64,000 nt of DNA, taken from positions 60,824 through 124,823 of the IMG/VR virus record IMGVR_UViG_3300036857_000619. The stretch is one strand, 5' to 3'. How positions within the stretch are numbered: position 1 is the first letter of the stretch; each line of letters starts with the position of its first letter. The position numbers and the translations under genes were made by a program. This DNA is from a virus. This document shows positions 1 through 64,000 of this stretch, piece by piece. Under the pieces are notes generated by a model. It did no database searches. It was not told where the DNA came from and saw only the letters and a program-made list of their open reading frames with translations.

Positions 1-770
1 AGTTTGACCACGACGTCGCCCGACGGCATCTCGAACAGGCGGAAGAAGCCGATGCGATTCGGCGGCCCGAGATCGTACAGCGCTTCGATCTGGGAGTATT
101 TCTGGAGATAACTGAGCGCGGACTCACCCGCGCGGCGGTAGGCGTTTTCGACGTTGACGTCCCCACCCGCAGACAGGCCGCCGGTGCCGGAGTGCCAGAT
201 GAAGCGCAACCCGACCGGATCGGCGATGCCGAAGCCATAAACGCGGCCCGTGGACTGGAGGTTGGCCAGCGTGTGCGGCACGTTCGCCCGCAGCAGCACC
301 GCGTGGGCGATCTCCGTGTACGTCGCGCAACCGGCGAAGTGGCCAGAGCTGGGCACCAGGTCCTGGACGCGCAGACCCCCGATCCCGATCGAGTAGGTGG
401 TGTTGCCGAAGGTCAGATTGGGGATCGTCCGTCCGGGGATGCTGGTGCTCTCCTGCCAGTTGATGTATTCGTCGGCTCGCGACAGCTCGCCGACGCAGTC
501 CATGACGACGTTGCGCGGCAAGAGGTCGTAGTGCGCCTTGCGGCGGCGGCCCTTGAAGCGCGTGATGAGCCCATTACCCCCGTCAGCTACGGCGACACCG
601 CACTTGATCTCGACCGGAGAGTCGTACGTGCCGTAGGCGTAGGGCGCGACGATGGTGGCGCGCGCGACGGCGTCCGTCAGTGAGTGGCTGGCGCGAAACG
701 CCAGGAAGTCGTGCACAGTCTGATTGCCGACGGTCAACTGCGCCTGGATCTGGCGGCGCACGATCGGCAT
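1..770 (-). CDS. Tail tip / baseplate hub-like protein (partial, cut by window edge)
   Basis: The reading frame stays open for 256 codons from an ATG at 770 to the window edge, so the C-terminus lies outside. The N-terminus (MPIVRRQIQAQLTVGNQ, then DFLAFRASHSLTDAVARATI) reads like the first ring domain of phage gpD/gp44-type hub proteins, which cap the distal end of the tail tube. It is the third gene of a tape measure, small tail protein, hub series, the usual order at a siphovirus tail tip. Its ATG overlaps the stop of the preceding gene as TGATG, so translation is probably coupled. The hub assignment rests on position and a vague sequence resemblance; no enzymatic motif is visible in the part present. 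Confidence 0.6.
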   Translation of the reverse strand, partial: MPIVRRQIQAQLTVGNQTVHDFLAFRASHSLTDAVARATIVAPYAYGTYDSPVEIKCGVAVADGGNGLITRFKGRRRKAHYDLLPRNVVMDCVGELSRADEYINWQESTSIPGRTIPNLTFGNTTYSIGIGGLRVQDLVPSSGHFAGCATYTEIAHAVLLRANVPHTLANLQSTGRVYGFGIADPVGLRFIWHSGTGGLSAGGDVNVENAYRRAGESALSYLQKYSQIEALYDLGPPNRIGFFRLFEMPSGDVVVK

Positions 771-1279
771 CAGGGACCTATTCCATTCGGCGACGGAGCG
801 CCCGTCTCCTCGTGCGTCTGGGCGGTCTTCGCGGTCCCACCGATCGCCCCGTCTGGGGCACTGGCGGGATCGACCAGCAGGAGGAAGTCGGCTTCCGCCT
901 TGTGGACCGCCATCGGCAGCGCCTCGTTGCGGCTCAGGCTGACCAGGATGGCCGTGTAGGTGACTGGCTCCGTGATGACAGGCCGGTTGGCGATGCCAGA
1001 GCGGACCTGCAGGCTCATGTTGAGCGGACCACTGGGGTCCGGCCCCCAGTGATCGACATACACGACACCGCCCACGCTCGGATCGCCAGCCACGCGCACG
1101 GAGCATGGGCGCACGTAGCTGAACAGCGCGTCGAGCTCGACGATGTCGTACACGAGGATGGATCCCGACAGGTGCAGGGCGCCGTCCTGGATGGTGCGTT
1201 TCGGGTTGCCGTATTCCCAGTCGAAGCCCGTGCCGCGGAAACTTGAGACCGGGGAGTAGTAGGGCGAGGGCATCGTCAT
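770..1279 (-). CDS. Small tail protein after tape measure, distal-tail-like
   Basis: A 169-residue protein of unknown function lying between the tape measure and the hub-like gene, the slot normally filled by a distal tail (Dit) or minor tail protein. It is rich in beta-type sequence for its first 130 residues; the last 30 residues are Ala/Gly/Thr/Pro-rich and likely disordered. The ATG at 1279 overlaps the tape-measure stop as ATGA; a second ATG two codons later (1273) could also serve. The downstream gene starts within its stop (TGATG). No family signature is recognised, so the role is inferred from position only. Confidence 0.6.
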   Translation of the reverse strand: MTMPSPYYSPVSSFRGTGFDWEYGNPKRTIQDGALHLSGSILVYDIVELDALFSYVRPCSVRVAGDPSVGGVVYVDHWGPDPSGPLNMSLQVRSGIANRPVITEPVTYTAILVSLSRNEALPMAVHKAEADFLLLVDPASAPDGAIGGTAKTAQTHEETGAPSPNGIGP

Positions 1280-4200
1280 CGCTGAGCGACTCCCGACATC
1301 GTGCCGTTGACGTTGCCCTGAGCGGTGCGGAACACGTAGACGAGCTGATTGCGCACCTGTTCGTAGGTCTGATCGCCGGCTTGATCGGCGGCGGCGCGGG
1401 CGATGCGTTCGATGTCCTCCTGGGAATTGATCGTCGCGCCGCTCAGATCGACGCTGATCGACGGCGCGGTCGACGGCATCATCGCCGCGTGGTACACCTC
1501 GGCCTGCTCGGGTTCGGCCGCGGGTGTGATCGGCGCCTGGACGTAGCTCTGAATCGGGCGAACGTCGGGCCCCTGCGGAAACAGCCGCCGCAGCACCTGG
1601 TCGCTCGCGCCGCTGAAGATCTGCCGGATCTCGGGCGTGAGCGTGTCGCCGAAGCCCTGCATCGCTGCCTGGAGCTGCTGTTTGGTCGCGACCGGCGCCT
1701 GGGCGGGTGGTGGCGCCGGCTGCGGCTGCGGTTGGGCCTCGAGACTGCGGAGCGCGGCGACGATCTGGGCGAACTCGCTCAGCTCTTCGGGCGTCGGCTG
1801 GGTCTGGTAGGGATCTCGGCCTGGGACGAGGATGCCCTGGCGCACGCCCTCCTGTTGGGCCCGCGCGAAGGCCGTCGGCAGATCGAGCAAACCCGATTCG
1901 ATGGCCCCGAGATCGTTGTGCACGAACTCCGGCGCAAGCCCGAGGTGGCGCAGCGCCGCATTGGTCACTTCCTGCGCGGAGGGCGGTGCTGCCGCGGGTG
2001 GGGGCTGGGACGGTTGTCCGCCGCCGCCTGCGCCGCCACCCGGCCGCTGGTCCGGATACTCGCCGCGCTCGCCGCGCCGCTGGTCCTCGAGCGCGCGCTG
2101 GTTGGCTTGCTTGGTCTGCTCGTCGGTGATCTGCTTCTGAATATCCAGGCGCGCCTGGTCCGCCACGAGCTGCAGCGCCGTCGTCTTCAGCAGGTCGTTG
2201 GCGACATTCAGCAGGTCGGTCTCGGCTGCCAACCCGGCGTTTTCGAGGATCGCGGCGCGTTCGGCGGCCGTTGCCTGACGCTCGAGCGCGTCAGCCCCCA
2301 GCACCTGCCGCTCGGCGATCTCGCGTTCCGGTTCGCGCTGCAGATCGCGCAGATCGAGGGCCGTCTGGATGTGTAGTTGCTGGTTCTGCAGACTCGCCGC
2401 GATCTGCTGTTGCTGGAGCTGGACGTCCTCGAGCGCGCGCTGCTCGTTGCTCAGTTGATTCAGGATCAGGTCGCGCGCGATCTGCTCGTCCTCAAGCTGG
2501 CGTTGGGGGCCGACCAGCGAGCGTTGCGCTTCCAGGGACTGGGGCAGTTGGGCCTGCGCTTCGAGCGTGGCCTGGATCTGTTCCTGCACCAGACCAGGGA
2601 TCGCCCCAAAGTCCGCGCCGCGGCCGAGCAGCACATTGGCGCCGATCGCACGCAACCGCGCGCCGGCGATCGTGGCGCGATACTGCAGGTCCTCCTGCTC
2701 GCGCGTGGCAGCCAACGAGCCCTGACGGGCCAGGAGCAGCTGTCGCTCAGTCTCCAGGTTGGTGCGCTGGGCGATGGTGACCCTTGCCTGGAGCTGAGTC
2801 TGTTGCAACTGGTTGTCGGAGATGGCCAGCTCGAGTTGGAGTTGCTGCGCCTTGAGATTGGTGAGCTCCTGCTGGCGGCTGATGCCATTGGCCTGGACGT
2901 CGAGCAAGTCGTGCTGGTGCTGGGCGGAGAGCTCGTCGAGTTGCGCCTGGGCCTGGGCACGGCCCATGGCGATGTAGGCGCGCGCCTGCTCGATCTGTTT
3001 GAGCTGCGCCTGGGCGCCGGCCTGGCGCTGAAGATCGGCCAGCTCCTCCGCGGCTGGCCGCGTGCCGGGCTGACCCTGGATCGTCGCGACCGCGCCGGGT
3101 CCCTGTGCCGCGGCGCGGACCAGCGGCGGCAGCACTTCCAGGTTCTGGGCCTGCAGCGCCGTCGCCGCGTTGCGCTGGGCGAGGACCTGGGAAATCGCCT
3201 GGCCCTGGGCGAAGCTGGTGATGCCACCCGGCGGGATGACCAGCGGCGCGAAGGGTCCCAGCGCCGCCTGGCCGAGCTGCTGCGCCCGCTGGGCGATGGG
3301 CTGCAGATTGGTGATCAGGTCCAGCCGCGACTGCACGTCCTGGCTGGCCGTCGACAGCGCCGTGAGGCTGTTGGCCGCACCAGCGAGCGCTGGCGTCAGC
3401 TGCGTCTTGTGCGCGCGCGTGGCCTCATCAGCCGCTTGCTTCTCTTGCTGGAGCGCGATCGCGGCGTCGCGCACCGCCGGCGCCATGTCCTCGGGCTTGA
3501 CGCCCTGCTCGATCTGCGCCTGCGCCAGGGCGCGCGCTGCGATCGGGTTGGACTCCTCCGCGCCGAGCTGGAGCAGATAACCCTGCGGGCCGCGGCGATA
3601 GATCCGCACGTCTTCGGGTCGGGTGCCAGTGACAGTGGCCTGCAACTCGGGGTTGGCCGCCTCGATCAGCGATCGCGTGCGGAAGTTGCGGAGGATGTCC
3701 TCGGAGCGGAGGCCGACGAGGCCGGTGAGGCCCGCCAGCATCTTGGCCAGCTCGCCACCGGCATAGCCGACGACGGTCGAGAACGCCTCCCACGCCTGCT
3801 GGTTGCTCTTGGCCAACTGGTCCTGGGAATCGGCGAGCTTCTGGGCGTCACCAACCTGGCGCTCGTAGGTGTCGTTGAGCTGTTCCTGGATGGCCTGCAG
3901 ACGGATGAGCTGCTGCGTCGCCTCAGGCAGTTGGTCGAACCAGGCGCCAAACTGCTGCAGCGTCTGGCCAGGCAGCGGCTGGCGGCCGGTCAGCCGCTGG
4001 GTGAGCGCGGCAGAGCTGACGTCGATCGCACCGCCTGTCATGCGCGTCAGCTGGTCGGTGCTGCCGGAGATTGCCTGCTGGATCGCCTGGCCCGCGTCTT
4101 CGACGCTGGTACCGAACTCTCTGCCCAGCAGCCCAGCCTGCAGATTGAGCTGCGTCGCCAGATCGCCCTGCGGCGCCACGCCGGCACGCCGCGCGAGTGC

Positions 4201-7200
4201 CTGACCGGCGGTCGTCGCGCCGAGCTGGGCGCCGATATCAGCTGGCAGGCCACGCTGAATCTGGGAGACGAACGCCTGCTGACCGATCTGCGCACGGACC
4301 AGCTCGGTGCGCGTGCCCGCGATCTGCGCGCTGCGCGCCAGTTGCTGGTTGACGCCTTCGATCTGGTCGGACCGCTCGCCGTAGACCGCGTTGGTGGCGC
4401 GCGCGGCGCGCTGCCAGTCGCCCTCGGTCTGAATTGCGGCGGCGAACAGGTCGTGGAGTTGGCGGCCCAGGGAGCCCAGGATCGAGATGCCGACGCCCAG
4501 GCCGATCAGGTCCGTGCCGAAGCGGACGACGTCGCCGGAGGTGCCGCGGAACAGACGGTTGATGGCCTGGACGCCACGGCCGACGATGCCGAGCCCGTGG
4601 CCAGCCCGCTCGGAACTGGTCTCCAGACCGCGCAGGCTGCGGCTGTAGTCCTGGGTCGACTGGATCTGCTCGCCGAAGACGCGCGCCGGTCCGTAGGTCT
4701 CGGGCGTGATGCGGATGCGTTGACCGCCGATCGGGACGATCCGACCTTCCATGCCCGCCGGGACGGCGGTGCCGACCGCGGCTCGAGCACGCGCCTGGAG
4801 CGCGGGTGTCTCCAGCAGGCTAATGACCTGTTCCGAAGTCTCGAGGACCTGGCGGGTCGCGCGCGTGGTGCGCCGCGTGCCGCGTGTCGCTTCCTGGAGC
4901 TCGGCCGAGTAGTCGACGAGCGCGCGGTAGAGCGGGTAGGTCGCCTCGTTGATCTGGACGAAGCGCCGCTCGAGACCGCGGCCGACGGGCTGGATGGTGC
5001 CGGCGAGGATGGGTGGCAGCTCGTCGGTCCGCGCGCGTGCCTCCGCGCGCCGCGAGACCGGCAGCAGCTCCGCGACTTCCTCGGGTGTGGTGCGAACCCG
5101 CGCCCGTTCTTCACGCGCGCGCCGATCCGTCTCGGCCCGAATCCGGCGAGCTTCCCTCTCTCGCTCCTCCTCCGAGCGTCGCGCCAGCGCCGCCAACTCC
5201 TCGGCGGAGGGCGGCTCAACCTCCGAGGCGTAGGCGCGGATGAACGGCGGGAAGCTCGCGAGCCGCGTACCGCTCAGCAGCTCGCCCGCGCGACCGCCGC
5301 GTCGCCGTGCCTGCCGACGGGCCTCCCGCGCGGCGACGCTGAGCTCGCCCAGCTCCTCCGGGCTCATGGTGCCCGACTCGTATTCGGCCAGCAGCGGCGT
5401 CGTCAGGAAGCGCTCGGGCACGCCCGCCGCGCGGGCGACGGCCCGCATGCCACGCGTGTCCCTGGACAGCCGCGCCGTGGTTTCGCCGCTGCGCCTGGCG
5501 GCGGCGGTGCCGCGGTCGGTCGCCCCCGCCGCCTCGGCCTCGGCGCGCATCAGGCGCTCGAGCAGCGGCAGCTTGGCACGGATGGCCTCAGCTTCGGTGT
5601 CGATCGCTTCGGCGCTGTCGCGTGCGGACGCGGCCGCGTCGTCGGTCGCGTCGGCGGTCTCTCGCTCGCGGTCCGTCAGTCCCTCGAGGTAGTCGGCGAC
5701 TTCCTCAGGAGTCGACGGCCCTGGGGCGGCGGCCGCGGCTGGCGTGTAGGCAGGCCGCATCGCCGCGGCCGCCAGCGGACTGACGTACGGACCGGTCGGG
5801 GCCGCTGCGGCGGCTGGGATCGCGGCCGGTGGCGGGCCGATAGTCGGCTCGGGGTAGATGTCCTCTTCTTCAGGCGCTGCCGCTGCACCCGCAAGACGCG
5901 CGGAGACGGCCGCCATCGCCGCACGGCGGGTGGGGCTGCGCACTGCGCCCATCGCGGCGATCGTGCGTGACGCCTCGGGCTCGCGCAGGCGCTCCTCGGG
6001 TGCTTGCGGCGGTAGCTCGTCGGCCAGGTAGCTGAGCCTGCCGGACACCTGCAGCATGACCTGGTTGACCGTCTGCAGCTCGGACTTGGCGGCGTCCAGC
6101 TCCTTGCCAGTCCTGGTGGCGACCTCGTGCTCGAGCGCACGGCGATCCGCGCGCAGCTGGAGCATCTGCGCCTTGGCGCGGTTCCATTCCGCCTCGAGCT
6201 CGGCGATGCGCAGCTCGGACAGCTGGGCGACCTGATAGCGGTACTTCTGCGGGTCGTCGCCCTCCGGCATCGTCTGGAACAGCCTGCGGAACTCGGTGCC
6301 GGAGGCCTTCTTGCCAACGTAGACGCTGACCTGTTTACCCGCCTGGCTGATGAGCTCGGCGAAGAGCTGGCGGCCGGAATCGGCGGTGACGCCCTGGAAG
6401 CGGCCCGTCAGCCCCTTGTACTGGCCGCTCAGGATCTGCAGGATCTGACCGCGCTCGACATCCCAGTTCTTCGGCTGGGCCGAGACGCCGATCGGGCGGT
6501 CGCGGAAGATGACGTCGCCCATCTGGCGCGCCGCCTGCTGGCGTGCGCCGGCCGGCGTGAGGCCCTGGCGCACCAGCTCCTGGCGCATGGCGGCGACGCG
6601 CGTGGACCGCTCTGCCTGGTAGCGCGCGTAGGCGCCTGCGGTCAGCTGCGGGCCTGGCTCGACGGCCGCCGTGCGGCCGCCGCTCTGCGCCTGACGCCGG
6701 CCGCGCACGCCTGGCGCCATCTCCGCGGCGCGCGCGCGCAGCTCCTCGACACGCCGCGTGTCGCCCGCGTTCCGCGCCTCGACGATCCGCCTGGCGAGGT
6801 CCCCGCGTGCTTGCAGCCAGTCGTCCTGGCCGGAGAGCACCTGCTCGAGCAGCGCGCGCGTCTCGGCCAGGCTGTTCAGCGCCTGTTGGGCGACCGCGTC
6901 CTTCCGCTCGCCGATCTGCCGTTCGAGCTGGGTGATCGCCTCCAGCTGGCGACGCGCCGCGGCCGTCACCTCCCCGATCGTCAGCTCGCCTGTGCGTGCC
7001 TCCTTCGCCGCCGGCGGTTCGTAGTCCAGCCGCTTCAGCCACGCGAGTCGCTCCGGGGTGTCGGCCGGCGGCGGCTCCGCGCGGCGCGCCTCCTGGGCCA
7101 TCGTGCCCGGCGTGGTCAGGCGAGTGGCGCGCTGCTGGAGCTCGGCCGCCGTCTGCAGCAGTCCCTGGCGGATGCTGAGCACGACGTCGTCGATGCGCTT

Positions 7201-9102
7201 CATGCCGGCCTGGACGGCCAGGTACTCCGGCGAGCGCGCCGGGCGCGCGCGGGTGGCCTGCTGGACCGCCTCGGACATCGGCGTGCGCACCGCCTGGGCG
7301 AGCGCCGCGACCGCGCCCTCGACGCCATCCTCGACCATGCGCTGCAGCGTCGCGACGTCCTCGCGGCCACGCCGCGTCAGCGCCACTTCCTGGCGGGACG
7401 GCTGGGGCGCGCCGGTCGGCCTGGCGCCCTCGGTGAGGCCGAGCTGCTCGCGCGTGAGGCCGCTCTCGTTGACGATCGCCTCGGCCCTAGCCGTCAGCTC
7501 CGTAATGCGCGTCTCGAGGGCGCGGATACGGGTCTCGTACTCGGCGATCTTGCGCGACGGGCCGACGTGGCTGTAGACGCCCTGCCGCTCACCTTCCGCG
7601 AGCGCCCGCATGACGTCCTGGTGCGACTCGACGTACGGCGTGTCGCGCTCGATGCCGCGGCGCGCCTCGATCAGCCGCTTCAGCTCGGCGATCTCGGCCT
7701 CTTGCTCACGGATGCGGGCCATGACCGCGCCGAAGGCCTCGGCGGGTGTCTGGGTGGGCGCCGGCGCGGCCGCGGCCTCGGGCACCTGCTCCGCGCCTGG
7801 CTCTTGCGGCGGCTCGGCGGCCGTGGTTGGGCGTCGTCGACGACGTCCGCCGCCACCACCAGCGCCCGCGCCCGCGCCAGTCTCCGCGGTAGTCGCCGCT
7901 GCGGTGGTCGCCTGCTGGACGGTCTGCGCCTGCTGGTCGATCTGCTGCGCCTGAGCGGCCGCCTGCTGGACGGTCTCCGCCTGCTGCTCGATCTGCTGCG
8001 CCGAGCTGGCCGCGGCGGCCTTGAGCGCACGGTCAGCCGCGCGCCACTGCTCGAACGCCGGCTGGAGCGTCGTGACCACCGCATCGACGGCGGCCGCCGT
8101 CTCTTTCGGCAGCTGCTCGAACTGCTTGACCATCGGCAGCGCCTGCTGCAGCAGCGCGCGGCTGGCGGCCACGGCCCCTTCCTGCGAGCGCGTCAGCTGC
8201 TCGCCGCCCTGCAAGCGGGTCGTGCCCGTGCGCATGCGTTCGGCCAGCGCCTGCAGGTTGTCCTGGCTCGTCTTGAAGTGCTGCTGCAGCGCGTCGACCG
8301 GCGCGGCGGCGGCCGCCTGGACCTGCGCCTGCTCGCGCTCGAGCCCGACGTACGACTTCGCCGACACGAAGCGCGGGATCAGCGGCGCGCGGTAGACGCC
8401 GGCCGCGAGCGCCTCGCGCGCCAGCCGCTCCTTTTCCTCGAGGGTGGACAGCTGCTCCCTGGCCGTCGGCAGGTTGCGCTCGGCGATCTTGGACCGCGTC
8501 CCCGCGGCGATCGCCCGCTCGGAGGCGGCGATGTTGCCGGCGCGCGTGGCCACGTCGTGCGCCAGGGCGGTGACGACCTGCTCCATGAACTGGCGCGTGC
8601 CCTGGGGCGCGTCGATGCGGCCGGCGGTGCCGCGCGTTGGGCCGGTGGCCGCCCGCCGCCGCTCTTCCTGGCGCTGCTGGACCGTCTGCTGCTGCTGCTG
8701 CTGCGTTTGCTGGCGGGCACGCTCCGCGTCGCGGATGGCCTTTTGCTCGGCGCGGTACTCCTCCTCGAGCTCCTGGAGCACGCGGCGCTGGGCATCGCCG
8801 ACCTCAGCGCCCTTCTGCACGGCGGCGTTCTGGGCGTTCTGCGCCTCGGTGAGCTTCTGGGTGGCCTCGGTCGCGGCGTTGATTTTGTCGGTCGGCAGGT
8901 TCAGCCGGCTGGCGGCCTGACTGGCGTTGCTGAAGGCGTCCTGGACGCCAGCCGCGAAGTCCTGGAGCGCCTCGTTGGCCGCCTCGAGCCCTTCGGCGAG
9001 CGGCTGGAGATTGGCGTCGACGTTGACCTGGAGCTCGCCGGCGACGGCCTCGGAGCCCGTCTCGCCGGTGAAGTCCTCGTTCGGCGTGAACTGACCCGCC
9101 AT
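1276..9102 (-). CDS. Tape measure protein
   Basis: At 2608 residues this is the largest gene in the window and follows the gpG/gpT chaperone genes directly, the invariant position of the tape measure, which sets tail length and is ejected with DNA. The N-terminal half is coiled-coil-rich (long runs of Ala, Gln, Glu, Arg) with Ala/Pro-rich linkers. Hydrophobic stretches occur near residue 1525-1550 (GVGISILGSLG) and 1770-1800 (AKMLAGLTGLVGL), as expected for the membrane-interacting part. The C-terminal third returns to Gln-rich helices and Pro-rich linkers. At about 1.5 A per residue the tail would be near 390 nm, which is long. The start ATG lies three bases after the preceding stop. Long ORFs on the opposite strand inside it are GC-driven shadows. 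Confidence 0.95.
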   Translation of the reverse strand: MAGQFTPNEDFTGETGSEAVAGELQVNVDANLQPLAEGLEAANEALQDFAAGVQDAFSNASQAASRLNLPTDKINAATEATQKLTEAQNAQNAAVQKGAEVGDAQRRVLQELEEEYRAEQKAIRDAERARQQTQQQQQQTVQQRQEERRRAATGPTRGTAGRIDAPQGTRQFMEQVVTALAHDVATRAGNIAASERAIAAGTRSKIAERNLPTAREQLSTLEEKERLAREALAAGVYRAPLIPRFVSAKSYVGLEREQAQVQAAAAAPVDALQQHFKTSQDNLQALAERMRTGTTRLQGGEQLTRSQEGAVAASRALLQQALPMVKQFEQLPKETAAAVDAVVTTLQPAFEQWRAADRALKAAAASSAQQIEQQAETVQQAAAQAQQIDQQAQTVQQATTAAATTAETGAGAGAGGGGGRRRRRPTTAAEPPQEPGAEQVPEAAAAPAPTQTPAEAFGAVMARIREQEAEIAELKRLIEARRGIERDTPYVESHQDVMRALAEGERQGVYSHVGPSRKIAEYETRIRALETRITELTARAEAIVNESGLTREQLGLTEGARPTGAPQPSRQEVALTRRGREDVATLQRMVEDGVEGAVAALAQAVRTPMSEAVQQATRARPARSPEYLAVQAGMKRIDDVVLSIRQGLLQTAAELQQRATRLTTPGTMAQEARRAEPPPADTPERLAWLKRLDYEPPAAKEARTGELTIGEVTAAARRQLEAITQLERQIGERKDAVAQQALNSLAETRALLEQVLSGQDDWLQARGDLARRIVEARNAGDTRRVEELRARAAEMAPGVRGRRQAQSGGRTAAVEPGPQLTAGAYARYQAERSTRVAAMRQELVRQGLTPAGARQQAARQMGDVIFRDRPIGVSAQPKNWDVERGQILQILSGQYKGLTGRFQGVTADSGRQLFAELISQAGKQVSVYVGKKASGTEFRRLFQTMPEGDDPQKYRYQVAQLSELRIAELEAEWNRAKAQMLQLRADRRALEHEVATRTGKELDAAKSELQTVNQVMLQVSGRLSYLADELPPQAPEERLREPEASRTIAAMGAVRSPTRRAAMAAVSARLAGAAAAPEEEDIYPEPTIGPPPAAIPAAAAAPTGPYVSPLAAAAMRPAYTPAAAAAPGPSTPEEVADYLEGLTDRERETADATDDAAASARDSAEAIDTEAEAIRAKLPLLERLMRAEAEAAGATDRGTAAARRSGETTARLSRDTRGMRAVARAAGVPERFLTTPLLAEYESGTMSPEELGELSVAAREARRQARRRGGRAGELLSGTRLASFPPFIRAYASEVEPPSAEELAALARRSEEEREREARRIRAETDRRAREERARVRTTPEEVAELLPVSRRAEARARTDELPPILAGTIQPVGRGLERRFVQINEATYPLYRALVDYSAELQEATRGTRRTTRATRQVLETSEQVISLLETPALQARARAAVGTAVPAGMEGRIVPIGGQRIRITPETYGPARVFGEQIQSTQDYSRSLRGLETSSERAGHGLGIVGRGVQAINRLFRGTSGDVVRFGTDLIGLGVGISILGSLGRQLHDLFAAAIQTEGDWQRAARATNAVYGERSDQIEGVNQQLARSAQIAGTRTELVRAQIGQQAFVSQIQRGLPADIGAQLGATTAGQALARRAGVAPQGDLATQLNLQAGLLGREFGTSVEDAGQAIQQAISGSTDQLTRMTGGAIDVSSAALTQRLTGRQPLPGQTLQQFGAWFDQLPEATQQLIRLQAIQEQLNDTYERQVGDAQKLADSQDQLAKSNQQAWEAFSTVVGYAGGELAKMLAGLTGLVGLRSEDILRNFRTRSLIEAANPELQATVTGTRPEDVRIYRRGPQGYLLQLGAEESNPIAARALAQAQIEQGVKPEDMAPAVRDAAIALQQEKQAADEATRAHKTQLTPALAGAANSLTALSTASQDVQSRLDLITNLQPIAQRAQQLGQAALGPFAPLVIPPGGITSFAQGQAISQVLAQRNAATALQAQNLEVLPPLVRAAAQGPGAVATIQGQPGTRPAAEELADLQRQAGAQAQLKQIEQARAYIAMGRAQAQAQLDELSAQHQHDLLDVQANGISRQQELTNLKAQQLQLELAISDNQLQQTQLQARVTIAQRTNLETERQLLLARQGSLAATREQEDLQYRATIAGARLRAIGANVLLGRGADFGAIPGLVQEQIQATLEAQAQLPQSLEAQRSLVGPQRQLEDEQIARDLILNQLSNEQRALEDVQLQQQQIAASLQNQQLHIQTALDLRDLQREPEREIAERQVLGADALERQATAAERAAILENAGLAAETDLLNVANDLLKTTALQLVADQARLDIQKQITDEQTKQANQRALEDQRRGERGEYPDQRPGGGAGGGGQPSQPPPAAAPPSAQEVTNAALRHLGLAPEFVHNDLGAIESGLLDLPTAFARAQQEGVRQGILVPGRDPYQTQPTPEELSEFAQIVAALRSLEAQPQPQPAPPPAQAPVATKQQLQAAMQGFGDTLTPEIRQIFSGASDQVLRRLFPQGPDVRPIQSYVQAPITPAAEPEQAEVYHAAMMPSTAPSISVDLSGATINSQEDIERIARAAADQAGDQTYEQVRNQLVYVFRTAQGNVNGTMSGVAQR

Positions 9103-9105
9103 GCG

Positions 9106-9294
9106 CTACTGCCGCTCGCCGTGGTCTTCGACGAAGCCCGAGGCCGGGCGCCCGCTGCGCGCGCGCAGCCACGCGAACAGCGCGCGGATCTCGCTGGCGG
9201 TGTCGGGGCGCGGCTGGACCTGCTGCTGAACCAGGGGGCGCCGCGCGGTGCGTGGGCTCGACGGCACCACCCAGACCGGCCGCCTACCCGGCAT
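9106..9294 (-). CDS. Small protein sharing its C-terminus with gpT
   Basis: A 62-residue ORF between the Cys-rich gene and the tape measure. The ATG at 9294 overlaps the end of the upstream gene by 11 bases; an upstream in-frame extension to 9405 would run through that gene and is unlikely. Its C-terminal half (SEIRALFAWLR, SGFVED) matches the C-terminus of the gpT segment (REIRALFTWLR, SGFEED), including 18 identical bases at 9175-9192 and 9549-9566. It therefore looks like a duplicated chaperone tail. The function is unknown; it might be a third chaperone component or a relic left by insertion of the Cys-rich gene. Confidence 0.5.
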   Translation of the reverse strand: MPGRRPVWVVPSSPRTARRPLVQQQVQPRPDTASEIRALFAWLRARSGRPASGFVEDHGERQ

Positions 9295-9478
9295 CCAGTT
9301 CCTCCTCGATCGCGAACAGCGCCTCACCCAGCTCGCACGGCTCGTTGCCCTCACGGCACGCCGCGCACCCCAGCAGGTGCTGATCCAGCACGCTCGGCCC
9401 GGCACAGTCGCAGCAGTCGTAGCAGCACGGCTCGGCCTCCAGATCGCGCGGATCGTGGCGGTGCTCGCTAGCCGCCAC
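9284..9478 (-). CDS. Cys-rich 64-aa protein (probable metal-binding)
   Basis: Reading from a GTG at 9478 gives 64 residues with a dense cysteine cluster (EPCCYDCCDCAGP, then LLGCAACREGNEPCELG), the pattern of a zinc- or iron-sulfur-binding micro-domain. It overlaps the gpT stop by 11 bases and the next ORF by 11 bases. It sits between two copies of a gpT C-terminal motif, so it may be inserted cargo. No family is recognised; the start codon is inferred from the overlap. Confidence 0.5.
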   Translation of the reverse strand: MAASEHRHDPRDLEAEPCCYDCCDCAGPSVLDQHLLGCAACREGNEPCELGEALFAIEEELDAG

Positions 9479-9875
9479 GCGGGCGCCGATCCTCCTCGAA
9501 GCCGGACGTGCGCGTCGGGTCACCCCAGAACTTGCCCCGCAGCCAGGTGAACAGCGCGCGGATCTCCCGTCGCGCGTCGCGCTGCGACGGATCGGTGCCC
9601 GTCTCGGGGCGCGTGCGCCAGCCACTGGCGCCCTCCGCGTCTTTGATCCACCTGTTCAGCTCCGCCTCGCGGTCCATTTGCCAGCCCGCGTCGGAGACGG
9701 TCAGCACCCGCCGCTGATCGAGCATCTCCTGCGCGTGCAGCGCCCTGAGCGCATCCCACCACGCCCACCACTCCTTCAGGAGCATCCGCCCCTGCTCTTC
9801 GGGGCCTACTCCGTAGTAGCGGCAGAATCGGGCTCGGGCTCGGCCCCAATCGAACTCTGGATCGAGCCCATTTCC
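9468..9875 (-). CDS. gpT segment of tail assembly chaperone (made by -1 frameshift)
   Basis: This frame has no start of its own at its upstream end but is open from the slippery site: 135 codons, beginning with a Trp/Arg-rich stretch containing FCRYYGVGPEEQGRM and then KEWWAWWDALRALHAQEM. It overlaps the end of the gpG frame and is shifted by -1 from it, exactly as in the lambda gpG/gpGT pair. There the fusion protein made by occasional frameshifting recruits tape measure and tail tube subunits. The fusion with gpG would be 331 residues. An internal ATG at 9785 could give a 105-residue form but would drop the conserved Tyr-Tyr region. Confidence 0.8.
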   Translation of the reverse strand, partial: GNGLDPEFDWGRARARFCRYYGVGPEEQGRMLLKEWWAWWDALRALHAQEMLDQRRVLTVSDAGWQMDREAELNRWIKDAEGASGWRTRPETGTDPSQRDARREIRALFTWLRGKFWGDPTRTSGFEEDRRPRGG

Positions 9876-10462
9876 GGGGGGTTCTGGGACTCGCCTCCGC
9901 CCTCACTACCTTCTTCGGCCTGGCCCTCGCCTTCGTCCTGGGCGTTCTCGGCCCGTGGCGGCCGCAGATAGCCCAGCTCGGTGATCACCATCACCCGCGC
10001 CTGCGGACTCAGCAGGTCCGCCTCGTGCTCCTCGAGTCCGGGAATCAGCGCGCACAGCGCCCGCGTCACGTAGCGCTGCCACTCCACCTCGCTCGAGCGC
10101 AGCTCGGGCTCCTCCTGGAGCTCGCGCACGACGGCGGCCAGCCCGCGCGCCGCGGAGACGATCGCCTCGGGCTCGTCGGACTGGTCCACGACATCCGCCA
10201 GCGTCTCCGCCGCGTCCCACAGCGTGCTGGGGATCGCGACGTTGGGATTGATCGGCTCGCGTGCGCTCAGCCAGCGATTGCGGGCGTCGTCGAGCTCGGC
10301 CGCGACGCTGGACGGGTAGCGGCCATTGGTCGTGACCCAGGCGAACAGCGTCTTGCCGTTGATCTCGATCGGGCGGCGCTCCTCGACCGTGTCGCCGAGT
10401 TTGAGGACGTCGAACTGCTTGGCGTGGCCATTGGCACGCGCCAGGGTTGGAATGCCCTGCAT
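9806..10462 (-). CDS. Tail assembly chaperone gpG-like
   Basis: A 218-residue protein between the major tail protein and the tape measure, the position of gpG. The first 165 residues look folded and mixed alpha/beta; the last 45 are acidic, Gly/Glu/Pro-rich. The frame ends at a TAG at 9806, 22 codons past the C CCC CCG slippery site that leads into the gpT frame. The expected role is to coat the tape measure during tail assembly and to be absent from the virion. Assignment rests on gene order and on the frameshift architecture, not on direct family recognition. Confidence 0.8.
   Translation of the reverse strand: MQGIPTLARANGHAKQFDVLKLGDTVEERRPIEINGKTLFAWVTTNGRYPSSVAAELDDARNRWLSAREPINPNVAIPSTLWDAAETLADVVDQSDEPEAIVSAARGLAAVVRELQEEPELRSSEVEWQRYVTRALCALIPGLEEHEADLLSPQARVMVITELGYLRPPRAENAQDEGEGQAEEGSEGGGESQNPPEMGSIQSSIGAEPEPDSAATTE
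9875..9881 (-). promoter_or_regulatory. Programmed -1 ribosomal frameshift site
   Basis: On the minus strand the gpG codons AAC CCC CCG form the heptamer C CCC CCG, a valid X XXY YYZ slippery sequence. Slipping back one base moves ribosomes from gpG (codon 196 of 218) into the gpT frame, which is open here. Frame arithmetic and the lack of a gpT start codon both support use of the site. Position in the overlap is typical for tail chaperones. Confidence 0.75.
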
Positions 10463-10475
10463 GGCTGGAACCAGC

Positions 10476-11042
10476 TCAGGTCAGGTCGCGGAACCAGATG
10501 ATCCGCGGTGGCGCGGCACTGGTGTCCGGCACGATGGCGTGGTTGAAGCTGATCTGGGCCGCGTCGTTGACGACGAAGTCGAGCGTCACGTCGCCAGTGG
10601 CAAAGCCCTTCCAGCCCACGACCCGGACGGGCTTGTTGTCGCCCGGATTCAGGATGTCGTAGCCGGTGGTGATGTACTGGTCAATGATCGTGCCCGAGAT
10701 CTGCAGCTCGTCATGACCTGCCACGGTGGTCGGCGTGCCCTGGCCCGTGCCTTCAGCCAGGTTGGCCATGTTGATCTGTGCCAGGCGGCACTCCATCGTG
10801 ATGTCGCGCGAGGTCGGGATACGCAGCACCGGGTCGACTTGCTGATCGACCAGGATGTCCTGGCGTTGGACGGCCAGCCGCACGTGCAGCCCGCCACTGG
10901 TGAAGCCCTTGTCCACCCACGTGCCACCCCAGGTCTGGCCCCACGGGATCGCGTCAGCTGGGAACGCGTTGGACGGCTGCCATGGCTCGGTGTAGACAAT
11001 CAGGTTCCTACCGGCCACTACCTGTGTTTGATCGCCCGGCAT
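10476..11042 (-). CDS. Major tail (tube) protein
   Basis: A 188-residue beta-rich protein located immediately before the chaperone genes, the usual site of the tail tube subunit. Motifs include RPIPTS-like and ISGTIIDQYITTGYDI segments and a WKGFATGDVTLDF stretch typical of tube-protein beta strands. It has its own 142-bp upstream gap, suggesting a separate promoter or strong ribosome loading, which fits a high-copy structural protein. Start ATG at 11042. An alternative would be a minor tail protein, but size and position favour the tube. Confidence 0.75.
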   Translation of the reverse strand: MPGDQTQVVAGRNLIVYTEPWQPSNAFPADAIPWGQTWGGTWVDKGFTSGGLHVRLAVQRQDILVDQQVDPVLRIPTSRDITMECRLAQINMANLAEGTGQGTPTTVAGHDELQISGTIIDQYITTGYDILNPGDNKPVRVVGWKGFATGDVTLDFVVNDAAQISFNHAIVPDTSAAPPRIIWFRDLT

Positions 11043-11184
11043 CGCTGCATACCCCCTCGGCGGAGGAACGGCTCACAGCTCCGCGAGCTCGGTGCCCGAG
11101 GTGTGAGCGCTCTTCGGTTTGCAGCTCTTGGCGGGCAGCGTACGCAGTCCGCTGCCGCGAAGCGACCGGCAGGCCGGCAGTCGT

Positions 11185-11886
11185 TCAGGAGCTGGGCGGG
11201 ATTTCCGTCGCCTCTGGATCCGCGGCGGGCTCCTCGGTTTCAGCCGGTGCGGGCTCGCCGAAGTCAGGCAGTGGCTCGAGGTCGGACTCGTCGGCGGCTG
11301 GCTCCTGATCAAGCGGCTCGGGCGGCTCGGGCGGTGGCTCGGGATCGGGGACAGCCACGGCCACCACGTCCTCGGGCTCACTGGTCACGGCCAGCTCGGC
11401 CGCTGCTGGCACGGCGACGGCCACCACGCCCTCGCCGGCGACCAGCGGCGGCGGCGGGTCGACGATGTTGGCGGTCACCGCGCTGCCGCTGGTGGAGGTC
11501 GTCCAGGACTCCTGGGGCGCGGCGCCGTGCACGACCACCCCAGGCGCGAGCTCCGGCCCAGGCGCGGGTGGTGGTTCGGGTGCGACCCAGTTCGCCTGCG
11601 GGGCCGGGCCGTTCAGGATGACGCCCGGCGTGGAGCCCTCTGGCTCGCCGGTCCGCGTTGCCGTGTGCGGCACGCGACGCTGGGTCATGGCCGCCGGCTC
11701 CATGTACGGCGTGCCATAGGGGTAGACGTTGGGGATCTCGAAGCTGTGGCCGAGCGGCACCATCACCTGCGCCTCGGGTTCGCTCATGCCAGGGATCAGG
11801 TCGCCCACGTTGTAGAAGACGCCGCTGCCCGGCGGATACTCGAGCTGGCTGACGCCCGGCGCTCCGAGCCAGTAGACCGTGGCCAT
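11185..11886 (-). CDS. Virion-associated protein with Pro/Glu-rich disordered tail
   Basis: 233 residues. The N-terminal 65 residues look folded (YWLGAPGVSQLEYPPGSG, then HSFEIPNVYPYG). The remainder is low-complexity, acidic and Pro/Ala/Val-rich, with two internal repeats (TPGVILNGPAPQANW and APGVVVHGAAPQESW). A strong Shine-Dalgarno AGGAGGT precedes the ATG at 11886. It lies just upstream of the major tail protein. Function unknown; a head or tail decoration protein with a flexible tail is plausible from the layout and strong translation signal. Confidence 0.7.
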   Translation of the reverse strand: MATVYWLGAPGVSQLEYPPGSGVFYNVGDLIPGMSEPEAQVMVPLGHSFEIPNVYPYGTPYMEPAAMTQRRVPHTATRTGEPEGSTPGVILNGPAPQANWVAPEPPPAPGPELAPGVVVHGAAPQESWTTSTSGSAVTANIVDPPPPLVAGEGVVAVAVPAAAELAVTSEPEDVVAVAVPDPEPPPEPPEPLDQEPAADESDLEPLPDFGEPAPAETEEPAADPEATEIPPSS

Positions 11887-12000
11887 TATCAGTGACCTCC
11901 TGTCAGGAACTGCGCGTCAGTGCGACATGACACGCGCGCTGTGCAATCTCGCCGCGCGGCGAATTTCCGAATGGTCCAACCAATACTGGTCATGTCAGCG

Positions 12001-12522
12001 TCACTGCAGGCGCACCGGCACCGGCGGCCGACGGCTGTTGATCTCCGCCATTAACTGCTCGGCGCGCGCCTTGCTGATCGGCTCCAGGACGCCGATCGCG
12101 ATGGCGATGATGTCCACGCCGGGCTCGTTCGGACGCAGCGCCTGGGCGGTCAGCGGGTGGCCGGCGGCCAGGTGCGGCGCCCAGTCCAGCAGGCGGTGGC
12201 GCAGCGTGCTGTCGCCGCGGACCTGCGCGTAGCCCCACAGCGCGCCCTCAAGCCCGCGGAATGGGCGGTACACGCCCATATACGTCAGGTACTCGTGCAG
12301 CCCGTTGCAGTTGTGCAGCTCGGGCACCGAGCAGCGATAGCGCTCGCCGGTCATGCCGTCGCGATTGCGGACCAGGAAATACTGGCTGTCGCGCAGGCGG
12401 CGGTACGCGGTCAGGTGTTCGGGCAGCAGCAGGTCGGGCACGCGCAGATGGCTCAGCCCGCGCTCGCGCATGAACCGCGTCAGTTGCTCGGTGTCGAGCC
12501 AGTTTTCGCCCGCCTGGCTCAC
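12001..12522 (-). CDS. Hypothetical protein in head-tail joining cluster
   Basis: 173 residues, starting at a GTG (12522) that overlaps the upstream stop as GTGA; upstream codons of the same frame run antisense-like through the neighbour and are excluded. It is mostly helical with one Cys/His patch (RCSVPELHNCNGLHEY). No family recognised. Its place after two tail-completion-type genes suggests a neck or terminator role, but this is inference. Confidence 0.65.
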   Translation of the reverse strand: MSQAGENWLDTEQLTRFMRERGLSHLRVPDLLLPEHLTAYRRLRDSQYFLVRNRDGMTGERYRCSVPELHNCNGLHEYLTYMGVYRPFRGLEGALWGYAQVRGDSTLRHRLLDWAPHLAAGHPLTAQALRPNEPGVDIIAIAIGVLEPISKARAEQLMAEINSRRPPVPVRLQ

Positions 12523-12986
12523 GCGGCCACCGGTAGCCGCGCGTGCTGGACCAGGTAGCTCATCAACGCCCGGTCCCAGTCCGTGCCTGGCTCGGGCAGC
12601 GTGAGCGGCTCGCTGGTCTGGGGCAGGATGGTGTAGACGATCAGCCCCGCGGCGTGGAAACCCATCGGGGTGCCGCTGCTGGCCGGCGGGCACAGCGCCG
12701 GCTCGGCTGTCCGCCACAGCAGGCGCGCGGTGCGGCGCCGCACGTTCGGCGAGGGCCCCGAGCCGTAGAAGTGCAGGTCGACGCGGCCCCAGCGCCGCTC
12801 GTCGTAGGCCGACGGCGGCAGCCCGCCCACGGCGCGCACGATGATCGCGTACGTCGGCATCGGCCAGGCGCGGCGGCCCTCTGGGAACGCGGCCGAAATC
12901 CGATCGCCGCACAGCGCCACGACCTCGGGACTCGAGCGGAGGCGCTGGATGATCGCTGCCGGCAGGTCGCCGAGCACGACCGCCAT
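12519..12986 (-). CDS. Tail terminator / completion protein, DUF3168-like
   Basis: 155 residues with an N-terminal helical segment (AAIIQRLRSSPEVVALCGDRI) followed by a beta segment containing PMPTYAIIV and RVDLHFYG. This is the layout of DUF3168/tail-terminator proteins such as lambda gpU relatives, which cap the tail tube and join it to the head. The ATG at 12986 overlaps the upstream stop as TGATG, and its own stop overlaps the next start as GTGA. Family level is inferred from pattern and gene order. Confidence 0.65.
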   Translation of the reverse strand: MAVVLGDLPAAIIQRLRSSPEVVALCGDRISAAFPEGRRAWPMPTYAIIVRAVGGLPPSAYDERRWGRVDLHFYGSGPSPNVRRRTARLLWRTAEPALCPPASSGTPMGFHAAGLIVYTILPQTSEPLTLPEPGTDWDRALMSYLVQHARLPVAA

Positions 12987-13444
12987 CAGTCGCTGCGGCC
13001 TTTCAGCTCCTGGGCCAGGTACGTGCGGATGCGCGGGGCGATGAAGTCCATCGTCTGGCGCAGCGGGAAGTGGCCCTCGTAGTTGCGCGTGCCGAACTCG
13101 TGGTAGATCGCCTCGGGCGCCTGCCCGAGATCCACGCTGCCGGTGAAGCGCACGCGATTGCGAGCGCTGCGCCGCACGAGGAAGCGCCCGGCATCCCTTT
13201 CGTTGCCGGTCATGTACGGGTGCAGCTGCGGCTGCCAGACGACGTCCTCCCAATAGTTGCGCGCGTCGGCGGCGGCTCGCTGCATGGCACGCTCGGTCGC
13301 CTCGTTCATCGTCGCCAGGACCTTGTTGCCGTTCCACACGTAGCGGATCTGGGCGCCGCGAAAGAGGCTCGGCGTGGCGCGCCCGAACACGCTCTTGATG
13401 CCGCTGGGAACCGGACGGCGGCTGCGGAAGCGTCGGAAGGGCAT
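12986..13444 (-). CDS. HK97 gp10-like neck/tail-completion protein
   Basis: 152 residues. The C-terminal part contains IYHEFGTRNYEGHFPLRQ followed by DFIAPRI, the E-F-G-T and proline-capped pattern characteristic of the HK97 gp10 family of head-tail joining proteins. It has a basic, Arg-rich N-terminus. It sits between the head-tail adaptor-like gene and the tail terminator-like gene, the expected order. The ATG at 13444 follows the upstream stop by 11 bases with only a weak ribosome site. Confidence 0.75.
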   Translation of the reverse strand: MPFRRFRSRRPVPSGIKSVFGRATPSLFRGAQIRYVWNGNKVLATMNEATERAMQRAAADARNYWEDVVWQPQLHPYMTGNERDAGRFLVRRSARNRVRFTGSVDLGQAPEAIYHEFGTRNYEGHFPLRQTMDFIAPRIRTYLAQELKGRSD

Positions 13445-13455
13445 GCGGTCTATCT

Positions 13456-13923
13456 CTATCCAGGCTCGTGCGGGGTGGTCGTCTCGCGCAGCAGCCAGCT
13501 CTGGTACACGCGTGGGCCGCCAGGCGCGATATCGGCGGGCTCTTCGGCCACGCCGCGCTTGACGTAGATGTGGCCCTCGCTGTCGCGCACGTCGTGCACC
13601 TCGTCACCGGCCTGCAGCGGATCGCCATAGGCGACGAACAGGATCGGTCGATCGACGAGCTCGGTGCCGTGGTCGGTGCGCACCAGGCGCGTGCTGGTCT
13701 GGTTGCCAGCCGCCTCGTACAGGCATGGCTGGTTCGGCACGGGCGTGCCGTAGGTCATCTCCGGCTGGTTGTAGTCGTCGAGCCCGTCAGGATCCTCCGG
13801 GACCTGGCCGCTGTCGAGGACGTCGACCACCGGCACGCGCGTGTAGCGATGACGCAGGTAGCGCGTGATGCGGTGACGGGCGAAGGTGTTCCTGGGGAAC
13901 ACCGGACGATTGTCCCGCCACAC
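13456..13923 (-). CDS. Head-tail adaptor-like protein (start uncertain)
   Basis: About 155 residues if started at the GTG at 13923; the frame is open further up to 14061, but that part overlaps the HTH gene and reads as shadow. The protein has beta-rich motifs (TRLVRTDHGTELVD, QAGDEVHDVRDSEGHIYVKRGV) typical of small head-closure proteins. The assignment is by position before the gp10-like and terminator-like genes. A TTG six codons upstream of the GTG is another possible start. Confidence 0.6.
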   Translation of the reverse strand: MWRDNRPVFPRNTFARHRITRYLRHRYTRVPVVDVLDSGQVPEDPDGLDDYNQPEMTYGTPVPNQPCLYEAAGNQTSTRLVRTDHGTELVDRPILFVAYGDPLQAGDEVHDVRDSEGHIYVKRGVAEEPADIAPGGPRVYQSWLLRETTTPHEPG

Positions 13924-14005
13924 TTTCGGAAGCGCCAAGCTCCAGGCCGGCGTCCGCGTGTGGTCCCAGCGGCCGCGGCACCGGCAACTGCCGGTCGCAC
14001 ATGCC

Positions 14006-14413
14006 TCAGTAGGCTGTCTCGGGAACCTGTTCCCGGCGTCGGCCGTGCTCGCGGTGGACACGCTCGAGCTTGAGCGCGGCGACCACGCGCAGCATGGTCA
14101 GCAGCTCGTCCTGCTCCGCCGGCGGCAGCTGGGCCACGTAGCCATTCAGCTCGAGCAGCCGCTCTGGCCAGGCCGTCGCCTCGGGCAACTCGCCCTCGCC
14201 CTGCTCGCCGATCAGCACACTGACGCGACTGCCGAGCGCGACGGCGAGCGCCTGCAGCGTCTGAAGCGTCGGCGATCGCTCGTCGGCCTCGTAACTGGAG
14301 ATGCTCGACTGGGGCTTGTCGATCAGCACGGCGAGCTCGCTCTGCTTGAGCCCACGCTGCTGGCGTAGATACTTGAGTCGCTGGCCGAACGTGCGCGGCC
14401 CGTTGGCGATCAT
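14006..14413 (-). CDS. Cro/CI-type HTH transcriptional regulator
   Basis: 135 residues; residues 8-65 form an XRE helix-turn-helix (FGQRLKYLRQQRGLKQSELA, then PQSSISSYEADERSP and LQALAVALG). The C-terminal 70 residues are helical and may dimerise. Such proteins bind palindromic operators and control lysogeny or early genes. It is unusual to find one inside a morphogenesis operon, here between the fibre cassette and the head-tail joining genes. A perfect inverted repeat ends 5 bp upstream of its ATG at 14413, consistent with autoregulation. Upstream lies a 610-bp non-coding, lower-GC gap. Confidence 0.85.
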   Translation of the reverse strand: MIANGPRTFGQRLKYLRQQRGLKQSELAVLIDKPQSSISSYEADERSPTLQTLQALAVALGSRVSVLIGEQGEGELPEATAWPERLLELNGYVAQLPPAEQDELLTMLRVVAALKLERVHREHGRRREQVPETAY

Positions 14414-14417
14414 ACGA

Positions 14418-14436
14418 ATATCGTCCCAGACGATAT
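14418..14436. promoter_or_regulatory. Inverted repeat, probable operator of the HTH gene
   Basis: ATATCGT cccag ACGATAT is a perfect 7-bp inverted repeat with a 5-base spacer, centred 14 bp upstream of the HTH start codon. The size and position fit a Cro/CI dimer site for autorepression. A partial half-site, AGATATTG, follows about 10 bp further upstream. Confidence 0.6.
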
Positions 14437-14797
14437 CACGTACTCAGATATTGCCTGTGGAACGCCTGGGCGAACGCCGTGGCGCCGCAGATGACAGCCG
14501 CGTGATGTGTCCGAGTTGTACTGAATATGCCTGCTCCTCGGGCTTTTGCGGGTGTCCCGAGAGTCGCTCCAGGGGAACTATCTTCGGTTGTGCGGGATAG
14601 TGGGGGGCGATAAACTCCCCGGTCGCGACACCCTGGTGCGGCCCGTACCCGGACAAGGTCCAAGTCGCGGAGGGCGACGCTGCCGGGCAGCGTTAGGAGC
14701 TACCCGACAGCGCCTTTTCGGGACGGGCGGGCCAACCCAGCGGTCTCAACTACAGACCCCTGTGAACGCCCGTTCCGGAATCGAAGCCTATCAGTCT

Positions 14798-14812
14798 GCA
14801 CACTAAGTGTGC
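14798..14812. promoter_or_regulatory. Inverted repeat GCACACT a AGTGTGC
   Basis: Perfect 7-bp arms around one base, with flanking AGTC and GACT that extend the symmetry with a one-base bulge. No T-run follows on either strand, so a protein-binding site is more likely than a terminator. Confidence 0.45.
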
Positions 14813-14891
14813 GACTGAGAATGGTGCCGGAGTTCGCACCGTTTTCCTCACGAATCGACCACAGTCAGGTTTCGGGCGTCGTGAGTAATAG

Positions 14892-14906
14892 AACAGAATT
14901 TCTGTT
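14892..14906. promoter_or_regulatory. Inverted repeat AACAGAA t TTCTGTT followed by T-run
   Basis: Perfect 7-bp arms with a one-base centre; on the plus strand it continues into TTT. The stem is AT-rich and the loop too small for a good terminator, so an operator is more likely. AACAGAAATT recurs 50 bp downstream, at about 14958, as a further half-site. Confidence 0.35.
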
Positions 14907-15011
14907 TTTACTCTCATTTTCTGCCAAGGCGCTGCTCCTAAAGAGGCCGGCCTTCTTAACAGAAATTCCCTCCAAGAACTCTTTGAAAAAACGGGGCTAA
15001 ACCATGCCGGA

Positions 15012-15025
15012 AGAACGTATGTTCT
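15012..15025. promoter_or_regulatory. SOS/LexA-like box (GAAC-N4-GTTC)
   Basis: AGAACGTATGTTCT matches the GAAC-N4-GTTC core recognised by LexA/DinR in many Gram-positive and actinobacterial hosts. It overlaps the stop codon of the upstream structural gene and lies at the head of the regulatory gap. SOS control of the gap's transcript is an inference. Chance occurrence cannot be excluded. Confidence 0.35.
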
Positions 15026-15425
15026 AGCTGGAGCGCGTCACGTCGGCGCGGAAGGTGAGCGTCCCGGAGGCCACCGTCCACACCTCGCCCGTCGGTTCCC
15101 GCCACTGCACGTCGATCTGCACCGGCGAGTCCAGCGGCGGCAGCACGGCGCTCGCCGCGGGCGTGAGCTGCACCCTCAGCACGCCTGGGCTCGGGTTGGT
15201 GATCACGCCCTGGTCGCTGCCAAGCTGCGTCACCTGGAACAGCGCTTCCGTGTCGTCGACGGCGTTCCGCCACCACTTGCCGGTGCACCACCACTGGCCC
15301 TCGCTGAGATCGGCGAGCGCGCCCTGGCGCGCCACGGTGATCTCGAAGACGACCGTGTCGCCGCGAAAACACGCGTCGTCGATCTCGGCGATCTCGGGCG
15401 GCAGCGCGTAGCCGGATCCAGTCAT
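15024..15425 (-). CDS. BppU-like / fibre-associated beta protein
   Basis: 133 residues with the layout of a common small phage protein: an opening RGDTVVFEITVARQG strand pair, GQWWCTGKWWRNAVDDTEALFQV, then PGVLRVQLTPA and a final TGEVWTVASGTLTFRADVTRS. Such domains (BppU N-terminal/Ig-like) accompany fibres or host-binding proteins. It is the last gene of the fibre cassette; its ATG overlaps the upstream stop as ATGA. Assignment is from pattern only. Confidence 0.6.
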   Translation of the reverse strand: MTGSGYALPPEIAEIDDACFRGDTVVFEITVARQGALADLSEGQWWCTGKWWRNAVDDTEALFQVTQLGSDQGVITNPSPGVLRVQLTPAASAVLPPLDSPVQIDVQWREPTGEVWTVASGTLTFRADVTRSS

Positions 15426-15595
15426 CGGACCGGGATCTGCGAAACCGTCGTCGTCGGTCCCAATCGGCGGTAGGTCGAGACCGGCTGGCCCGCGGTTGGG
15501 CCAGGGCCTGGACCAGGTCCGACGCTCAGCTGCATCGGGCTGGCTGGCACGACCGCGCCGAGCTGTGTGAGCGGCGTGCCCAGGATGGACGTCAT
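15422..15595 (-). CDS. 57-aa Gly/Pro-rich small protein
   Basis: A short gene fitted between the fibre and the BppU-like gene, with stop/start overlaps on both sides (TGATG at 15595, ATGA at 15425). It has a short hydrophobic start and a GPGPGPGP run in the middle. The exact junctions argue that it is translated. Function unknown; perhaps a linker or chaperone for the fibre. Confidence 0.55.
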   Translation of the reverse strand: MTSILGTPLTQLGAVVPASPMQLSVGPGPGPGPTAGQPVSTYRRLGPTTTVSQIPVR

Positions 15596-18069
15596 CAGCC
15601 GGTCTGCTCGACGAGGAGGTGGCGCAGCGTAGTGACGCCAGTCATCGTTCCACCACTCGTGTTCCATCGGCCGCGAATGGTGTGTGACCCGGCTGCCACG
15701 TCGGTCCAGATGGCAAAGATGGTCGCGGCTGTACGGCCGTTGGTGGATGGCATGCGCGTGCTGATCTGACCCTTCTCGGCTGTTGCGTCCAACTGCAACG
15801 CGATATTCAGATCGTTGGACAGCGTTGAGTGGCTGAGCGTGATACTCAGCCACGCGACCAGGGTGCACGTCGCGGCGGGATTGACCGTGACGGTCATGTC
15901 CGGAATGTCGGCATAGGTCGCGGAGGTGGTCGATGGCCCTGATTGCACGCCTTCGGCAGAGCCGACGATGCGTACGCCAATCGACCCTTGCGGTCCTTGC
16001 AGTCCCTGCGGGCCGGCCGGACCCTGAATGCCCTGCGGCCCCTGCGCCCCGGCCGTCCCGGCCGCGCCCTGCGGTCCCGTGTCGCCTTTGGCACCCGCGA
16101 TGCCTACATCCCCCTTCGGCCCCTGCGGTCCCTGGAGGCCATCCGCGCCGGCTGGGCCCTGTGCCCCCTGCGGCCCCTGCGCGCCGCTGGCGCCCACATC
16201 CCCCTTTGGGCCCTGCGCACCCGCCGGGCCGACGTCGCCTTGCGGACCTGGCGGACCCGCCGGACCCTGCGCGCCGATCGGCCCCGCTGGACCCTGTGGC
16301 CCGGCCACACCCGTCGCCCCATCCACGCCCGGCGCACCGACCGGGCCACTCGCTCCGACCCCGCCCACCGGCCCCCGAATGTTGGTCGAGGTCTGATTCC
16401 AGCCCGACGGTCCCGTCTCCGGGTTGTCGAACGACCAGAGCTGACCGTCGTCCTGGACGTACATGTCGCCAGGTCGCCCCAGCGTGGGCAGTGGCGCGCC
16501 ACTGCCCGTGTACCACTGCGGAACGGGCGAGCCCTCGGCCAGGATGCTCAGGATGGCGTCCGCGCCGCTGTTGGGCGAGGCCCCAAGCCCGTCGAGGACG
16601 CTGACGGTGTACTCGAAGTAGGTGCCCTGATCCACGGGCGGCTGCATCACTTCGTACTTGACCCAGCGCGTCGAGTCGGTCTTCTGCTGCAAGCGGATGT
16701 TGTCGCCGACCTCGACCGCGCGCAGCTCGGCGCTGAGATCGACGTTGCTCACGTTGTTGTCGTCGACCCAGAGCTTCGTCGCACTCAACCAGTCGACCGT
16801 GTCCGTGCGCACCTGCATGTTGTTGGGCGGAGTGGTGTTCTGGCTGTTCCAGGTCCACGTGCTGGTGTAGATCGCGTTCGCGTCGCCCGGTGGCCCCTGC
16901 TGGCCTTGCGGCCCGGCCGGGCCGGGGTCGCCCTGCGGCCCAGCGACACCGTCCGCTCCCGTCGGCCCCACCGCGCCTGGTGCACCGGGCGGTCCGATTG
17001 GGCCGGGGTCGCCTTGCGGTCCCTGTTGGCCAACTGGCCCCTGGAGCCCCGCGTCGCCCTTCGGTCCAGCCACGCCAGCAGCACCCTCTGGGCCAGCCGG
17101 GCCAACCGCTCCAGGCGGACCCTCTGGGCCGGCCGGACCTTCGGCGCCTTGCGGTCCAGCTGGGCCCTGCGGGCCGGGCGCGCCTGGCTGACCCGCCGAC
17201 ACGAACAGGTCCCAGTGGTTGGGATCGTCCTCCGGCTCGGCCGGCGCCGGCGCGGCAACGTCCATGATGCACACGTAGGCGCACCCGTTGTCGCAGGTCG
17301 CGATGTCGTTGACCGCATAGCTCGTGTTGGCGTCCCACAGCCCACGCCAGACGCGCTCTGGTCCGACCGGCCCCATCGGTCCGGGTGGGCCCTGAGCGCC
17401 CATGGGCCCTTGCGGGCCCGGCAGCCCCGTCGGTCCGGGCGTCGGCAGCGTGGGCTGGTAATCGGCCGGGATCGCGCCGACGACCAGGCTGACGTTGTCG
17501 AACGAGAAGTCGAACTGGCCCATGCCTGCCAGCACGACCGTGACGCCCACGGGCGGGCCGGCCGGGATCGAGCCCAGCAGCCGCACGATCTGCCAGTCAT
17601 CGGTGCCATCGAGCGGCTGGGGCAGCGTGAAGCCGAACGCGCCGATGACGCCGACGACGGCCTGCACCTGCGCGCCGAGGGGTGCGCTGACCAGGAACGA
17701 CAGCGACACGTCAGTGCCGTTCAGCGCGCACACCGACGGGTCGATCGTCTGCGCCAGCAGATTGGCCGCGGCGCTGGTGCCGTGCAACCTGGCAGCCGAC
17801 GCCGAGCCGGCTGGCGCGGTCGAGGCTTCCTGTTCGACACTGGCGACCTCGCCGTTGGCGTTGGCCATCAGGAACCAGCCGGTGGCGGTCTCCTGGTCGC
17901 TCTGATCGAACGGGCCTGGGCCGAGCGGCCAGTCCTCGAAGCCGCCGTTCTGCAGCAGATTCGGCCGCGGCATGTCGAAGTTGACCGCCTCGTTGGAGAC
18001 GCGTTGCACGGCTGCCGGCTGCGTGCCGGGCACCATGGGTGTCGCGCCGAACGCTTCGATGACCGTCAT
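15595..18069 (-). CDS. Collagen-like tail fibre / receptor-binding protein
   Basis: 824 residues. The first about 180 residues resemble a galactose-binding-like carbohydrate module ([18 protein letters not shown], then ATGWFL). Gly-X-Y collagen repeats follow, interrupted near residue 240-290 by a [15 protein letters not shown]...HWDLF module of the CBM5/12 kind. A second collagen block comes next, then a globular domain with a [20 protein letters not shown] motif, a third collagen block, and a C-terminal 120-residue jelly-roll-like head ending in HLLVEQTG. This is the architecture of trimeric host-binding fibres. The real start is the ATG at 18069, four bases after the upstream stop. The repeats give long open frames on other strands that are not genes. 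Confidence 0.85.
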
Positions 18070-18073
18070 GACG

Positions 18074-18619
18074 TCATGGCCCCGTCGTGGCGTAGCTGAT
18101 GACCACCCGCTCGCTGCCGCTGAAGCCCCCCGCAAAGGTGACGGTCTTGTCCGTGACCGAGTAATGACCCGCCGCGCGTGACTGGATCACTCCGTTGCGC
18201 GAGACCATGAACACCGGGTTGGGCGTCATGCTCAGCGTCACCTGGTTGGCCCCACCAGTGGGCAGGAACTCCTCGAGCTGGATGCTGAGCGTGGCGACCT
18301 GCAGCAACGCGCTCAGCCCATCGTGGGTCAGAACCGCCGCGATGCTGGTGCCCGAGGCCCAGGCGCGCGCGGTGCGAACGCCGCGAAACGGCTCGGCCGC
18401 CCGCTCGACGCCGAGCGTGGCGGTGCCCTGCCCGGCCGTGACGCGCAGGACTTCCCAGGGCCCGTTCGTCGCGTCGCTGAACAGCACGGCGCGGTACACG
18501 CCGCTGCCAGGCCACGCTGACGCGTCGGCGGCCTGGATCGGAATCACGGTCGTGCTGGCGTCGATCGCGGCGCTGAGCGTGCTCTGCAGCCCGTTGCCGG
18601 CCAGCACTTCCATCGTCAT
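18074..18619 (-). CDS. Fibre-cassette structural protein
   Basis: 181 residues. The first 110 residues follow a pattern seen in many phage appendage proteins: [20 protein letters not shown], then a [11 protein letters not shown] motif and a [13 protein letters not shown] motif. The last 60 residues contain [10 protein letters not shown] and [15 protein letters not shown], like a fibre tip or attachment strand-rich domain. It precedes the collagen fibre by four bases. It probably connects fibre to virion; this is inference from neighbourhood. Confidence 0.6.
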
Positions 18620-18631
18620 GACGCGACCTGA

Positions 18632-19102
18632 CTACCCCCAGCTGGGGCCCACGGGCGGGCGGCTGTACCCCGGCCGGACATCGCCGCGGCCACCGGCGGC
18701 GAGCACCATTGCCGGCGGCAGCACGCTTTCGGGCAGCGTGTCCGGGATCGTGCTGATCGCGCCGAGCTCCTCGAGCGCCTGGGATCGCAGGAAGCTGTAG
18801 AGCGCGTTCAGATCCTTGGGCACGAGCGTGACCGCGTACTGCGCGAAGCGCTCGCTGGCGATCTGCGTCAGGCGCAGCGCCAGGCGGGCGGCTGTCAGAT
18901 AGATGGTCGCCAGACGCACGTGGGCGCGATCGGCTGGATCGGTGTGGACCAGCGCGTCGGGGTCGATCGCGAGCACCTCCGCCTCCGCGGCGCCCTGGTA
19001 GACGTCGCGGTGGATGATGTCGTCTGGCAGCTCGTCTGGACCGAGATCCGGGCTCAGTGCCGCCCGAACCTCGGGATAGTCGGCGGGCGTCAGAATAGAC
19101 AC
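18632..19102 (-). CDS. Head-tail connector-like protein
   Basis: 156 residues, predominantly helical, with a motif (LGPDELPDDIIHRDVYQGAA followed by EVLAIDPDA) that resembles small connector proteins that bind under the portal. It ends in a Gly/Pro-rich tail. It starts at a GTG (19102) and lies between capsid genes and the fibre cassette. The fibre cassette separates it from the other neck genes. Confidence 0.5.
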   Translation of the reverse strand: MSILTPADYPEVRAALSPDLGPDELPDDIIHRDVYQGAAEAEVLAIDPDALVHTDPADRAHVRLATIYLTAARLALRLTQIASERFAQYAVTLVPKDLNALYSFLRSQALEELGAISTIPDTLPESVLPPAMVLAAGGRGDVRPGYSRPPVGPSWG

Positions 19103-19151
19103 GCCTGGAATCCTGGGTAATCCCCTGGCGTCAGAAGATCAGTCGGCACGG

Positions 19152-19691
19152 TCAGGCCGGCCGCTCTACCTCGGACGCAGACGGGACGTACGCCCCTGTC
19201 GGAGTAAGTTCGGTCGGGCGACCTGACAACCGCCGTTCGACTGCCGCGATCTCCCCAGCATCGAAGAGATCGGGGTCCAACGTTCGGCCCAATGGAATTG
19301 GCCGGCCTGGCTGAGCAGCGGCGGAATCGCCAGTTTCGATCCCCGTATTCACGGGGTAGCGCGGATTGGGGATCTCGACCTCTTGCCCATCGCGCATGAC
19401 CTTGACCGTGCGCCTGGGCTCGGGAACTTCGACGATCAACCCCTGCATCAGCAACTGGTTGACTTGCCCGGTTCGGTAGACGAAGTCGGGTGTTGGACCA
19501 GCAATAAACGCCTCGCCACCGGGATGCATCGGATCGCGCTCAAAGAGCACGACGCGATCGTCGGTTCGTCCTGACACCGCCCAGAACACGTTCGCCTGCC
19601 AGCGGTCGAGCTGGGATTCTGCGACGCCGCGCGAGCGGGCGCGTTCCCGCTCACGATCGTCTACTTTGCCTTTGCTGTTCGATTCAGCCAT
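19152..19691 (-). CDS. Head-region protein, paralogue of the next gene
   Basis: 179 residues; residues 45-90 carry VVLFERDPMHPGGEAFIAGP and VYRTGQVNQLL, matching the C-terminal part of the adjacent upstream gene product. The N-terminus is charged (MAESNSKGKVDDRERERARS) and the C-terminus Pro/Thr-rich. Direct position after the major capsid gene suggests a capsid accessory or decoration subunit. No known family recognised. Confidence 0.65.
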   Translation of the reverse strand: MAESNSKGKVDDRERERARSRGVAESQLDRWQANVFWAVSGRTDDRVVLFERDPMHPGGEAFIAGPTPDFVYRTGQVNQLLMQGLIVEVPEPRRTVKVMRDGQEVEIPNPRYPVNTGIETGDSAAAQPGRPIPLGRTLDPDLFDAGEIAAVERRLSGRPTELTPTGAYVPSASEVERPA

Positions 19692-19700
19692 CGAGCACGC

Positions 19701-20159
19701 CTATTTGCTGCCTGCTTCGCGCAGGATGCCTGCCCGAAGACGCGCCTCGACCGCAGCTGTGCGAGCCACTTCGACCTGGTGGCCTGGGCCGACAAACGCT
19801 TCACCGTTGGGATGCGCTGGATCGCGTTCGTACAGTGCGACCCGATTCGCGTCAGTGCCCGTCAGTGCCGACTCGACCGTGATCGTCTTGGCTGCGGCTG
19901 CCGCTTCTTCTTTGCCCTCGGTCCTGGAGTTCGCCTTTTCGTGATCGTCAGCGGTGCTCTTATCCTCCTCGGCCGGCGGACCACCAGCTGCCTGCGGCAA
20001 CGGCGGGTGCATGACGGTCGACCCTTCTGCGGGAACAGGCTGCGGTTCTGTCGTTACGGTCGCCATCGTCGCGCCAGGAGCCGGCGTCGGCGCCGGCGCG
20101 GATGCAGTCTTCGCGGTTGTCGTGGATGACGACGACCCGGAGCTCGTGGATTCAGCCAT
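19701..20159 (-). CDS. Head-region protein, paralogue of the downstream gene
   Basis: 152 residues. The first 95 residues are low-complexity (Ser/Thr/Pro/Ala, then charged). The last 55 carry VALYERDPAHPNGEAFVGPG and VARTAAVEARL, homologous to the neighbour. Both begin with MAES. The pair therefore arose by duplication, with divergent disordered extensions. The likely role is capsid-associated, inferred from location directly after the major capsid protein. Confidence 0.65.
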   Translation of the reverse strand: MAESTSSGSSSSTTTAKTASAPAPTPAPGATMATVTTEPQPVPAEGSTVMHPPLPQAAGGPPAEEDKSTADDHEKANSRTEGKEEAAAAAKTITVESALTGTDANRVALYERDPAHPNGEAFVGPGHQVEVARTAAVEARLRAGILREAGSK

Positions 20160-20193
20160 GCTTATCAGTCCTCCCTCGTGGTGGACGTATGCG

Positions 20194-21501
20194 TCAGGCA
20201 GCGATGTTCAGGATGCGAGCCGCGTTCGGATCGATGATCCCGTAGCCCTCGACCTCGGTCATGGTCAGCAGCTGCGTCTGGTTGTTAATGAACCGGTCCA
20301 CCTCGGACACGTTGCCACCCACTTCGGTCACGCGTTCGAGCGAGCCGCTGGATTGGAGCGCGACCAGCTTGGATGCCGGCGCATCTGCCGTGACGCCGTA
20401 TTCCATCGCGATGTTCAGCTGATTGGCGAGCGGCGTGATCGTGCCGAGCGCGTTCGCCGGAAGCATCGCGTAGGGAGTCTGGACGCCAACCGACACCGGC
20501 AGGAGCAACAGCTGCATCACCGCGGCTTCTTGGCCGAGGACGATGTCCGGCTGGTACGTCAAGGCAAACCGGAGCTTGAATGTCAGCCACGACTGAAGCG
20601 TCAGCGTGCCTGCGGTCGAACCAGGGTGCAGTGCGGTCTGATTCAGGACCAGGGCTGACGTGTTCGCGTTGCCGTCGCCGTTGATGATCGTGTTCAGCGC
20701 GATCGTGACCTTGTCGGCCTCGGCCTGAACAGCCATACGCGCGATGATGAACGCGATCCGGTCGATACGCTGACGCCGAAGCTGCTCGTACGTCGCCTGG
20801 AGCGCACGCCCAAACTTGTAGATCCGCAGCGTGTGCTCACCAGTGACGAGCGAGGTGCGGGGGATCTCGGTGCCTTCAGCGATGCGCTTCATGCGATACG
20901 CGTCAGTCCCGAAGTCATCCGTGATGTACAGCGTGCGGTAGGCGTCGCTGTCGATCGCCGTGGTGCGAGCCACCAGGCGCTCGAGCGGGATTGGCGGCAC
21001 CAGGCGCTTCGCCCGAATCTCCGGGTTGTCGTACCAGGGATTGACCAACGAACCGAGCGCCGCGTCGCCAGACATCAGCACGGCGCGCGTTTGCGATCCA
21101 GGAAGATCCTCGATCTGGGTCATCGCCAGACGAGCTTGCTCGACTGGATCCAGACGCTGTGCGCGACGCCACACCCGCGCCATGAACTCTGGCATCAGGG
21201 CGCGACGCTCTGGCGCGGCGAGGCACTCCTGCCAGGTTGACGCGTGGAGCCCGAGCTCCGGCACGGGCGCGAGCACAATGCCGCTCGCACGGACCAAACG
21301 CTCGAATGCGTCGAGCGCCCGATCCTCGGCAGATTCACGTTCAGCCGTAGGATCGACGTTTTCGAGATACTGGGAGAGATTCATGCCGCGCTCAGCGGCT
21401 TCGCGATAGAGACGCGATCCGTTGTTCCCGAGAACACGGATCGTGTCTTCAGGCGATTGTCGCCGGATCTGAACGGTCGCCGGCGAAAGGGTTGTTTCCA
21501 C
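20194..21501 (-). CDS. Major capsid protein (HK97-like)
   Basis: 435 residues, placed after protease/scaffold and decoration genes in transcription order, the canonical place of the major capsid protein. Features include a helical N-terminus, a central E-loop-like region (IDSDAYRTLYITDDFGTDAY), a long spine helix (IAFIIARMAVQAEADKVTIA) and a P-domain stretch with NIAMEYGV. A strong ribosome site (AAAGGAG) supports the GTG start at 21501. The N-terminal 100 residues could be a delta domain removed by the protease. HK97 fold is inferred from gene order and composition. Confidence 0.85.
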   Translation of the reverse strand: METTLSPATVQIRRQSPEDTIRVLGNNGSRLYREAAERGMNLSQYLENVDPTAERESAEDRALDAFERLVRASGIVLAPVPELGLHASTWQECLAAPERRALMPEFMARVWRRAQRLDPVEQARLAMTQIEDLPGSQTRAVLMSGDAALGSLVNPWYDNPEIRAKRLVPPIPLERLVARTTAIDSDAYRTLYITDDFGTDAYRMKRIAEGTEIPRTSLVTGEHTLRIYKFGRALQATYEQLRRQRIDRIAFIIARMAVQAEADKVTIALNTIINGDGNANTSALVLNQTALHPGSTAGTLTLQSWLTFKLRFALTYQPDIVLGQEAAVMQLLLLPVSVGVQTPYAMLPANALGTITPLANQLNIAMEYGVTADAPASKLVALQSSGSLERVTEVGGNVSEVDRFINNQTQLLTMTEVEGYGIIDPNAARILNIAA

Positions 21502-21521
21502 GTGTGGTTCTCCTTTCCGGC

Positions 21522-21962
21522 CTAGCCGCCCAGGTCTACGACGACCTTCGTCATGTCCACGTTGTCCCAGGCAATCGGCGCCATCTTCGCGAGCTCAGCC
21601 GCCGTAGCGCTGTTCACGTCGCGGATGTAGCCCTTGGCCGCGGCCGCACCGAGCGCCCCAACCTGCCTGAGACCTGGGGTCACGGTCGCCGCGTTGCCAG
21701 CCGGCAGCGTGCAATTGCCCTTGTTTTGAATCGTGCACGCGCCGTCAGCTTCGACCTTCAGGAGCTTGCCGACGATGGCGTCCCCGTCGGCGCACAGCCC
21801 CACGACGTCGGTGCCAGCCGCGAACGTCACGGCCAGACCTACCGACACCGAACCGCCTGGTGCCGTCGCGCTGAAAACAATCGTTGTGCCGTCAGCCCAG
21901 AACGTCTGCGCGTTGTAACGCTGATCGTCAAAGCCGATGGCAAGTCGGCCAGTAGCAGGCAT
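21522..21962 (-). CDS. Capsid decoration / head stabilisation protein
   Basis: 146 residues, Ala/Gly/Val-rich, beta-type, with the GTDVVGLCADGDAIVGKLLK segment typical of small head decoration proteins that bind the HK97 lattice. It lies between protease/scaffold and capsid genes, as lambda gpD does. The ATG at 21962 has a good AGGAGAGG ribosome site. Its two cysteines fall either side of a short Gly/Asn-rich loop. Confidence 0.75.
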   Translation of the reverse strand: MPATGRLAIGFDDQRYNAQTFWADGTTIVFSATAPGGSVSVGLAVTFAAGTDVVGLCADGDAIVGKLLKVEADGACTIQNKGNCTLPAGNAATVTPGLRQVGALGAAAAKGYIRDVNSATAAELAKMAPIAWDNVDMTKVVVDLGG

Positions 21963-21988
21963 GGGCTACCTCTCCTCTCTCTCGGCTT

Positions 21989-24082
21989 TCATGAGCGATA
22001 TGCGTAGGAGGGCACTTTGCGCGGGTTGGCCGACGCGATGTCCTCCGAACGCGGAGTGGCTGACGGATCGTCGTCACGGGTGACCCGTCCGCCGCGCAGC
22101 CGCTGGGCAGCCTGCTCCTGGAAGTGCTTGCGCAGCGCGAGCAGATCGTCGGCGGTGCCGCGCTCGATGATCGGCACGTACGCCGCCCTGGAGCTGCTCC
22201 AGGTCTCGGCGCCGAAGGCGCGCACACCCTCGGCTTCGATGTCGCGGCACAGCTCCTCGCGATAACGGCGGCCCCAGCCGCCCCAGGTGCGCTCGACTTC
22301 CAGCTCGCGGCCGAGCTCGCGGAGTCGGGTCAGCGGGTCGCCGTCGAATCCGTCCGGCGCCAGCTGCGACTCGATGAGCGCGCCGCGCACCTCGGCATGC
22401 CAGATGGGCACCACCGCCGCCGCCGCCGGTGCGGCGGGCTCAGGCGCCGCGCGGCTAGCAGGCGGGGGTGCTTCCGACGCCGGGGGGGCTGCCGCAGAGC
22501 TGCTCAAAGCGGCGGCCCCACTCGACGCGGGTCCCTCGTGAACGGCCGACTCGGGATCGGCGGGAGCGGTACTGGTCATGGACGCGCGCACCTCCTGCGG
22601 CTCAGGGTTGGGATCGGGCTCGGGCTGCGGCTCGGGCATAGGCTCCGGATCGGGCGGCTGCGGGCCGGGGTCGTCTTCGGTGTCGTCGGGCACAACTCGC
22701 CGGAACTTGGGCTTGCCGTCGGGCGTCCAGTGCGAGTGGTCCGTGTCACCCTCAGGCGTGCGGTCGTCGTCCCCGTCGCCGTCCGGATCGGGATCGTCGT
22801 CGGTCGGCTTCTTGACAGCCCGCTCGACGTCCCAGTCGTCGTCTGGACCGACGTCCAGGACGTAGCGGCGCGCGGTGACGTCAGGAAAGTGCACGCCGCG
22901 GGTGTGCTCCTCGAGCAGCAGCGCCGTCTGGCGATCGAGCAGGTCGGCCTCGGCGAGCAGCGCGGCGGTCCGCAAGCTTGGTGTATGCAGCGCCCAGGCT
23001 GGCGGACCACCCCGCTCGTCGACGACCAGCGCGCGGGACGGACTGATGATGCCCGCGCCGGGTGTAGCCCCGCGAAAGACCGGGCTCAGCTCGAGGCAGT
23101 GTGCGCCGTAGATCTTGCCCAGCGCGCGTTGCTTTTTGCCCTCGTGGACGTACGTGACGCCCGGAATGTGGCGGCAGGGCGCATTCGGGTCCTCGGGATC
23201 GGCCGTCAGCAGCTCGAGCAGATTGCGCGGCATGTTGCGGCCGTCGAGCGAGCACACGATGCGCTCGGGCTCGAAGCCAATCGACACGTCGCGTGCGACG
23301 CCCGAGCGCACGGCCTTGATGAAGTGCGTGGTGTCGACCCCGTTGACGTTCATGTCGTAGGGCACGTAGACGTCCATCTCCGTGCGCGCCAGGTTCTGGC
23401 CGCGGCCCTGGTGGAATTTGCCCTCGAACGTGCGGCCGAACGGCAGCTCCTCGTGCTGGTGGCTGTTGCAGAAGGGCAGCCCGTCCTCGGCGTCCTGGGC
23501 GTAGTTGCGCAGGCTGTCGGTCTGCATGACCGTGCCGTAGTGGTCCTCGGCGGCATTCGAGGCAACGCTGCGGAACCAGTACAGCGGTGTGTCCTGGACC
23601 ACGCTCGGGTCGTGCAGCTGGCGCACAAGCGACTCGGGCAACTGCTCGGCCGAGTCGGCCAACAGCATCGCGCCCACGTTGCGCTCGAGCGGCACGATCG
23701 AGGCGTAGGGCGCCATCCAGCGCTCCTCGTCGCCCGAGTGCATCTTCTTCATGTAGCCGTCGATCACCGAGCGGGCGGCGTTCCTGGTCTCGGTGCTCAA
23801 CCCATCGGTCTGGGGCAGCCGGCTGGCGGCCGCGCGCAGGCCCGACGCGAGGGCCGTCAGCCGACCATTCAGCACCATCGCGAACGGGAGCTTGTACGAG
23901 CCGCGCTGATCTGGCGCGTCCGCGTCGTAGGCCAGAAAGCCGCGGCGGGCCCCCGAGGTGGGGTTGCCGTCCGAGTCGCTGTTGGCCTCGAAGATGGACT
24001 TCGCCGCCGCGCCACCATCCCAGGCCTTGCTGGTATTCAGCGGCAGGTCACGGGCAGCGCCGCATTTGAAGCCGCTAGCCAT
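21989..24082 (-). CDS. Prohead protease fused to scaffold-like region
   Basis: 697 residues. Residues 1-110 form an N-terminal domain with GSYKLPFAMVLNGRLTAL, found at the start of many phage prohead proteases. Residues 200-360 are protease-like: NSHQHEELPFGRTFEG, DVSIGFEPERIV and a C-terminal LELSPVFRGATPGAGI, corresponding to the His and Ser segments of S78-like capsid maturation proteases. Residues 430-560 are acidic and Pro-rich; the last 130 are helical, consistent with a scaffold that is degraded during maturation. Only the first part is expected to be catalytic. An 11-codon ORF with a strong ribosome site runs into the start codon and may couple initiation. Confidence 0.8.
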   Translation of the reverse strand: MASGFKCGAARDLPLNTSKAWDGGAAAKSIFEANSDSDGNPTSGARRGFLAYDADAPDQRGSYKLPFAMVLNGRLTALASGLRAAASRLPQTDGLSTETRNAARSVIDGYMKKMHSGDEERWMAPYASIVPLERNVGAMLLADSAEQLPESLVRQLHDPSVVQDTPLYWFRSVASNAAEDHYGTVMQTDSLRNYAQDAEDGLPFCNSHQHEELPFGRTFEGKFHQGRGQNLARTEMDVYVPYDMNVNGVDTTHFIKAVRSGVARDVSIGFEPERIVCSLDGRNMPRNLLELLTADPEDPNAPCRHIPGVTYVHEGKKQRALGKIYGAHCLELSPVFRGATPGAGIISPSRALVVDERGGPPAWALHTPSLRTAALLAEADLLDRQTALLLEEHTRGVHFPDVTARRYVLDVGPDDDWDVERAVKKPTDDDPDPDGDGDDDRTPEGDTDHSHWTPDGKPKFRRVVPDDTEDDPGPQPPDPEPMPEPQPEPDPNPEPQEVRASMTSTAPADPESAVHEGPASSGAAALSSSAAAPPASEAPPPASRAAPEPAAPAAAAVVPIWHAEVRGALIESQLAPDGFDGDPLTRLRELGRELEVERTWGGWGRRYREELCRDIEAEGVRAFGAETWSSSRAAYVPIIERGTADDLLALRKHFQEQAAQRLRGGRVTRDDDPSATPRSEDIASANPRKVPSYAYRS

Positions 24083-24300
24083 CCCGTTTGTCCTGGACTG
24101 TGCGCGTCACGAACCCTCTCCCTCCTCGGGAAGCGTGTCCGCGCGTCGCGCGCGCCAGGACGAGCTATGAACGGGCTGGCCGCCCGACGCAGGCCCCCAC
24201 GTCAGTCAGGACGTGACATGACGCTGCGCCTGCGTTTGGGCGCGAGCCTAGCAGCGTCGGCGCACGCGAGAGAAATCCCAGGCCGGCAGTCGGCCAGGAT

Positions 24301-24543
24301 TCAAGACTTGTCGCTCGATTCGGCCTCTTCGGGCGCCTGCTCCTCCTCCTCGGACTCGTCCTCCTCAGCGGGTTGTTGTTCTTCGTCGGGCTGCGGGCCC
24401 TTCGCCGCGGCCTCGGCTGCCTCGATCGCGGCCTCGCCGCCGGCCGCCACCTCGCCCGCGGTGTGCGGGCTGCCGGGCACCTGCTCCTGCGTGTCTGGCT
24501 GCTCCTGATACCCCGATTCCGCTGGACGTTCCTGCTCCGTCAT
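24301..24543 (-). CDS. Acidic 80-aa protein, family member 3
   Basis: Highly acidic (Glu/Asp/Gln), with a VPGSPHTAGEVAAGGEAAIE segment shared with the preceding gene. It is likely disordered in its second half. The ATG overlaps the upstream stop as ATGA. A 218-bp gap separates it from the protease gene. Function unknown. Confidence 0.6.
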   Translation of the reverse strand: MTEQERPAESGYQEQPDTQEQVPGSPHTAGEVAAGGEAAIEAAEAAAKGPQPDEEQQPAEEDESEEEEQAPEEAESSDKS

Positions 24544-24752
24544 ACCTGCTTCTCCTCGTTCGATTCCTCGGGTTCTGCGGACTGCGCCTCGGTCTGGCCC
24601 GGATCCGTCAACGCGGCTTCGGCGGCCTCGATCGCGTCGTCGCCGCCGTCGGCCACCTCGGCCGCGGTGTGCGGGCTGCCGGGTACTTCGTAATTGATCT
24701 CCGACGGCAACTGCTGATACGGCGATTCCGTCGGATCTGGCGGCTGTGTCAT
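24540..24752 (-). CDS. Acidic 70-aa protein, family member 2
   Basis: Contains both a QQLPSEINYEVPG segment, shared with the upstream gene, and a PGSPHTAAEVADGGDDAIE segment, shared with the downstream gene. It thus links the two neighbours as a chain of partial duplicates. The ATG at 24752 overlaps the upstream stop as ATGA; longer upstream extension is not needed. Function unknown. Confidence 0.6.
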   Translation of the reverse strand: MTQPPDPTESPYQQLPSEINYEVPGSPHTAAEVADGGDDAIEAAEAALTDPGQTEAQSAEPEESNEEKQV

Positions 24753-24937
24753 GCCTGGGTGTCTTCCGCGTGCTCGGCCTGCTCCGGCTCGGGTGCTGGT
24801 TGCTCTGGGACTGCGCCGTAGTTGATCTGCGACGGCAACTGCTGATGGACCGTGATCCACGGCGTCTTGGACGGCTCGGCGGGCGTGGCGGGCGTCGCCT
24901 CCTCCGTCGTCGGCTCAGGGTCTTTTTTCTTTGCCAC
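24749..24937 (-). CDS. Acidic 62-aa protein, family member 1
   Basis: Starts at a GTG with a clear AAGGGAG ribosome site eight bases upstream. The protein opens with a basic patch (KKKDP), then Pro/Thr/Glu-rich sequence and a HQQLPSQINYG motif repeated in the next gene. Function unknown; perhaps an assembly or decoration cofactor. Confidence 0.6.
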   Translation of the reverse strand: MAKKKDPEPTTEEATPATPAEPSKTPWITVHQQLPSQINYGAVPEQPAPEPEQAEHAEDTQA

Positions 24938-24950
24938 GATGTGACTCCCT

Positions 24951-25193
24951 TCAGAACGTGGTGGCACGCGGGCGACGGCGCTGGATCTCGGCGATCCAGC
25001 GGTCGCGGTCGGGCCGCGGCAGCGGTTCCTCACCGACCTTGACGAGGTTCATCCGTCCGCACCGCGTCTCGGGACACTTGAGATGCACCGTGCCGTGCGT
25101 CCCGAGAGCGACCGTGGTCTCGAACAACCAGCGCCCGCAGCCACGACAGAAATAGCTCCGTTCGATCTGGCCGTTGCCATTGGCTTCGCTCAT
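24951..25193 (-). CDS. Zinc-ribbon protein (80 aa)
   Basis: Two CxxC-type knuckles (FCRGCGRWLFET and LKCPETRCGRMNL) form a treble-clef or ribbon like that of Com/Mu-type translational regulators. The C-terminus is Arg-rich. The ATG at 25193 overlaps the upstream stop as ATGA. It probably binds nucleic acid; partner unknown. Confidence 0.65.
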   Translation of the reverse strand: MSEANGNGQIERSYFCRGCGRWLFETTVALGTHGTVHLKCPETRCGRMNLVKVGEEPLPRPDRDRWIAEIQRRRPRATTF

Positions 25194-25381
25194 CGCCGCT
25201 CGGACTGGCGCGGATCCTCGACGCTCCGCCGCCAGACATGCGTGACCAGCCCCTCGCGACGGTGCTCGTCCGGACCCGCGCCGCACTCCTGGCAGCGATC
25301 CAGCGGCGGTTCTTTCCAGCGCTGCTGCCACACGTTGCCGCAGCGGCGGCACTGGACGAGCATGTCCGCGGGCCGAGACAT
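25190..25381 (-). CDS. Zinc-ribbon protein (63 aa)
   Basis: A compact CxxC...CxxC ribbon (QCRRCGNVWQQRW, then RCQECGAGP) with a charged C-terminus. It starts at the ATG at 25381; longer frames upstream overlap the next gene and read as noise. It belongs to a run of small zinc proteins between portal and protease genes. Confidence 0.6.
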   Translation of the reverse strand: MSRPADMLVQCRRCGNVWQQRWKEPPLDRCQECGAGPDEHRREGLVTHVWRRSVEDPRQSERR

Positions 25382-25383
25382 CG

Positions 25384-25590
25384 TTAGCGGCTGCGTCCCG
25401 GACGATTGCGTCCGCCGGGGGGACGGGCCATCGAGGGAATGCTGCCAGCGTAGCCACTCGCGCGGGCGTAGCCGGCTTTGATGAGCGCCTTCTGGGTGGT
25501 GCGCCGGCCAGCGCTCGGGACTGGATTGTTGCCTGGCGCCCACGGGTTGGCCATCACGCCTGGCCCACCCATATCTCCGGACATCATCAT
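25384..25590 (-). CDS. Gly/Arg-rich 68-aa protein
   Basis: Begins MMMSGDMGGPGV and has a central TQKALIKAGYARASGYAGS segment; the C-terminus is Pro/Arg-rich and basic. It is only four bases from the head morphogenesis gene and three from the next start. Function unknown. A small structural or DNA-binding protein is possible. Confidence 0.55.
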   Translation of the reverse strand: MMMSGDMGGPGVMANPWAPGNNPVPSAGRRTTQKALIKAGYARASGYAGSIPSMARPPGGRNRPGRSR

Positions 25591-25593
25591 TGC

Positions 25594-26247
25594 TCACTCC
25601 TCCTGCGAAGATGCTGCTCTCGGTCGGCTCAGTTGCAGCGGCGACCAGCTCGCCGCGAGCTGACGGCAGTCGGCGCATTCGCGTTCGTCGCCCAGGTCCA
25701 GCCAGTACACCTGCCAGCCGTCGTCGGTTTCGTCGACCTGCAGCTCGCAGCGGCAGTTAACGAGACAGCTCGTCGAGCCGTCGCCTGGCACGCGCTCGAG
25801 CCGCGGCATGTCGCCAAAGCCGGCCAGCTGACCGCGCTGATAGCTCTGCGTCGCCGCCTGGACATACAGCGTGCTGCGACTGAGCGCCCGTTCGCGCGTG
25901 ACGGTCTGGCCGTCGATGGCGCGGGCGTACTCGTTCAGATAGCGGTACTGCCGACCGACCAGCCCGCCGACACGACCCCAGTCCGCCTGGGTCATGACGT
26001 TGCGGCCGCCGCGGCCGAGCAGGTACGCGGTGCCGAAGGCGTCCTTGACCACCCGCCGCATCTCGATCTCCCACTCCTCGAGGGTGATCTGGCGATTGGC
26101 GAGCTGACCAGTCACGACCAGCGTCCTGTCGGTGACCTGACGCAGGAACCGTTCGCGCAGCGGGCGCAGCTCGCGCTCGCCGAGCTCGCGGCCGGTGTCC
26201 TCCTCGCGGTAGCGTCGCCGCTCGATGTTGTAGGTCCAACCGGGCAT
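25594..26247 (-). CDS. Phage head morphogenesis protein (SPP1 gp7 / Mu gpF type)
   Basis: 217 residues from the ATG at 26247. Its helical body is followed by a Cys-rich end (STSCLVNCRCELQVD, W-Y-L-D, ECADCRQLAASWSP). This matches the C-terminal cysteine/tryptophan block of minor head proteins of the SPP1 gp7 family. They associate with the portal and enter the capsid. The position close to the portal gene agrees. Upstream in-frame codons overlap a small gene and are excluded. Confidence 0.7.
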   Translation of the reverse strand: MPGWTYNIERRRYREEDTGRELGERELRPLRERFLRQVTDRTLVVTGQLANRQITLEEWEIEMRRVVKDAFGTAYLLGRGGRNVMTQADWGRVGGLVGRQYRYLNEYARAIDGQTVTRERALSRSTLYVQAATQSYQRGQLAGFGDMPRLERVPGDGSTSCLVNCRCELQVDETDDGWQVYWLDLGDERECADCRQLAASWSPLQLSRPRAASSQEE

Positions 26248-26396
26248 CAGTACAGGTCCGTCCACGAGCAGCGGTCGCAATAGACCTCGCCATATCCGCG
26301 AAACCGGACGTGATGTCCGATGAATGGCCACAGCAGGTGCTCCAGCCAGGGCCACCTCGAGCCCACATAGCACCGCCAGCTAATGCGCTCGGCCAC
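26247..26396 (-). CDS. Small Trp/Cys-rich protein (49 aa)
   Basis: From a GTG at 26396, which overlaps the preceding TAG by one base, to a TGATG junction with the next gene. It has WRCYVG and VYCDRCSWTDLY, so four half-ribbon cysteines (three close together) around an aromatic core. A TTG at 26435 would give 62 residues but adds sequence from a decayed repeat. Function unknown. Confidence 0.5.
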   Translation of the reverse strand: MAERISWRCYVGSRWPWLEHLLWPFIGHHVRFRGYGEVYCDRCSWTDLY

Positions 26397-26718
26397 TACT
26401 CGCCGTCCGACGCGACGGCCCAGCTGACTTTGCAATGGTGCTACTCACGAAGATCCACGACGACGATCCCGCGCTCGTCGAATTCAAAGTCGTAGTCGCC
26501 ACAGGACCGGCATGTGTACGTTCCGAACGGATGCCCCCAGCAATCGGTTTCGTAAGTGTCAGATCCGCCGCACACAGGGCACCGTGGAGGATGCGGATCG
26601 AACAGAGCAGCCAGCGGGTAAGGGTGCGTACGCAGGCATCCCGCCAGTTCGCAGAGCTCGATCTCCTGGACTGACGGTTCACTCACTCGCCCTCCGATTC
26701 GACCGACCAGCTGACCTT
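26396..26718 (-). repeat. Direct repeat of a gene 3' end (two 36-bp copies)
   Basis: Copies at 26718-26683 and 26431-26396 agree at 28 of 36 bases; both encode KVSW[SA]V.S.GE plus stop. A shorter related stretch lies at 26889-26872. The repeats flank the 81-residue zinc-ribbon gene, as if that gene had been inserted with duplication of the recipient's end. Confidence 0.6.
26441..26686 (-). CDS. Zinc-ribbon protein (81 aa) ending at an amber codon
   Basis: The GTG start overlaps the upstream stop as GTGA. It contains RCPVCGGSDTYETDCWG and YTCRSCGDYDF, two CxxC knuckles. The gene stops at a TAG (26441), but the same frame continues for 14 codons ending CKVSWAVASDGE, which matches the C-terminus of the preceding gene product. 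Either the TAG is a recent truncation or it is read through at times. Function unknown. Confidence 0.6.
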   Translation of the reverse strand: MSEPSVQEIELCELAGCLRTHPYPLAALFDPHPPRCPVCGGSDTYETDCWGHPFGTYTCRSCGDYDFEFDERGIVVVDLRE

Positions 26719-26892
26719 GCAGCGCCAGCAGTCGATCCACACAATGGGCGGGCTCATGCTGGGAAACCGGCGCACGTCGCAGGCGCTGCGGCAGCGCGGG
26801 CAGCGCGGCGGCATACCGGGCGGGGTGGGCTCGGCTTCGTTGGCCATCCGAAAGATCTCGTCGCGTGCCAAGGCTGACCAGCTCACCTTCAC
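26683..26892 (-). CDS. Zinc-ribbon protein (69 aa)
   Basis: Begins at a GTG that overlaps the portal stop as GTGA; an internal ATG at 26846 is an alternative. It has CPRCRSACDVRRF and WIDCWRCKVSW knuckles. The KVSWS motif occurs at both its ends (KVSWSALARDE and KVSWSVESEGE). Probably a metal-binding micro-protein; role unknown. Confidence 0.6.
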   Translation of the reverse strand: MKVSWSALARDEIFRMANEAEPTPPGMPPRCPRCRSACDVRRFPSMSPPIVWIDCWRCKVSWSVESEGE

Positions 26893-28748
26893 GCCGCTTC
26901 CCAGCGGCGCTCGAGCTCGGTATCGCGCTCGCGGGCGTTGAGCAGCCCGCTGTAGGCCGGCATCGCGGCGTCCCACAGCGCCGCGCACTCGCGCTGGTCG
27001 GCCGCGTCGAAGCGCACCTGCTCGGGCACGATCGGCAGTGGGTGACCGAGCGGCTGCATCGGCTGCGGCGCGTCCGCCTGCCGCTCGTTCGGCTGCGGCC
27101 AGCGCAGTCGCAAAAACTCGCGGCGACTCGAACGCGCGGCGCCGGTGTCTTCAGCCTTCTGCTGGTCGCCCTCGGACTGCAGCCCTTCGCGGCCGCCTGA
27201 CGGGCGGTTGTCGGCGCCGCCGGGGCGAGCCGGCACGGTGCCCTCGGCGGTGGCGTTGCCGAACTCGGGCGGCGCCTCGCCGCGCGGCACCATGCGCGGC
27301 TTGGCCTGATCGGGCAGGTGGCCAGTGGCCTCCATCGAGGCCTGCACCTGGGAGTCCCAGCCCATCAGATACGTCTTGGTGGCCGTGTCGACCATCAGCG
27401 CCTTGGTCATCGCATCGCGGTACAGCTCGGCGGCGCGCAGCTCGGCGAAACGCCAGGTGGCGGTGGCGGCGATGCCCTGGGCATTCAGCACCAGCGTGGC
27501 GAACTCGGAGAGCAGGCTCTCCGACAGGTGCTGGATGGATTTGACGCCCGCGGCCTGGATCTCCCACTGGCGGTTGGCGTTGGCCTCGCTCTGGCCCTCG
27601 GTCATGCCCATCAGCAGCGGCATGCTTTTAAGCGCACGCGCGAGTTGGCGCTCGAGGACCTCGATGAGCTGGCTGACGCCGCGCAGCGAGTCGGCGTTGA
27701 CGGCGCCGGTGGGCGGCCGCACCTCGACCAGGTCGGTGTGCACGAAGGCGGCGTCCGGCTCGAGCGCGTTGTAGGCGGCGGAGACGGCGTCGGTGGTCGC
27801 CTCGACGAAGTTCTTCCAGGCGTTCGGGTCGCTCTTGACGGCCGGGCCGGCCAGCAGCGCCAGCTGCTCGAGTTTGATCAGCAGGTCGTACCGCGGATAG
27901 CCCTGCTGGGCGACCACACGGCGGAGGTCGCCGAGCAGTCCGAGCAGGAACAGGCTGTTGAAGAGCGCCGGCGCCGAAGGGCTGCGGCCGTAGGGGATGC
28001 CTGGCGCGGGATCGACCGGAACGTACTTGATCGTCGGCCGATCGAGCAGCACCCAGCGCGCTTGCTGGTACTGGCCGAGATCCCACACCTGACCGCGGAG
28101 CGGGTCCACGCGCCGTCGAAAGCGCGCGGTGGTGGGATCGGGTGTGGCGAAGTCGATCGCCACGCGGCCCTGCTCGTCGAGCACCAGCTCGGCGAAGAGC
28201 GCGCCGCGCAGGAACGCGCCGAAGTGGAGCCGGCCGACGACCACGTCCATGCTGCCGTAGAGCTTCTCGAGCGAGCTGGCCCACTTGTCCAGCACGGCCT
28301 GGGCGGCGGGATACGGCCGCTGGGTCCCCGGATGCATCGCCTTGAGCTCCCAGCCGGGGTTGACCAGCCGGAGGAAGTCCCAGAGCGAGCGGCTGACGTC
28401 CGGCGACAGGTCGGCGAGCACGCGCAGCAGCCGCTGGGCGGGCATGCTGCGGATCGTCGAGGCGTCCAGGTTGATGAGCCGCCAGCCCTCGGTGATCTCG
28501 TCCGGCGGCATGATGAACGGGTAGCCACCGAAGAACTGCCAGGGGAAGTCGGTGCTGACGCGGCCGCCGCCACGGGCGAAGCCGCGTGGCGGGTTGGGTG
28601 GCGCGGATGACGTGCCAGGCGCGACACCCGGATACGCGGCGCCCTCGGCGGAGATGCCCTCGATGCCCGTGTCGAGGGTCTGCCGTTGGTGGCCGTCGTC
28701 GGACGATATCCCGAAGAAGCGGTCGCGCAGGTCGGCAAGCAGCGGCAT
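26889..28748 (-). CDS. Portal protein
   Basis: 619 residues. It forms the dodecameric ring through which DNA enters and leaves the head. The order of motifs fits a portal: N-terminal GGYPFIMPPDEITEGWRLI, a wing region (WDFLRLVNPGWELKAMHPGT), a stem/clip region with KYVPVDPAPGIPYGRSPSAP, and a crown-like helix rich in Ala/Arg/Glu. The C-terminal 110 residues are charged and Pro-rich. It is the first gene of the minus-strand morphogenesis operon, divergent from the lysis genes. The terminase genes lie apart at 36.9-40.0 kb. Confidence 0.8.
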   Translation of the reverse strand: MPLLADLRDRFFGISSDDGHQRQTLDTGIEGISAEGAAYPGVAPGTSSAPPNPPRGFARGGGRVSTDFPWQFFGGYPFIMPPDEITEGWRLINLDASTIRSMPAQRLLRVLADLSPDVSRSLWDFLRLVNPGWELKAMHPGTQRPYPAAQAVLDKWASSLEKLYGSMDVVVGRLHFGAFLRGALFAELVLDEQGRVAIDFATPDPTTARFRRRVDPLRGQVWDLGQYQQARWVLLDRPTIKYVPVDPAPGIPYGRSPSAPALFNSLFLLGLLGDLRRVVAQQGYPRYDLLIKLEQLALLAGPAVKSDPNAWKNFVEATTDAVSAAYNALEPDAAFVHTDLVEVRPPTGAVNADSLRGVSQLIEVLERQLARALKSMPLLMGMTEGQSEANANRQWEIQAAGVKSIQHLSESLLSEFATLVLNAQGIAATATWRFAELRAAELYRDAMTKALMVDTATKTYLMGWDSQVQASMEATGHLPDQAKPRMVPRGEAPPEFGNATAEGTVPARPGGADNRPSGGREGLQSEGDQQKAEDTGAARSSRREFLRLRWPQPNERQADAPQPMQPLGHPLPIVPEQVRFDAADQRECAALWDAAMPAYSGLLNARERDTELERRWEAA

Positions 28749-28809
28749 GGGGATGGTTGGCCCGATCCGGCCCGAGCATAGCCCCGGTTTCCGGGCTCAG
28801 TCCCGCGCT

Positions 28810-28835
28810 GGGCCGGCGTCATGACGCGCCGGCCC
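28810..28835. promoter_or_regulatory. Long GC-rich inverted repeat in divergent spacer
   Basis: GGGCCGGCG tcatgacg CGCCGGCCC has perfect 9-bp arms and a self-complementary centre. It lies in the 142-bp spacer between the divergent portal and lysis operons. It could block transcription crossing the junction or bind a regulator. Neither strand shows a following T-run. Confidence 0.5.
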
Positions 28836-28890
28836 CATCGCTTGAGAGGCGACCGACGAGCAGGCACAGTGCAGCCGACAGGAGGAGCTG

Positions 28891-29073
28891 ATGGCCACCC
28901 AGCCCCACACCCACTACGTTTGGGCATCCCCCGCCCGCTGGGGATTGCTCATCCTCGCGGTGCTCACGCTGTTGCTCGCCGCCTTTCACGCCAACCCGTT
29001 CGCGCCGACGGTCGATCTGACGGATCTGGGGCTGGCGCTCGGATTCGGCGCGTTCCTGGTTCCCGGTCCCTGA
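28891..29073 (+). CDS. Small membrane protein, holin candidate
   Basis: 60 residues with one clear membrane segment (WGLLILAVLTLLLAAF) after a short polar N-terminus, and a second weaker hydrophobic stretch at the end (LALGFGAFLVPG). A strong AGGAGGAG ribosome site precedes the ATG. It opens the lysis region two genes before a GH19 endolysin, so a holin is likely, though the pinhole or antiholin role cannot be told apart. Confidence 0.6.
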   Translation: MATQPHTHYVWASPARWGLLILAVLTLLLAAFHANPFAPTVDLTDLGLALGFGAFLVPGP

Positions 29074-29074
29074 T

Positions 29075-29317
29075 ATGGCGTACGGCTCGTATATCGATCA
29101 TCTCATCTGGAGCTCAATTCTTCCGGATTTAGTACTTAACCCAGAGGCGGCGATTTACGTCTTTTGGAGGCAACTGCGCAACGACCCGGCCACGCCGAAC
29201 CCCGGCCCGCCGATCACCCCGGAGATCGAGACGGAGATCGGCGTCCAGCAGGCGTTTAGCTCGGGGATAGTTCTGGGCTGGAACGAGACCGACGGCGCCT
29301 ACATCGCCAACGGCTAA
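29075..29317 (+). CDS. Hypothetical protein in lysis region (80 aa)
   Basis: A soluble-looking protein with aromatic N-terminus (YGSYIDHLIWSSILPDLVL) and a Pro-rich middle. Its ATG follows the upstream stop by one base, and its stop overlaps the endolysin start as TAATG. The region around 29100-29170 is less GC-rich. Unknown function. Confidence 0.55.
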   Translation: MAYGSYIDHLIWSSILPDLVLNPEAAIYVFWRQLRNDPATPNPGPPITPEIETEIGVQQAFSSGIVLGWNETDGAYIANG

Positions 29318-29886
29318 TGGTTAGCGCGGCCACCTTCCATCCACCGCAACATGTCGTTCAACCGCCTGCCCCGGAAGGCTGCTGGTCACGCTGGGACGCG
29401 GGCACGATGGCTCGCTGCACGAACTGTCCGCAGCTGGTCATTGAGGCCAACTGGCCAGCGATCTACGCAGAGCTCGAGCGCTGCGGTATCGCCTCCCCTG
29501 AAGTGCAGGCCGGCGCATTGAGCACGATCGCCATCGAGACGGCGCGCACGTTCGCCCCGGTGCGCGAGGCGTACTGGATGAGCGAGGACTGGCGCGCCGA
29601 GAACCTGCGCTACTCCCCCTACTACGGGCGCGGCTACATCCAACTGACCTGGGACTACAACTACCAGAGCTACGGCCAGATCGTCGCCCAGCCACTGCTC
29701 GAGCAACCCGACCTGGCGCTCGAGGAGGCGATTGCCGCCAGCGTCTTCGCCGAGTTCTTCGGTCGCTCGGGCGCCGCGGCGGCGGCGCAGCGCTGCGACT
29801 GGACCGAGTGCCGGCGTCGAGTGCAGGGTGGGTCGGCCGGGCTCGACGAGCTGAAGCACGTGTGTGCCTGCCTGGGCTATCCATGA
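29317..29886 (+). CDS. Endolysin, glycoside hydrolase family 19-like
   Basis: 189 residues. The motif GRGYIQLTWDYNYQSYG (residues 104-120) is the diagnostic GH19 segment shared by chitinases and phage peptidoglycan hydrolases. E74 in IAIETARTF and E84 are candidates for the catalytic acid and base. The protein lacks a signal peptide, so it would reach the wall through a holin. It is followed, with a four-base overlap, by a cysteine-peptidase-like gene. The N-terminal 40 residues have three cysteines and may form a small extra module. Confidence 0.85.
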   Translation: MVSAATFHPPQHVVQPPAPEGCWSRWDAGTMARCTNCPQLVIEANWPAIYAELERCGIASPEVQAGALSTIAIETARTFAPVREAYWMSEDWRAENLRYSPYYGRGYIQLTWDYNYQSYGQIVAQPLLEQPDLALEEAIAASVFAEFFGRSGAAAAAQRCDWTECRRRVQGGSAGLDELKHVCACLGYP

Positions 29887-30431
29887 CCAGCCCCGTCCTG
29901 TTCAACCCGCACAACTTCGCGATTCCGGTCGACATTCCACTGCCGGAACCGATCACGCCGGTGGCCGGCTGGTACGACTACTTCGATCGCCACCGCGACC
30001 TGTACATGGCCCCCCAGGTGTACGACTGGACCTGCTCCGTGGCGTCCACGACGTGGGTTCTCCAAGCCTCAGGGCTCGACGTCAACGCGGCACGCGAGTC
30101 GGTGGCCTACGCGATCGGTTATCCGCAGTGCGTCAATCCGCAGTACGGGTTAATGGACACCAACTGCGTCGAGCGGGTGTTCCGCAGCTACGGCGTGGAG
30201 TGCCGCACGCTGTGGCCGAACTTCGACCAGATGTACGAGTTGGCCGAACGCACCACGGGCCTGCTTAATTCCACGCGCTGGTACCACTTCGTGGGCATCC
30301 GCGGCGTCTCTGGCAGCTCGATCTGGGTGGCGAATTCGGCCGTCGGCTACAAGGGCATCGGCGAGCTGGTCAGCCGCGGACAGTGGGATGCCTGGGCGAA
30401 CTCATGGAAATGCGTTGTGCTGGAGCCATGA
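29883..30431 (+). CDS. Cysteine-peptidase-like (C39/papain-fold) lysis-region protein
   Basis: 182 residues from the ATG at 29883 (ATGA overlap with the endolysin). A YDWTCSVASTTWVLQASG segment places Cys at the start of a helix as in papain-like and C39 peptidases. A later YHFVGIRGV...IWVANSA segment supplies a His and an Asn in the expected order. It may be a second cell-wall enzyme (amidase or endopeptidase) or a structural protein that kept the fold. Its last ten residues, SWKCVVLEP and stop, are duplicated in the next gene. Confidence 0.6.
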   Translation: MTSPVLFNPHNFAIPVDIPLPEPITPVAGWYDYFDRHRDLYMAPQVYDWTCSVASTTWVLQASGLDVNAARESVAYAIGYPQCVNPQYGLMDTNCVERVFRSYGVECRTLWPNFDQMYELAERTTGLLNSTRWYHFVGIRGVSGSSIWVANSAVGYKGIGELVSRGQWDAWANSWKCVVLEP

Positions 30432-30640
30432 GCGCGGCGAAAGAACAGGTCGCGTTCGGTGAGGCAATCGTTGCCGATCTGGTGCGACTGTTTCCTGACT
30501 ATCCGCCGAATTGCTTCACATCCAACGCTGCGAACGCCCGTCTTGGGGGTCTTTTGACGATCACCATGCCGGACGCTGTTGCGCGAAGACTGATCGACGA
30601 AGCCCTGCGCTCGTGGAAATCCGTTGTGCTGGAGCCATGA
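30402..30640 (+). repeat. Direct repeat of a gene 3' end (two 30-bp copies)
   Basis: The 30 bp at 30402-30431 and 30611-30640 differ at only two positions; each encodes SWK[CS]VVLEP and a TGA. The copies flank the 70-residue gene at 30428-30640. Confidence 0.8.
30428..30640 (+). CDS. Hypothetical protein flanked by duplicated gene ends (70 aa)
   Basis: The ATG lies in the stop of the previous gene (ATGA). The protein is mostly helical (AFGEAIVADLVRLFPDYP, then ARRLIDEALRSWK). Its 3' end is a copy of the upstream gene's 3' end, so the gene appears to have been inserted there and to have captured or regenerated the terminus. Function unknown. Confidence 0.6.
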   Translation: MSAAKEQVAFGEAIVADLVRLFPDYPPNCFTSNAANARLGGLLTITMPDAVARRLIDEALRSWKSVVLEP

Positions 30641-30731
30641 ATCGCTTCGTAGCGCCCTGATCATGAGCATTGCGCAACCACGACGAGTGGTGATCCTGGT
30701 CGGCGCCGGCCTGGTCGTGTGAGCTCCGTCT

Positions 30732-30977
30732 GTGGCTGAGTCGCCTCCTGAAAGCGAGTGGCACGAGGATGCGCGCGTGACGGCCACGCGGCTGGTGTGT
30801 CAGATGATCGTGACGCTGACCGTCCTGGTCGCTTCCGTCCTGCTGGTGCTGACGCATCCCGAGTACGCGGCGGGCGTCGCGCTGGTGTGCGGCGTGGTGC
30901 TGGGCAGTTGGTTCACCATGCCGCGTGACCTGCGCGGGGGGCGCGGCCGCCGCCGTCGCCAGGATTCCGAGGACTAG
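30732..30977 (+). CDS. Two-helix membrane protein, second holin candidate
   Basis: 81 residues from a GTG. Two membrane helices (VCQMIVTLTVLVASVLLVL and GVALVCGVVLGSWFTM) are separated by a short HPEYAA turn, with a basic C-terminus (RGGRGRRRRQ): the usual class II holin topology. It follows the lysin genes after a 91-bp gap, which also holds a 19-codon hydrophobic ORF at 30663-30722. Either this or the 28.9-kb gene could be the holin, the other an antiholin. Confidence 0.6.
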   Translation: MAESPPESEWHEDARVTATRLVCQMIVTLTVLVASVLLVLTHPEYAAGVALVCGVVLGSWFTMPRDLRGGRGRRRRQDSED

Positions 30978-31703
30978 ATGCTGGCCCTGGCGGTGGGCCT
31001 GGCCATGCTGCTGCACGCCCAGTGCGTCAATCCGCTCGGCACCATCGAGGTGTGTTCGACGCCGACCGAAACGCCCATGCCTGAGCCGACCGAGACGCCA
31101 ACCCTGGAACCGACGCCGACGCCAGAGCCAACCGAGACGCCGACGGTTGCGCCGACCCCCACGCTCGAGCCGACCCAGACACCGGTCCCGCCGCCGGTGG
31201 TAGTTGTGGTGACCGAGACGCCCACGCCGCGGGAGCTCCCTACGCCCAGGCCCACCCCGGACGTACCGACGCCCCCTACGCCCAGGCCCACCCCGGACGT
31301 ACCGACGCCGCAGCCGCGATTCCGCCCGACGCTTCCGCCCGGCCCCGAACGAGCGAGGTCGGCTGCGTGCCTGGCGGCGCCTCCACCCGTGCCTGACCTG
31401 TCGGGAGTTCGGGACGTGAGCTGGACGAACGAGCAGCGCTGTGGCGGCACGCCCGAGGCACTGGCTACCCAGCACGAGCTACCTGCTCTCCGCACGCCAG
31501 CGTCCGCGCCAGATCGCGGCGGCAACGGTGCGCTGGTGGTGGTGGTGATCCTGCCCGCACGCGAGCCGACCGAGACGGCAACCCCTGAGCGCGTGTTGAT
31601 CAATCCGCCCGCTTCAACGGATGAAGCGCCGCCCGAGTGGCCAGAGGTGCCAGTTCAGTTACCTGAAGAGACTGGTGCTGTTGATCGCCAACCAGCCAGG
31701 TGA
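30978..31703 (+). CDS. Secreted Pro/Thr-repeat protein
   Basis: 241 residues with an apparent signal peptide (MLALAVGLAMLLHAQC) and then long TPTPEPTETP-type repeats, including a tandem 36-bp repeat around 31239-31310. The C-terminal half has three cysteines and less repetitive sequence. Such linkers are typical of extracellular proteins of Chloroflexota and some Actinomycetota. It may be a spanin-like or surface protein made during lysis or lysogenic conversion. The start codon directly follows the upstream stop. The repeat makes exact length prone to slippage. Confidence 0.6.
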   Translation: MLALAVGLAMLLHAQCVNPLGTIEVCSTPTETPMPEPTETPTLEPTPTPEPTETPTVAPTPTLEPTQTPVPPPVVVVVTETPTPRELPTPRPTPDVPTPPTPRPTPDVPTPQPRFRPTLPPGPERARSAACLAAPPPVPDLSGVRDVSWTNEQRCGGTPEALATQHELPALRTPASAPDRGGNGALVVVVILPAREPTETATPERVLINPPASTDEAPPEWPEVPVQLPEETGAVDRQPAR

Positions 31704-31853
31704 CCACCACATCCTGTTGTGCGAGGAGTGGCTGAAAGAGCACTCGCCGCCGGCCCGCCACCCACGCGGCCTGGCAAGGTCAACCAGCCGGCCCATGTGG
31801 TGCGGCCGCGTATGGACCCGTGCTAGCGTCGGGCCGAGTTTGGGATTGACGAC

Positions 31854-32435
31854 ATGACCCAGGCGACGAATGACCTGACCGAGCTGGTCAGCCAGGCACA
31901 GTTGGTTCCGCTTTCGAGCCTGCGCCCAGCCGTTTGGAATCCTAGGGTCATTCGATCCGAGCGCATGAAGAACCTGATGCGCTCGATCGAGCGCGACCCG
32001 GACATGCTGCGGCTGCGGCCGGTGCTGGCCAGGCTGAACGGCGAGATCTACGCCGGCAACCAGCGTTACCTGGCCTGCCAGCAGCTCGGCCGCGAGACGA
32101 TCTGGGCGCATCTCGAGGACGTCTCCGAACAGGTCGCCAAGGAGCGCGCGCTGCGCGACAACAACGAGTGGGGCGCCTGGGACGACGACAAGCTGCGCGA
32201 CATGGTCGCCGATCTCAAACAGCTGGGCTCCGACGTCGCGCTGCTCGGTTTTGACGACAAGGAGCTGCAGGCGCTGATGGGCGGCCGCGGCATGCCGGCG
32301 CCGGGCGACGCGGACACCGACGCGACGGAGCATCTGTTCGGGGTGGTGGTCACCTGCAGCGACGAAGCGCAACAGGTCGAGCTGCTCGAGCGGCTGACCG
32401 AAGAGGGCTACGACGTGCGCGCGCTGGTCTCTTGA
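31854..32435 (+). CDS. ParB-like N-domain protein
   Basis: 193 residues. The N-terminal 110 residues show the ParB/Srx-like pattern: VPLSSLRPAVWNPR, RSIERDPDMLRLRPVL, and the GNQRYLACQQLG motif (GxxRxxA). There is no partition-type HTH after it, so it belongs with the phage ParB-like nuclease/NTPase proteins rather than plasmid partition. ParB-like domains bind CTP and DNA. It is the first gene of the coupled island. The C-terminal 60 residues (VVVTCSDEAQQVELLERLTE) resemble a small ferredoxin-like add-on. Confidence 0.8.
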   Translation: MTQATNDLTELVSQAQLVPLSSLRPAVWNPRVIRSERMKNLMRSIERDPDMLRLRPVLARLNGEIYAGNQRYLACQQLGRETIWAHLEDVSEQVAKERALRDNNEWGAWDDDKLRDMVADLKQLGSDVALLGFDDKELQALMGGRGMPAPGDADTDATEHLFGVVVTCSDEAQQVELLERLTEEGYDVRALVS

Positions 32436-32451
32436 TGACGCGAGTATTGGG

Positions 32452-32649
32452 GTGTGTGATTTCTGCGGCGACCCAGGCGACCACAACAAGCCGTACGAGG
32501 TTGGCCGCGAGGACCTGGTGGTGCTGCGACTGGTGCCCGCCGAGTTGCACGCGTTGACGCGGCTGCGCACGCACGTGCGCGACGTGCAGCTGCGCGGCTA
32601 CGACCAGGGCCCCGCCGCGGGCGACGTCCAGGCGGATGCGGAGTCATGA
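32452..32649 (+). CDS. Small zinc-finger protein of the island (65 aa)
   Basis: Starts at a GTG; CDFCGDPGDHNKPYEV suggests a C/C/H metal site at the N-terminus. The remainder is helical. Its stop overlaps the ABC/GNAT start as ATGA, implying coupled translation. Function unknown; could tether or regulate the ATPase. Confidence 0.6.
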   Translation: MCDFCGDPGDHNKPYEVGREDLVVLRLVPAELHALTRLRTHVRDVQLRGYDQGPAAGDVQADAES

Positions 32650-33896
32650 CCACGACAGCTGGGCCTCTGGTGGCGCACGTCAGGAACGAGGTGGCCGTCA
32701 AAAAGTCCGTACGCACGATGCAGGTTTCGTCAATGTTCGACATCCCGCCGCACGAGCGCAGCACGAGCGAGTGGACCGTGTCTCTGCCCCTGCACGAGCG
32801 GGACTGGGGCGTGGGCCTGATCGTCGGGCCATCAGGGGCAGGCAAGACGAGCGTGGCCCGCGCCCTCTTCCCCGAGCAACTCGTCGCCGAGTTCGCGTGG
32901 CCCGCGGAGCGCAGCATCCTGGACGCGTTCCCGGAGGGCATGTCGATCAAGGACATCACCGGCTCGCTGACCGCCGTCGGCTTCGGCTCGCCGCCGGCCT
33001 GGTTCCGTCCGTACGCCAGCCTGAGCACCGGCGAGCAGTTCCGCGTGACGATCGCCCGTGCGCTGGCCGAAAGCCCGGACCGGGTGGTCATCGACGAGTT
33101 CACCAGCACCGTCGATCGGCAGGTGGCGCAGGTCGCCTCACACGCGATCCAGAAGGCGGTCCGCCGCGCGAAGCGGCAGCTGGTAGCGGTGACGTGCCAC
33201 TACGACGTCGTCGACTGGCTGCAGCCCGACTGGATCTACCAGCCGCACACGGGCGAGTTTGCCTGGAGGTTTCTTCAACGACACCCGCCCCTGGAGCTCC
33301 GTCTCCATTCGGTCCATCACTCCGTCTGGCCGGTGTTTGCACGTCATCACTATCTGAGTTCAGAACTGAACAAGTCCGCGGTGTGCTTCGGCGGCTGGAT
33401 CGGCGACGAGCTGGTGGGTTTCACGTCGTACCTGCATCTGCCGCACTACCGCGTCAAGAACGTGAAGCTCGGCCACCGGCTGGTGGTGCTGCCCGACTAC
33501 CAGGGGCTGGGCATCGGCGGGCGCATGGACGACTGGCTCGGCCAGAAGCTGTACGAGGAGGGGTACCGCTACCACAACGTGGTCTCGCACCCGGCGATGA
33601 TCGCGTACTACTCGGCCTCGCCCCGCTGGCGGCTGTTTCGAGGGGCCGGAGCCAAGTCGTACCCGCTGCACAGCTACGGCTCACTCGAAAAGAACCCGAC
33701 GCTGGTGCGGCGCCACGCGCACCCGCGCAACCTGCAAACCATGGCCTTCGAGTACGTGCCGCCCATTCAAGAGGGGGGGGTAGCTGTATGCCGTTCGGCG
33801 CCGACTGCGAATTTGCGGACTTCGCCGCCTGTGTCAGGCACTTCTCGAGCGGCAAGAACAAGAAGTCCAACCCGCGCGCGTACTGCGCCCAGTTAA
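32646..33896 (+). CDS. ABC-type ATPase fused to GNAT (Mom-like) acyltransferase
   Basis: 416 residues. Residues 40-210 are an ABC ATPase domain without membrane part: Walker A GPSGAGKT at 61-68, signature YASLSTGEQ at 123-131, Walker B VVIDEF at 147-152, H-loop His185. Residues 230-345 are a GNAT fold: HYLSSELNKS, GHRLVVLPDYQGLGIGGRM (acyl-CoA loop QGLGIG), and SHPAMIAYYSASPRW. The order H-R-L-V...Q-G-L-G resembles Mu Mom-like enzymes, which modify adenine in DNA. The last 37 residues after position 377 are a low-quality tail caused by a G8 run at 33773-33780; with one G fewer the protein would end at a TAG right there. The likely job is acyl transfer driven or gated by ATP. Confidence 0.8.
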   Translation: MTTTAGPLVAHVRNEVAVKKSVRTMQVSSMFDIPPHERSTSEWTVSLPLHERDWGVGLIVGPSGAGKTSVARALFPEQLVAEFAWPAERSILDAFPEGMSIKDITGSLTAVGFGSPPAWFRPYASLSTGEQFRVTIARALAESPDRVVIDEFTSTVDRQVAQVASHAIQKAVRRAKRQLVAVTCHYDVVDWLQPDWIYQPHTGEFAWRFLQRHPPLELRLHSVHHSVWPVFARHHYLSSELNKSAVCFGGWIGDELVGFTSYLHLPHYRVKNVKLGHRLVVLPDYQGLGIGGRMDDWLGQKLYEEGYRYHNVVSHPAMIAYYSASPRWRLFRGAGAKSYPLHSYGSLEKNPTLVRRHAHPRNLQTMAFEYVPPIQEGGVAVCRSAPTANLRTSPPVSGTSRAARTRSPTRARTAPS

Positions 33897-34012
33897 TGAA
33901 GGCGACCGAGGAGCACTGCGCGAAGCAGCGCGCGGCCCAGCACGTGCCCGCCGAGCCGCCGCCGGCCGAAGCGCCCGCGGAGTGGCCCATGCCACCGCGC
34001 GTGGGCCCATGA
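33788..34012 (+). CDS. Small Cys-containing protein of the island (74 aa)
   Basis: Begins MPFGADCEFADFAACVRHFS and continues NPRAYCAQLMKATEEHCAK, a helical protein with four cysteines, then a Pro-rich tail. A run of G and AG 9 bases before the ATG could act as ribosome site. It overlaps the doubtful tail of the ABC/GNAT frame, which supports that frame ending earlier. Similar small proteins occur near phage portals or proteases; role unknown. Confidence 0.55.
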   Translation: MPFGADCEFADFAACVRHFSSGKNKKSNPRAYCAQLMKATEEHCAKQRAAQHVPAEPPPAEAPAEWPMPPRVGP

Positions 34013-34371
34013 AGAACTGGGTTGCCGCCAAGATCCACGGCATCGTGGTGACCGACCGGCACTTCAACTACCACGGCTCGGTCACCATCGCCGAACGACT
34101 GCTGGAAGCCGCGGGCATCGAGCCGTACGAGCAGGTCCACGTGGTGAATCTCGAGAGCGGCGCGCGCTGGGTGACGTACGCGCTGCCAGGCCCGGAGTCC
34201 GTGTTCGAAACCAACGGCGGCGGGGCGCACCTGGCCAAGCCTGGCGATCGGTGCGTGGTCATGACGTACGCCATGACCGAGCGCTTCGAGGGCGCGCGGG
34301 TACTGATGATGCGACTCGAGGGCGAGGCGCTGCTGCCGAACGTCGACTTCGATCTGCTGCGCTATCCGTGA
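34009..34371 (+). CDS. panD: Aspartate 1-decarboxylase (PanD-like)
   Basis: 120 residues matching the whole bacterial PanD chain. Known catalytic features are present: Lys8 (E. coli K9), the self-cleaving Gly23-Ser24 in NYHGSVTI that forms the pyruvoyl group, Arg53, Thr56-Tyr57 in ARWVTYALPG, and Asn69 in the TNGGGAHL segment. The enzyme makes beta-alanine from aspartate, the precursor of pantothenate and coenzyme A. It lies between the GNAT fusion and a CoA-transferase with overlapping stop/start codons on both sides, so a role tied to CoA or to a beta-alanine donor is likely. Phage genomes seldom carry this gene to my knowledge. Confidence 0.9.
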   Translation: MKNWVAAKIHGIVVTDRHFNYHGSVTIAERLLEAAGIEPYEQVHVVNLESGARWVTYALPGPESVFETNGGGAHLAKPGDRCVVMTYAMTERFEGARVLMMRLEGEALLPNVDFDLLRYP

Positions 34372-34457
34372 GCGACGAGCAGCTGCGCCTGGTGATGTTC
34401 GCCGCACTGGTTGTCACGTTCCTGGTCATCCTGGTCATGCGCGGGAGCAACTGGTGA
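34368..34457 (+). CDS. 29-aa single-pass membrane protein
   Basis: GTG start overlaps the PanD stop (GTGA), and its stop overlaps the next start (GTGA). The chain is one membrane helix (LVMFAALVVTFLVILVM) with short polar ends. The two exact overlaps make it a real gene despite the length. It might anchor the neighbouring enzymes to the membrane. Confidence 0.6.
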   Translation: MSDEQLRLVMFAALVVTFLVILVMRGSNW

Positions 34458-35170
34458 GGGCAATGCGCGTTCTGGAACTAGGGAACTATGTTTCTGTCGC
34501 CTACGCGGGCATGCTGCTCGCCGAGCAGGGGTTCGAGGTGACCAAGTGGGTGGCGCCCGAGCCGGCGCGCGATCCGATCCTCGGTCTGGACCACGGCGAC
34601 GAGCTGTGGGCGTGGATCAACGCGGGCAAAACGCTGGTCGCGCGCCGGGCCCACGAGCTCGCGCAGCTGCCGCTGGGCGACGTCGGGATCGTGCTGGATA
34701 ACGTTCGACCGGCCACGCTGGCCAGCTGGGGCATCGAGCCGGCCACGCTGGCGCAACGCTGGGCGGTGGTGTGGGTCAGCCTGCGCAGCGAGGTCGGCGA
34801 GCGCAGCTTCGACGTCGTCGCCCAGGCGCGCAGCTGGATGGAGTACGGACCCTGGCTGCCGATCTACCTGGGCGACACCACCGCCGGGCTGATGATGGCC
34901 TTCAAGGCGCTGGCCAAACTCGCCCGCCACGAGCCCGGCCACTACGTCCTCGGCCAGGCCAGCTGCTTACAGAAACTTGTCGAGGGCGAGCTGGTGGTCG
35001 ATGCGCCGCTGCGCGAGCAGAACACGCGCTGGGACCTCGACGAATACTGGGCCGGGCCCGACGGCGCCCACGTCTGCTACCGCGGCGAGCTGCTGCGCGA
35101 GCCGATTCGCGATCGCGCCTGGAAGCTCGAGCACCTGTACCACGACGGGGCCGGACGGATCCGCCTCTAA
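34454..35170 (+). CDS. CaiB/BaiF-type (family III) CoA-transferase, short form
   Basis: 238 residues. The N-terminus (RVLELGNYVSVAYAGMLLAE followed by GFEVTKW) is the classic CoA-binding opening of family III CoA-transferases. The motif YLGDTTAGLMMAFKALAKL at 138-156 holds Asp141, which aligns with the aspartate that forms the acyl anhydride. Family members are about 400 residues, so this is a shortened form lacking most of the second domain. It could swap CoA between small acids or act on a bound acyl group. GTG at 34454 or ATG at 34463 could start it. Its stop overlaps the stop of the convergent PAS gene. Confidence 0.8.
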   Translation: MRAMRVLELGNYVSVAYAGMLLAEQGFEVTKWVAPEPARDPILGLDHGDELWAWINAGKTLVARRAHELAQLPLGDVGIVLDNVRPATLASWGIEPATLAQRWAVVWVSLRSEVGERSFDVVAQARSWMEYGPWLPIYLGDTTAGLMMAFKALAKLARHEPGHYVLGQASCLQKLVEGELVVDAPLREQNTRWDLDEYWAGPDGAHVCYRGELLREPIRDRAWKLEHLYHDGAGRIRL

Positions 35171-36153
35171 CCGCTGCCGAAGAGGTTTGAGATCGCTTTC
35201 GCGCAGAAGTGGACGATGCCGTCCAGTTGGCCGTCGGAGAGATAGTCGAGCATGGCGTAGCTGAAGAAGCCCAGCAGCAGGACCGTCGCATACCTGGCCG
35301 CCGTCCGGACGCTCATCGCGTCCCCAAGTACCGTGCGCGTGGCGCGGACCGTGAAGCACCCGCCCAGATCGGGCGACCACTGCAGCCGGCTGCGCAATTC
35401 CAGCCGCTCCTCGTCCTTCGCGATCCAGTGTTCGTTAAACTCAAGGATCTCGCTGCTGCGTTCCATGGCCACCCGCGTGCACTGCGCGACCTCGTCCGGG
35501 CGCGCCTGGCTGCTCGGCGGTTCGCCAGGGTGGAGCATCGTCTCGTAGTAAGAGCCCACCAGCTCCGTGCGGGTGTACTTGAGCGCGGTGCAGGCCGCGT
35601 CATTGGCGGCGAGGATCAACCCGCCGCCGCCGCCGGTGCCGGTCTTGATGACGATCACCAGCATCTCGTCGGCACTCGCGATGAGCGGGGCATCGCGCGG
35701 AGTCAAGCGGAAGCGCAGGCGGCCAGGGCTGTCGCGCACCACGTCCACGCGCGCCTGCTGTTGCGAACCATCGCCGCGGAACAGGTTCGTCTCCCAGGAA
35801 GCGTCGTCGCGGAGTCCCCGCTCCAGCGGGCCCAGCAGGTGACGCTCGAGGGGACCGGTGTCGGGCGCCGGCCCGATCCGGTGGGCCAGGGCCAGGGCCA
35901 GCGTGCGGTTGACCAGCTGCGTGTCGTCGGCGTAGCCGAAGGTTTGCAGGAAGTTGTCGAAGACCTCGACGATGATGCGCTGCGGCCCTTCGGTGATGAG
36001 TTCGCCGAAGCGCTTGCCAGGATCGAGCAACAGGTCGAGCTGCTCGCGGGTCTCGTCAATCAGTTTCAGGCACGCTTGGAGCTCACCGTCGGTGAATCCG
36101 TCGCGCGCGGAGTCCTCTCCGCGCTGGGATTGTGGCGTAGGTGTCACTGTCAC
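35167..36153 (-). CDS. PAS-domain protein with C-terminal membrane anchor
   Basis: 328 residues. A PAS-like domain spans roughly 155-275 (LILAANDAACTALKYTRTEL, then GSYYETMLHPGEPP). A helical N-terminal half precedes it. One membrane helix near the C-terminus (ARYATVLLLGFFSYAML) leaves a short tail. It has no kinase or HTH domain, so it probably senses a ligand, redox state or CoA-type cofactor and acts by protein contact. It is transcribed towards the CoA-transferase, with overlapping stop codons. Such proteins are unusual in phages. Confidence 0.75.
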   Translation of the reverse strand: MTVTPTPQSQRGEDSARDGFTDGELQACLKLIDETREQLDLLLDPGKRFGELITEGPQRIIVEVFDNFLQTFGYADDTQLVNRTLALALAHRIGPAPDTGPLERHLLGPLERGLRDDASWETNLFRGDGSQQQARVDVVRDSPGRLRFRLTPRDAPLIASADEMLVIVIKTGTGGGGGLILAANDAACTALKYTRTELVGSYYETMLHPGEPPSSQARPDEVAQCTRVAMERSSEILEFNEHWIAKDEERLELRSRLQWSPDLGGCFTVRATRTVLGDAMSVRTAARYATVLLLGFFSYAMLDYLSDGQLDGIVHFCAKAISNLFGSG

Positions 36154-36229
36154 CTGAGTGCATGCAGCCTCCCCTCAAGTGCGGAGTACCAACTCACACG
36201 GTACATGCCTCCAGAGTTGGCAATTCCCT

Positions 36230-36259
36230 AACCCCTGCTCAGACCATACCATCGGGGTT
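36230..36259. promoter_or_regulatory. Inverted repeat AACCCC-N18-GGGGTT
   Basis: A 6-bp inverted repeat in the 225-bp spacer between the divergent PAS gene and the HTH gene at 36379. No other gene is seen in the spacer. The long gap suits a looped or dimer-of-dimer operator; support is weak. Confidence 0.3.
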
Positions 36260-36378
36260 GGCACGCAATCACGCGATACTGGCAGGAGGTGGTGACGCAC
36301 TCGTGAGACACTCAGCCGCAGAACGCTTGCGCAGTCGGATGCCAGGCCACGGCACTGGGACGCTAGGCTGATGAGTGC

Positions 36379-36816
36379 GTGGACGCCGGCGGCGGCAGGA
36401 CCGACCTCTATGGGCTCCTTCGCCGTGAACTCACCGAACGCGGCTGGACGCGCCGGCGCTTCGCCCGCGAGCTGGGGCTGCGCGAGTCGACCGTCGGCCG
36501 CTGGTTGTCGACCAATCCGCACGCGCGGGTGGTGCCCCGTCCGGCCACGATCGCGCGCATCGCGCGCGTGCTGGATTTCACGCCCGCGGAGCTGCTGAGC
36601 GCAGCCGGCTACCTGGACCCACCAGCAACGTTGGCCTTCCAACCCGAAGAGCCCCTGGCCGACGAATTCCGCGCTCGGGCGCGGCGCTTCCGCAGGGTGC
36701 TGCGCATGGTTCCAAGCCACCAGCAGGGACTGGCGCTCCAGATCATCGACGTCATGCTGGACGCGCTGCAGGCGTTCGTGAACCGGCTTGACGACGAGGA
36801 GGACGACGCCGAGTAG
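36379..36816 (+). CDS. XRE-type HTH regulator
   Basis: 145 residues from a GTG. Residues 8-55 form the HTH (LYGLLRRELTERGWTRRRFA, then LGLRESTVGRWLSTNP and IARVLDFTPAELLSAAGYL). The C-terminal 60 residues are charged helices ending in an acidic tail. It precedes the terminase genes by about 100 bp and may control late or packaging genes or the PAS gene next door. Confidence 0.8.
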   Translation: MDAGGGRTDLYGLLRRELTERGWTRRRFARELGLRESTVGRWLSTNPHARVVPRPATIARIARVLDFTPAELLSAAGYLDPPATLAFQPEEPLADEFRARARRFRRVLRMVPSHQQGLALQIIDVMLDALQAFVNRLDDEEDDAE

Positions 36817-36921
36817 CGCAGGCACGCGTCACCGCGGACGCACACGTGCATTTTTCAGATGTGCCCGCGCCGGCCCCGCGCGTGCGGCCATCAACTGCCT
36901 CACGGCACACTCGGCCAGAGC

Positions 36922-37572
36922 ATGGCGGCCAACACCCGCACCCCGCTGCAACGCGAGAAAGACTTCGCCCGCACCGAGGAGCTGCACCTGCGGGGGTACA
37001 CCGCACCCGAGATCGCCAGCGAAATGGGCGTCTCGCCCGAGCAGATTCGCCAGGACCTGAAAAAGATCGCCCAGCAGTACGCCCAGAGCACGCTGCGCAA
37101 CTACGACGTCGATCTGAACCAGCAATTGCGAAAGCTCGACCTGCTCGAGCGCTCGGCGTGGCGCTTCCTGGGCCAATCCGAACAGGATCGCGAGATCACC
37201 GTGCGGCGGCAACGCAGCCGCTCGGGCGAGGACGGCGAAACGACCGTACGCGAGGCCAGCACGCGCACCGAGCAGCGCGACCCCGACAGCCGCTACATGA
37301 CCGTCATTCAGTGGTGCATCGCCGAACGCAACCGCCTGCTGGGGCTGTACCCGGCCGACGAGGCGAAGCCGCAGACGCACGTGAATGTGACGGAGATCGT
37401 ATACGAGCTCGCGCCGCAGAAGCCGGCGCAGGGCATGACGATCATCGGCGCCAGCTCGCAGGCGTCGCTGGTCAACGGCCAGGTCGAGGCGCTCAGCCCT
37501 CCAGCGCAGGAGATCGAGCGCGTCGATCCCAACGAACTGTGGGGTGTCGAGCCCGAGTCCGTCGAGGACTGA
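36922..37572 (+). CDS. Terminase small subunit
   Basis: 216 residues. An HTH-like stretch (EELHLRGYTAPEIASEMGVS, then EQIRQDLKKIAQQY) at residues 13-50 is followed by a coiled-coil oligomerisation segment (LDLLERSAWRFLGQSEQD) and an extended C-terminus. Small terminases bind the packaging start site. It lies 6 bases before the large subunit gene. The ATG at 36922 has a weak ribosome site; an earlier in-frame start at 36859 would add 21 residues of Arg/Pro-rich sequence. Confidence 0.8.
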   Translation: MAANTRTPLQREKDFARTEELHLRGYTAPEIASEMGVSPEQIRQDLKKIAQQYAQSTLRNYDVDLNQQLRKLDLLERSAWRFLGQSEQDREITVRRQRSRSGEDGETTVREASTRTEQRDPDSRYMTVIQWCIAERNRLLGLYPADEAKPQTHVNVTEIVYELAPQKPAQGMTIIGASSQASLVNGQVEALSPPAQEIERVDPNELWGVEPESVED

Positions 37573-37578
37573 GGCCGC

Positions 37579-40044
37579 ATGGTCATTTCGGCGAGCCAGC
37601 GCCGGCAGATCGAGCGCACCGCGGCCAACCTGGGAGCCGAACTGCTGAACGGCCCTCCCCTTGCGCCGACGCCACCGCCCAGGCAACTGCTGCCAGCGCC
37701 GCGAGTACCGCGCGGCGGCGCGCGGCAGGAAGGCCCGTGGATGCTCGAACGGAGCCCGGACGGCAGCGCACGCGTGCGCGCCAATCTGCACCCCGGCCAG
37801 AGCGCGGCGATGGCCAGCCGCGCCCGCACGATCGCCATGATCGCCGGGTCGCAGAGCGGCAAGACCTCGAGCGGGCCGCTGTGGCTGGAGCGCGAGATCC
37901 GCCTGCAGGGGCCGGGCGACTACCTGGCCGTGACGGCGACCTTCCCACTGCTGAAGCGCAAGATGCTGCCGGAGTTCCTGCGGTTGTTCCAGGGCACGCT
38001 CAATCTGGGCACGTGGATGGCCGCGGACAAGATGTTCGTCTTCCACGACAACCAGACCCGCGTGCTCTTTGGATCGGCGACCAATCCCGAGTCGCTCGAG
38101 TCGGCGACGGCCAAAGCCGCCTGGCTCGACGAGGCCGGCCAGGCGCAGTTTCGGCTCGAGTCGTACGAGGCCATCGACCGCCGCCTGGCGCTGTACGAAG
38201 GACGTCGGTTCATTTCGACGACGCCGTACAACCAGGGGCCTCTTTTCACCACCGTCTACAAGCCCGCGGTCGACGGCGACCCGGACATCTGCGTCATCCA
38301 GTTCGCGTCCTCGCTGAACCCGTCGTTTCCGATCGAGGAGATGGAGCGCCAGCGCGACAAACTGCCGCTCTGGAAGTACCGCATGTTCTTCGAGGGCCGC
38401 TTCGACAAGCCGCCGGGCCTGATCTACTCGGACTACGAGGACAGCTACCGCGAGCAGGGCGGGCACCTGATCAAGGCGCGCACGATGCCCATCCCGGCGT
38501 GGTGGCCGCGCTACATCGGCCTGGACTTCGGCGGCGTGCACCTGGCGCGCATCTTCATCGCCCAGGACCCGCTGACCAACACGTTCTACGTGTACGACGA
38601 GCAGCTCTCGGGCGGGCGGACCGCCTCGCAGCACGCCCAGGACATCCTCCAGCAGCTGGGTGGCGCGCCGCTGTACCGCTCGTGGGGCGGCGCCAAGAGC
38701 GAGGACAGCTGGCGGCTGGAGTTCACCGCGGCCGGGCTGGTGGTCGAACCGCCGCCGGTCTCCGACGTGGAGGTCGGCATCGACCGCGCGATCGAGCTGT
38801 TCAAGGCTCGAAGGCTGTTCGTCTTCGACACGTGCGTGGGCTTGCGCTCGGAGCTGGGCACGTACTCGCGCAAGGCCGGCCCGGACGGCGAGCCGCTCGA
38901 GGACATCCAGGACAAGGCCGCCTATCACCGCTGCGTGACGGCCGGAACGCTCATCGAGACCCGCTCCGGACTACGACCGATCGAGCAGATCAGACCGGGC
39001 GAGCTGGTGCGGACGCGTCAGGGGTTCCGACGTGTGCTGGACAGTGCGCTGACGGAGCGACAGGCCAAGGTCCTGACACTCGAGCTGAGTGATGGCCGGA
39101 AATTGACAGCGACGCCTGAGCATCCCATCTGGGTGCGCAAGCGTGGTTGGGTAAGAATGGACGCACTGCGATACGCTATGGCGGTCGAATGCAGCCCTTC
39201 ACGCCCCCAGCCCGCGAATACAAGTCCGAGGTGGTCGTCTTCCAGGGCATCACCTACCGGCGCTACCCGGAAGCGGAAGATGAGCATCGCCGCAACTACT
39301 TCCACGCCAGTGAAAACACCGGCGGCCGCCCGCGGTATCTCCACATCGCCATCTGGCAAGACGCGACCGGACAGAAGCTCCCTAAAGGCTGGGTGGTTCA
39401 TCACGACGACCACAACCCACTCAACAACGACCCCTCGAATCTCAAACCGATGTCGCAAGCCGAGCACAACCAGCACCACTTCCGCGGGCCGGGGGCAAGT
39501 CCCGCGAGGCTGGCGCATCTGGAGCGAGTTCGTGCGCAGGCCGTGGAGTGGCACAGCTCAGAGGCTGGTCTGGCGTGGCACGCCAAACATGCTCGAGAAG
39601 CTTGGGCGAAGCGTCAGACAGCCAAGCGCAGCTGTGAGCAGTGCGGCACGAGCTTCGAGTCGATCACGCGGCGCGCGAGCGATCGCTTCTGTTGCAACTC
39701 GTGCAAGTCGAGTTGGCGGCGGGCCAGCGGCGTCGACAACGAGACGCGCACGTGTGCCTGGTGCGGACAATCCTTCGAGACGAACCGGTACTCACGCATT
39801 CGCCATTGCTCGCGCAGTTGTTCGAGCAAGGCCAGGATGTCTGGTCGTCCGAGTAGTCCGCGAGACCGAGCCACGGGACGTTTTCAATCTGACGGTTGAA
39901 GGCGAGCACGAATACTTCGCGAACGGCATCCTCGTCTCGAACTGCGACGCGCTCCGGTATCTGTGCTCGGGCTTGAGCGGGCCGCAGCAGCCGCTGCCGG
40001 TGCTGGCCATGGGCCGCGCGCGGGGCTGGCAACCGCGCTATTGA
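37579..40044 (+). CDS. terL: Terminase large subunit interrupted by an intein
   Basis: 821 codons, of which 337 are intein, leaving a 484-residue mature enzyme. The ATPase domain has Walker A AGSQSGKT at 89-96 and Walker B AAWLDEAG with Asp184-Glu185. The RNase H-like nuclease domain has the first Asp in RYIGLDFGG (Asp316) and, after splicing, the terminal motif AYHR-CDALRYL, in which His and Asp flank the insertion. The protein packages and cuts DNA at the portal. The intein sits between the two catalytic residues of the last motif, so splicing would be needed for nuclease activity. Start ATG at 37579, six bases after the small subunit. Confidence 0.9.
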   Translation: MVISASQRRQIERTAANLGAELLNGPPLAPTPPPRQLLPAPRVPRGGARQEGPWMLERSPDGSARVRANLHPGQSAAMASRARTIAMIAGSQSGKTSSGPLWLEREIRLQGPGDYLAVTATFPLLKRKMLPEFLRLFQGTLNLGTWMAADKMFVFHDNQTRVLFGSATNPESLESATAKAAWLDEAGQAQFRLESYEAIDRRLALYEGRRFISTTPYNQGPLFTTVYKPAVDGDPDICVIQFASSLNPSFPIEEMERQRDKLPLWKYRMFFEGRFDKPPGLIYSDYEDSYREQGGHLIKARTMPIPAWWPRYIGLDFGGVHLARIFIAQDPLTNTFYVYDEQLSGGRTASQHAQDILQQLGGAPLYRSWGGAKSEDSWRLEFTAAGLVVEPPPVSDVEVGIDRAIELFKARRLFVFDTCVGLRSELGTYSRKAGPDGEPLEDIQDKAAYHRCVTAGTLIETRSGLRPIEQIRPGELVRTRQGFRRVLDSALTERQAKVLTLELSDGRKLTATPEHPIWVRKRGWVRMDALRYAMAVECSPSRPQPANTSPRWSSSRASPTGATRKRKMSIAATTSTPVKTPAAARGISTSPSGKTRPDRSSLKAGWFITTTTTHSTTTPRISNRCRKPSTTSTTSAGRGQVPRGWRIWSEFVRRPWSGTAQRLVWRGTPNMLEKLGRSVRQPSAAVSSAARASSRSRGARAIASVATRASRVGGGPAASTTRRARVPGADNPSRRTGTHAFAIARAVVRARPGCLVVRVVRETEPRDVFNLTVEGEHEYFANGILVSNCDALRYLCSGLSGPQQPLPVLAMGRARGWQPRY
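38932..39942 (+). other. Intein in TerL
   Basis: N-terminal splicing block: Cys1 in CVTAGTLIETRSG and a TATPEHPIWVRKRG block B with T..H. C-terminal blocks: RDVFNLTVEGEHEYFANG, then ILVSN and C+1. The residue before the terminal Asn is Ser rather than His. The middle, about 39180-39890, reads as Ser/Thr/Arg-rich filler in the terminase frame because the HNH endonuclease is encoded in another frame. The intein is 337 codons long. Confidence 0.85.
39189..39899 (+). CDS. HNH homing endonuclease nested in the intein, other frame
   Basis: 236 residues from the ATG at 39189 (a TTG at 39147 is also possible), in the -1 frame relative to the terminase. Motifs GITYRRYPEAEDEHRRNYFH, YLHIAIWQDATGQKLPKGW, VVHHDDHNPLNNDPSNLKPM and EHNQHHF form an HNH_3-type nuclease. 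Two CxxC ribbons follow (CEQCGTSFESITRRASDRF and CAWCGQSFETN), as in DNA-binding parts of such enzymes. It ends at a TGA inside the intein's block F. It is either translated separately or produced by frameshifting. Confidence 0.8.
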   Translation: MQPFTPPAREYKSEVVVFQGITYRRYPEAEDEHRRNYFHASENTGGRPRYLHIAIWQDATGQKLPKGWVVHHDDHNPLNNDPSNLKPMSQAEHNQHHFRGPGASPARLAHLERVRAQAVEWHSSEAGLAWHAKHAREAWAKRQTAKRSCEQCGTSFESITRRASDRFCCNSCKSSWRRASGVDNETRTCAWCGQSFETNRYSRIRHCSRSCSSKARMSGRPSSPRDRATGRFQSDG

Positions 40045-40143
40045 GCACGAACTCCCGCACTTTTGCGTGCTACAGTGAGCCGCACTGCAGCTTTGGCTCA
40101 GGGGTCGGCAACGGCCGCGGGGTCCAAGGGTGTGGTGGGGTGT

Positions 40144-40179
40144 TCGAGGGGCATTCGGCGCAATCCGGGTGCCCCTCGA
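40144..40179. terminator. Stem-loop between convergent genes
   Basis: TCGAGGGGCA and TGCCCCTCGA form a perfect 10-bp stem around a 16-base loop. It lies between the end of the plus-strand terminase gene and the end of a minus-strand gene, where a bidirectional terminator is expected. There is no clear T-run. Confidence 0.5.
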
Positions 40180-40194
40180 CGTGTGTTCAGCGGT

Positions 40195-40395
40195 TTAGTT
40201 GGCCTCCAGCAGCGGCATCGTCGCCTCGCAGCGCGTGCAGACCAGCAGACGGCGCTCGATCTCCTCGGGAGTCGCCTGCCAGCGGTGCATGCCGTAGCGC
40301 TCGCAGTCCCAGTGGCAGTGGCAATCGCAGCCGTCGGGCTGACGGATGTTGTGGCTGCACGCCGCGCACAGCACGTCGTAGCGCCTGATCTCCAT
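40195..40395 (-). CDS. Cys/His-rich small protein (66 aa)
   Basis: CAACSHNIRQPDGCDCHCHWDCERYG and a later VCTRCEA give nine cysteines and several histidines, a multi-metal micro-domain. It starts at the ATG at 40395, two bases after the upstream stop. Unknown function. Confidence 0.6.
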   Translation of the reverse strand: MEIRRYDVLCAACSHNIRQPDGCDCHCHWDCERYGMHRWQATPEEIERRLLVCTRCEATMPLLEAN

Positions 40396-40397
40396 GG

Positions 40398-40700
40398 CTA
40401 CGGCATCGGCCGCCAGGGCCCGACGCGCCAGGACTCGATCTGGCTCAGACTGACCGGCTGCTCGTGGTGCTCCCAGCTGCAATACTGGCACTCGCGCCAC
40501 AGGATCCAGCCCAGCCGCTTCCATCTCGGATTGGACTGAGCCTGGATGCCGCCGTCGTCGAAGTCCTCGCGGTAGGCCATGACGGCTGGGACGTCCTTGC
40601 CCTGCCGGCCGCAGCGTGGGCACACGAGCGGGCGCGATCCCGTGGCCTGCCACCACTGCCCGTCAGTCTGCGGCGAGCCATGCATCGTCGTGCTTTGCAT
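40398..40700 (-). CDS. Zinc-ribbon protein (100 aa)
   Basis: A CPRCGRQGKD knuckle and a later CQYCSWEHHEQP knuckle separated by 36 residues form a ribbon. Trp-rich. Divergent from the gene at 40791, with a 90-bp spacer that should hold both promoters. Unknown function. Confidence 0.6.
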   Translation of the reverse strand: MQSTTMHGSPQTDGQWWQATGSRPLVCPRCGRQGKDVPAVMAYREDFDDGGIQAQSNPRWKRLGWILWRECQYCSWEHHEQPVSLSQIESWRVGPWRPMP

Positions 40701-40790
40701 CCCAGAATGCTAGCGTTTCGGCGGCCTGTATCGGGTCTGTAATGCCAAGCGGCCCGGACCGGGCAGCACTGACCGGCAGACTGACAGGAC

Positions 40791-41210
40791 ATGACACCCA
40801 CCCCACCCGAGACTGCCGAGATCGGCGAATGGGTCAGCGTCAAGGACGCGGCCGCGCGCCTGCACATCACCGAGCGGTCGGTCTTCCGCCGGCTGGAGAA
40901 GGGCGTGCTCAAAAAGCGCGCCAACCCGGACGGCAGCATCATGGTCCTGCTGACAGGTCAGGACGCCGTCATCGCCGAGGACATGACCGAGTCTGAGCCC
41001 GCATCTCAGCCAGGACCCGAGCCGCAGGTGGCTCTGGCGCTCGGCGTCATGCACAGCCTGCAGACGTTCGGGCTAACCCGCGAGCGCGAGCTGGCCGAAC
41101 GCGACGAGCGCATCGCCTCGATGGCCGAGGAGATCGGCCGTTTGAGGGAGCAGCTGGCGTGGCTGCGGCGGCCGTTGTGGAAGCGGCTGACCGGCCAGCT
41201 GCCGTCATGA
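40791..41210 (+). CDS. DNA-binding protein: excisionase-like HTH plus coiled coil
   Basis: 139 residues. Residues 12-55 form a MerR/excisionase-type winged helix (WVSVKDAAARLHITERSVFR followed by LEKGVLKKR). Residues 80-125 form a coiled coil, ending in a basic segment. It resembles plasmid and phage proteins that combine an HTH with a coiled coil. Possible roles: excision control or DNA bridging. It stands alone on the plus strand. Confidence 0.65.
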   Translation: MTPTPPETAEIGEWVSVKDAAARLHITERSVFRRLEKGVLKKRANPDGSIMVLLTGQDAVIAEDMTESEPASQPGPEPQVALALGVMHSLQTFGLTRERELAERDERIASMAEEIGRLREQLAWLRRPLWKRLTGQLPS

Positions 41211-41378
41211 CCTGAGAGAACCGAGCGCGCCGGCGGACTCGGGGGAGGCTGGCGACCCGCGCACGCAGCGCCGGTCCCTGGAGGCGGAGACGCGGCGCCC
41301 CGCACCGCACGCGAGCTGGGAGTCGAGCCCGCCGACGCGCCCTCAATATAAGGGGCGGCACCGCCACAACTGCCGGCC

Positions 41379-41591
41379 TCAGCCCGAGCACTCCGGACAG
41401 CTCGGCTCGAACTCGTCGGCCGGCCACAGCCACTCCCAGCCCAGGCCCAGGAAATACTCGCCGTAGTGATCGTCGCAGCACGGCGTGGTGTGGCCGCAAT
41501 CCTCGAACTCGACGCTCCACACGCCCTCGCGCACGCACCACGCGCACGCGACGAGCGCGGAGAGCTGGGTCGTATCGTGGCTGTCAAGCAC
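41379..41591 (-). CDS. Cys-rich zinc protein (70 aa)
   Basis: GTG start inside the end of the upstream gene (8-base overlap). CAWCVREGVWSVEFEDCGH, CCDDHYGEYF and SCPECSG give seven cysteines and two histidines, a probable two-metal fold. Function unknown. It is followed by 168 bp without a gene. Confidence 0.6.
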   Translation of the reverse strand: MLDSHDTTQLSALVACAWCVREGVWSVEFEDCGHTTPCCDDHYGEYFLGLGWEWLWPADEFEPSCPECSG

Positions 41592-43506
41592 TGGCGGGCT
41601 CGGTGGCCTGCTTGGCGACTACCAGCTTGACCATCTCGAGCCACTCGGGCTTGAGCGCTTCGGCCTCGATGACATCGCAGGCGCCAGTGGTCAGCTTGGC
41701 CAGGCTGGTTGTGTCGATCAGCGCCTGCAGCAGCCCGCGACTGGCGAGCGAGTCGTTGGCGGTCGCCTGCTGGATGAGCATGCCGACGGCCTTGCGGCGG
41801 TCGTACTCGGCGACGTCCTTGTGGACGCTCGAGCTGATCCGCTGGCGCATCTCGGTCAGCCAGCGATCGAGTAGCTTCTGCTGCTCGTCCTGGCGGGCCA
41901 GATCCTCGCAACGCTCGGTACACGCCTCGCGATCGGCGCACACCAGCTGGCTGTCCTCGTCGTCCTGGTTGGCCATCACCAGTTTGGTCACCACGCCACA
42001 CAGCTCGCACTCGCCGACGTCGGGATCGAGCCCATCGGCCTCGTCGCGGGCGGCCGCCTCGGCCCAGCCGCCTTCACCCATGTCGCCGGGGTCGATCTCC
42101 TCGTCGTCGTCGGCTGTCTGCGGCCGCGAGCGGCGGGTCGCGGCGTCGATGCTGGCCTGGTCGTTGGTGTCGTCGCCGAAGATCTCGGTGTAGCGCTGGG
42201 CACGCGACGCGTCGGCTGGCTGGGCAGTGCCGTTGGCCTCTCGGGCCAGCGTGTCGGTGACCGCGGCGAGCATGCGCTCGGCGTCGGCGTTGGTCACGCC
42301 CTTGAGCCACGCGGCCAGGCTGTTGGTCTCGTTGTCGGTGTACGCGAGCATCCACTCGGCGCGACCGGCCTTGTCGGCATAGCGCGAGCCGCCGACGGCG
42401 CCGAACCAGGCGCGCCGCCAGTAGTCGTAGTCGGCCGGCGCATCGCCAGCCATCAGCCGCGCGATGTCCGCGTCGTCGGGCTCGAATTCCTCGGGCCCTT
42501 CGACGGCCGCCGTTTCCCATGTCTCGGCGCGCGGCGCCATGAGCGCCTTGCCGTTGGGGTCGGGCACGTGCAGCGCCTTGCCCTCGGCGAGCGCCTGCTG
42601 GACCAGCGGCGCGAAGTTGCGCGTGTCCAGGACGATGCCGTGCGGCGGCTTCATGGCCAGCGACCACGTCGGGATGTTGCGCTTCATGCCGAACGGGTCC
42701 GACACCTCGCGATATGTCAGCTGCAGCTCCATCGGCACGCCGGCCAGACGGCCGCCGGTGAAGCGGCTGAGGTAGCGCAAGGTGCCCAGGATGTTTCGCA
42801 AACTGTGGCGTGAGGTCGTGCGCAGCCGATAGAACCCGAGTCCGTCGGGCATCAGCACGCGCGGCTTGTTGTCCTGGTCCCAATCGGCGAGCACGAAGTA
42901 CAGACTGGCGGACACCTTGCAGTCGGCGACGAGCTCGTCGTAGCGCGGCGTGCCAGCCTCATGGACCAGATGCTGGGCGGTCTGGCCGCGGGTGACGATC
43001 TCCATCAGGCGGAACTGATCGCCGTAGACCTTCAGCGCGGTGGCCGTGTAGCACACGAAGCGCTGCTGCAGGAACAGATCGGGATCGTCGAAGCCGACGG
43101 CGATGGTCAGCCGCTTGTTGTTGGTCTCGGCCAGCGCGGCCTTGAGACCGGGCGCGCGGTTGTCGGCGTCGTGGAGCATGATCGTGCCGTCGCGCGAGAC
43201 GCGCGGCGTGCCAGGGCGGCCGTCTTTGTCGGGGCCGCGATCGCCCGCGGAGATCGTGGCGAGCGCGTCGATCCGGGCGCCGCCGTCGCGCTCCTTAACG
43301 ACGCCTTTGGCGTAGACGTCGAGCAGCTGGAAGCGATCGATCGGGGCGAGTTCGACGAGATCGTCATCGTCATCGCGCACCACGGGCTGTAGTTGAGCTC
43401 CGCGCTGCGCTGGGGTGGTACTCACGGTGGTGTATTGCGCCTCCACTCCCTCATGGGAAAAGGGCCCTTGGCCGGGACCCGCGTCATGACGTGGGGATTG
43501 TCGCAT
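41584..43506 (-). CDS. Gp3-like / recombination-directionality-factor-like protein
   Basis: 640 residues. Residues 90-290 contain GTPRVSRDGTIML, VCYTATALKVYG, DCKVSASLYFVLADWD, the LMPDGLGFYRLRTTSRHSLR stretch and GGRLAGVPMELQLTYREVSD. This order resembles phage Gp3-like proteins (phiC31 RDF family), where a Cys pair, LPD-GLG and a late beta motif recur. The C-terminal half is helical, acidic and has a CELCGVVTKL...C..C ribbon. If an RDF, it is odd beside a tyrosine integrase. The start may be ATG 43506 or GTG 43425. Adjacent to the integrase, so a role in excision or recombination is plausible. Confidence 0.5.
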   Translation of the reverse strand: MRQSPRHDAGPGQGPFSHEGVEAQYTTVSTTPAQRGAQLQPVVRDDDDDLVELAPIDRFQLLDVYAKGVVKERDGGARIDALATISAGDRGPDKDGRPGTPRVSRDGTIMLHDADNRAPGLKAALAETNNKRLTIAVGFDDPDLFLQQRFVCYTATALKVYGDQFRLMEIVTRGQTAQHLVHEAGTPRYDELVADCKVSASLYFVLADWDQDNKPRVLMPDGLGFYRLRTTSRHSLRNILGTLRYLSRFTGGRLAGVPMELQLTYREVSDPFGMKRNIPTWSLAMKPPHGIVLDTRNFAPLVQQALAEGKALHVPDPNGKALMAPRAETWETAAVEGPEEFEPDDADIARLMAGDAPADYDYWRRAWFGAVGGSRYADKAGRAEWMLAYTDNETNSLAAWLKGVTNADAERMLAAVTDTLAREANGTAQPADASRAQRYTEIFGDDTNDQASIDAATRRSRPQTADDDEEIDPGDMGEGGWAEAAARDEADGLDPDVGECELCGVVTKLVMANQDDEDSQLVCADREACTERCEDLARQDEQQKLLDRWLTEMRQRISSSVHKDVAEYDRRKAVGMLIQQATANDSLASRGLLQALIDTTSLAKLTTGACDVIEAEALKPEWLEMVKLVVAKQATEPASA

Positions 43507-43774
43507 GAATCGAACAAATGTGCGATATCGGAAAGGATTTGTTCTCGGCGAAACCTACCTACACTGGCCGCAACCGCCGCAACACCCGAATCGCGACCAG
43601 GAGCACACCCACTGCTTGCGGTTGCACTTCCAGATCGCTATACGCATGAGTGGAAAACTATTTGGGTCCGGGCGTCACCTTCAGTTGGTGCCACGCCCAC
43701 GCGCAGCAGCTCTGGCCAATCTTTCACGCCGTGTCCAGCAATGGCCAGATCGAGTCTCAGTGGTGGCTGGATAA
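43505..43774 (+). CDS. Doubtful ORF overlapping the next gene
   Basis: 89 codons starting at the same CATG as the divergent 640-residue gene. The first 50 residues (RYRKGFVLGETYLHWPQP and so on) look reasonable; after about 43640 the next frame takes over as the coding one. It could be the N-terminal part of a gene split by a frameshift near 43645, or noise. Confidence 0.3.
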   Translation: MNRTNVRYRKGFVLGETYLHWPQPPQHPNRDQEHTHCLRLHFQIAIRMSGKLFGSGRHLQLVPRPRAAALANLSRRVQQWPDRVSVVAG

Positions 43775-43931
43775 CCCGGCGTTTGTAGCGCTGCACCCCT
43801 CGTTTGCGGCCAAGCACAAGGGCGGATCGCCCGTCGTGAGCAAGTGGGCGAAGAAGTTCAGCGGGCTGTCCAGGATCACGTGGGTTCGCTATTTGGGCTC
43901 CAACAACTCGCTCTGGCTGGTGCAGCAGTAG
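43650..43931 (+). CDS. Hypothetical protein, 93 aa
   Basis: Starts at a GTG, or is the continuation of the overlapping upstream frame. Codon third positions are GC-rich as in real genes here. It is rich in Trp, His and Phe (WCHAHAQQLWPIFHAVSS, QWWLDNPAFVALHPSF) with a basic middle. No family recognised. It is convergent with the integrase 16 bases away. Confidence 0.5.
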   Translation: MENYLGPGVTFSWCHAHAQQLWPIFHAVSSNGQIESQWWLDNPAFVALHPSFAAKHKGGSPVVSKWAKKFSGLSRITWVRYLGSNNSLWLVQQ

Positions 43932-43946
43932 CTCTAGCCGTCTAGC

Positions 43947-44912
43947 TCAGAGTCCCGCGAGGACGGCGGCGTTGTCGCGGAACAGTCGCCCCTCGCGGAC
44001 GTAGCGGTTGACCATCGCCGTCGAACGGTGCCCGGTCTGGCGCATGATGGCGCGGTCCGACGCACCGCCGTCGGCGGCTGAGGTCGCCAGCCCGGCGCGC
44101 AGCGAGTGGCCCGCGTAGCGGCTGGGGTCGAGTCCGACGAGCTCGGCGTGCTCTTTGACCAGGCGTGCGATCGAGCGGTCGCTCAGACGCTCGGAACTGA
44201 CATTGTCATGACGGTCGACGGCGCGGAAGACGGCGCCGCGGCTGATCTCGGCGGCTTCGAGCCAGCGCTGGACGCCGCGGACCGGGCAGGTCAGCTCGGT
44301 CGAGCCGAAGGGGATGCCGACGCGCCGCGTGCGGCCCTCCTGGTCTGTTTTTGAACGCCTCAAAGTAACGACCAGACCGTTTCTTTGAAAATCCAGATCG
44401 CCGCGATTGAGCGAGACCAGCTCGGTGCGGCGGAAGGCGCCGGCGAAACCCAGCAGCAGGACGGCGCGGTTGCGCAGGCCGCGCAGCGAGTCCGGAGTCG
44501 CGCTCAACATCGACTTCAAGTCGTCGGTCAGCAGCGCGGCCACCTGGCGCTGGGCGGTGCCGACGGAGCGGCGCACGCCGGCCAGCGTCTCCTTCACCTC
44601 GGGGCTCAGGCCGGGCTGCGGTGCTCTGGCGACTTTGTGCTCGCGGTTGATGGCCACCAGGCGGCGGTCGATGGTCGCCGGGCGCAGACCGTTTGCGGCC
44701 ATGTCGGTGACGTACATGGCGACGGTGATGGGCGTGGCGGGCAAGCGCTCGAGACCGCGCTCGGCGCACCAGTTGGAAAAATGGCGCCAGTCGCTGGCGT
44801 ACGCCTTGACGGTGCGCGGCGAGCGGGCCGCGCGGGCGTAGCTCTGCGCCTGTTCGGCGAGCTGGGCCAGCTCCGTGCTGACGGGGACGACGCGTTCGAG
44901 ATCGCTCGACAT
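43947..44912 (-). CDS. int: Tyrosine recombinase (phage integrase)
   Basis: 321 residues, XerC/D-sized. The N-terminal core-binding domain contains SPRTVKAYASDWRHFSNWC. Catalytic residues: Arg161 (AFRRTEL), Lys188 (RRSKTDQEG), His269 and Arg272 (GHSLRAGLAT), His295 (TGHRS) and Tyr304 (VNRYVREG). All of the set are present, so it should be active. It would integrate the phage at an attachment site; none could be recognised in the flanking gaps (43932-43946 and 44913-45046). Start ATG 44912. Confidence 0.95.
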   Translation of the reverse strand: MSSDLERVVPVSTELAQLAEQAQSYARAARSPRTVKAYASDWRHFSNWCAERGLERLPATPITVAMYVTDMAANGLRPATIDRRLVAINREHKVARAPQPGLSPEVKETLAGVRRSVGTAQRQVAALLTDDLKSMLSATPDSLRGLRNRAVLLLGFAGAFRRTELVSLNRGDLDFQRNGLVVTLRRSKTDQEGRTRRVGIPFGSTELTCPVRGVQRWLEAAEISRGAVFRAVDRHDNVSSERLSDRSIARLVKEHAELVGLDPSRYAGHSLRAGLATSAADGGASDRAIMRQTGHRSTAMVNRYVREGRLFRDNAAVLAGL

Positions 44913-45046
44913 ACGGGGCTGGATTCTATGGTCCGGGAAGTGCCGATTACCGGACGCCAGCGTTGCGATTCCGTCGCGGTTGGGTTCAGACGGTGACGCG
45001 CCGGGCGCCTCCCTGCCCGGCGCGCGGCCAACCGTCGGATTGCTGA

Positions 45047-45169
45047 TCAGGGTCGCGGTTGCGGCTCAGGCTGCGATGGGTCCGGCCGCGGCTCCGGGTT
45101 CGGCTCCGGGTTCGGGTTGGGGTTCGGGTTGGGGTTCGGGTTCGGCTGGGGTGGGTTGGGCTGTGTCAT
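45047..45169 (-). CDS. Asn/Pro-repeat mini-protein (40 aa)
   Basis: MTQPNPPQPN followed by tandem NP and EP repeats, encoded by a six-base tandem repeat around 45085-45150. The ORF has an ATG and stop and lies in line with the following genes, but the repetitive composition makes coding uncertain. Confidence 0.35.
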   Translation of the reverse strand: MTQPNPPQPNPNPNPNPNPNPEPNPEPRPDPSQPEPQPRP

Positions 45170-45207
45170 GGCCGCGCTTGATGCAAAAACCGGACCGTGA
45201 GCCGGGT

Positions 45208-45450
45208 TTAAGAACTGCTCGGCCCGCGGGTGCCCTCGGGCGTGATATTCCAGTCGTAGACGTGCTCGGCCAGCGCGAGGACTCGCTTGGCGGCGTCGCC
45301 CTCGAGCTTCGTGGCCAGCTCGCGCAGTGCCGTTTCGACCCGTGGCAGCGTCGCGATCGTGTCCTGCCAGCAGCCGTCGCAGTACGTCGGGCCGTCGAGC
45401 GTGATCGACTGCTGACAGCAGTCGCAGACGAGATCCAGGTCGAGGCTCAT
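45208..45450 (-). CDS. Zinc-finger-like protein (80 aa)
   Basis: CDCCQQSITLDGPTYCDGCW forms two CxxC knuckles at the N-terminus, followed by a helical body (VETALRELATKLEGDAAKRV). ATG start; the upstream stop is directly adjacent at 45451. Function unknown. Confidence 0.65.
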   Translation of the reverse strand: MSLDLDLVCDCCQQSITLDGPTYCDGCWQDTIATLPRVETALRELATKLEGDAAKRVLALAEHVYDWNITPEGTRGPSSS

Positions 45451-45693
45451 TCAGGAATTGCGTGAACCCGCTACATCCTTGCGGGATTGCACCACGTCCG
45501 CGCGGTCGAGACTGAGCTTGCCGTAGGCCACCCACTCGCGACTCACGTGGCCCGCGCGCGCCCGCCCCGGCCGACGCGTGATCTCGAACATGGTGGGATC
45601 GTCGAGCTGAGCGAGGGCGCTGGTCAGCGCAAAGATCGCCTCGTCGATCTCGGACTCGGAGCGGCCGACCAGTCGGATGCGCACGACCGTCAT
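45451..45693 (-). CDS. Hypothetical protein (80 aa)
   Basis: A beta-alpha start (TVVRIRLVGRSESEIDEAIF) like a small ferredoxin-like domain, then a basic stretch RPGRARAG and a polar C-terminus. It sits in a minus-strand operon between a zinc protein and the 386-residue gene. No family recognised. Confidence 0.6.
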   Translation of the reverse strand: MTVVRIRLVGRSESEIDEAIFALTSALAQLDDPTMFEITRRPGRARAGHVSREWVAYGKLSLDRADVVQSRKDVAGSRNS

Positions 45694-45697
45694 TGCG

Positions 45698-46858
45698 TCA
45701 TCGCTTGACTACGAACAGCTTTGACTGCGGCGTTTTCAGCGGCCGGTCCTCAGGCCCCTTGACGTAGGGGGCGATGTACAGCGGCTTGTGTGCATCGGTT
45801 GATGGGTAATACTGCCGTCTCCAATGGCCGCTCACGATCCAGCGGTTCTTCCAGTCCGGGCCTTCGCCAGACTCGCCCGCGTCGCCGTGTTCCCGGTAGT
45901 GGCGGCGGCGGAGCTCGACGACCTTGATGTACGGCTCCTGCACGGACCCCGCCCGCTCAAGCCGGCGGCGAGCCGTGCGATGCGCTTCGCCTCTAGGCGT
46001 GACGACCAGCTCCTGCTCGAGGAAGCTCAGACTGGCAGCGACGAACTTCAGGAACGCTCGGTGTTCGGCATCGGGGCCGCGCACCCGGATTGGCAACTCG
46101 GCCTCGTCGGTCAGTGTCCAGCCGAAATGCACCTCGGCATCGATCGTCGGAAACCCAGCTGGGCGCTTCGGTGTGTAGGTGAAACCCCACAGCGAGCACG
46201 TCCAGCCTGAGTGCGGCCGCGGGGCAGGAGCGCCGCCGATCACGGCGTTCTGTTCGTGAATCTTCTTCTTCTCTGAAGGCGGATCGACGTTCCACTGCCA
46301 GGCGGTGAGTCGAATCGGACCGTGCTTGTCGCTGGTCAGCAGCGTCACGGGATGCTCGAGCCAGACGAACGCGTCGTGGACAGGGAAGCTCTCAGCCGTG
46401 AACGTGTAGTCGGGGATGATCTTCGAGGCAGCCAGCACGACATCGGCGATCGCGCCCGTCCAGAAGAAGGGCGTCGCCCTGGTGACCTGTGTCCGAAACG
46501 CGCGTGCAACATCCCGCTCATCGCGCGGTTCGCTCAGCGCCGGGTTGGTTTTCATCGCGGCGCGGTACATCTGGTCGAACCAGTTGCCGATCAGCGGCTC
46601 GGTGCTGGCGCGCTCTAACGCCAACTGCTCTTGCAGCGCGACCGAGTACACGGCCGGGCTGACGCGCGGCATGCTGGGCACGGCTGCTTTGCGCTTCGGC
46701 TTCGGCGTTGGCGTCGACGTCGATGACGTCGTCGAGGGCAGTTGCTCGCGTTGCCCGCCGAGGAGTTTGCCGACTTTCTCTCGGAAGGCACTCCCGACCG
46801 TGACGCCGCGTGCGTACGCCTCGTCGTTGCCCTTGAGCAGGTCGCGCAGCTTCTTCAC
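45698..46858 (-). CDS. Conserved protein with HWRRQYYPS...YVKGPEDRPL motif
   Basis: 386 residues. The C-terminal 60 residues carry GHWRRQYYPSTDAHKPLYIA, then PYVKGPEDRPLKTP, a hallmark of a family often seen on actinobacterial plasmids and genomic islands, of unknown biochemical role. The middle has several W/F-rich beta motifs; the N-terminal 65 residues are disordered and charged. The last charged segment (KVVELRRRHYREHG) may bind nucleic acid. Its presence is a clue for an actinobacterial- or Chloroflexota-type host. Function unknown. Confidence 0.6.
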   Translation of the reverse strand: MKKLRDLLKGNDEAYARGVTVGSAFREKVGKLLGGQREQLPSTTSSTSTPTPKPKRKAAVPSMPRVSPAVYSVALQEQLALERASTEPLIGNWFDQMYRAAMKTNPALSEPRDERDVARAFRTQVTRATPFFWTGAIADVVLAASKIIPDYTFTAESFPVHDAFVWLEHPVTLLTSDKHGPIRLTAWQWNVDPPSEKKKIHEQNAVIGGAPAPRPHSGWTCSLWGFTYTPKRPAGFPTIDAEVHFGWTLTDEAELPIRVRGPDAEHRAFLKFVAASLSFLEQELVVTPRGEAHRTARRRLERAGSVQEPYIKVVELRRRHYREHGDAGESGEGPDWKNRWIVSGHWRRQYYPSTDAHKPLYIAPYVKGPEDRPLKTPQSKLFVVKR

Positions 46859-46913
46859 CAGCGTTGGCCTCCTGGCTGTGGATGATGCGCCCGCGCGCGG
46901 CTGTATGGGATTG

Positions 46914-47177
46914 CTAGCTCATGCAGAAACGCGTGGCGCTATGGCGGGGCTGTCGAGTGGGCGCATGGCGGCCTGGAGGCGCCGGTCGGTGGTCATCAGC
47001 ACTGCGGGCTCGACGCCGAGAGCGGTGGCGAGTTTGAGGGTGGGTGCTCGGATGCGGCTCGGCCTGGCCGTTCTCGATGCGGAGGATGGTGGACTTGCCG
47101 ACCCCGGAGCGCTCAGCGAGTCGCGCCTGGGACCAGGCGCGGCGCAGGCGGATGCGTCGGAGATTGGTCAACTTCAC
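46914..47177 (-). pseudogene. XRE HTH regulator with a frameshift
   Basis: The first 43 residues are a normal HTH (LRRIRLRRAWSQARLAERSG followed by STILRIENGQ). After EPHPST the frame turns to Arg/His-rich noise, while the other frame continues the domain correctly as TLKLATALGVEPAVLMTTD and ends at a TGA at 46919. One extra C in an ACCCACCC repeat near 47050 explains the shift. Either a real lesion or a sequencing error; a single-base correction restores about 85 residues. Confidence 0.6.
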
Positions 47178-47187
47178 TGGAGCACGG

Positions 47188-47298
47188 CTAGCGACGACGA
47201 CGCCGACGCACGAAATCGCTAGCGCAGTAGCCGCCCGCGATGCCGGCCAGCACGACGAACCAGTAGTAGAAGCGCGAATACCGCAGCTGGGGTCTCAC
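47188..47298 (-). CDS. 36-aa membrane micro-protein, copy A
   Basis: GTG start, RPQLRYSRFYYWFVVLAGIA core, then GGYCASDF and an Arg-rich end. It is nearly identical in protein sequence to the ORF at 61656-61769 on the other strand. One membrane helix with a basic tail. Two conserved copies make it a real gene. Confidence 0.65.
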   Translation of the reverse strand: MRPQLRYSRFYYWFVVLAGIAGGYCASDFVRRRRRR

Positions 47299-47305
47299 CC
47301 TCCCC

Positions 47306-47635
47306 TCATGAAACAGCTCTGAGCGCCTCGCGCATCTCTTTGAGCCGGCTCACTGGCCGCGGGTGATTGACTTTGCGCCGTCGGCCGAGGACGTCCAACT
47401 TGTAGCTCACGGAGCCTTTCGGACGACCGATCGGCTTGCGCTGGGCGTGCCAGCGCTGGATGTCGTGGCCTCGGATATTCCAGGAGCGGCCGATCTTCTC
47501 ACCCTTGAGCTCGCCATAGGCCAGCAGCTGCCGCACACGGACCGGGCGCACGCCAAGAATCCTGGCCGCGTTGTTGACGCTGTACCACTCGGTGGGGTTG
47601 ACATCGAGCTCGGCAGAGGCAGGTTTGGTGGGCAA
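47306..47635 (-). CDS. Excisionase-like HTH protein
   Basis: 109 residues. WYSVNNAARILGVRPVRVRQ followed by LLAYGELKGEKIGRSW is a winged-HTH of the excisionase/HTH_17 type, followed by a basic C-terminus (RPKGSVSYKLDVLGRRRKVN). The TTG start at 47635 is chosen because CAGGAG lies eight bases upstream. It is a candidate excisionase for the integrase 2.4 kb away. Strong operator-like palindromes lie just upstream. Confidence 0.65.
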   Translation of the reverse strand: MPTKPASAELDVNPTEWYSVNNAARILGVRPVRVRQLLAYGELKGEKIGRSWNIRGHDIQRWHAQRKPIGRPKGSVSYKLDVLGRRRKVNHPRPVSRLKEMREALRAVS

Positions 47636-47660
47636 TCGACAACTCCTGGGGATGAATTAT

Positions 47661-47687
47661 TAGCGTTGCGGAACGCTATGATCATAG
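47661..47687. promoter_or_regulatory. Overlapping palindromes upstream of the excisionase-like gene
   Basis: TAGCGTT gcgg AACGCTA (7-bp arms) overlaps CTATGATCATAG (a 12-bp perfect palindrome). On the minus strand a TAATAAT sequence, like a -10 element, follows directly, so a repressor bound here would block the promoter. Confidence 0.55.
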
Positions 47688-47769
47688 TCGAGGAGGACGC
47701 CCCGGTGCAGGCCAACCGCCAGGGTTCCAGGCATCACAGACGTATATCGGCTGCAGACTGGAGTGTCGC

Positions 47770-48000
47770 ATGACGCACGCATTGATCGGCTTCTACTGGC
47801 GCGTCGTCTGCACGCTGGTGACCGCGTGCGCGGTGGCCAGCTCGATCGGTCTGCCGCTCGTCGCGTTCTGGCTGCTGGCGTCCCAGCCCGTGCTCGTCCG
47901 CGTCGGCGTGTCCGCGCTGGCGGCGCTCATCCTGTGGCCGAACGCGGTCTTTCTGCTGCTCGGCTATCGGCGCATGCTGGGCTGGGTGTCGCCGCCGTGA
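47770..48000 (+). CDS. Two-helix membrane protein (76 aa)
   Basis: Two long hydrophobic segments (VVCTLVTACAVASSIGLPLV and LVRVGVSALAALILWPNAVF) with short loops. The stop overlaps the next start as GTGA. Possibly a superinfection-exclusion or lysis-type protein; unknown. Confidence 0.6.
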   Translation: MTHALIGFYWRVVCTLVTACAVASSIGLPLVAFWLLASQPVLVRVGVSALAALILWPNAVFLLLGYRRMLGWVSPP

Positions 48001-48239
48001 GCTTCCCGCACGAGTGCGAGTTTCGCTACCGCCGCGCCGGTGGCGTGGCGCGCATCCAGACACGCAGCCTGACCAACCACGAGCTCAGAAGCATCCTCAT
48101 CGGCATGTGGCTGTCGCTCGACGAAGACGATCGGCGCGACCACGTCGCCGAGCTCAGCCACTACCTCGAGCCTGGCTCCAGACCGCCCGGCGTCGCGGTC
48201 GAGATCGCCGCGTCGATCGCTCGCGCTCGCACCGACTGA
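47997..48239 (+). CDS. Hypothetical protein (80 aa)
   Basis: GTG start in the stop of the membrane gene. FPHECEFRYRRAGGVARIQT then a helical SILIGMWLSLDEDDRRDHVA and a Pro-rich spacer. Function unknown. It is followed by a 158-bp promoter gap. Confidence 0.55.
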   Translation: MSFPHECEFRYRRAGGVARIQTRSLTNHELRSILIGMWLSLDEDDRRDHVAELSHYLEPGSRPPGVAVEIAASIARARTD

Positions 48240-48310
48240 CTGACGCGCGTCACGGCCGCGTCACGCCCCGCCGGCAAACCGTCATGTCCCCGGCATGACA
48301 GTGTCACAAT

Positions 48311-48367
48311 TTGTCGTAACAACTTGACTTGCCCGAACATGGCATGCGTTACCCTGACATTGTCGTA
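48311..48367. promoter_or_regulatory. Promoter region with two TTGTCGTA direct repeats
   Basis: TTGTCGTA occurs at 48311-48318 and 48360-48367, and a TTGACT hexamer lies between them at 48324. The gap (48240-48398) precedes the RacO-like gene and has lower GC than its surroundings. Probably the early promoter with an operator for this gene's product or another regulator. Confidence 0.45.
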
Positions 48368-48398
48368 CAGGACATTTGTTCTCCCAGGGGAGGCGCGT

Positions 48399-49298
48399 AT
48401 GAAGTTCGAGCAGGCTGTGAATCGCATTCGCGAGCTGGATGCCAGTGAGGGCATGACGGCGTTCGAGATGGGGGACGTGGTGCTGGAGCAGGCGCCACTC
48501 GGCCGTGACGGCGCCCACAACGACACCGCCGGGGTGCTGGAGCGGCTCGCCGCCGATTCGGGCGTCGACTACAAGGTGCTGGAGCAGCGTCGGTTCGTCT
48601 CCAGCCGCATCCCTCCTACTACGCGCGTAGTAGGAGTCATCTGGTCGGTGTACCGCGAGATCGCCCAGGTCGCCGACGAGCGCGAGCGCAGCCGGCTGCT
48701 CGAGATGGTGGCCACCAAACCGCCCACGCAGTTCGTGGGCGGCGTGGAGCGCCCGACGGTGCAGAAGCGCTGGACCATCGACGCGATCCGCACCCACATC
48801 GGCGTCGAGCCGTACAACCCGCCGACCGGCAGCCAGGCGCTGCTCGACCGCGCGTTCAAAGGCGTGCCGTCTCAGGTGATCCTGCACCAGGCCTTCAGCA
48901 AGGCGACGCCCGAGGCGATCGACGAGGTGCTCGACCAGCCCGAGATCCGCCGCGCCGTGTACCAGGGCTTGCACCGCCGCGAGCAGCAGGTCACCGCGCG
49001 CGCCGAGCGCATCGCCGACGCCGATCCGATCGACCGCACCATCGACCAGCAGCGCGCGCTGCTGGACGTGCGCACCTGGGTCGACCAGATGCGCCGCCAC
49101 GTCGAGAAGCTGCGCGACGACATCCTGCCGCGGCTGGGCTCCGCGCCGACGCGCGATCCGCTGGCGCTGCGCCAGTTCCTGAAAGAGGCGCTCGACGATC
49201 TCGACGACGCCACCGGCCCGATCCGCGTGTTCGTCGACACCGGCTCCAGCGACATCGACCAGTTCCTGAGTTCTGTTCTCGGAGGCAAACGTGGCTAA
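48399..49298 (+). CDS. RacO / DUF6192-like DNA-binding protein
   Basis: 299 residues from the ATG at 48399, supported by AGGGGAGG upstream. The N-terminal 130 residues have FEMGDVVLEQAPLG, SGVDYKVLEQRRFVSSRIPP and GVIWSVYREIAQVADERERS, a pattern I associate with the RacO/DUF6192 proteins of actinobacterial phages and hosts. The second half is helical (coiled coil) with an acidic end. It looks like an HTH regulator of early genes. It heads a plus-strand operon with the next small genes. Confidence 0.6.
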   Translation: MKFEQAVNRIRELDASEGMTAFEMGDVVLEQAPLGRDGAHNDTAGVLERLAADSGVDYKVLEQRRFVSSRIPPTTRVVGVIWSVYREIAQVADERERSRLLEMVATKPPTQFVGGVERPTVQKRWTIDAIRTHIGVEPYNPPTGSQALLDRAFKGVPSQVILHQAFSKATPEAIDEVLDQPEIRRAVYQGLHRREQQVTARAERIADADPIDRTIDQQRALLDVRTWVDQMRRHVEKLRDDILPRLGSAPTRDPLALRQFLKEALDDLDDATGPIRVFVDTGSSDIDQFLSSVLGGKRG

Positions 49299-49704
49299 CA
49301 AACGCGGCCGTCCGCCCCTCAAGCCCGGCTGGGCCGAGCTCGTCTTCATGCACATCCCGACCACCAACGACAACCGCTGGATCACGGCCAACCAGCTGAT
49401 GACGCTGACCGGCCTGCGCTACATGCAGGTGACGGCCGGCGTCGAATACCTGCGCGATCACTTTCCCGAATTCCCGCTGGTGTCGTGCAAGAAGGGCTAC
49501 CGCTTCAGCGTCGACCCGCGCGAGGTGCGCGAGTTCGCCGCCTGGCGGGCGAAGACTGCGATGACGATCCTGCGCCACAGCTACCGCGGCGCGGTCGCGC
49601 CGTACTTGAAGAACATGCCGCAGAGCCCGATCGTGCCCGTCGTGCGCAAGCAGTTCGAGCGCGCGCTCGAAGACCTCGGCGAGCTCATCACCGCGACGCC
49701 GTAG
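49291..49704 (+). CDS. Winged-helix-like small protein (137 aa)
   Basis: GTG start overlapping the upstream gene's end. Begins with a basic NKRGRPPLKPGW and has TANQLMTLTGLRYMQVTAGV followed by a strand pair (VSCKKGYRFSVDPREV), like a winged helix. C-terminus helical. Possibly a DNA-binding partner of the RacO-like protein. Confidence 0.55.
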   Translation: MANKRGRPPLKPGWAELVFMHIPTTNDNRWITANQLMTLTGLRYMQVTAGVEYLRDHFPEFPLVSCKKGYRFSVDPREVREFAAWRAKTAMTILRHSYRGAVAPYLKNMPQSPIVPVVRKQFERALEDLGELITATP

Positions 49705-49715
49705 GGCCGGGCATC

Positions 49716-49925
49716 ATGGTGCTTGCCGTGGCCGAAGACACCGAGTGGCTGACGGTCGCCGATGTAGCCGCTCGCCTGAAGATCACGCCGACCACGGTCC
49801 TCAGATGGATTCGTGATCGGCGGCTTCCGGCGACGAAGCCAGGCGGTGATCGGATGGGTTACCGGATACGCGCTGACGATCTCGACCGATTCATTGCCGA
49901 GTACCGGACGTATGAGCCGGGCTGA
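49716..49925 (+). CDS. HTH_17 excisionase-like protein (69 aa)
   Basis: EWLTVADVAARLKITPTTVL then RWIRDRRLPATKPGGDRMGY and IRADDLDRFIAEY form a full excisionase/MerR-type winged helix. Start ATG 49716. This is the clearest Xis-type domain in the window, but its place in the early operon suggests a general regulator or Xis. Confidence 0.75.
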   Translation: MVLAVAEDTEWLTVADVAARLKITPTTVLRWIRDRRLPATKPGGDRMGYRIRADDLDRFIAEYRTYEPG

Positions 49926-50172
49926 GGTGTGGGACGTCGCCGAAGATGTGGCGGAGATCGTGCGCGAGCGCAAGACGCTGCGCGTACGTGTCCGGCGTCT
50001 GGAAGCCCAGCTGAAACGCGTCGAAACCGAGAACAGGCGGCTGCGGGTGATCGTCGAGGGCACCCGCCAGCAACTGCGGCGCCATCCCGCCGATCGCGGT
50101 GACGGCTCGACGTCACCGCCGCCGCGATCGAAGACCCAGTCAGGGCGCAGCCAACCCCGCCCTGACTGGTGA
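49912..50172 (+). CDS. Coiled-coil protein (86 aa)
   Basis: Starts at the ATG at 49912 inside the end of the excisionase-like gene. A long helix (VRVRRLEAQLKRVETENRRL) spans residues 15-55, then a disordered, Ser/Pro/Arg-rich C-terminus. Function unknown. Confidence 0.55.
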   Translation: MSRAEVWDVAEDVAEIVRERKTLRVRVRRLEAQLKRVETENRRLRVIVEGTRQQLRRHPADRGDGSTSPPPRSKTQSGRSQPRPDW

Positions 50173-50229
50173 TTTCCCCTGCCGGTCTCGGCATGTACGC
50201 CACGCTGGCCAGGCGGCGACGATGTCGCC

Positions 50230-50514
50230 GTGACCGACGAGCCGGCCGAGACCGCGCCCGACGTCCTGTTCGTCTATGCGCGCAAGGGCCCGAAGGTCCA
50301 TCTCGAGCAGCGCGGGCTGGGCTCAGACGAGCTGGCGCTGCTGGTGACCTCGTGGTGGCTGCAGTTGAGCGAGAGCGAACGCGGCGCGTTCCTCGAGCTG
50401 CTCGCGAGCTACCACGAAGGCCGCGCGCAGCCGCCGCCGGTGGCCCTCGGCATCGCTGCCATCGTGCACCGCGGCGGGACGTCGCCGAGCAGTCCGAACG
50501 GCCACGCCGAGTGA
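50230..50514 (+). CDS. Hypothetical protein (94 aa)
   Basis: GTG start, Pro/Ala-rich. Contains DVLFVYARKGPKVHLEQRGL and a helical LSESERGAFLELLASYHEGR. Its stop overlaps the next start as GTGA. No family recognised. Confidence 0.55.
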   Translation: MTDEPAETAPDVLFVYARKGPKVHLEQRGLGSDELALLVTSWWLQLSESERGAFLELLASYHEGRAQPPPVALGIAAIVHRGGTSPSSPNGHAE

Positions 50515-50900
50515 AGACCCTCGATCACTGGTTCGCGCACGTCGCCACGCTCGCGGGCGCCTGGACCGGCCACCCGCTGGCGTTTGTGCTGTCGTGCGTG
50601 GCGGTGATCGTGTGGGCGGTGACGGGGCCGATCTTCGGCTTCTCGGACACGTGGCAGCTGGTCATCAACACCGGCACGACGGTGATCACCTATCTGCTGA
50701 TCTTCCTGGTCCAGAACACCCAGAACCGCAACGCCGCGGCGATGCACCTGAAGCTCGACGAGATCATCCGCGCACTGCCGCAGGCGCGCACCGAGCTCGT
50801 CATGCATCACCTGGAGACCGCCTCCGAGCAGGAGCTGGCGACCTTCAAGGCCGAGCTGGACCGCCTGGCCACCAGGAGCAAGCAGCCCCGTCAGTCCTGA
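50511..50900 (+). CDS. Low-affinity iron permease-family membrane protein
   Basis: 129 residues with two or three membrane helices. The stretch VWAVTGPIFGFSDTWQLVIN then TGTTVITYLLIFLVQNTQNR and LKLDEIIRA matches the low-affinity iron permease family (PF04120), whose members are small bacterial membrane proteins of unclear ion specificity. In a phage it could alter the host membrane or act in exclusion or lysis timing. GTG start in the upstream stop. C-terminal 40 residues are cytoplasmic and charged. Confidence 0.7.
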   Translation: MKTLDHWFAHVATLAGAWTGHPLAFVLSCVAVIVWAVTGPIFGFSDTWQLVINTGTTVITYLLIFLVQNTQNRNAAAMHLKLDEIIRALPQARTELVMHHLETASEQELATFKAELDRLATRSKQPRQS

Positions 50901-51286
50901 GTCTTTCATGCGCTCGGGCGTGGCTGCATGGCGCTGGAAATCGTGACGCAAATTGCTGCCGGCCCAGCCTTTACACCCACGCTCCGGGGTCCGGCACACT
51001 GTGCAGTGCCAACCCAGCGAGGAACTCTCAACGCCAAACAGACTCCCTGCCGATCGGTCGGCCGGGGCCTCACATTGACCCGTCGACCCGCGCATAGCCG
51101 CGCTCGTGATGCCGTCGTGACGCCGGCCATGCGCCGTTGGGCTCGCCCATCGTGAAAATTCTAGCGATGCGGCGAGCATTTGATCGGCAGGCACCATCAC
51201 GTCGAAGCAGCAGGCCAATCGCACACGCGCCGCGGGAAGAGGAGGAACCGCCTCTGCCCGACTAGGCCGGCTTGCCCGGCATGGCC

Positions 51287-51307
51287 GACTAGACATTCGT
51301 TCTAGTC
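51287..51307. promoter_or_regulatory. Perfect inverted repeat GACTAGA-N7-TCTAGTC
   Basis: Seven-base arms, seven-base spacer CATTCGT. It lies upstream of the replication genes and has further CTAG-containing half-sites near 51261. A dimeric repressor site is the best explanation. Confidence 0.55.
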
Positions 51308-51344
51308 CAGCACTACCGTCAAGTTGTCCGAGCGCCCATTGGGC

Positions 51345-51377
51345 AAATAAAAACGCCCCCCGGTGGCACGGGGAGCG
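51345..51377 (-). terminator. Intrinsic terminator facing left; antisense RNA expected
   Basis: On the minus strand CGCTCCCCG tgccac CGGGGGGCG is a 9-bp stem with one G-U pair and 6-base loop, followed by TTTTTATTT: a textbook Rho-independent terminator. No minus-strand gene ends near here; the next one to the right lies 10 kb away. A short antisense transcript starting in 51400-51500 is therefore likely. Confidence 0.65.
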
Positions 51378-51449
51378 CTCGGTGCGAAATCCACAGCGCC
51401 CCTTTGGGGAGGGCCACGCTTTGCCACTCCAAGCCAAGGAGCTTGTTCG

Positions 51450-51557
51450 GTGACTAGCGTAACCCGAGCCGAAATGCGGGCGCAAGAGGGAGAGTTTGTG
51501 CCCGCATCAACACTGCATCACGAGTTCGTCGCGCTCCAGGCTCCGAGGGTCCGCTGA
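51450..51557 (+). CDS. 35-aa leader-like peptide gene
   Basis: GTG start with AAGGAG seven bases upstream, ending in a TGATG overlap with the replisome gene. The peptide (MTSVTRAEMRAQEGEF...) is polar. The good ribosome site and precise junction support translation, likely to couple expression of the next gene. Confidence 0.55.
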   Translation: MTSVTRAEMRAQEGEFVPASTLHHEFVALQAPRVR

Positions 51558-52660
51558 TGGCCGGCCAGCCAGAGCCGCTGCACATCCAGGTCCGCGTCGA
51601 TCTGATGAAACACCGGCGCTTCGCCGAGTTGCTCGCACTGTTGGACGACGTTGACGAACTGAACCAGCTCGGCGAACTGGTGAAGAAGCACGTGGTCAAG
51701 AGTTGCCTTGAACAGCTCTGGTCATCGGCTATGGAGCGCGAAAACGAAGAGGGCGATCTCACCGGCCACTCGGCCGCGGCCATCGCGCTCGTCACGGACT
51801 GGCCGTACCGCAGCCACCGCGAGACATGGATGAACGCGCTGATCGGCAGCGGGTTTCTGGAGCAGACCGACGCTGGCCGCTTGCTGATCCACCACTGGGA
51901 TGAGTTCAGCGGCAAGTATTTCGCCAAACGTGCTGAGGCGCGCGAACGCATGGCGGCTCTGCGGGCCGAACGTTCTACGAATGTTCAGCGAACGTTCGAC
52001 GAACATTCGCCCGGGCCTGAGTCGAAGGGCGCGAACGGTGCGCGAACGTTCTTACGCGCGAAGACCGGAGAGGTTAAGAACGTAGAGAACGTAAGAACTG
52101 AAGAAGAGATACCCGGGCTCACTCAAGCGCACGCGCGCACGCGCGCACGCGAGGAGACGCCGGACTTTGAAGTCGAGGATGACGACTTCCTGGCGTCCGC
52201 CAAAGACGAGCCCCTGCCCGGGGTAGACGCCGAGGACGCTGATCTCGGCCCTTTCCCGGCTGACGATGCCGACGTGCCCGGGGTCATCGTCAAGCTGCAA
52301 CCCCTGGACGAACAGGTGCGGCGCAAGGAGTACCCGGCCACTGGCGACGAGCTGGCCCGCGCCAAGCGCTTCTGGAAGACCGAGTACGAGAAGGTCGGCG
52401 CTGAGCAGGCGTTCTACACGTCATGGACGCGGGCCATGGCGTGGCCCGAGCAACAGGACGCCAACGGGCGTAAACGCCAGCCATTGTCGGACCGGGCGCT
52501 GAACGAGTGGCTGTCGCGCGACTTCGACCGCGCCAAGGAGAGCGGCTTGCCAGACGAGGTGGCCAGGGTGGCCCGCAACGGCAGAGTGATTTCCGCGCAG
52601 GAGATGGCTCAGTTCGACGCGTTCGAGCGAGCCGAGATTCGCGTAGGACGGAGCGCCTGA
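51557..52660 (+). CDS. Replisome organizer / DnaD-like replication protein
   Basis: 367 residues. Residues 1-115 form a winged-helix-like domain (DLMKHRRFAELLALLDDVDE, then LVTDWPYRSHRETWMNALIG). Residues 115-250 are charged and disordered. The C-terminal 100 residues contain FWKTEYEKVGAEQAFYTSWT and a KRQPLSDRALNEWLSRDFDR segment as in DnaD/loader-binding regions. It is followed one base later by a DnaC-type loader. Codons 137-180 contain an iteron array, as lambda O contains its origin. It most likely binds the origin and recruits the host helicase. Confidence 0.75.
   Translation: MAGQPEPLHIQVRVDLMKHRRFAELLALLDDVDELNQLGELVKKHVVKSCLEQLWSSAMERENEEGDLTGHSAAAIALVTDWPYRSHRETWMNALIGSGFLEQTDAGRLLIHHWDEFSGKYFAKRAEARERMAALRAERSTNVQRTFDEHSPGPESKGANGARTFLRAKTGEVKNVENVRTEEEIPGLTQAHARTRAREETPDFEVEDDDFLASAKDEPLPGVDAEDADLGPFPADDADVPGVIVKLQPLDEQVRRKEYPATGDELARAKRFWKTEYEKVGAEQAFYTSWTRAMAWPEQQDANGRKRQPLSDRALNEWLSRDFDRAKESGLPDEVARVARNGRVISAQEMAQFDAFERAEIRVGRSA
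51968..52092 (+). repeat. Iteron-like array, candidate origin
   Basis: Four copies of the palindrome GAACGTTC (variants GAATGTTC, GAACATTC) start at 51968, 51979, 51990 and 52001, exactly 11 bp apart. GAACGGTG (52033) and GAACGTTC (52044), again 11 bp apart, follow, then GAACGTAG and GAACGTAA at 52078 and 52087. The period is near one helical turn, so protein would stack on one face. Confidence 0.65.
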
Positions 52661-52661
52661 C

Positions 52662-53714
52662 ATGGCCGAGCCGGAGCCCCTGAGTAACGCGCTCGGACGG
52701 GTGCTCCGCTTGCACAACGTGCAGCCGCCTGACCCGGCCGATCCCGAGGAGATCGAGCGCAACCTGCTGGAGGTGCCGCTGCTGCCGGCTGGCGCGTACG
52801 GGGCGCAACTCGAGTACCACCGCCAGATCCAGCGCTCGCGCGAGGCCACCGATGCCGATCGCCGGGCCGCGTCCGGCGACATCACCCGACTGGAGCGCCT
52901 GCTCGCCGCGGCCGAACTGCGCGAGCGGCTGATGCGCGGCCGCCCGGAGAGGTGTTTCTGCTACGGGCTGGGCGGCATGCAGAAGCGCTGGCTGCGCATG
53001 TTCGAGGGCGACGAGGTCGTGGCAGTGCCGACGTGGTCGATCTGGTGCACCTGCCCCGAGGCGCAGGAGCAGCAGGCGGCCAGGGAGCGGATGCTGGCCG
53101 AGCAGCGACGGCAGCAGTTGCAGCGCAATGCCGAGCGGCTGTTCGGCTCGATGCCCGAGCGCTTCAAGGCGTGGACGTTCGAGACGCTGCTCGCCGAGTC
53201 GACGGCCCACGCGTCGGTGGTCGAGCCCGCGCGGCAGTGGCTGGCCAGCGGGAAGTGGATGCTCTTCATGCGCGGGCCCGTCGGTACCGGCAAGACCGGC
53301 GTCGGCGTGGCGGTGACGAAGCAGGCGCTGGAGATGGGTCTGAGCGTGCTGTACGTGGACGTGATCGACATGCTCGGGAAGCTGCGCGACAGCTTCAGCA
53401 GCCGCGAGGCGTTCGCCGAGAGCGACGACGGGCTGCGCGCGCGCTGGAACGCGCTGCAAGGCGTCGAGGTGCTCCTGGTCGACGACCTCGGTGCCGAGCG
53501 CCACAAGCGCAATGAGGACGTCGACTGGCCGACCGAAACGCTGTGGCAACTGCTCAACCACCGCCACGGCGCCAGGCTCAGGACGATCGTCACCAGCAAT
53601 CACAGCCTGAACGAGCTGGCCGAGAAATTCGGGCACCCACGGCTGCCGTCGCGCATGGGCGAGGACGCGATCGGGCTGAATTTCACCGGGCTGCCGATGC
53701 TGCGGGAGCCATGA
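52662..53714 (+). CDS. DnaC/IstB-type helicase loader ATPase
   Basis: 350 residues. A Cys pair region (RCFCYGLGGMQKRWLRMFEG and IWCTCPEAQEQQAARE) forms a zinc-binding N-terminal part at about 95-135. The AAA+ ATPase has Walker A GPVGTGKT near residue 206, Walker B LLVDDLGAE near 271 and sensor TIVTSNHSLNEL. The C-terminal end (RLPSRMGEDAIGLNFTG) is typical. It should load the host replicative helicase onto the origin together with the preceding protein. Confidence 0.85.
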   Translation: MAEPEPLSNALGRVLRLHNVQPPDPADPEEIERNLLEVPLLPAGAYGAQLEYHRQIQRSREATDADRRAASGDITRLERLLAAAELRERLMRGRPERCFCYGLGGMQKRWLRMFEGDEVVAVPTWSIWCTCPEAQEQQAARERMLAEQRRQQLQRNAERLFGSMPERFKAWTFETLLAESTAHASVVEPARQWLASGKWMLFMRGPVGTGKTGVGVAVTKQALEMGLSVLYVDVIDMLGKLRDSFSSREAFAESDDGLRARWNALQGVEVLLVDDLGAERHKRNEDVDWPTETLWQLLNHRHGARLRTIVTSNHSLNELAEKFGHPRLPSRMGEDAIGLNFTGLPMLREP

Positions 53715-53715
53715 C

Positions 53716-53943
53716 GTGCGCGGTACGGCCAGCATCCAGCACGCCCACGACACGCTCATCCGCGTGCTCCTGCACCAGACGCCAGTGCGGCTGGGCATGG
53801 AGAGCGAGGCGCTGATGATGGAGGCGGCCGGCGTGCTGTGCTGGGTGCTGCACGAGGAAGACGACCAGGCCCACCACGGCAGCTTCGGGGTCGATCTGAT
53901 CAACCTGGAGCGGGAGCTCGCGGGCGGAGAGACGACGCGATGA
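53716..53943 (+). CDS. Hypothetical protein (75 aa)
   Basis: GTG start two bases after the loader stop. Helical, with HAHDTLIRVLLHQTPVRLGM and a His/Asp-rich middle (HEEDDQAHHG). Stop overlaps the next start as ATGA. Function unknown. Confidence 0.55.
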   Translation: MRGTASIQHAHDTLIRVLLHQTPVRLGMESEALMMEAAGVLCWVLHEEDDQAHHGSFGVDLINLERELAGGETTR

Positions 53944-54251
53944 GCGAGCCGGTCATGCTCGAACGCCCGGCCGTTATCGAGGTCACCACGCGCACGGACG
54001 GCGATCAGGCGCTGGTGCAGATTGCATGGCCGTCCGTCGGCGAGCTGGTGCTCGATGCGAGAGCCGCGGAGCGACTGGCGATCGAGCTGCTGCGCGCCAG
54101 CCGCGCGGCCGAATTCGACAAGTGGCTGCTCGACTGGCTGCACGAGTCGCCGCATTTCAGAAAGCCAGGCGACGCAGAGTTCCTGCTCGAGCTGTTCCAG
54201 GAGTGGCGGCTCGAGCGGCTGCGCCCGCGGCGTGGGGAAGGGAGTAGCTGA
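53940..54251 (+). CDS. Hypothetical protein (103 aa)
   Basis: A beta start (VIEVTTRTDGDQALVQIA, GELVLDARAAERLAIELL) then helices (FDKWLLDWLHESPHF) and an Arg-rich end. Its stop shares a base with the next ATG (TGATG). Unknown function; perhaps a replication accessory. Confidence 0.55.
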   Translation: MSEPVMLERPAVIEVTTRTDGDQALVQIAWPSVGELVLDARAAERLAIELLRASRAAEFDKWLLDWLHESPHFRKPGDAEFLLELFQEWRLERLRPRRGEGSS

Positions 54252-54427
54252 TGGCAGGCTCGGCGGTGTACTGGGATTCGTCGTTTCCGCGGCGCCGTCG
54301 GCGACGTCGCAAGCCGCAGGCGATCCCGCTGCGACGGCGCGAGCGCGGTCTGCTGGTGCCGATCGCGTGGGGGCTGGCGGCCATGCTGGTGATCGTCGCG
54401 TGGGTCGTGGTGAGCCAGCTGTCATGA
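54251..54427 (+). CDS. 58-aa single-pass membrane protein
   Basis: Basic N-terminus (RRRRRRRK) followed by one helix (VPIAWGLAAMLVIVAWVVV). Exact stop/start overlaps on both sides (TGATG and ATGA) support it as a gene. Function unknown. Confidence 0.6.
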   Translation: MAGSAVYWDSSFPRRRRRRRKPQAIPLRRRERGLLVPIAWGLAAMLVIVAWVVVSQLS

Positions 54428-54627
54428 ACGACCAGCAGCTACGCGACGAAGGCCAGCGCTGCTTCGACGCCTTCCTGGCGTGGTGGGCGATGGGCGACCG
54501 CGGCGACCGCGACCAACTCTCGGCGCTCGAGGGGTTTATCGCCGCCTGGCCGCTGAAGAACCCCGAGGATCGGCACGGGCTGGCGCTGGCGATCCTGCCG
54601 CTCGCGAACGCGGCGATCTTCTCATGA
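54424..54627 (+). CDS. Small helical protein, paralogue of the gene at 59.0 kb
   Basis: 67 residues with SALEGFIAAWPL and PEDRHGLALAILPLANAA, shared almost unchanged with the product of 59047-59271. The conserved core starts RCFDAFLAWW. Presumably a dimeric helical bundle; function unknown. Followed by a structured leader of the Rpf-like gene. Confidence 0.6.
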   Translation: MNDQQLRDEGQRCFDAFLAWWAMGDRGDRDQLSALEGFIAAWPLKNPEDRHGLALAILPLANAAIFS

Positions 54628-54646
54628 GCATGACGGTGCCGGTCAT

Positions 54647-54722
54647 GCGGGTTGGTTTAGGCAGCGCGGGTTGGTTACAAGGGGTGGCACCCCTAGCGGT
54701 TCGGATTGAAAGGAGCCGAGCC
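54647..54722 (+). promoter_or_regulatory. Structured 5' leader of the Rpf-like gene
   Basis: Contains a direct repeat GCGGGTTGGTT (54647-54657, 54666-54676), a hairpin GGGGT-ggc-ACCCC (54681-54693) and a second hairpin GGTTCGG...CCGAGCC (54699-54722). Rpf genes in actinobacteria are often under ydaO-type (c-di-AMP) riboswitches, but I cannot match that consensus here. Confidence 0.4.
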
Positions 54723-54753
54723 GACTCCAACCCAACAAGAGGACTTCTGCATC

Positions 54754-55398
54754 GTGCGATTGGCCAACCTCGCATGCGCTGCAGCTTCGCTCAGTGTGTG
54801 TTTGATCCAGCTCGCGCCGTCTGTGGCGTGGGCCCGACCCGAACCAGACACCGTTGCGGACGAGCGGTCCGCACCCTCCGCCGTACCAGTGGAGCCGCAC
54901 TTCGTGCTCGGCTTCGCGGCCCTGAAAGATCAGCTCGGCGACCTGATGGGCGAGCCGATCGAGCTCGAGCATCCACCGCCGGACGGCGGCGCCGATGCGA
55001 TCCAGCTGACCAGCACCGGGCTGGCGGCGTACACCGAGGGCAAGCTGCCGGCGTTCACCGACGGCTGGCAGACATGGCAATTGATCGTGCCCGCATCACC
55101 CTCTGCGGCCGCGGTCTCAGGCGGAGCCGCGCCGGGCTCACCACCCCGCGCGGCGCCCGCGTTCAGCGTGTGGGACACGCTGGCCCGCTGCGAGAGCCAG
55201 GGCAACTGGTCGATCTCGACGGGCAACGGATTTTTTGGCGGCCTGCAGTTCGATCTGCAAACGTGGCGCGCGTACGGCGGGGCGGGCATGCCCAACCGTG
55301 CGTCGCGTGCGGAGCAGATCGCGGTCGCCGAGCGGCTCAGGGCGGCACGGGGGTTCCAGCCCTGGCCGGCCTGTTCGCGGGCGCTCGGCTTGCGCTGA
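54754..55398 (+). CDS. Rpf-type lytic transglycosylase, secreted
   Basis: 214 residues from a GTG that gives a clean signal peptide (RLANLACAAASLSVCLIQLA, cut after VAWA). The C-terminal 75 residues are the resuscitation-promoting-factor/transglycosylase domain: VWDTLARCESQGNWSISTGN then GFFGGLQFDLQTWRAYGG. The Glu in CESQGNW is the catalytic acid. The middle is a variable linker. It acts outside the cell on peptidoglycan, so it might open the wall during entry-phase growth, wake dormant hosts or aid release. It lies in the early region, not next to the GH19 endolysin. Confidence 0.8.
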   Translation: MRLANLACAAASLSVCLIQLAPSVAWARPEPDTVADERSAPSAVPVEPHFVLGFAALKDQLGDLMGEPIELEHPPPDGGADAIQLTSTGLAAYTEGKLPAFTDGWQTWQLIVPASPSAAAVSGGAAPGSPPRAAPAFSVWDTLARCESQGNWSISTGNGFFGGLQFDLQTWRAYGGAGMPNRASRAEQIAVAERLRAARGFQPWPACSRALGLR

Positions 55399-55416
55399 AG
55401 GGAGGGTTCTGAACCG

Positions 55417-55635
55417 ATGCCGAGTCAGGATGTGGTGCGCATCGCATTGATCGGAGGTGGCATCTGGCTCGGCATGACAACGCTCATCACGCTGGCGTTC
55501 ACCCGCTGGATGCGCTACCAGCGCGAGTGTGACGAGCGCGATCGGCTGGCCCGCTGGCGGGAGGCCGAGCGAGCGCACTGGCGCAACGGGCACGCGCCGC
55601 TCGCGGCTGGACAGGCGGAGCGCTCGCGCAGGTGA
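55417..55635 (+). CDS. Single-pass membrane protein (72 aa)
   Basis: One N-terminal helix (VVRIALIGGGIWLGMTTLIT), then a charged coiled-coil (YQRECDERDRLARWREAERA). ATG start 18 bases after the Rpf-like gene. A spanin-like or regulatory anchor is conceivable. Confidence 0.55.
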   Translation: MPSQDVVRIALIGGGIWLGMTTLITLAFTRWMRYQRECDERDRLARWREAERAHWRNGHAPLAAGQAERSRR

Positions 55636-55865
55636 GCCACTTCATCCAGGTGACGGCCATCCCCCAGGACCCGGACGGGCTGCGCCAGGAACTGCTGGTG
55701 AACACCGATCAGGTGCGCTTCATCCAGAAGCACGAGGCCAGCGGCGGCAGCGTGCTGGTCTTCGACGGCGTACGCAAGGAGCGCGAGGTGATGCAGGTCG
55801 CCGAGAACCGTCTCGAGCTGTGGCTGCGGCTGCAGGGCATGGGCAACACGCTGGTGGAGCCGTGA
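55632..55865 (+). CDS. FlbD-like small protein (77 aa)
   Basis: GTG start in the upstream stop. The pattern FIQVTAIPQDPDGLRQEL then QVRFIQKHEASGGSVLVFDG and NRLELWLRLQG resembles FlbD-like/small beta-alpha proteins. Function in phages unknown. Confidence 0.5.
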   Translation: MSHFIQVTAIPQDPDGLRQELLVNTDQVRFIQKHEASGGSVLVFDGVRKEREVMQVAENRLELWLRLQGMGNTLVEP

Positions 55866-56074
55866 CCGACCAGCTGAGCCACGGCCTGGATCTCGAGGCG
55901 CTCCACGGGCCGCTGCACCAATCGCGCTGCCGGCTGTGCCGTTTGCCCTACCCGTGCTTCGCGGCGCGCGAGGCGGCGCTGGCCGCGGCGCGGCGGGCAG
56001 TCAGCCCTGAAAAACTCCTCGAGCAAGGCCGCGAGCGCGAAGCGCGGACCAGGCGCATGGCCAACCGTCCGTGA
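55862..56074 (+). CDS. Cys-containing helical protein (70 aa)
   Basis: GTG start in the upstream stop. HQSRCRLCRLPYPCFAAREA contains CxxC and a further Cys, followed by a helical, charged end. May bind zinc. Unknown function. Confidence 0.55.
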   Translation: MTDQLSHGLDLEALHGPLHQSRCRLCRLPYPCFAAREAALAAARRAVSPEKLLEQGREREARTRRMANRP

Positions 56075-56268
56075 TGACCGGCAAGCACTTCGCGGCGCTG
56101 CTCGAGATAGCCGAGTGCGCCGAGCAGCTGGTGGACGCCTGGCAGCGCGAGGACAGTGATTGGCACACCGCCGCCGGGTGGCTGACCGAGGCGGTCGACG
56201 AGTACCGCAACATACGCTCTAACCATTCCAACGTGCTAGAATTCCCCGGTGCAGCAGAAGCTCTTTGA
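56071..56268 (+). CDS. Small helical protein (65 aa)
   Basis: GTG (or the directly following ATG) starts in the upstream stop. LLEIAECAEQLVDAWQREDS then AAGWLTEAVDEYRNI: amphipathic helices. Its end overlaps the ASCH gene by 20 bases. Function unknown. Confidence 0.5.
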   Translation: MMTGKHFAALLEIAECAEQLVDAWQREDSDWHTAAGWLTEAVDEYRNIRSNHSNVLEFPGAAEAL

Positions 56269-56740
56269 CGACGTGCCGGAGCGAGAGCGCGGGGCGGCCA
56301 ACTCCGCGCTCTCGGCGTCCATTCCGGCGCTCACGCTGACCCAGCCATGGGCGTCGTTGGTGGCCATCGGCGCCAAGCGCATCGAGACCCGCTCGTGGGG
56401 TACGCGCTACCGCGGCCCGATCGCGATCCACGCCGCCAAGCGCATGTCGTTCGAGGACGAGATGCAGTGCTTCTTCGAGCCGTTCAACAAGACGCTTCGC
56501 ACCCGCGACATCCTGTCGGCGCGCGATCTGCCGCTGGGCGCGGTGCTGGCGATCGGCCGGCTGGTGGACTGCCAGAAGGTGGGCGAAGGTGCGCAGCGAC
56601 CGGCGCAGAATTCGCTGGAGTTCGCGTTCGGCGACTTCAGCTGGGGCCGCTGGCTCTGGTATCTGGACGACGTCGAAGAGCTCGACGAGCCGCTGCCCGC
56701 GCGCGGGGCGCTCGGCTTGTGGGAGTGGCGGCCGGACTGA
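56249..56740 (+). CDS. ASCH-domain protein
   Basis: 163 residues. LTLTQPWASLVAIGAKRIET then RSWGTRYRGPIAIHAAKRM is the ASCH (ASC-1 homology) pattern, a PUA-like fold that binds RNA or modified nucleotides. Conserved Trp and Thr line the pocket in the family. In phages ASCH proteins may bind modified bases or interfere with tRNA-based defences. GTG start with no strong ribosome site. It neighbours a Gp37/Gp68 family gene. Confidence 0.75.
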   Translation: MQQKLFDDVPERERGAANSALSASIPALTLTQPWASLVAIGAKRIETRSWGTRYRGPIAIHAAKRMSFEDEMQCFFEPFNKTLRTRDILSARDLPLGAVLAIGRLVDCQKVGEGAQRPAQNSLEFAFGDFSWGRWLWYLDDVEELDEPLPARGALGLWEWRPD

Positions 56741-56743
56741 TTG

Positions 56744-56950
56744 ATGCCGCACCACTGCATGCACGCCGACGAGCGTTCGGGCACGCGCTACTGCTGCTGG
56801 TGCGACCTGGACCAGCACCTGGAGCGGGATGAAGGCGCTGAGCCGAGGCACGGCGCGCGCTTCACGGGCCAGCGCTACGACCAGCGCTGGACGCCGCCGT
56901 CCAACCAGGACGACTGTCCGCGCGAGATCGGAGGCGTGCATGAGCGATGA
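56744..56950 (+). CDS. Cys/His-rich small protein (68 aa)
   Basis: HHCMHADERSGTRYCCWCDL gives a compact C-H-C-C-C site. The rest is polar and basic/acidic. ATG at 56744; a TTG three bases earlier is possible. Function unknown. Confidence 0.5.
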   Translation: MPHHCMHADERSGTRYCCWCDLDQHLERDEGAEPRHGARFTGQRYDQRWTPPSNQDDCPREIGGVHER

Positions 56951-57176
56951 GGTTCGCCGGCCCGTGGTGCGGGCCACGTTTCGCAAGGCGGTCAGCGACG
57001 ACCACTACGGCACCGAAAGCGCCGAGATCACGCTCGAGCGCGAGGACGACGGCATGGACGTCAACTACGCCGAGCAACTGCTCGCGGAGGCGCGCCGGAT
57101 CGTGCACGAAGAGCTCGCACGCTCGCCCTCGCCGGCGGTGCGGCGCGCGCTCGGCAAGAACAACGGGGAGTTTTAA
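56940..57176 (+). CDS. Hypothetical protein (78 aa)
   Basis: ATG preceded by GGAGG. RPVVRATFRKAVSDDHYGTE then a helix NYAEQLLAEARRIVHEELAR. Function unknown; overlaps the previous gene's end. Confidence 0.55.
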   Translation: MSDEVRRPVVRATFRKAVSDDHYGTESAEITLEREDDGMDVNYAEQLLAEARRIVHEELARSPSPAVRRALGKNNGEF

Positions 57177-57181
57177 GCGAT

Positions 57182-58078
57182 ATGGGCAAGAAGACCGGCA
57201 TCGGCTGGACCGACTACACGATGAACTGGTGGTGGGGGTGTCTGGAGGTCACCGACGAGGAGTGCGGCGACTGCTACGCGCGCGATTTCGCGCGATCAGC
57301 CCGCGGCGGTAGCTGGAACGGGACATCGCACCCCGAGACCGGCAAGGTCAACCCTGAGATCTGGGGCCCGCCGCTCTCAACCCCGCGACGGCTGTTCGGC
57401 GACAAACACAACGCCGAGCCGTACGCCTGGAACGCCGCGGCGATGAAGGCGAACGAGCGGATGTGCGGCTTCGCCCACTCGATGTCGGACATCTTCGAGG
57501 CGCATCCGATGCTCGTCGATCCGCGCAAGCTCGCGCTGCGTACGGTCGAGAACACGACCTTCATCGACTGGAAGATCCTGACCAAGCGCATCCAGCTGGT
57601 GAGCCGGTACGTGCCGAAGCACTGGATGGAAGGGCAGTGGCCGCGCAATGCCTGGATCGGCTTCTCGGCCGGCAGCCAGGCGTTCTTCGACGAGCGCATG
57701 CCCTACGCGATCGACCTGCCGGCGCCAGTCATCTTCGTCAGTCATGAGCCCGCGACGGGTCCCATCAACATCGAGCAGCTGGCCAGAGCCGTCGATCCCA
57801 AACGTCTGTGGGTCATCACTGGCGGCAAGAGCGGGCGCAACTGGCGCAGCCAGATGATGGACCCGGATTGGGCGCGCTACATGCGCGACCAGTGCCGTGA
57901 GATGGACATCGCGTTCTTCTTCAAGCAGCACTCGGCGTACGGGCCGGGGGTCAGGCCCGAGCTCGACGGCCGGCTGCATCACGAGTGGCCGACGGTGCCC
58001 GGTGTTGGTGGGAAGCTCGGCGGCGTGCGGAAGAAGGCGATGGAGGAGGCCGTGTTGGAGCAGGGGGCGCTCCTGTGA
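57182..58078 (+). CDS. Gp37/Gp68 family (DUF5131) radical-SAM-like protein
   Basis: 298 residues. IGWTDYTMNWWWGCLEVTDE followed by ECGDCYARDFA supplies Cys20, Cys28 and Cys31, the characteristic CX7CX2CY cluster of the phage Gp37/Gp68 family, thought to bind an iron-sulfur cluster. ILTKRIQLVSRYVP and VSHEPATGPI are other family motifs. The substrate is unknown; related proteins cluster with DNA-modification and toxin-type genes. Near the ASCH gene, so both might concern nucleic-acid modification. Confidence 0.85.
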   Translation: MGKKTGIGWTDYTMNWWWGCLEVTDEECGDCYARDFARSARGGSWNGTSHPETGKVNPEIWGPPLSTPRRLFGDKHNAEPYAWNAAAMKANERMCGFAHSMSDIFEAHPMLVDPRKLALRTVENTTFIDWKILTKRIQLVSRYVPKHWMEGQWPRNAWIGFSAGSQAFFDERMPYAIDLPAPVIFVSHEPATGPINIEQLARAVDPKRLWVITGGKSGRNWRSQMMDPDWARYMRDQCREMDIAFFFKQHSAYGPGVRPELDGRLHHEWPTVPGVGGKLGGVRKKAMEEAVLEQGALL

Positions 58079-58296
58079 TGTCGGTCGACGTCGAGCGCAT
58101 CGCCCACGAGCGTCTGGAAACCTGGGCGAAGGACTGCATCAACGACCACGCCACGCCGGCGCTGCTGCTGGCCATCGGCCACGACGAGTTCAGCGGTGAG
58201 GTGCACCTGTACCTGCCGGACGACCCGTATTTCGACCAGCGCCGCATCGTGCAGCTGCTGCACCTGGCGCTGCGGGAGCTCACGACACCGTCATGA
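58078..58296 (+). CDS. Hypothetical protein (72 aa)
   Basis: ATG shares a base with the upstream stop (TGATG). ARIAHERLETWAKD-like helices, then a beta segment (DEFSGEVHLYLPDDPYFDQR) and a helix. Stop overlaps the next start as ATGA. Unknown function. Confidence 0.55.
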   Translation: MSVDVERIAHERLETWAKDCINDHATPALLLAIGHDEFSGEVHLYLPDDPYFDQRRIVQLLHLALRELTTPS

Positions 58297-58949
58297 CGAG
58301 CACTGATCTGCATGCCTGGACCGAGATCGAGGTGCCCGCGCGACTGGCGGGTCGGCCCCGCACGCGTGGCTTCGTGGTGCCGTGGTTCGTCGACCAGGAC
58401 GAGCAGGGCAACTGGGATTTCCGCCTGGCCGATCAGCGCAAGCTGGTGCGCGCGGTCAAGCTCAAGCTGTGCTGGCTGTGCGGTGAGCCGCTGGGGCGCT
58501 GGCAGGTGTTCGTCATCGGTCCGATGTGCGCGATCAATCGCACCACCGCCGAGCCGCCGATGCACCGAGAATGTGCCGAGTACGCGGCGGCGGTGTGTCC
58601 GTTTCTGACCCAGCGCGAGCAGCGGCGACGGACCGACCATCTGCATCCCGAGTCGATCGCGCCGGCGGGCACGATGATCGCGCGCCAGCCGGGCGTCACG
58701 CTGCTGTGGGTCACGCGCGAGGGCTATCGGCTCTTCCCGGCGACGGGCGGAGTTCTGCTCAAGATCGGCAGCCCCAGCGAGTGCATCTGGCAGTGCGAAG
58801 GCCGGCCGGCCACGCGTGACGAGGTGCTGGCGTCGATCGACAGCGGCTACCCGCTGCTGCTGGCCGAAGCCGAAGCGGAAGGGCCAGCAGCCATCGCCGC
58901 GCTGCAGCGCATGCGCGCCGCCATCGACCCATTGTTGCCGAATGAATGA
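58293..58949 (+). CDS. Conserved phage protein with CWLCGEPLG motif
   Basis: 218 residues. LCWLCGEPLGRWQVFVIGPM then CAINRTTAEPPMHRECAEYA and CPFL resemble a family repeatedly seen in actinobacteriophages; cysteines and His likely bind zinc. The C-terminal half is mixed alpha/beta. Function unknown. Start and end overlap the neighbours (ATGA). Confidence 0.65.
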   Translation: MTSTDLHAWTEIEVPARLAGRPRTRGFVVPWFVDQDEQGNWDFRLADQRKLVRAVKLKLCWLCGEPLGRWQVFVIGPMCAINRTTAEPPMHRECAEYAAAVCPFLTQREQRRRTDHLHPESIAPAGTMIARQPGVTLLWVTREGYRLFPATGGVLLKIGSPSECIWQCEGRPATRDEVLASIDSGYPLLLAEAEAEGPAAIAALQRMRAAIDPLLPNE

Positions 58950-59050
58950 CGACCTGCACCAACGTGCTGATCGTGATGGGCGATCGGTGGACGATTCTCG
59001 ACGGGGCGCACTTCCGCACGCTCGCCGAGCGCGTCCTGGACCAGCTATGA
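58946..59050 (+). CDS. 34-aa micro-protein
   Basis: Defined by ATGA overlaps on both sides (58946-58949 and 59047-59050). TTCTNVLIVMGDRWTILDGA and a short helix. Such exact junctions are unlikely by chance. Function unknown. Confidence 0.5.
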   Translation: MTTCTNVLIVMGDRWTILDGAHFRTLAERVLDQL

Positions 59051-59271
59051 CCGAGCGCCAGCGCGAGCAGATCGAAGCCCAGGCGGCGCGATGCTTCGCG
59101 GAGTTCTCCGCGTGGTGGTCACTCGGTCACCCCGAGCGGGACGCGCTGTCTGCGCTCGAAGGCTTCATCGCCGCCTGGCCGCTCTCCGATCCCGAAGACC
59201 GCCATGCGCTCGCGCTGGCGATGCTGCCGATGGTGAACGCCGCGGGGATCATCCAGGTGCCGGAGCGATGA
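59047..59271 (+). CDS. Small helical protein, paralogue of the gene at 54.4 kb
   Basis: 74 residues. RCFAEFSAWWSLGHPERDAL, SALEGFIAAWPL, PEDRHALALAMLPMVNAA match the 54424-54627 product nearly residue for residue. C-terminus differs. Function unknown; the conserved core suggests selection. Confidence 0.6.
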   Translation: MTERQREQIEAQAARCFAEFSAWWSLGHPERDALSALEGFIAAWPLSDPEDRHALALAMLPMVNAAGIIQVPER

Positions 59272-59798
59272 CCGAGGTGGTCGAGCGCCAGGGCGAGCGC
59301 TGTCCCGAAGACCCGATGGAACTGTGCGGCCAGCCGATTGGCCAGTACCACTGCCCGGACTGCGGAGAGGCGAAGCCGCGCACAACCGAGTTCTTCTACC
59401 GGCACAGTCAGGGTCGCGATGGACTTCGGCCCACGTGCAAGGTGTGCGTCGGCAAGGCCCAGCAGGCGTACCGGAAAGCCAATGGGTATCGACGCGTCAA
59501 GGAATGGCGTGCTGCGAACCCGGAGAAGCTTCGCGCCATGCGACGGCGCCAGGGTTTGCGGAGAGCTGACTGGACGCCTGATGAGTGGGACGCCGCTTTT
59601 GAGGCCCAGCAAGGCGTCTGCGCTATCGAAGGGTGTGGCCGCCCAGCGACTCAGTCCGACCACGATCACGACACCGGTAGAAGGCGCGCTCTCCTCTGCG
59701 CCGGCTGCAATGTGGCGTTGGGGGTGCTAGCAGACGATCCAGCCCGCATCCGCGGACTGCTCGCATATCTGGAGGCTCATCGTGGTCAAGTGCCCTGA
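59268..59798 (+). CDS. Endonuclease VII-type HNH protein with borrowed N-terminus
   Basis: 176 residues. N-terminal 35 residues (CPEDPMELCGQPIGQYHCPD and then CGEAKPRTTEFFY) copy the start of the next gene's product. The rest is an endonuclease VII-like domain: VCAIEGCGRPATQSDHDHDT, GRRRALLCAGCNVALG, with the C..C...H.H...C..CN pattern. Homing-type enzymes of this sort often move into other genes. It is likely a mobile endonuclease inserted beside or into the 59782 gene. ATGA overlap with upstream gene. Confidence 0.8.
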   Translation: MTEVVERQGERCPEDPMELCGQPIGQYHCPDCGEAKPRTTEFFYRHSQGRDGLRPTCKVCVGKAQQAYRKANGYRRVKEWRAANPEKLRAMRRRQGLRRADWTPDEWDAAFEAQQGVCAIEGCGRPATQSDHDHDTGRRRALLCAGCNVALGVLADDPARIRGLLAYLEAHRGQVP

Positions 59799-59955
59799 AG
59801 ATCCGATGGCGCTCTGTGGGGCTCCAATTGGGCAATACCACTGCCCTTATTGCGCTTGCATGCAGGTCGCGTGCTGCGCGCACGTGTGCGATCCCGACGT
59901 CTGCCGGCTGGAGAACTGCGAATGCCTGGACCACTCACCGACATCGCGCTGCTGA
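59782..59955 (+). CDS. Cys-rich 57-aa protein, probable recipient of the HNH insertion
   Basis: GTG start inside the HNH gene's last codons. CPEDPMALCGAPIGQYHCPY then CACMQVACCAHVCDPDVCRL and ENCECLDH: twelve cysteines, a likely multi-zinc protein. Its first 21 residues are duplicated at the N-terminus of the HNH protein. Function unknown. Confidence 0.6.
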   Translation: MVKCPEDPMALCGAPIGQYHCPYCACMQVACCAHVCDPDVCRLENCECLDHSPTSRC

Positions 59956-60239
59956 CGATCATCCAGGAGAAGCTCGACAACGCGCGCCTGGTGGTGCGCC
60001 TGAACGGCCACGTGATCGGCTACTGCGTGCAGGACGCCAAGAACAAGTGGATCGTGCAGACCGCGCCGCCGCCGCCCGAGCGCGTGATTCGCGGCTCGCT
60101 GCAGGCCTGCGCGGAGTGGTTGTATTCGACGATCGAGCCGGAGATGGCGCGCGAGCACGGGGAGCGTGTCATGACGCCATCCGGTCAAGTGTCAGTCGAA
60201 GCACCCGCCGAGCCAGTTCAAACTGAGGCGCCGGCATGA
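59922..60239 (+). CDS. Hypothetical protein (105 aa)
   Basis: ATG overlaps the end of the Cys-rich gene. ALLTIIQEKLDNARLVVRLN then GHVIGYCVQDAKNKWIVQTA: beta-alpha-beta like, followed by a Pro/Glu-rich end. No family recognised. Confidence 0.55.
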   Translation: MPGPLTDIALLTIIQEKLDNARLVVRLNGHVIGYCVQDAKNKWIVQTAPPPPERVIRGSLQACAEWLYSTIEPEMAREHGERVMTPSGQVSVEAPAEPVQTEAPA

Positions 60240-60253
60240 TGGAGGTGGCATGA

Positions 60254-60421
60254 GTGGCCGCCCAGCTCCCGCCGAACTGGCGGTCGATGCGGGTCAAGGA
60301 GCTGCGCCAGTGGCTGCGCGAGCACGGCGGTCCACCGCCGTACCTGAGCCAGATGCGCAAGCACGAGCTGATCGAATGGATCGAGCGCTACGAGCGCCAG
60401 ACCCGCGAGAGTCGGCCGTGA
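60254..60421 (+). CDS. SAP-like DNA-binding micro-protein (55 aa)
   Basis: GTG start with GGAGGT seven bases upstream. MRVKELRQWLREHGG then SQMRKHELIEWIERYE fits the SAP helix-turn-helix motif, which binds DNA. End overlaps the next start (GTGA). Too short to appear in most gene calls but well supported. Confidence 0.65.
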   Translation: MAAQLPPNWRSMRVKELRQWLREHGGPPPYLSQMRKHELIEWIERYERQTRESRP

Positions 60422-60546
60422 GTTGCACGCGCTGCAACCTGAGCGCGCGCCAGCAACGTCGAGGCGACGCCCAGGCGCGCACCGGACGTCAGGTGGGCCG
60501 CCATCCGAGCTGCGGCCACGTGCTGTGGTGGGCGGGCGACGCATGA
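60418..60546 (+). CDS. Zinc-binding micro-protein (42 aa)
   Basis: GTG start in the SAP gene's stop. CTRCNLSARQQRRGDAQART then SCGHVLWW: C..C...C.H, a small zinc site in a basic chain. Function unknown. Confidence 0.5.
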   Translation: MSCTRCNLSARQQRRGDAQARTGRQVGRHPSCGHVLWWAGDA

Positions 60547-60555
60547 AAGAACCGC

Positions 60556-60906
60556 GTGGGCGACAGCGACGGGCATCAAGCGCGCAATGAGGAGACGGTG
60601 CGCCGCTTGAGCGAGTACCTGTCTCAGCAGCCGCGCGTGACGTCGGCGACGCGACGCGAGGTGCGTCTGCTGACGGGCGTCGACCCGGTCAGCGAGCTGG
60701 GCATTCCCGAGGCCGACGAGTCCGAGCTCGACGCAACCGCGATCGTGCTGGTGGTGCGCGTGCCGGCGCCGCACGCCGTCGGCGCGAAGATGGAGCGCTG
60801 CGCGGTCTGCAACCGTCGCGTGTGGGTGGCGCGCAGCACGCCGCCGGGCCCCAAGCGCGTATGCGTGGTGTGCTTCATGGACGCGCGGATGGGCTCGACC
60901 GATTGA
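60556..60906 (+). CDS. Zinc-ribbon protein (116 aa)
   Basis: GTG start. A helical N-terminus (RNEETVRRLSEYLSQQPRVT) and C-terminal ribbon CAVCNRRVWVARSTPPGPKR then CVVCF. The helix part may bind DNA. Stop shares bases with the next ATG (TGATG). Confidence 0.6.
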   Translation: MGDSDGHQARNEETVRRLSEYLSQQPRVTSATRREVRLLTGVDPVSELGIPEADESELDATAIVLVVRVPAPHAVGAKMERCAVCNRRVWVARSTPPGPKRVCVVCFMDARMGSTD

Positions 60907-61148
60907 TGCCCAAGTACGTCTTTGAGCAGTCGGCGATCCTGCCAGCCGACGAATCGCTCAGCGTGCTCGAAGCGGAGGCGCTCTCCAGCGTGCTCGCCGC
61001 CGAGCTGCGTCGATGGCTGGACCGGATGCATCACCGGCGACACGCGGTGAGCTACGAGCCACCCTTTGAGCAAGTCGGGGGCGACTTCCTGCCGCCCGAC
61101 GAGCAGGGTGTCGTGAAGCTGGGCGAACCCGTGCCCATCGACCTGTGA
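60906..61148 (+). CDS. Hypothetical protein (80 aa)
   Basis: LSVLEAEALSSVLAAELRRW gives a helix; HHRRHAVSYEPPFEQVGGDF and PPDEQGVVKLGEPVPI a strand region. No family. Stop overlaps next GTG as GTGA. Confidence 0.5.
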   Translation: MPKYVFEQSAILPADESLSVLEAEALSSVLAAELRRWLDRMHHRRHAVSYEPPFEQVGGDFLPPDEQGVVKLGEPVPIDL

Positions 61149-61432
61149 GCGCCGGTCCAGTGGCGGTGGTTTCCGAACGGATGTCCTACCCTGGATGGCG
61201 GGGCATGGACGCGCCGGGGCTGTTCACGCGCATGCAGATCGCCCGCGGCCGGCTGGAGCGGACGCTCGACGCGTACCACAACGGGGCGTACCTGCTTGCG
61301 ATCGGGCACGTGCAGGCGCCTCAGCCCGGCGAGCTCGAGCGCTGGAGCGACGAGCTCGAGGACGCCTACGTCGAGTACCGCGCCGCGGTCAGCCAGGCGC
61401 TCCGCGGCGCGCAGGACCAGGCTGGATCGTGA
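61145..61432 (+). CDS. Hypothetical protein (95 aa)
   Basis: GTG start. MSYPGWRGMDAPGLFTRMQI then RTLDAYHNGAYLLAIGHVQA and an acidic helix (ERWSDELEDAYVEYRAAVSQ). Unknown function. Confidence 0.5.
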   Translation: MSAGPVAVVSERMSYPGWRGMDAPGLFTRMQIARGRLERTLDAYHNGAYLLAIGHVQAPQPGELERWSDELEDAYVEYRAAVSQALRGAQDQAGS

Positions 61433-61659
61433 TGATGAAGCGCACGACCTACCGACAGCGCTACCTGCGCACGCCGCACTGGCTCGGCTTTCGCACCCGC
61501 GCGATCGCGCGCGCGCACGCCACCTGCCAGAGCTGCGGCAAGCAGCCGCCGAGCCTGGACGTGCACCACCTGAGCTACGCGCGCCTGGGCCGCGAGCGCT
61601 ACGCCGACGTCCTGGTGCTGTGCCGGGCGTGCCATCGCCGCCGCCACGGACGCCGATGA
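61429..61659 (+). CDS. HNH endonuclease (small)
   Basis: 76 residues. CQSCGKQPPSLDVHHLSYAR then YADVLVLCRACHRRRHGRR matches the C..C...HH...C..CH core of HNH nucleases, next to a basic N-terminus. In many siphoviruses a small HNH partners the terminase to cut cos ends. Here it lies 21 kb from TerL, so a homing or packaging role remains open. GTG or ATG starts at 61429/61432. Confidence 0.75.
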   Translation: MMMKRTTYRQRYLRTPHWLGFRTRAIARAHATCQSCGKQPPSLDVHHLSYARLGRERYADVLVLCRACHRRRHGRR

Positions 61660-61769
61660 GACCCCAACTGCGGCACTCGCGCTTCTACTACTGGTTCGTG
61701 GTGCTGGCCGGCATCGCGGGCGGCTACTGCGCCAGCGACCTCGTGCATCGCCGCCGTCGCCACCGCTGA
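61656..61769 (+). CDS. 37-aa membrane micro-protein, copy B
   Basis: ATG start in the HNH stop (ATGA). RPQLRHSRFYYWFVVLAGIA core, then GGYCASDLV and an Arg/His end. Near-identical to copy A at 47188-47298 on the other strand. A single membrane helix. Confidence 0.65.
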   Translation: MRPQLRHSRFYYWFVVLAGIAGGYCASDLVHRRRRHR

Positions 61770-61777
61770 GACGATGG

Positions 61778-62113
61778 TTACTGCTGTTGGAAGAACGCCA
61801 CCTCGAACTCGGCCAGCCGATGGGCCTGCTCCTCGCGGGTGACGGTCGGCTCGTCGAAGATGGCGCAGGTTGCAATCTCCGCCACGGCGTCGATCGCGCG
61901 GTGGAAGACCGGGTCCATGTCGTAGCGCTGGCGGGCGCCCATGCCGTCGATCAGTGCGCGCTGCACCCGAGTTCTGGCGTCGGCCTGCCAGTCGGCGAGC
62001 TCGTGGCCGTCCAGCCCGCGCAGCGCCTGCTGCATTCGCCAGGCGTCTGGCGTGCGGTTGTCGACCAGCTGCTCGTACCAGCCGCGGATCTGTCGCCACG
62101 TCCAGCGCGGCAT
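61778..62113 (-). CDS. Hypothetical protein (111 aa)
   Basis: ATG at 62113 in a TGATG overlap. RIRGWYEQLVDN-type helices (RMQQALRGLDGHELADWQAD) and an Arg/Asp middle. The longer in-frame ORF to 62506 overlaps the next gene and is noise. Convergent with the plus-strand early genes. Unknown function. Confidence 0.55.
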   Translation of the reverse strand: MPRWTWRQIRGWYEQLVDNRTPDAWRMQQALRGLDGHELADWQADARTRVQRALIDGMGARQRYDMDPVFHRAIDAVAEIATCAIFDEPTVTREEQAHRLAEFEVAFFQQQ

Positions 62114-62361
62114 CAGAACGAGCCGCGCGGTCCGCGCCGGTCCAGCGTCTGGGCGAGCCAGTTGTTCACGTAGTCGTCGTAGGACTCGTCGTAATACTGG
62201 GGCGACCCGTGGAAGCTCGGCGGGTCCTCGCACTTCGGGCAGTAGGCCACCTGCTCGAAGCGGCACTCGCCCTTGCCGAGCGTCGTGCCGCGCCACCAGA
62301 TCGGGTGCGCCACGGCCACGATCATCGGCGCGCCGCCGCACTCGCTGCACACGATGCTCAC
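62113..62361 (-). CDS. Zinc-ribbon protein (82 aa)
   Basis: CSECGGAPMIVAVAHPIWWR then AYCPKCEDPPSFHGSPQYYD: two CxxC knuckles. Aromatic, Tyr/Asp-rich C-terminus. Start overlaps the upstream stop as ATGA. Function unknown. Confidence 0.6.
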   Translation of the reverse strand: MSIVCSECGGAPMIVAVAHPIWWRGTTLGKGECRFEQVAYCPKCEDPPSFHGSPQYYDESYDDYVNNWLAQTLDRRGPRGSF

Positions 62362-62714
62362 GACTTCGGCTCCGCCCGCAGCCGCTCGACCTCAGCCTCC
62401 GCCCGTTCCGCTCGCTCGCGTTGGCCGCGTCGGCCTTCCGCCACGCGATGAAGTTCGATCCGCAGCCGCTCGATCTCAGCGCGAGCTGCGGCCAGTTGCA
62501 CCACAAGATGGTTGTAGGGCGTCAGCGTCTGGCCCCACTTGTTCGTGACCGGAGCCTTGAGTTGTTGGTTCTCTGTCTGTAGCCGCTCATTCTCGGCGCG
62601 GAGTTCGTCACGCTCAGCTTCTAACGTTTCGGTGTGATCTATGGACTGGGCGGCGATTTCCCTCCACGGCACCAGTGGTTCGTCCGTCACCGACATGTTG
62701 GGCTCGCCGGTCAT
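62358..62714 (-). CDS. Coiled-coil protein (118 aa)
   Basis: Two heptad segments (HTETLEAERDELRAENERLQ and RAEIERLRIELHRVAEGRRG) around a central VTNKWGQTLTPYNHL. Start ATG 62714 overlaps the upstream stop (ATGA); ATG 62696 is an alternative. Possibly an oligomeric scaffold. Function unknown. Confidence 0.55.
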   Translation of the reverse strand: MTGEPNMSVTDEPLVPWREIAAQSIDHTETLEAERDELRAENERLQTENQQLKAPVTNKWGQTLTPYNHLVVQLAAARAEIERLRIELHRVAEGRRGQRERAERAEAEVERLRAEPKS

Positions 62715-62869
62715 GACCGCGCCATGACCACGATCAGCCCCGCGCTGCCCACGTACAGCGGCAGCATGAGCCACAGCATCAGCCGCCGTTGGCGAGCGAA
62801 CCGCGCCGCCATCCTCGCCTCGAACGCATCGCACGCCGCCGCAAATCGATCGCCCGGCCGGTAGCTCAT
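62711..62869 (-). CDS. 52-aa membrane protein
   Basis: ATG with GGAGG upstream. Basic-acidic N-terminus and one helix (LMLWLMLPLYVGSAGLIVVM). Stop overlaps the next start. Too short for default gene calls, but signals are good. Function unknown. Confidence 0.6.
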   Translation of the reverse strand: MSYRPGDRFAAACDAFEARMAARFARQRRLMLWLMLPLYVGSAGLIVVMARS

Positions 62870-62883
62870 ACGACCTCCTCGCT

Positions 62884-63195
62884 CTACTCGTCGTCCTCAG
62901 CCGCGATCTCGTCGATCATGGCCCGCAGCCGTTCGTTCTCGGCGCGCACTTGCCTGATCTGGATGAGCGTTGCTATCTCGCTATTGGCGAAGTTAGTGCG
63001 CGCCTCGTCGCGTTCCGCCCGTAACCGTTCGATCTCGTCATTCAGCGCTCGGCACGTTCCGATCAGCACGATCACGTCGGCCACGTCCGGACGGAACGGC
63101 TCGATGCACATCGCCTGCTGGATGCGCTCCACGAGAGCGAGATACTCGGTTTCGTTCAGAGCTGGCTCAGTCATCACCCCACGATCAAGTGTCAT
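62884..63195 (-). CDS. Coiled-coil protein (103 aa)
   Basis: Helical ALVERIQQAMCIEPFRPDVA then LNDEIERLRAERDEARTNFA and VRAENERLRAMIDEIAAEDD. Start ATG 63195 overlaps the upstream stop (ATGA). Similar in style to the gene at 62358. Function unknown. Confidence 0.55.
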   Translation of the reverse strand: MTLDRGVMTEPALNETEYLALVERIQQAMCIEPFRPDVADVIVLIGTCRALNDEIERLRAERDEARTNFANSEIATLIQIRQVRAENERLRAMIDEIAAEDDE

Positions 63196-63455
63196 GCCTG
63201 CCGTCCTGAGACCCGCGTCGCGATCGCAAACTGCACCAGTCGCGCCGCATGCCGCTTGCTCATGCCCGGCGGGTCGCCCTCCTCTGACCCCGGCACGTAG
63301 CACCCGCACCGCTTCTCCACGTGCGCGATCGAGCCCAGCGCCATGCGCATCCCACACTCGTAGTGCAGCGGCGTCCCGTCATACGGCGCCTGCACGTCCC
63401 GTTCCGTGATCTCCTCGTCGCAGCGTGCGCAGCGGTTGGCCATCGCTTCGCCCAC
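63192..63455 (-). CDS. Zinc-binding protein (87 aa)
   Basis: CARCDEEITERDVQAPYDGT, HYECGMRM and RCGCYVPGSEEGDPPG give five cysteines and a His. The C-terminal segment MSKRHAARLVQFAIATRVSG is helical and basic. Nothing else recognised. Confidence 0.55.
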   Translation of the reverse strand: MGEAMANRCARCDEEITERDVQAPYDGTPLHYECGMRMALGSIAHVEKRCGCYVPGSEEGDPPGMSKRHAARLVQFAIATRVSGRQA

Positions 63456-63479
63456 CTCCCAACCCGCTCACGCTACCAC

Positions 63480-63683
63480 TCAACACGGGTCGCGTCGCTG
63501 GCTCGGCCGCGCGTAATCCGCGCACTCGCACCTGCCACACGGTCGCTCCAGCTCAATCCGCTGGCTCTCGCTGCCCGATTCGAGTTCGCCGATCCGCGGC
63601 TGCACCCAGTGGTCCTGCAGCTCGTGACCACACGTGCACGCGGGTACCACGCGTACCCGCCTGCCCGTCTTCGTTGCCTGCAT
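63480..63683 (-). CDS. Cys-rich protein (67 aa)
   Basis: ACTCGHELQDHWVQPRIGEL then RPCGRCECADYARPSQRRDP: C-x-C-G-H plus C..C-x-C, a widespread small phage zinc module. First gene of the minus-strand operon. Start ATG 63683. Confidence 0.6.
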   Translation of the reverse strand: MQATKTGRRVRVVPACTCGHELQDHWVQPRIGELESGSESQRIELERPCGRCECADYARPSQRRDPC

Positions 63684-64000
63684 CTCGCCCCCGATCCTAC
63701 CGGGGCGGCCCAGCGGGTGGACGGTGGGACATTACCCGGTGTCTCGCCCCGAAGCCGACGCCGGTCTGTCGCCTCCGGTCCCGCCTTCACCCGCCAGACC
63801 GGCTCCCCCCATTCGCACGAACCGGACCACGCTCCGCACGCCAACGCTCGCTGCGCTCGCTCAAACGACGTGGTGGTGGTGGTGGTGGTGGTGTGGCCTC
63901 CGCACCTGGAGTTCCGACCGTTCGCCTGGACGCTCCAAAAAATATGCGCGTCGGTATTCCCCCGCCCTGGCGTGACTTGACATAACGGGACAGGGGGGGG
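63684..64000. other. 317-bp terminal non-coding stretch
   Basis: No supported gene. It contains a GGT microsatellite (63870-63893) and, at 63977-63982, a TTGACA hexamer pointing to the right, whose -10 would lie beyond the edge. The window ends in eight G. It should hold the promoter of the leftward operon starting at 63683. Confidence 0.4.

Follow-up and report, generated by a model that had tools for sequence, protein, structure and literature searches.

A recurrent phage gene cassette joining an ABC-ATPase/GNAT fusion to PanD and a short CoA-transferase: a proposed DNA-acylation system

Gene content and recurrence of the island

The analysed DNA (the window) is a 64,000-nucleotide stretch of the IMG/VR virus record IMGVR_UViG_3300036857_000619. 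Its ORF list and family profiles place seven plus-strand ORFs in series at 31854-35170, and a further gene of interest lies elsewhere in the virus:

31854-32435, plus strand: ParB-like protein (ParB_N/Srx superfamily), 193 aa; PF02195, phrog_620, phrog_498
32452-32649, plus strand: 65-aa ORF, earlier called a zinc finger; one CxxC only, a doubtful part
32646-33896, plus strand: ABC-type ATPase fused to a GNAT acyltransferase (ABC-GNAT), proposed DNA base acyltransferase; phrog_11143, PF00005, PF00583
33788-34012, plus strand: 74-aa Cys-containing ORF, private to the virus
34009-34371, plus strand (longer ORF start at 33982): PanD, pyruvoyl-type aspartate alpha-decarboxylase, making beta-alanine; PF02261
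34368-34457, plus strand: 29-aa single-TM ORF, VSDEQLRLVMFAALVVTFLVILVMRGSNW, private to the virus
34454-35170, plus strand: short family III (CaiB-type) CoA-transferase (CoAT), 235-238 aa, proposed beta-alanine (omega-amino acid) CoA-transferase; PF02515, AF2/Foldseek
56249-56740, plus strand: ASCH-domain protein; PF04266 (4.7e-4), phrog_3193 (1.7e-37)

The island is real, and the sequence-only reading was right to describe a coupled run of mostly overlapping genes: of the six junctions, four are 4-nt overlaps (65-aa ORF/ABC-GNAT, Cys-containing ORF/PanD, PanD/single-TM ORF and single-TM ORF/CoAT). The ParB-like, ABC plus GNAT, PanD and family III CoA-transferase motifs that it named are borne out by matches to PF02195 and phrog_620, PF00005 and PF00583, PF02261 and PF02515. 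It had also staked its proposal on the gene set recurring in related genomes, and a search recovered a conserved core of four genes: the ParB-like gene, the ABC-ATPase/GNAT fusion, PanD (aspartate decarboxylase) and CoAT. The core order, mostly with stop/start overlaps, is kept in the Rhodococcus/Gordonia phage Jace and in about 30 more viral contigs and in prophages of several phyla. Where CoAT adjoins ABC-GNAT (27 non-redundant loci), the exact order ParB-ABC/GNAT-PanD-CoAT occurs on one strand in 20, and the remaining seven carry ParB-ABC/GNAT-CoAT or a rearranged version. This recurrence is far above chance.

Three of the seven ORFs fall outside the conserved system. The 65-aa ORF has no Pfam or PHROG match, and tblastn found it only in copies of the virus itself, not in the other loci; the 74-aa ORF has neither a family match nor a relative in the other loci, where a search for relatives of the 29-aa ORF also found none. 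We therefore exclude the 'zinc finger' and the tiny membrane protein from the system, which narrows the seven-gene proposal to its four-gene core.

An ABC-GNAT fusion and its ParB-like partner

The ParB-like protein matches PF02195 (ParB_N) slightly short of cut-off (E=1.1e-5), phrog_620 at 4.9e-23 and, through a common N-terminal ParB domain, the DNA methyltransferase family phrog_498 at 5.1e-23. No ParA was noticed beside the ParB-like gene of the window; a homologue of that gene adjoins 82 of 85 ABC-GNAT genes. The same domain is fused to a DNA methylase in phi1605, with a SAM synthetase gene close by, and in phage Appa it adjoins a Mom-like GNAT. CmoX loci repeatedly contain ParBc genes, and ParB partners are frequent in phage DNA-modification loci (PMC12783734). 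By homology and gene context, the ParB-like protein is a companion of phage DNA-modifying enzymes. It forms with ABC-GNAT the older unit, onto which PanD and CoAT attach as a clip-on acyl-donor module that is new here.

The fusion protein matches phrog_11143 at 9.9e-99, PF00005 at 8.7e-8 (over cut-off) and PF00583 at 1.5e-6 (28.9 bits, above 20.7), and its AF2 model has a pLDDT of 90.6. Across 56 aligned relatives, Walker A (GxSGxGK), the signature (LSxGE), Walker B (DE) and the H-loop (CHxD) are invariant in the ABC part, as are QGxG and H235-Y236 in the C-terminal GNAT, where PDYQGLGIG forms an acyl-CoA loop of the QxxGxG/A type. The available text of PMC7824862, citing Iyer 2013, predicts that ABC-GNATs acylate DNA bases, and modification of DNA bases is a prediction here as it is there. 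That paper alone was returned by our literature search on ABC-GNATs with PanD or a CoA-transferase in DNA modification, a search whose scope did not extend to Iyer 2013. Beyond a run of eight G the reading frame continues for 35 residues, which overlap the next ORF, while relatives stop about there; this tail is probably not native, with the conserved part ending near 33770-33780.

Mom is a known DNA-modifying acyltransferase. The Mom model PF25680 has no match to the window ABC-GNAT at E<=0.1 and none among the families listed for the 56 relatives, and it does pick up the Mom-like gene of locus L200. Comparison of the GNAT with Mom profiles gave a weak alignment (hhalign probability 36%, E=3.9e-4) with HY aligned with HY. 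ABC ATPases dominated a PDB search with the fusion, and a search with just the GNAT profile retrieved no PDB chain at 0.01. ABC-GNAT replaces Mom at one locus of two otherwise 91%-identical Porphyromonas phages (L142 and L143): the flank is 91% identical, and one phage carries Mom, the other ABC-GNAT and a formyltransferase. ABC-GNAT resembles phage Mu Mom, a GNAT-fold enzyme of adenine modification, in its GNAT-superfamily fold, its genomic slot in the Porphyromonas phages and perhaps its invariant His-Tyr pair, whereas Mom has no ABC domain or acyl-donor genes of its own and ABC-GNAT has no Pfam Mom match.

The acyl-donor genes

PanD matches PF02261 at 2.6e-28, and its profile matches solved PanDs at 3.5e-43. 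K8, H10, Y21, the G23-S24 cleavage site, R53, Y57 and N69 are invariant with E. coli PanD, and we call the protein a decarboxylase because these catalytic residues are conserved. It shares family, self-cleavage site and catalytic residues with bacterial PanD, but judged by its score it belongs to a divergent subfamily, reaching 65.4 bits against the NCBIfam TIGR00223 equivalog cut-off of 106.

CoAT matches PF02515 at 1.1e-10, and its AF2 model (pLDDT 88) matches Rv3272 in Foldseek at E=1.6e-10 and CaiB with a TMq of 0.68. The catalytic Asp of its GD motif (D138 if numbering starts with the Met codon at 34463) is invariant in 34 relatives. The fold and this Asp are those of the family III enzymes CaiB, Frc and Rv3272; unlike them, CoAT has 235 aa rather than about 400, lacks the large C-terminal part of the two-domain architecture and has a predicted amino-acid acceptor. 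CoAT is a shortened relative, not a typical family III member, and the missing second half counts against a donor pathway. In four actinobacterial loci (L126, L128, L130 and L132), a PLP-type, GAD-like decarboxylase takes the place of PanD ahead of the CoAT homologue (PF00282 at 3.7e-38 to 6e-43 in the three scanned; L132 judged from sequence). Two non-homologous decarboxylases are thus each found beside one CoAT, which points to an omega-amino acid as the probable CoAT substrate.

Independent phages and prophages whose proteins are 40-60% identical keep the order and overlaps of the core, which supports a donor pathway, and phage-type PanD beside ABC-GNAT was seen only with CoAT. Two observations count against it: locus L200 has a cellular-type PanD near ABC-GNAT without CoAT, and other phages have phage-type PanD with an ATP-grasp gene. 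As a sufficient marker of the cassette PanD was rejected, since it also occurs outside the cassette in other viral contigs.

A GNAT tyrosine that tracks the CoA-transferase

Position 322 of ABC-GNAT is Tyr in 24 of 26 loci with CoAT and in 3 of 56 without (Fisher 2.6e-15). One of the two exceptions among the former comes from a locus with two ABC-GNAT copies, of which it is the second; the other is a locus with frameshifted PanD and CoAT genes. In edge-disjoint sister contrasts, seven of eight pairs agree and none opposes (p=0.016), with some pairs on weak branches and column 322 chosen from a scan. Y322 lies in GNAT alpha-4, at position 111/116 of PF00583, and is expected to act as the general acid, given three features: it stands at the end of the Pfam match, it falls in helix alpha-4 in the model, and it shows the N/H-x6-Y spacing. 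The assignment draws on these three because alignments with E. coli RimI fell short: MAFFT misplaced the C-terminal half, and hhalign reached motif A only. Y322 would be the residue that separates donor-dependent from donor-independent ABC-GNAT enzymes; as most ABC-GNATs have neither CoAT nor Y322, their chemistry may differ.

Proposed pathway and alternatives

We propose, with a probability of about 0.6, that the cassette encodes both DNA acylation and the supply of the acyl donor for it, along a path from Asp through beta-alanine and beta-alanyl-CoA to a beta-alanylated DNA base. PanD would decarboxylate L-aspartate to beta-alanine, and CoAT would move CoA from a cellular acyl-CoA onto it, via an aspartyl anhydride/thioester at the invariant Asp. 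The GNAT domain would transfer beta-alanyl from CoA onto an exocyclic base amine in phage DNA, with Y322 as general acid; the target would be cytosine N4 or, by analogy with Mom, adenine N6. The ABC domain and the ParB-like protein may make the base accessible by loading on the DNA or remodelling it, and the product would be a positively charged omega-aminoacyl base shielding virion DNA from nucleases. The sequence-only reading had suggested a CoA-linked or beta-alanine-derived group transferred perhaps onto phage DNA; that remains the best reading of the evidence, now for a recurring unit, with DNA as a target that we also infer. On balance we lean slightly towards a new DNA hypermodification, in which an omega-amino acid (beta-alanine) is made, CoA-activated by a minimal family III CoAT and put on a base by an ABC-linked GNAT, with ABC-GNAT serving as a common platform and clip-on donor genes deciding which acyl group it uses: PanD/CoAT in this cassette, and a formyltransferase in Porphyromonas and Pseudomonas phages.

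The same machinery may carry another acyl group, an unlikely alternative in which CoAT charges GABA, an acyl-beta-alanine or a dicarboxylate, PanD supplies one precursor and the mark is not beta-alanyl. CoAT does occur without cassette PanD in five non-redundant loci, three of them viral contigs of 83-89 kb without PanD anywhere, and the actinobacterial decarboxylase resembles glutamate decarboxylase, below the curated cut-off, so that the acyl group could be GABA-derived; the gene downstream there resembles aminobutyraldehyde dehydrogenase. Yet PanD, where present, lies between ABC-GNAT and CoAT, joined by overlaps, and keeps its catalytic residues, and beta-alanine is also obtainable from the host. 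A role in metabolism alone, with the phage boosting CoA/pantothenate or rewiring host CoA metabolism, is very improbable: PanD supplies beta-alanine required for pantothenate and CoA and is present in other viral contigs without the cassette, but within the cassette it is the only pantothenate gene recognised and is tied to CoAT and ABC-GNAT, and the co-occurrence of CoAT with a GNAT tyrosine would be unexpected.

Many GNATs act on proteins, one phage GNAT is known to acetylate RNA polymerase (PMC7824862), and the similarity of the ABC domain extends to many unrelated ABC ATPases. Acylation by this GNAT of tRNA, or of a protein such as RNA polymerase or a nuclease, with the ParB and ABC parts regulating, is nevertheless unlikely in view of the exchange with Mom, the ParB partner common to DNA methylases, Mom and CmoX, and the ASCH genes nearby. 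Least probable is a defence or anti-defence toxin/immunity module without DNA modification. PADLOC gave no full-length match to a defence component. Its weak matches were partial: mad3 (3e-11) aligned with the generic ABC half alone, and a type II methyltransferase model (5e-13) with the ParB part alone; no nuclease or toxin domain was found in the cassette.

The sequence-only reading knew of no described system with this gene set. In the literature found, this holds for the attachment of PanD and CoAT, but DNA acylation by ABC-GNAT had already been predicted (PMC7824862) and phage DNA-modification loci often include a ParB partner (PMC12783734). The ABC-ATPase-coupled GNAT systems of Iyer et al. 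(2013/2021; phrog_11143) have, as far as the text found describes them, the same fusion protein; that text names no acyl donor, whereas here a PanD and CoAT donor module is attached and tracks the GNAT tyrosine. Carboxymethylcytosine hypermodification by CmoA/CmoX/CmoY is likewise a phage system that produces the donor itself, acts on DNA and attaches an amino acid, with ParBc genes near, but it uses Cx-SAM and AMP-forming ligases rather than acyl-CoA and a GNAT (PMC12783734).

ABC-GNATs occur in phages of many phyla and are predicted to acylate DNA, and the attached donor genes allow a specific acyl group to be predicted. By exchanging donors, phages may be able to diversify their DNA chemistry against restriction in a modular way; beta-alanylated DNA, if true, would be a chemical disguise for viral DNA not yet described, and it would bring two useful enzymes, a minimal omega-amino-acid CoA-transferase and a DNA aminoacyltransferase. 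As the cultivated phage Jace carries the full cassette as gp85 to gp88 and grows on a laboratory host, the question is testable at once.

The ASCH-domain protein is a possible reader or eraser of a modified base. An eraser role as a YqfB-type N4-acylcytosine amidohydrolase is unsupported, nearby ASCH proteins having KxxE by eye where YqfB has KxxT, which leaves a possible reader role. Relatives of the protein adjoin ABC-GNAT in many loci, and an ASCH-type cluster is present in 23 of the 85 ABC-GNAT loci.

Recurrence of the cassette

The stretch belongs to an IMG/VR viral contig of 124.8 kb. All seven ORFs of the plus-strand island are present as the sequence-only reading gave them, and domain searches confirmed its calls of ParB_N, an ABC-ATPase/GNAT acyltransferase fusion (ABC-GNAT), aspartate decarboxylase (PanD) and a short family III CoA-transferase (CoAT). 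The gene coupling that it described also stands, with 4-nt stop/start overlaps at the ORF2/ABC-GNAT, Cys-ORF/PanD, PanD/TM and TM/CoAT junctions.

31854-35170 (+), seven-ORF island
32452-32649 (+), ORF2, called zinc finger
33772-33782 (+), 8-G run at the end of the ABC-GNAT gene
33788-34012 (+), Cys-ORF
34368-34457 (+), tiny TM ORF

The three small ORFs have no relatives besides copies of the same virus. The 8-G run prolongs the ABC-GNAT frame by ~35 residues into the next ORF, at a point where relatives stop; the sole other contig with this run is an identical copy of the same virus, and the run may be a sequencing error, slippage or real.

In Rhodococcus/Gordonia phage Jace (NC_047974), gp85 ParB, gp86 ABC-GNAT, gp87 PanD and gp88 CoAT follow in this order, the last three being 55%, 46.5% and 52.5% identical to their counterparts in the window. 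We scanned IMG/VR with ABC-GNAT, CoAT and PanD, and bacterial genomes with CoAT, and the recurrence to which the earlier reading had looked was borne out by 27 non-redundant loci with CoAT adjoining ABC-GNAT. The order is ParB-ABC/GNAT-PanD-CoAT in 20 of the 27, ParB-ABC/GNAT-CoAT in 5 and rearranged in 2, counts that express association rather than natural frequency because part of the set was picked via the CoAT search. Bacterial genome matches include Alsobacter, Gemmataceae, Planctomycetales and Thermoanaerobaculia records. ABC-GNAT precedes CoAT in every viral-contig match with enough upstream sequence; in three loci (L112, L120 and L122) the contig end cuts off the region upstream of CoAT. 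We regard the four-gene cassette as a functional unit (probability about 0.97).

ParB adjoins 82 of 85 ABC-GNAT genes; the majority of these genes lack PanD and CoAT and have terminase or ASCH genes downstream. A search of 36 records holding such ABC-GNATs, fragments among them, turned up no CoAT, and three CoAT-bearing contigs of 83-89 kb had no PanD. In a phylogeny of 83 ABC-GNATs, PanD/CoAT presence extends to distant branches and requires several gains or losses.

Chemistry of PanD and CoAT

The window PanD, whose match to solved PanDs was confirmed, retains the Gly-Ser at which the enzyme cleaves itself and shares its catalytic residues with E. coli PanD. Its score is below the NCBIfam equivalog cut-off, which places it in a divergent subfamily. 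The predicted CoAT structure is confident (pLDDT 88), with the family III CoA-transferases Rv3272, Frc and CaiB as best structural matches. The second half of canonical members is missing from CoAT. The GD aspartate of CoAT is invariant and aligns with an invariant aspartate in full-length family members, which we take to be the known catalytic aspartate.

Actinobacterial CoAT homologues point to the acceptor. No ParB, ABC-GNAT or PanD lies near CoAT in L126 (Promicromonospora), L128 (Actinopolyspora), L130 (Streptomyces) or L132; a PLP-dependent decarboxylase (PF00282) directly precedes it in the first three, and in L132 as judged by sequence. The closest NCBIfam model of this decarboxylase is glutamate decarboxylase, below cut-off. 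An aldehyde dehydrogenase gene follows CoAT in L126 (closest model, aminobutyraldehyde dehydrogenase) and L130, and by sequence in L132.

Actinobacterial GAD-like decarboxylase - short CoA-transferase - aldehyde dehydrogenase sets
L126, 6555-10185
L130, 6707-10192
L132, 1260-4905

The presence of one CoA-transferase family next to two unrelated amino-acid decarboxylases suggests that CoAT accepts what these make, an omega-amino acid (beta-alanine or GABA). The actinobacterial set perhaps serves a secondary-metabolite pathway with an omega-aminoacyl-CoA.

A GNAT tyrosine associated with CoAT

When the ABC-GNAT alignment was scanned column by column, nearly all of the positions that best separate CoAT-positive from CoAT-negative proteins fell in the GNAT domain. 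Y322, which the model places in helix alpha-4 (position 111/116 of PF00583), is Tyr in 24 of 26 CoAT-positive loci versus 3 of 56 others. Of the two exceptions, one is copy two of an ABC-GNAT duplication whose copy one has the tyrosine; at the other locus, PanD and CoAT are frameshifted. Edge-disjoint sister contrasts agree in 7 of 8 cases and oppose in none (sign test 0.016, best tree); starred branches alone leave 4 contrasts, too few for significance. The link is strong but not blind evidence, since the position came from scanning. GNATs frequently rely on a tyrosine to protonate the CoA thiolate as general acid (PMC4964394), a role proposed for Y322. CoAT is likely to feed the GNAT. In L104, L105 and L117, the cassette is followed by a second ABC-GNAT copy without Y322 (His in L104).

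DNA as the probable target

Up to the end of the tail genes, Porphyromonas phages Kyudai4 and WW2952 share 91% identity, and their right ends are again similar (81%); in between, one carries a Mom-like gene and the other ABC-GNAT with a formyltransferase, a pair also present in Pseudomonas phage Komp_PAO1_1. ParB domains recur with proven or likely DNA modifiers: one adjoins a Mom-like GNAT in phage Appa, and CmoX hypermodification loci contain ParB domain genes (PMC12783734). Erysipelothrix phage phi1605 (L140), with ParB fused to an N6/N4 methylase and a SAM synthetase gene two upstream, is a direct parallel, in which an enzyme that makes the donor is encoded near a DNA modifier linked to ParB. 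Genes for ASCH proteins, a PUA-like class implicated by earlier work in the reading of modified bases, are found repeatedly next to ABC-GNAT; the window encodes one (56249-56740). The ABC-GNAT core itself had already been predicted to acylate DNA bases (PMC7824862); the signs of its direct homology to Mom are no more than suggestive. Given the rest of the model, DNA is at least a likely target.

PanD would convert aspartate to beta-alanine, CoAT would activate this to beta-alanyl-CoA and the GNAT would use it to form a beta-alanyl base, with the ABC and ParB parts acting on DNA. If the remainder of the model holds, beta-alanyl is probably the transferred group. The literature searched, which did not cover the 2013 source paper of the ABC-GNAT prediction, yielded no mention of a dedicated omega-aminoacyl-CoA donor module, of the independent actinobacterial pointer to its substrate or of its match to the GNAT tyrosine.

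Related loci and neighbouring genes

ABC-GNAT is paired with a PurN-like formyltransferase in the Porphyromonas phages L142 and L143, of which one carries Mom in its place, and in the Pseudomonas phage L003; the formyltransferase may be another type of clip-on gene, for donor supply or tailoring. In phages with T4-like tail genes (L159:5001-7074, L173:5001-7093 and L155:3380-5996), the same PanD subfamily occurs without CoAT; downstream lie a gene that resembles GNATs but has no Pfam match and then one for an ATP-grasp ligase, possibly a second use of phage beta-alanine. Among the replication genes of the T4-like phage contig L200 (1183-7790) lie a cellular-type PanD, an ABC-GNAT with Arg at the Y322 position and a Mom family gene, the last confirmed in L200; L206, L207, L212 and L213 belong to the same type. 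Elsewhere in the window's virus are:

35167-36153 (-), PAS-like domain gene directly behind the cassette, without relatives in the other loci
37579-40044, terminase large subunit gene split by an intein (Intein_splicing, Hint_2)
39147-39899, ORF in another frame within the terminase gene, resembling an HNH-type homing endonuclease
52662-53714, IstB-like ATPase gene
57182-58078, DUF5131 gene
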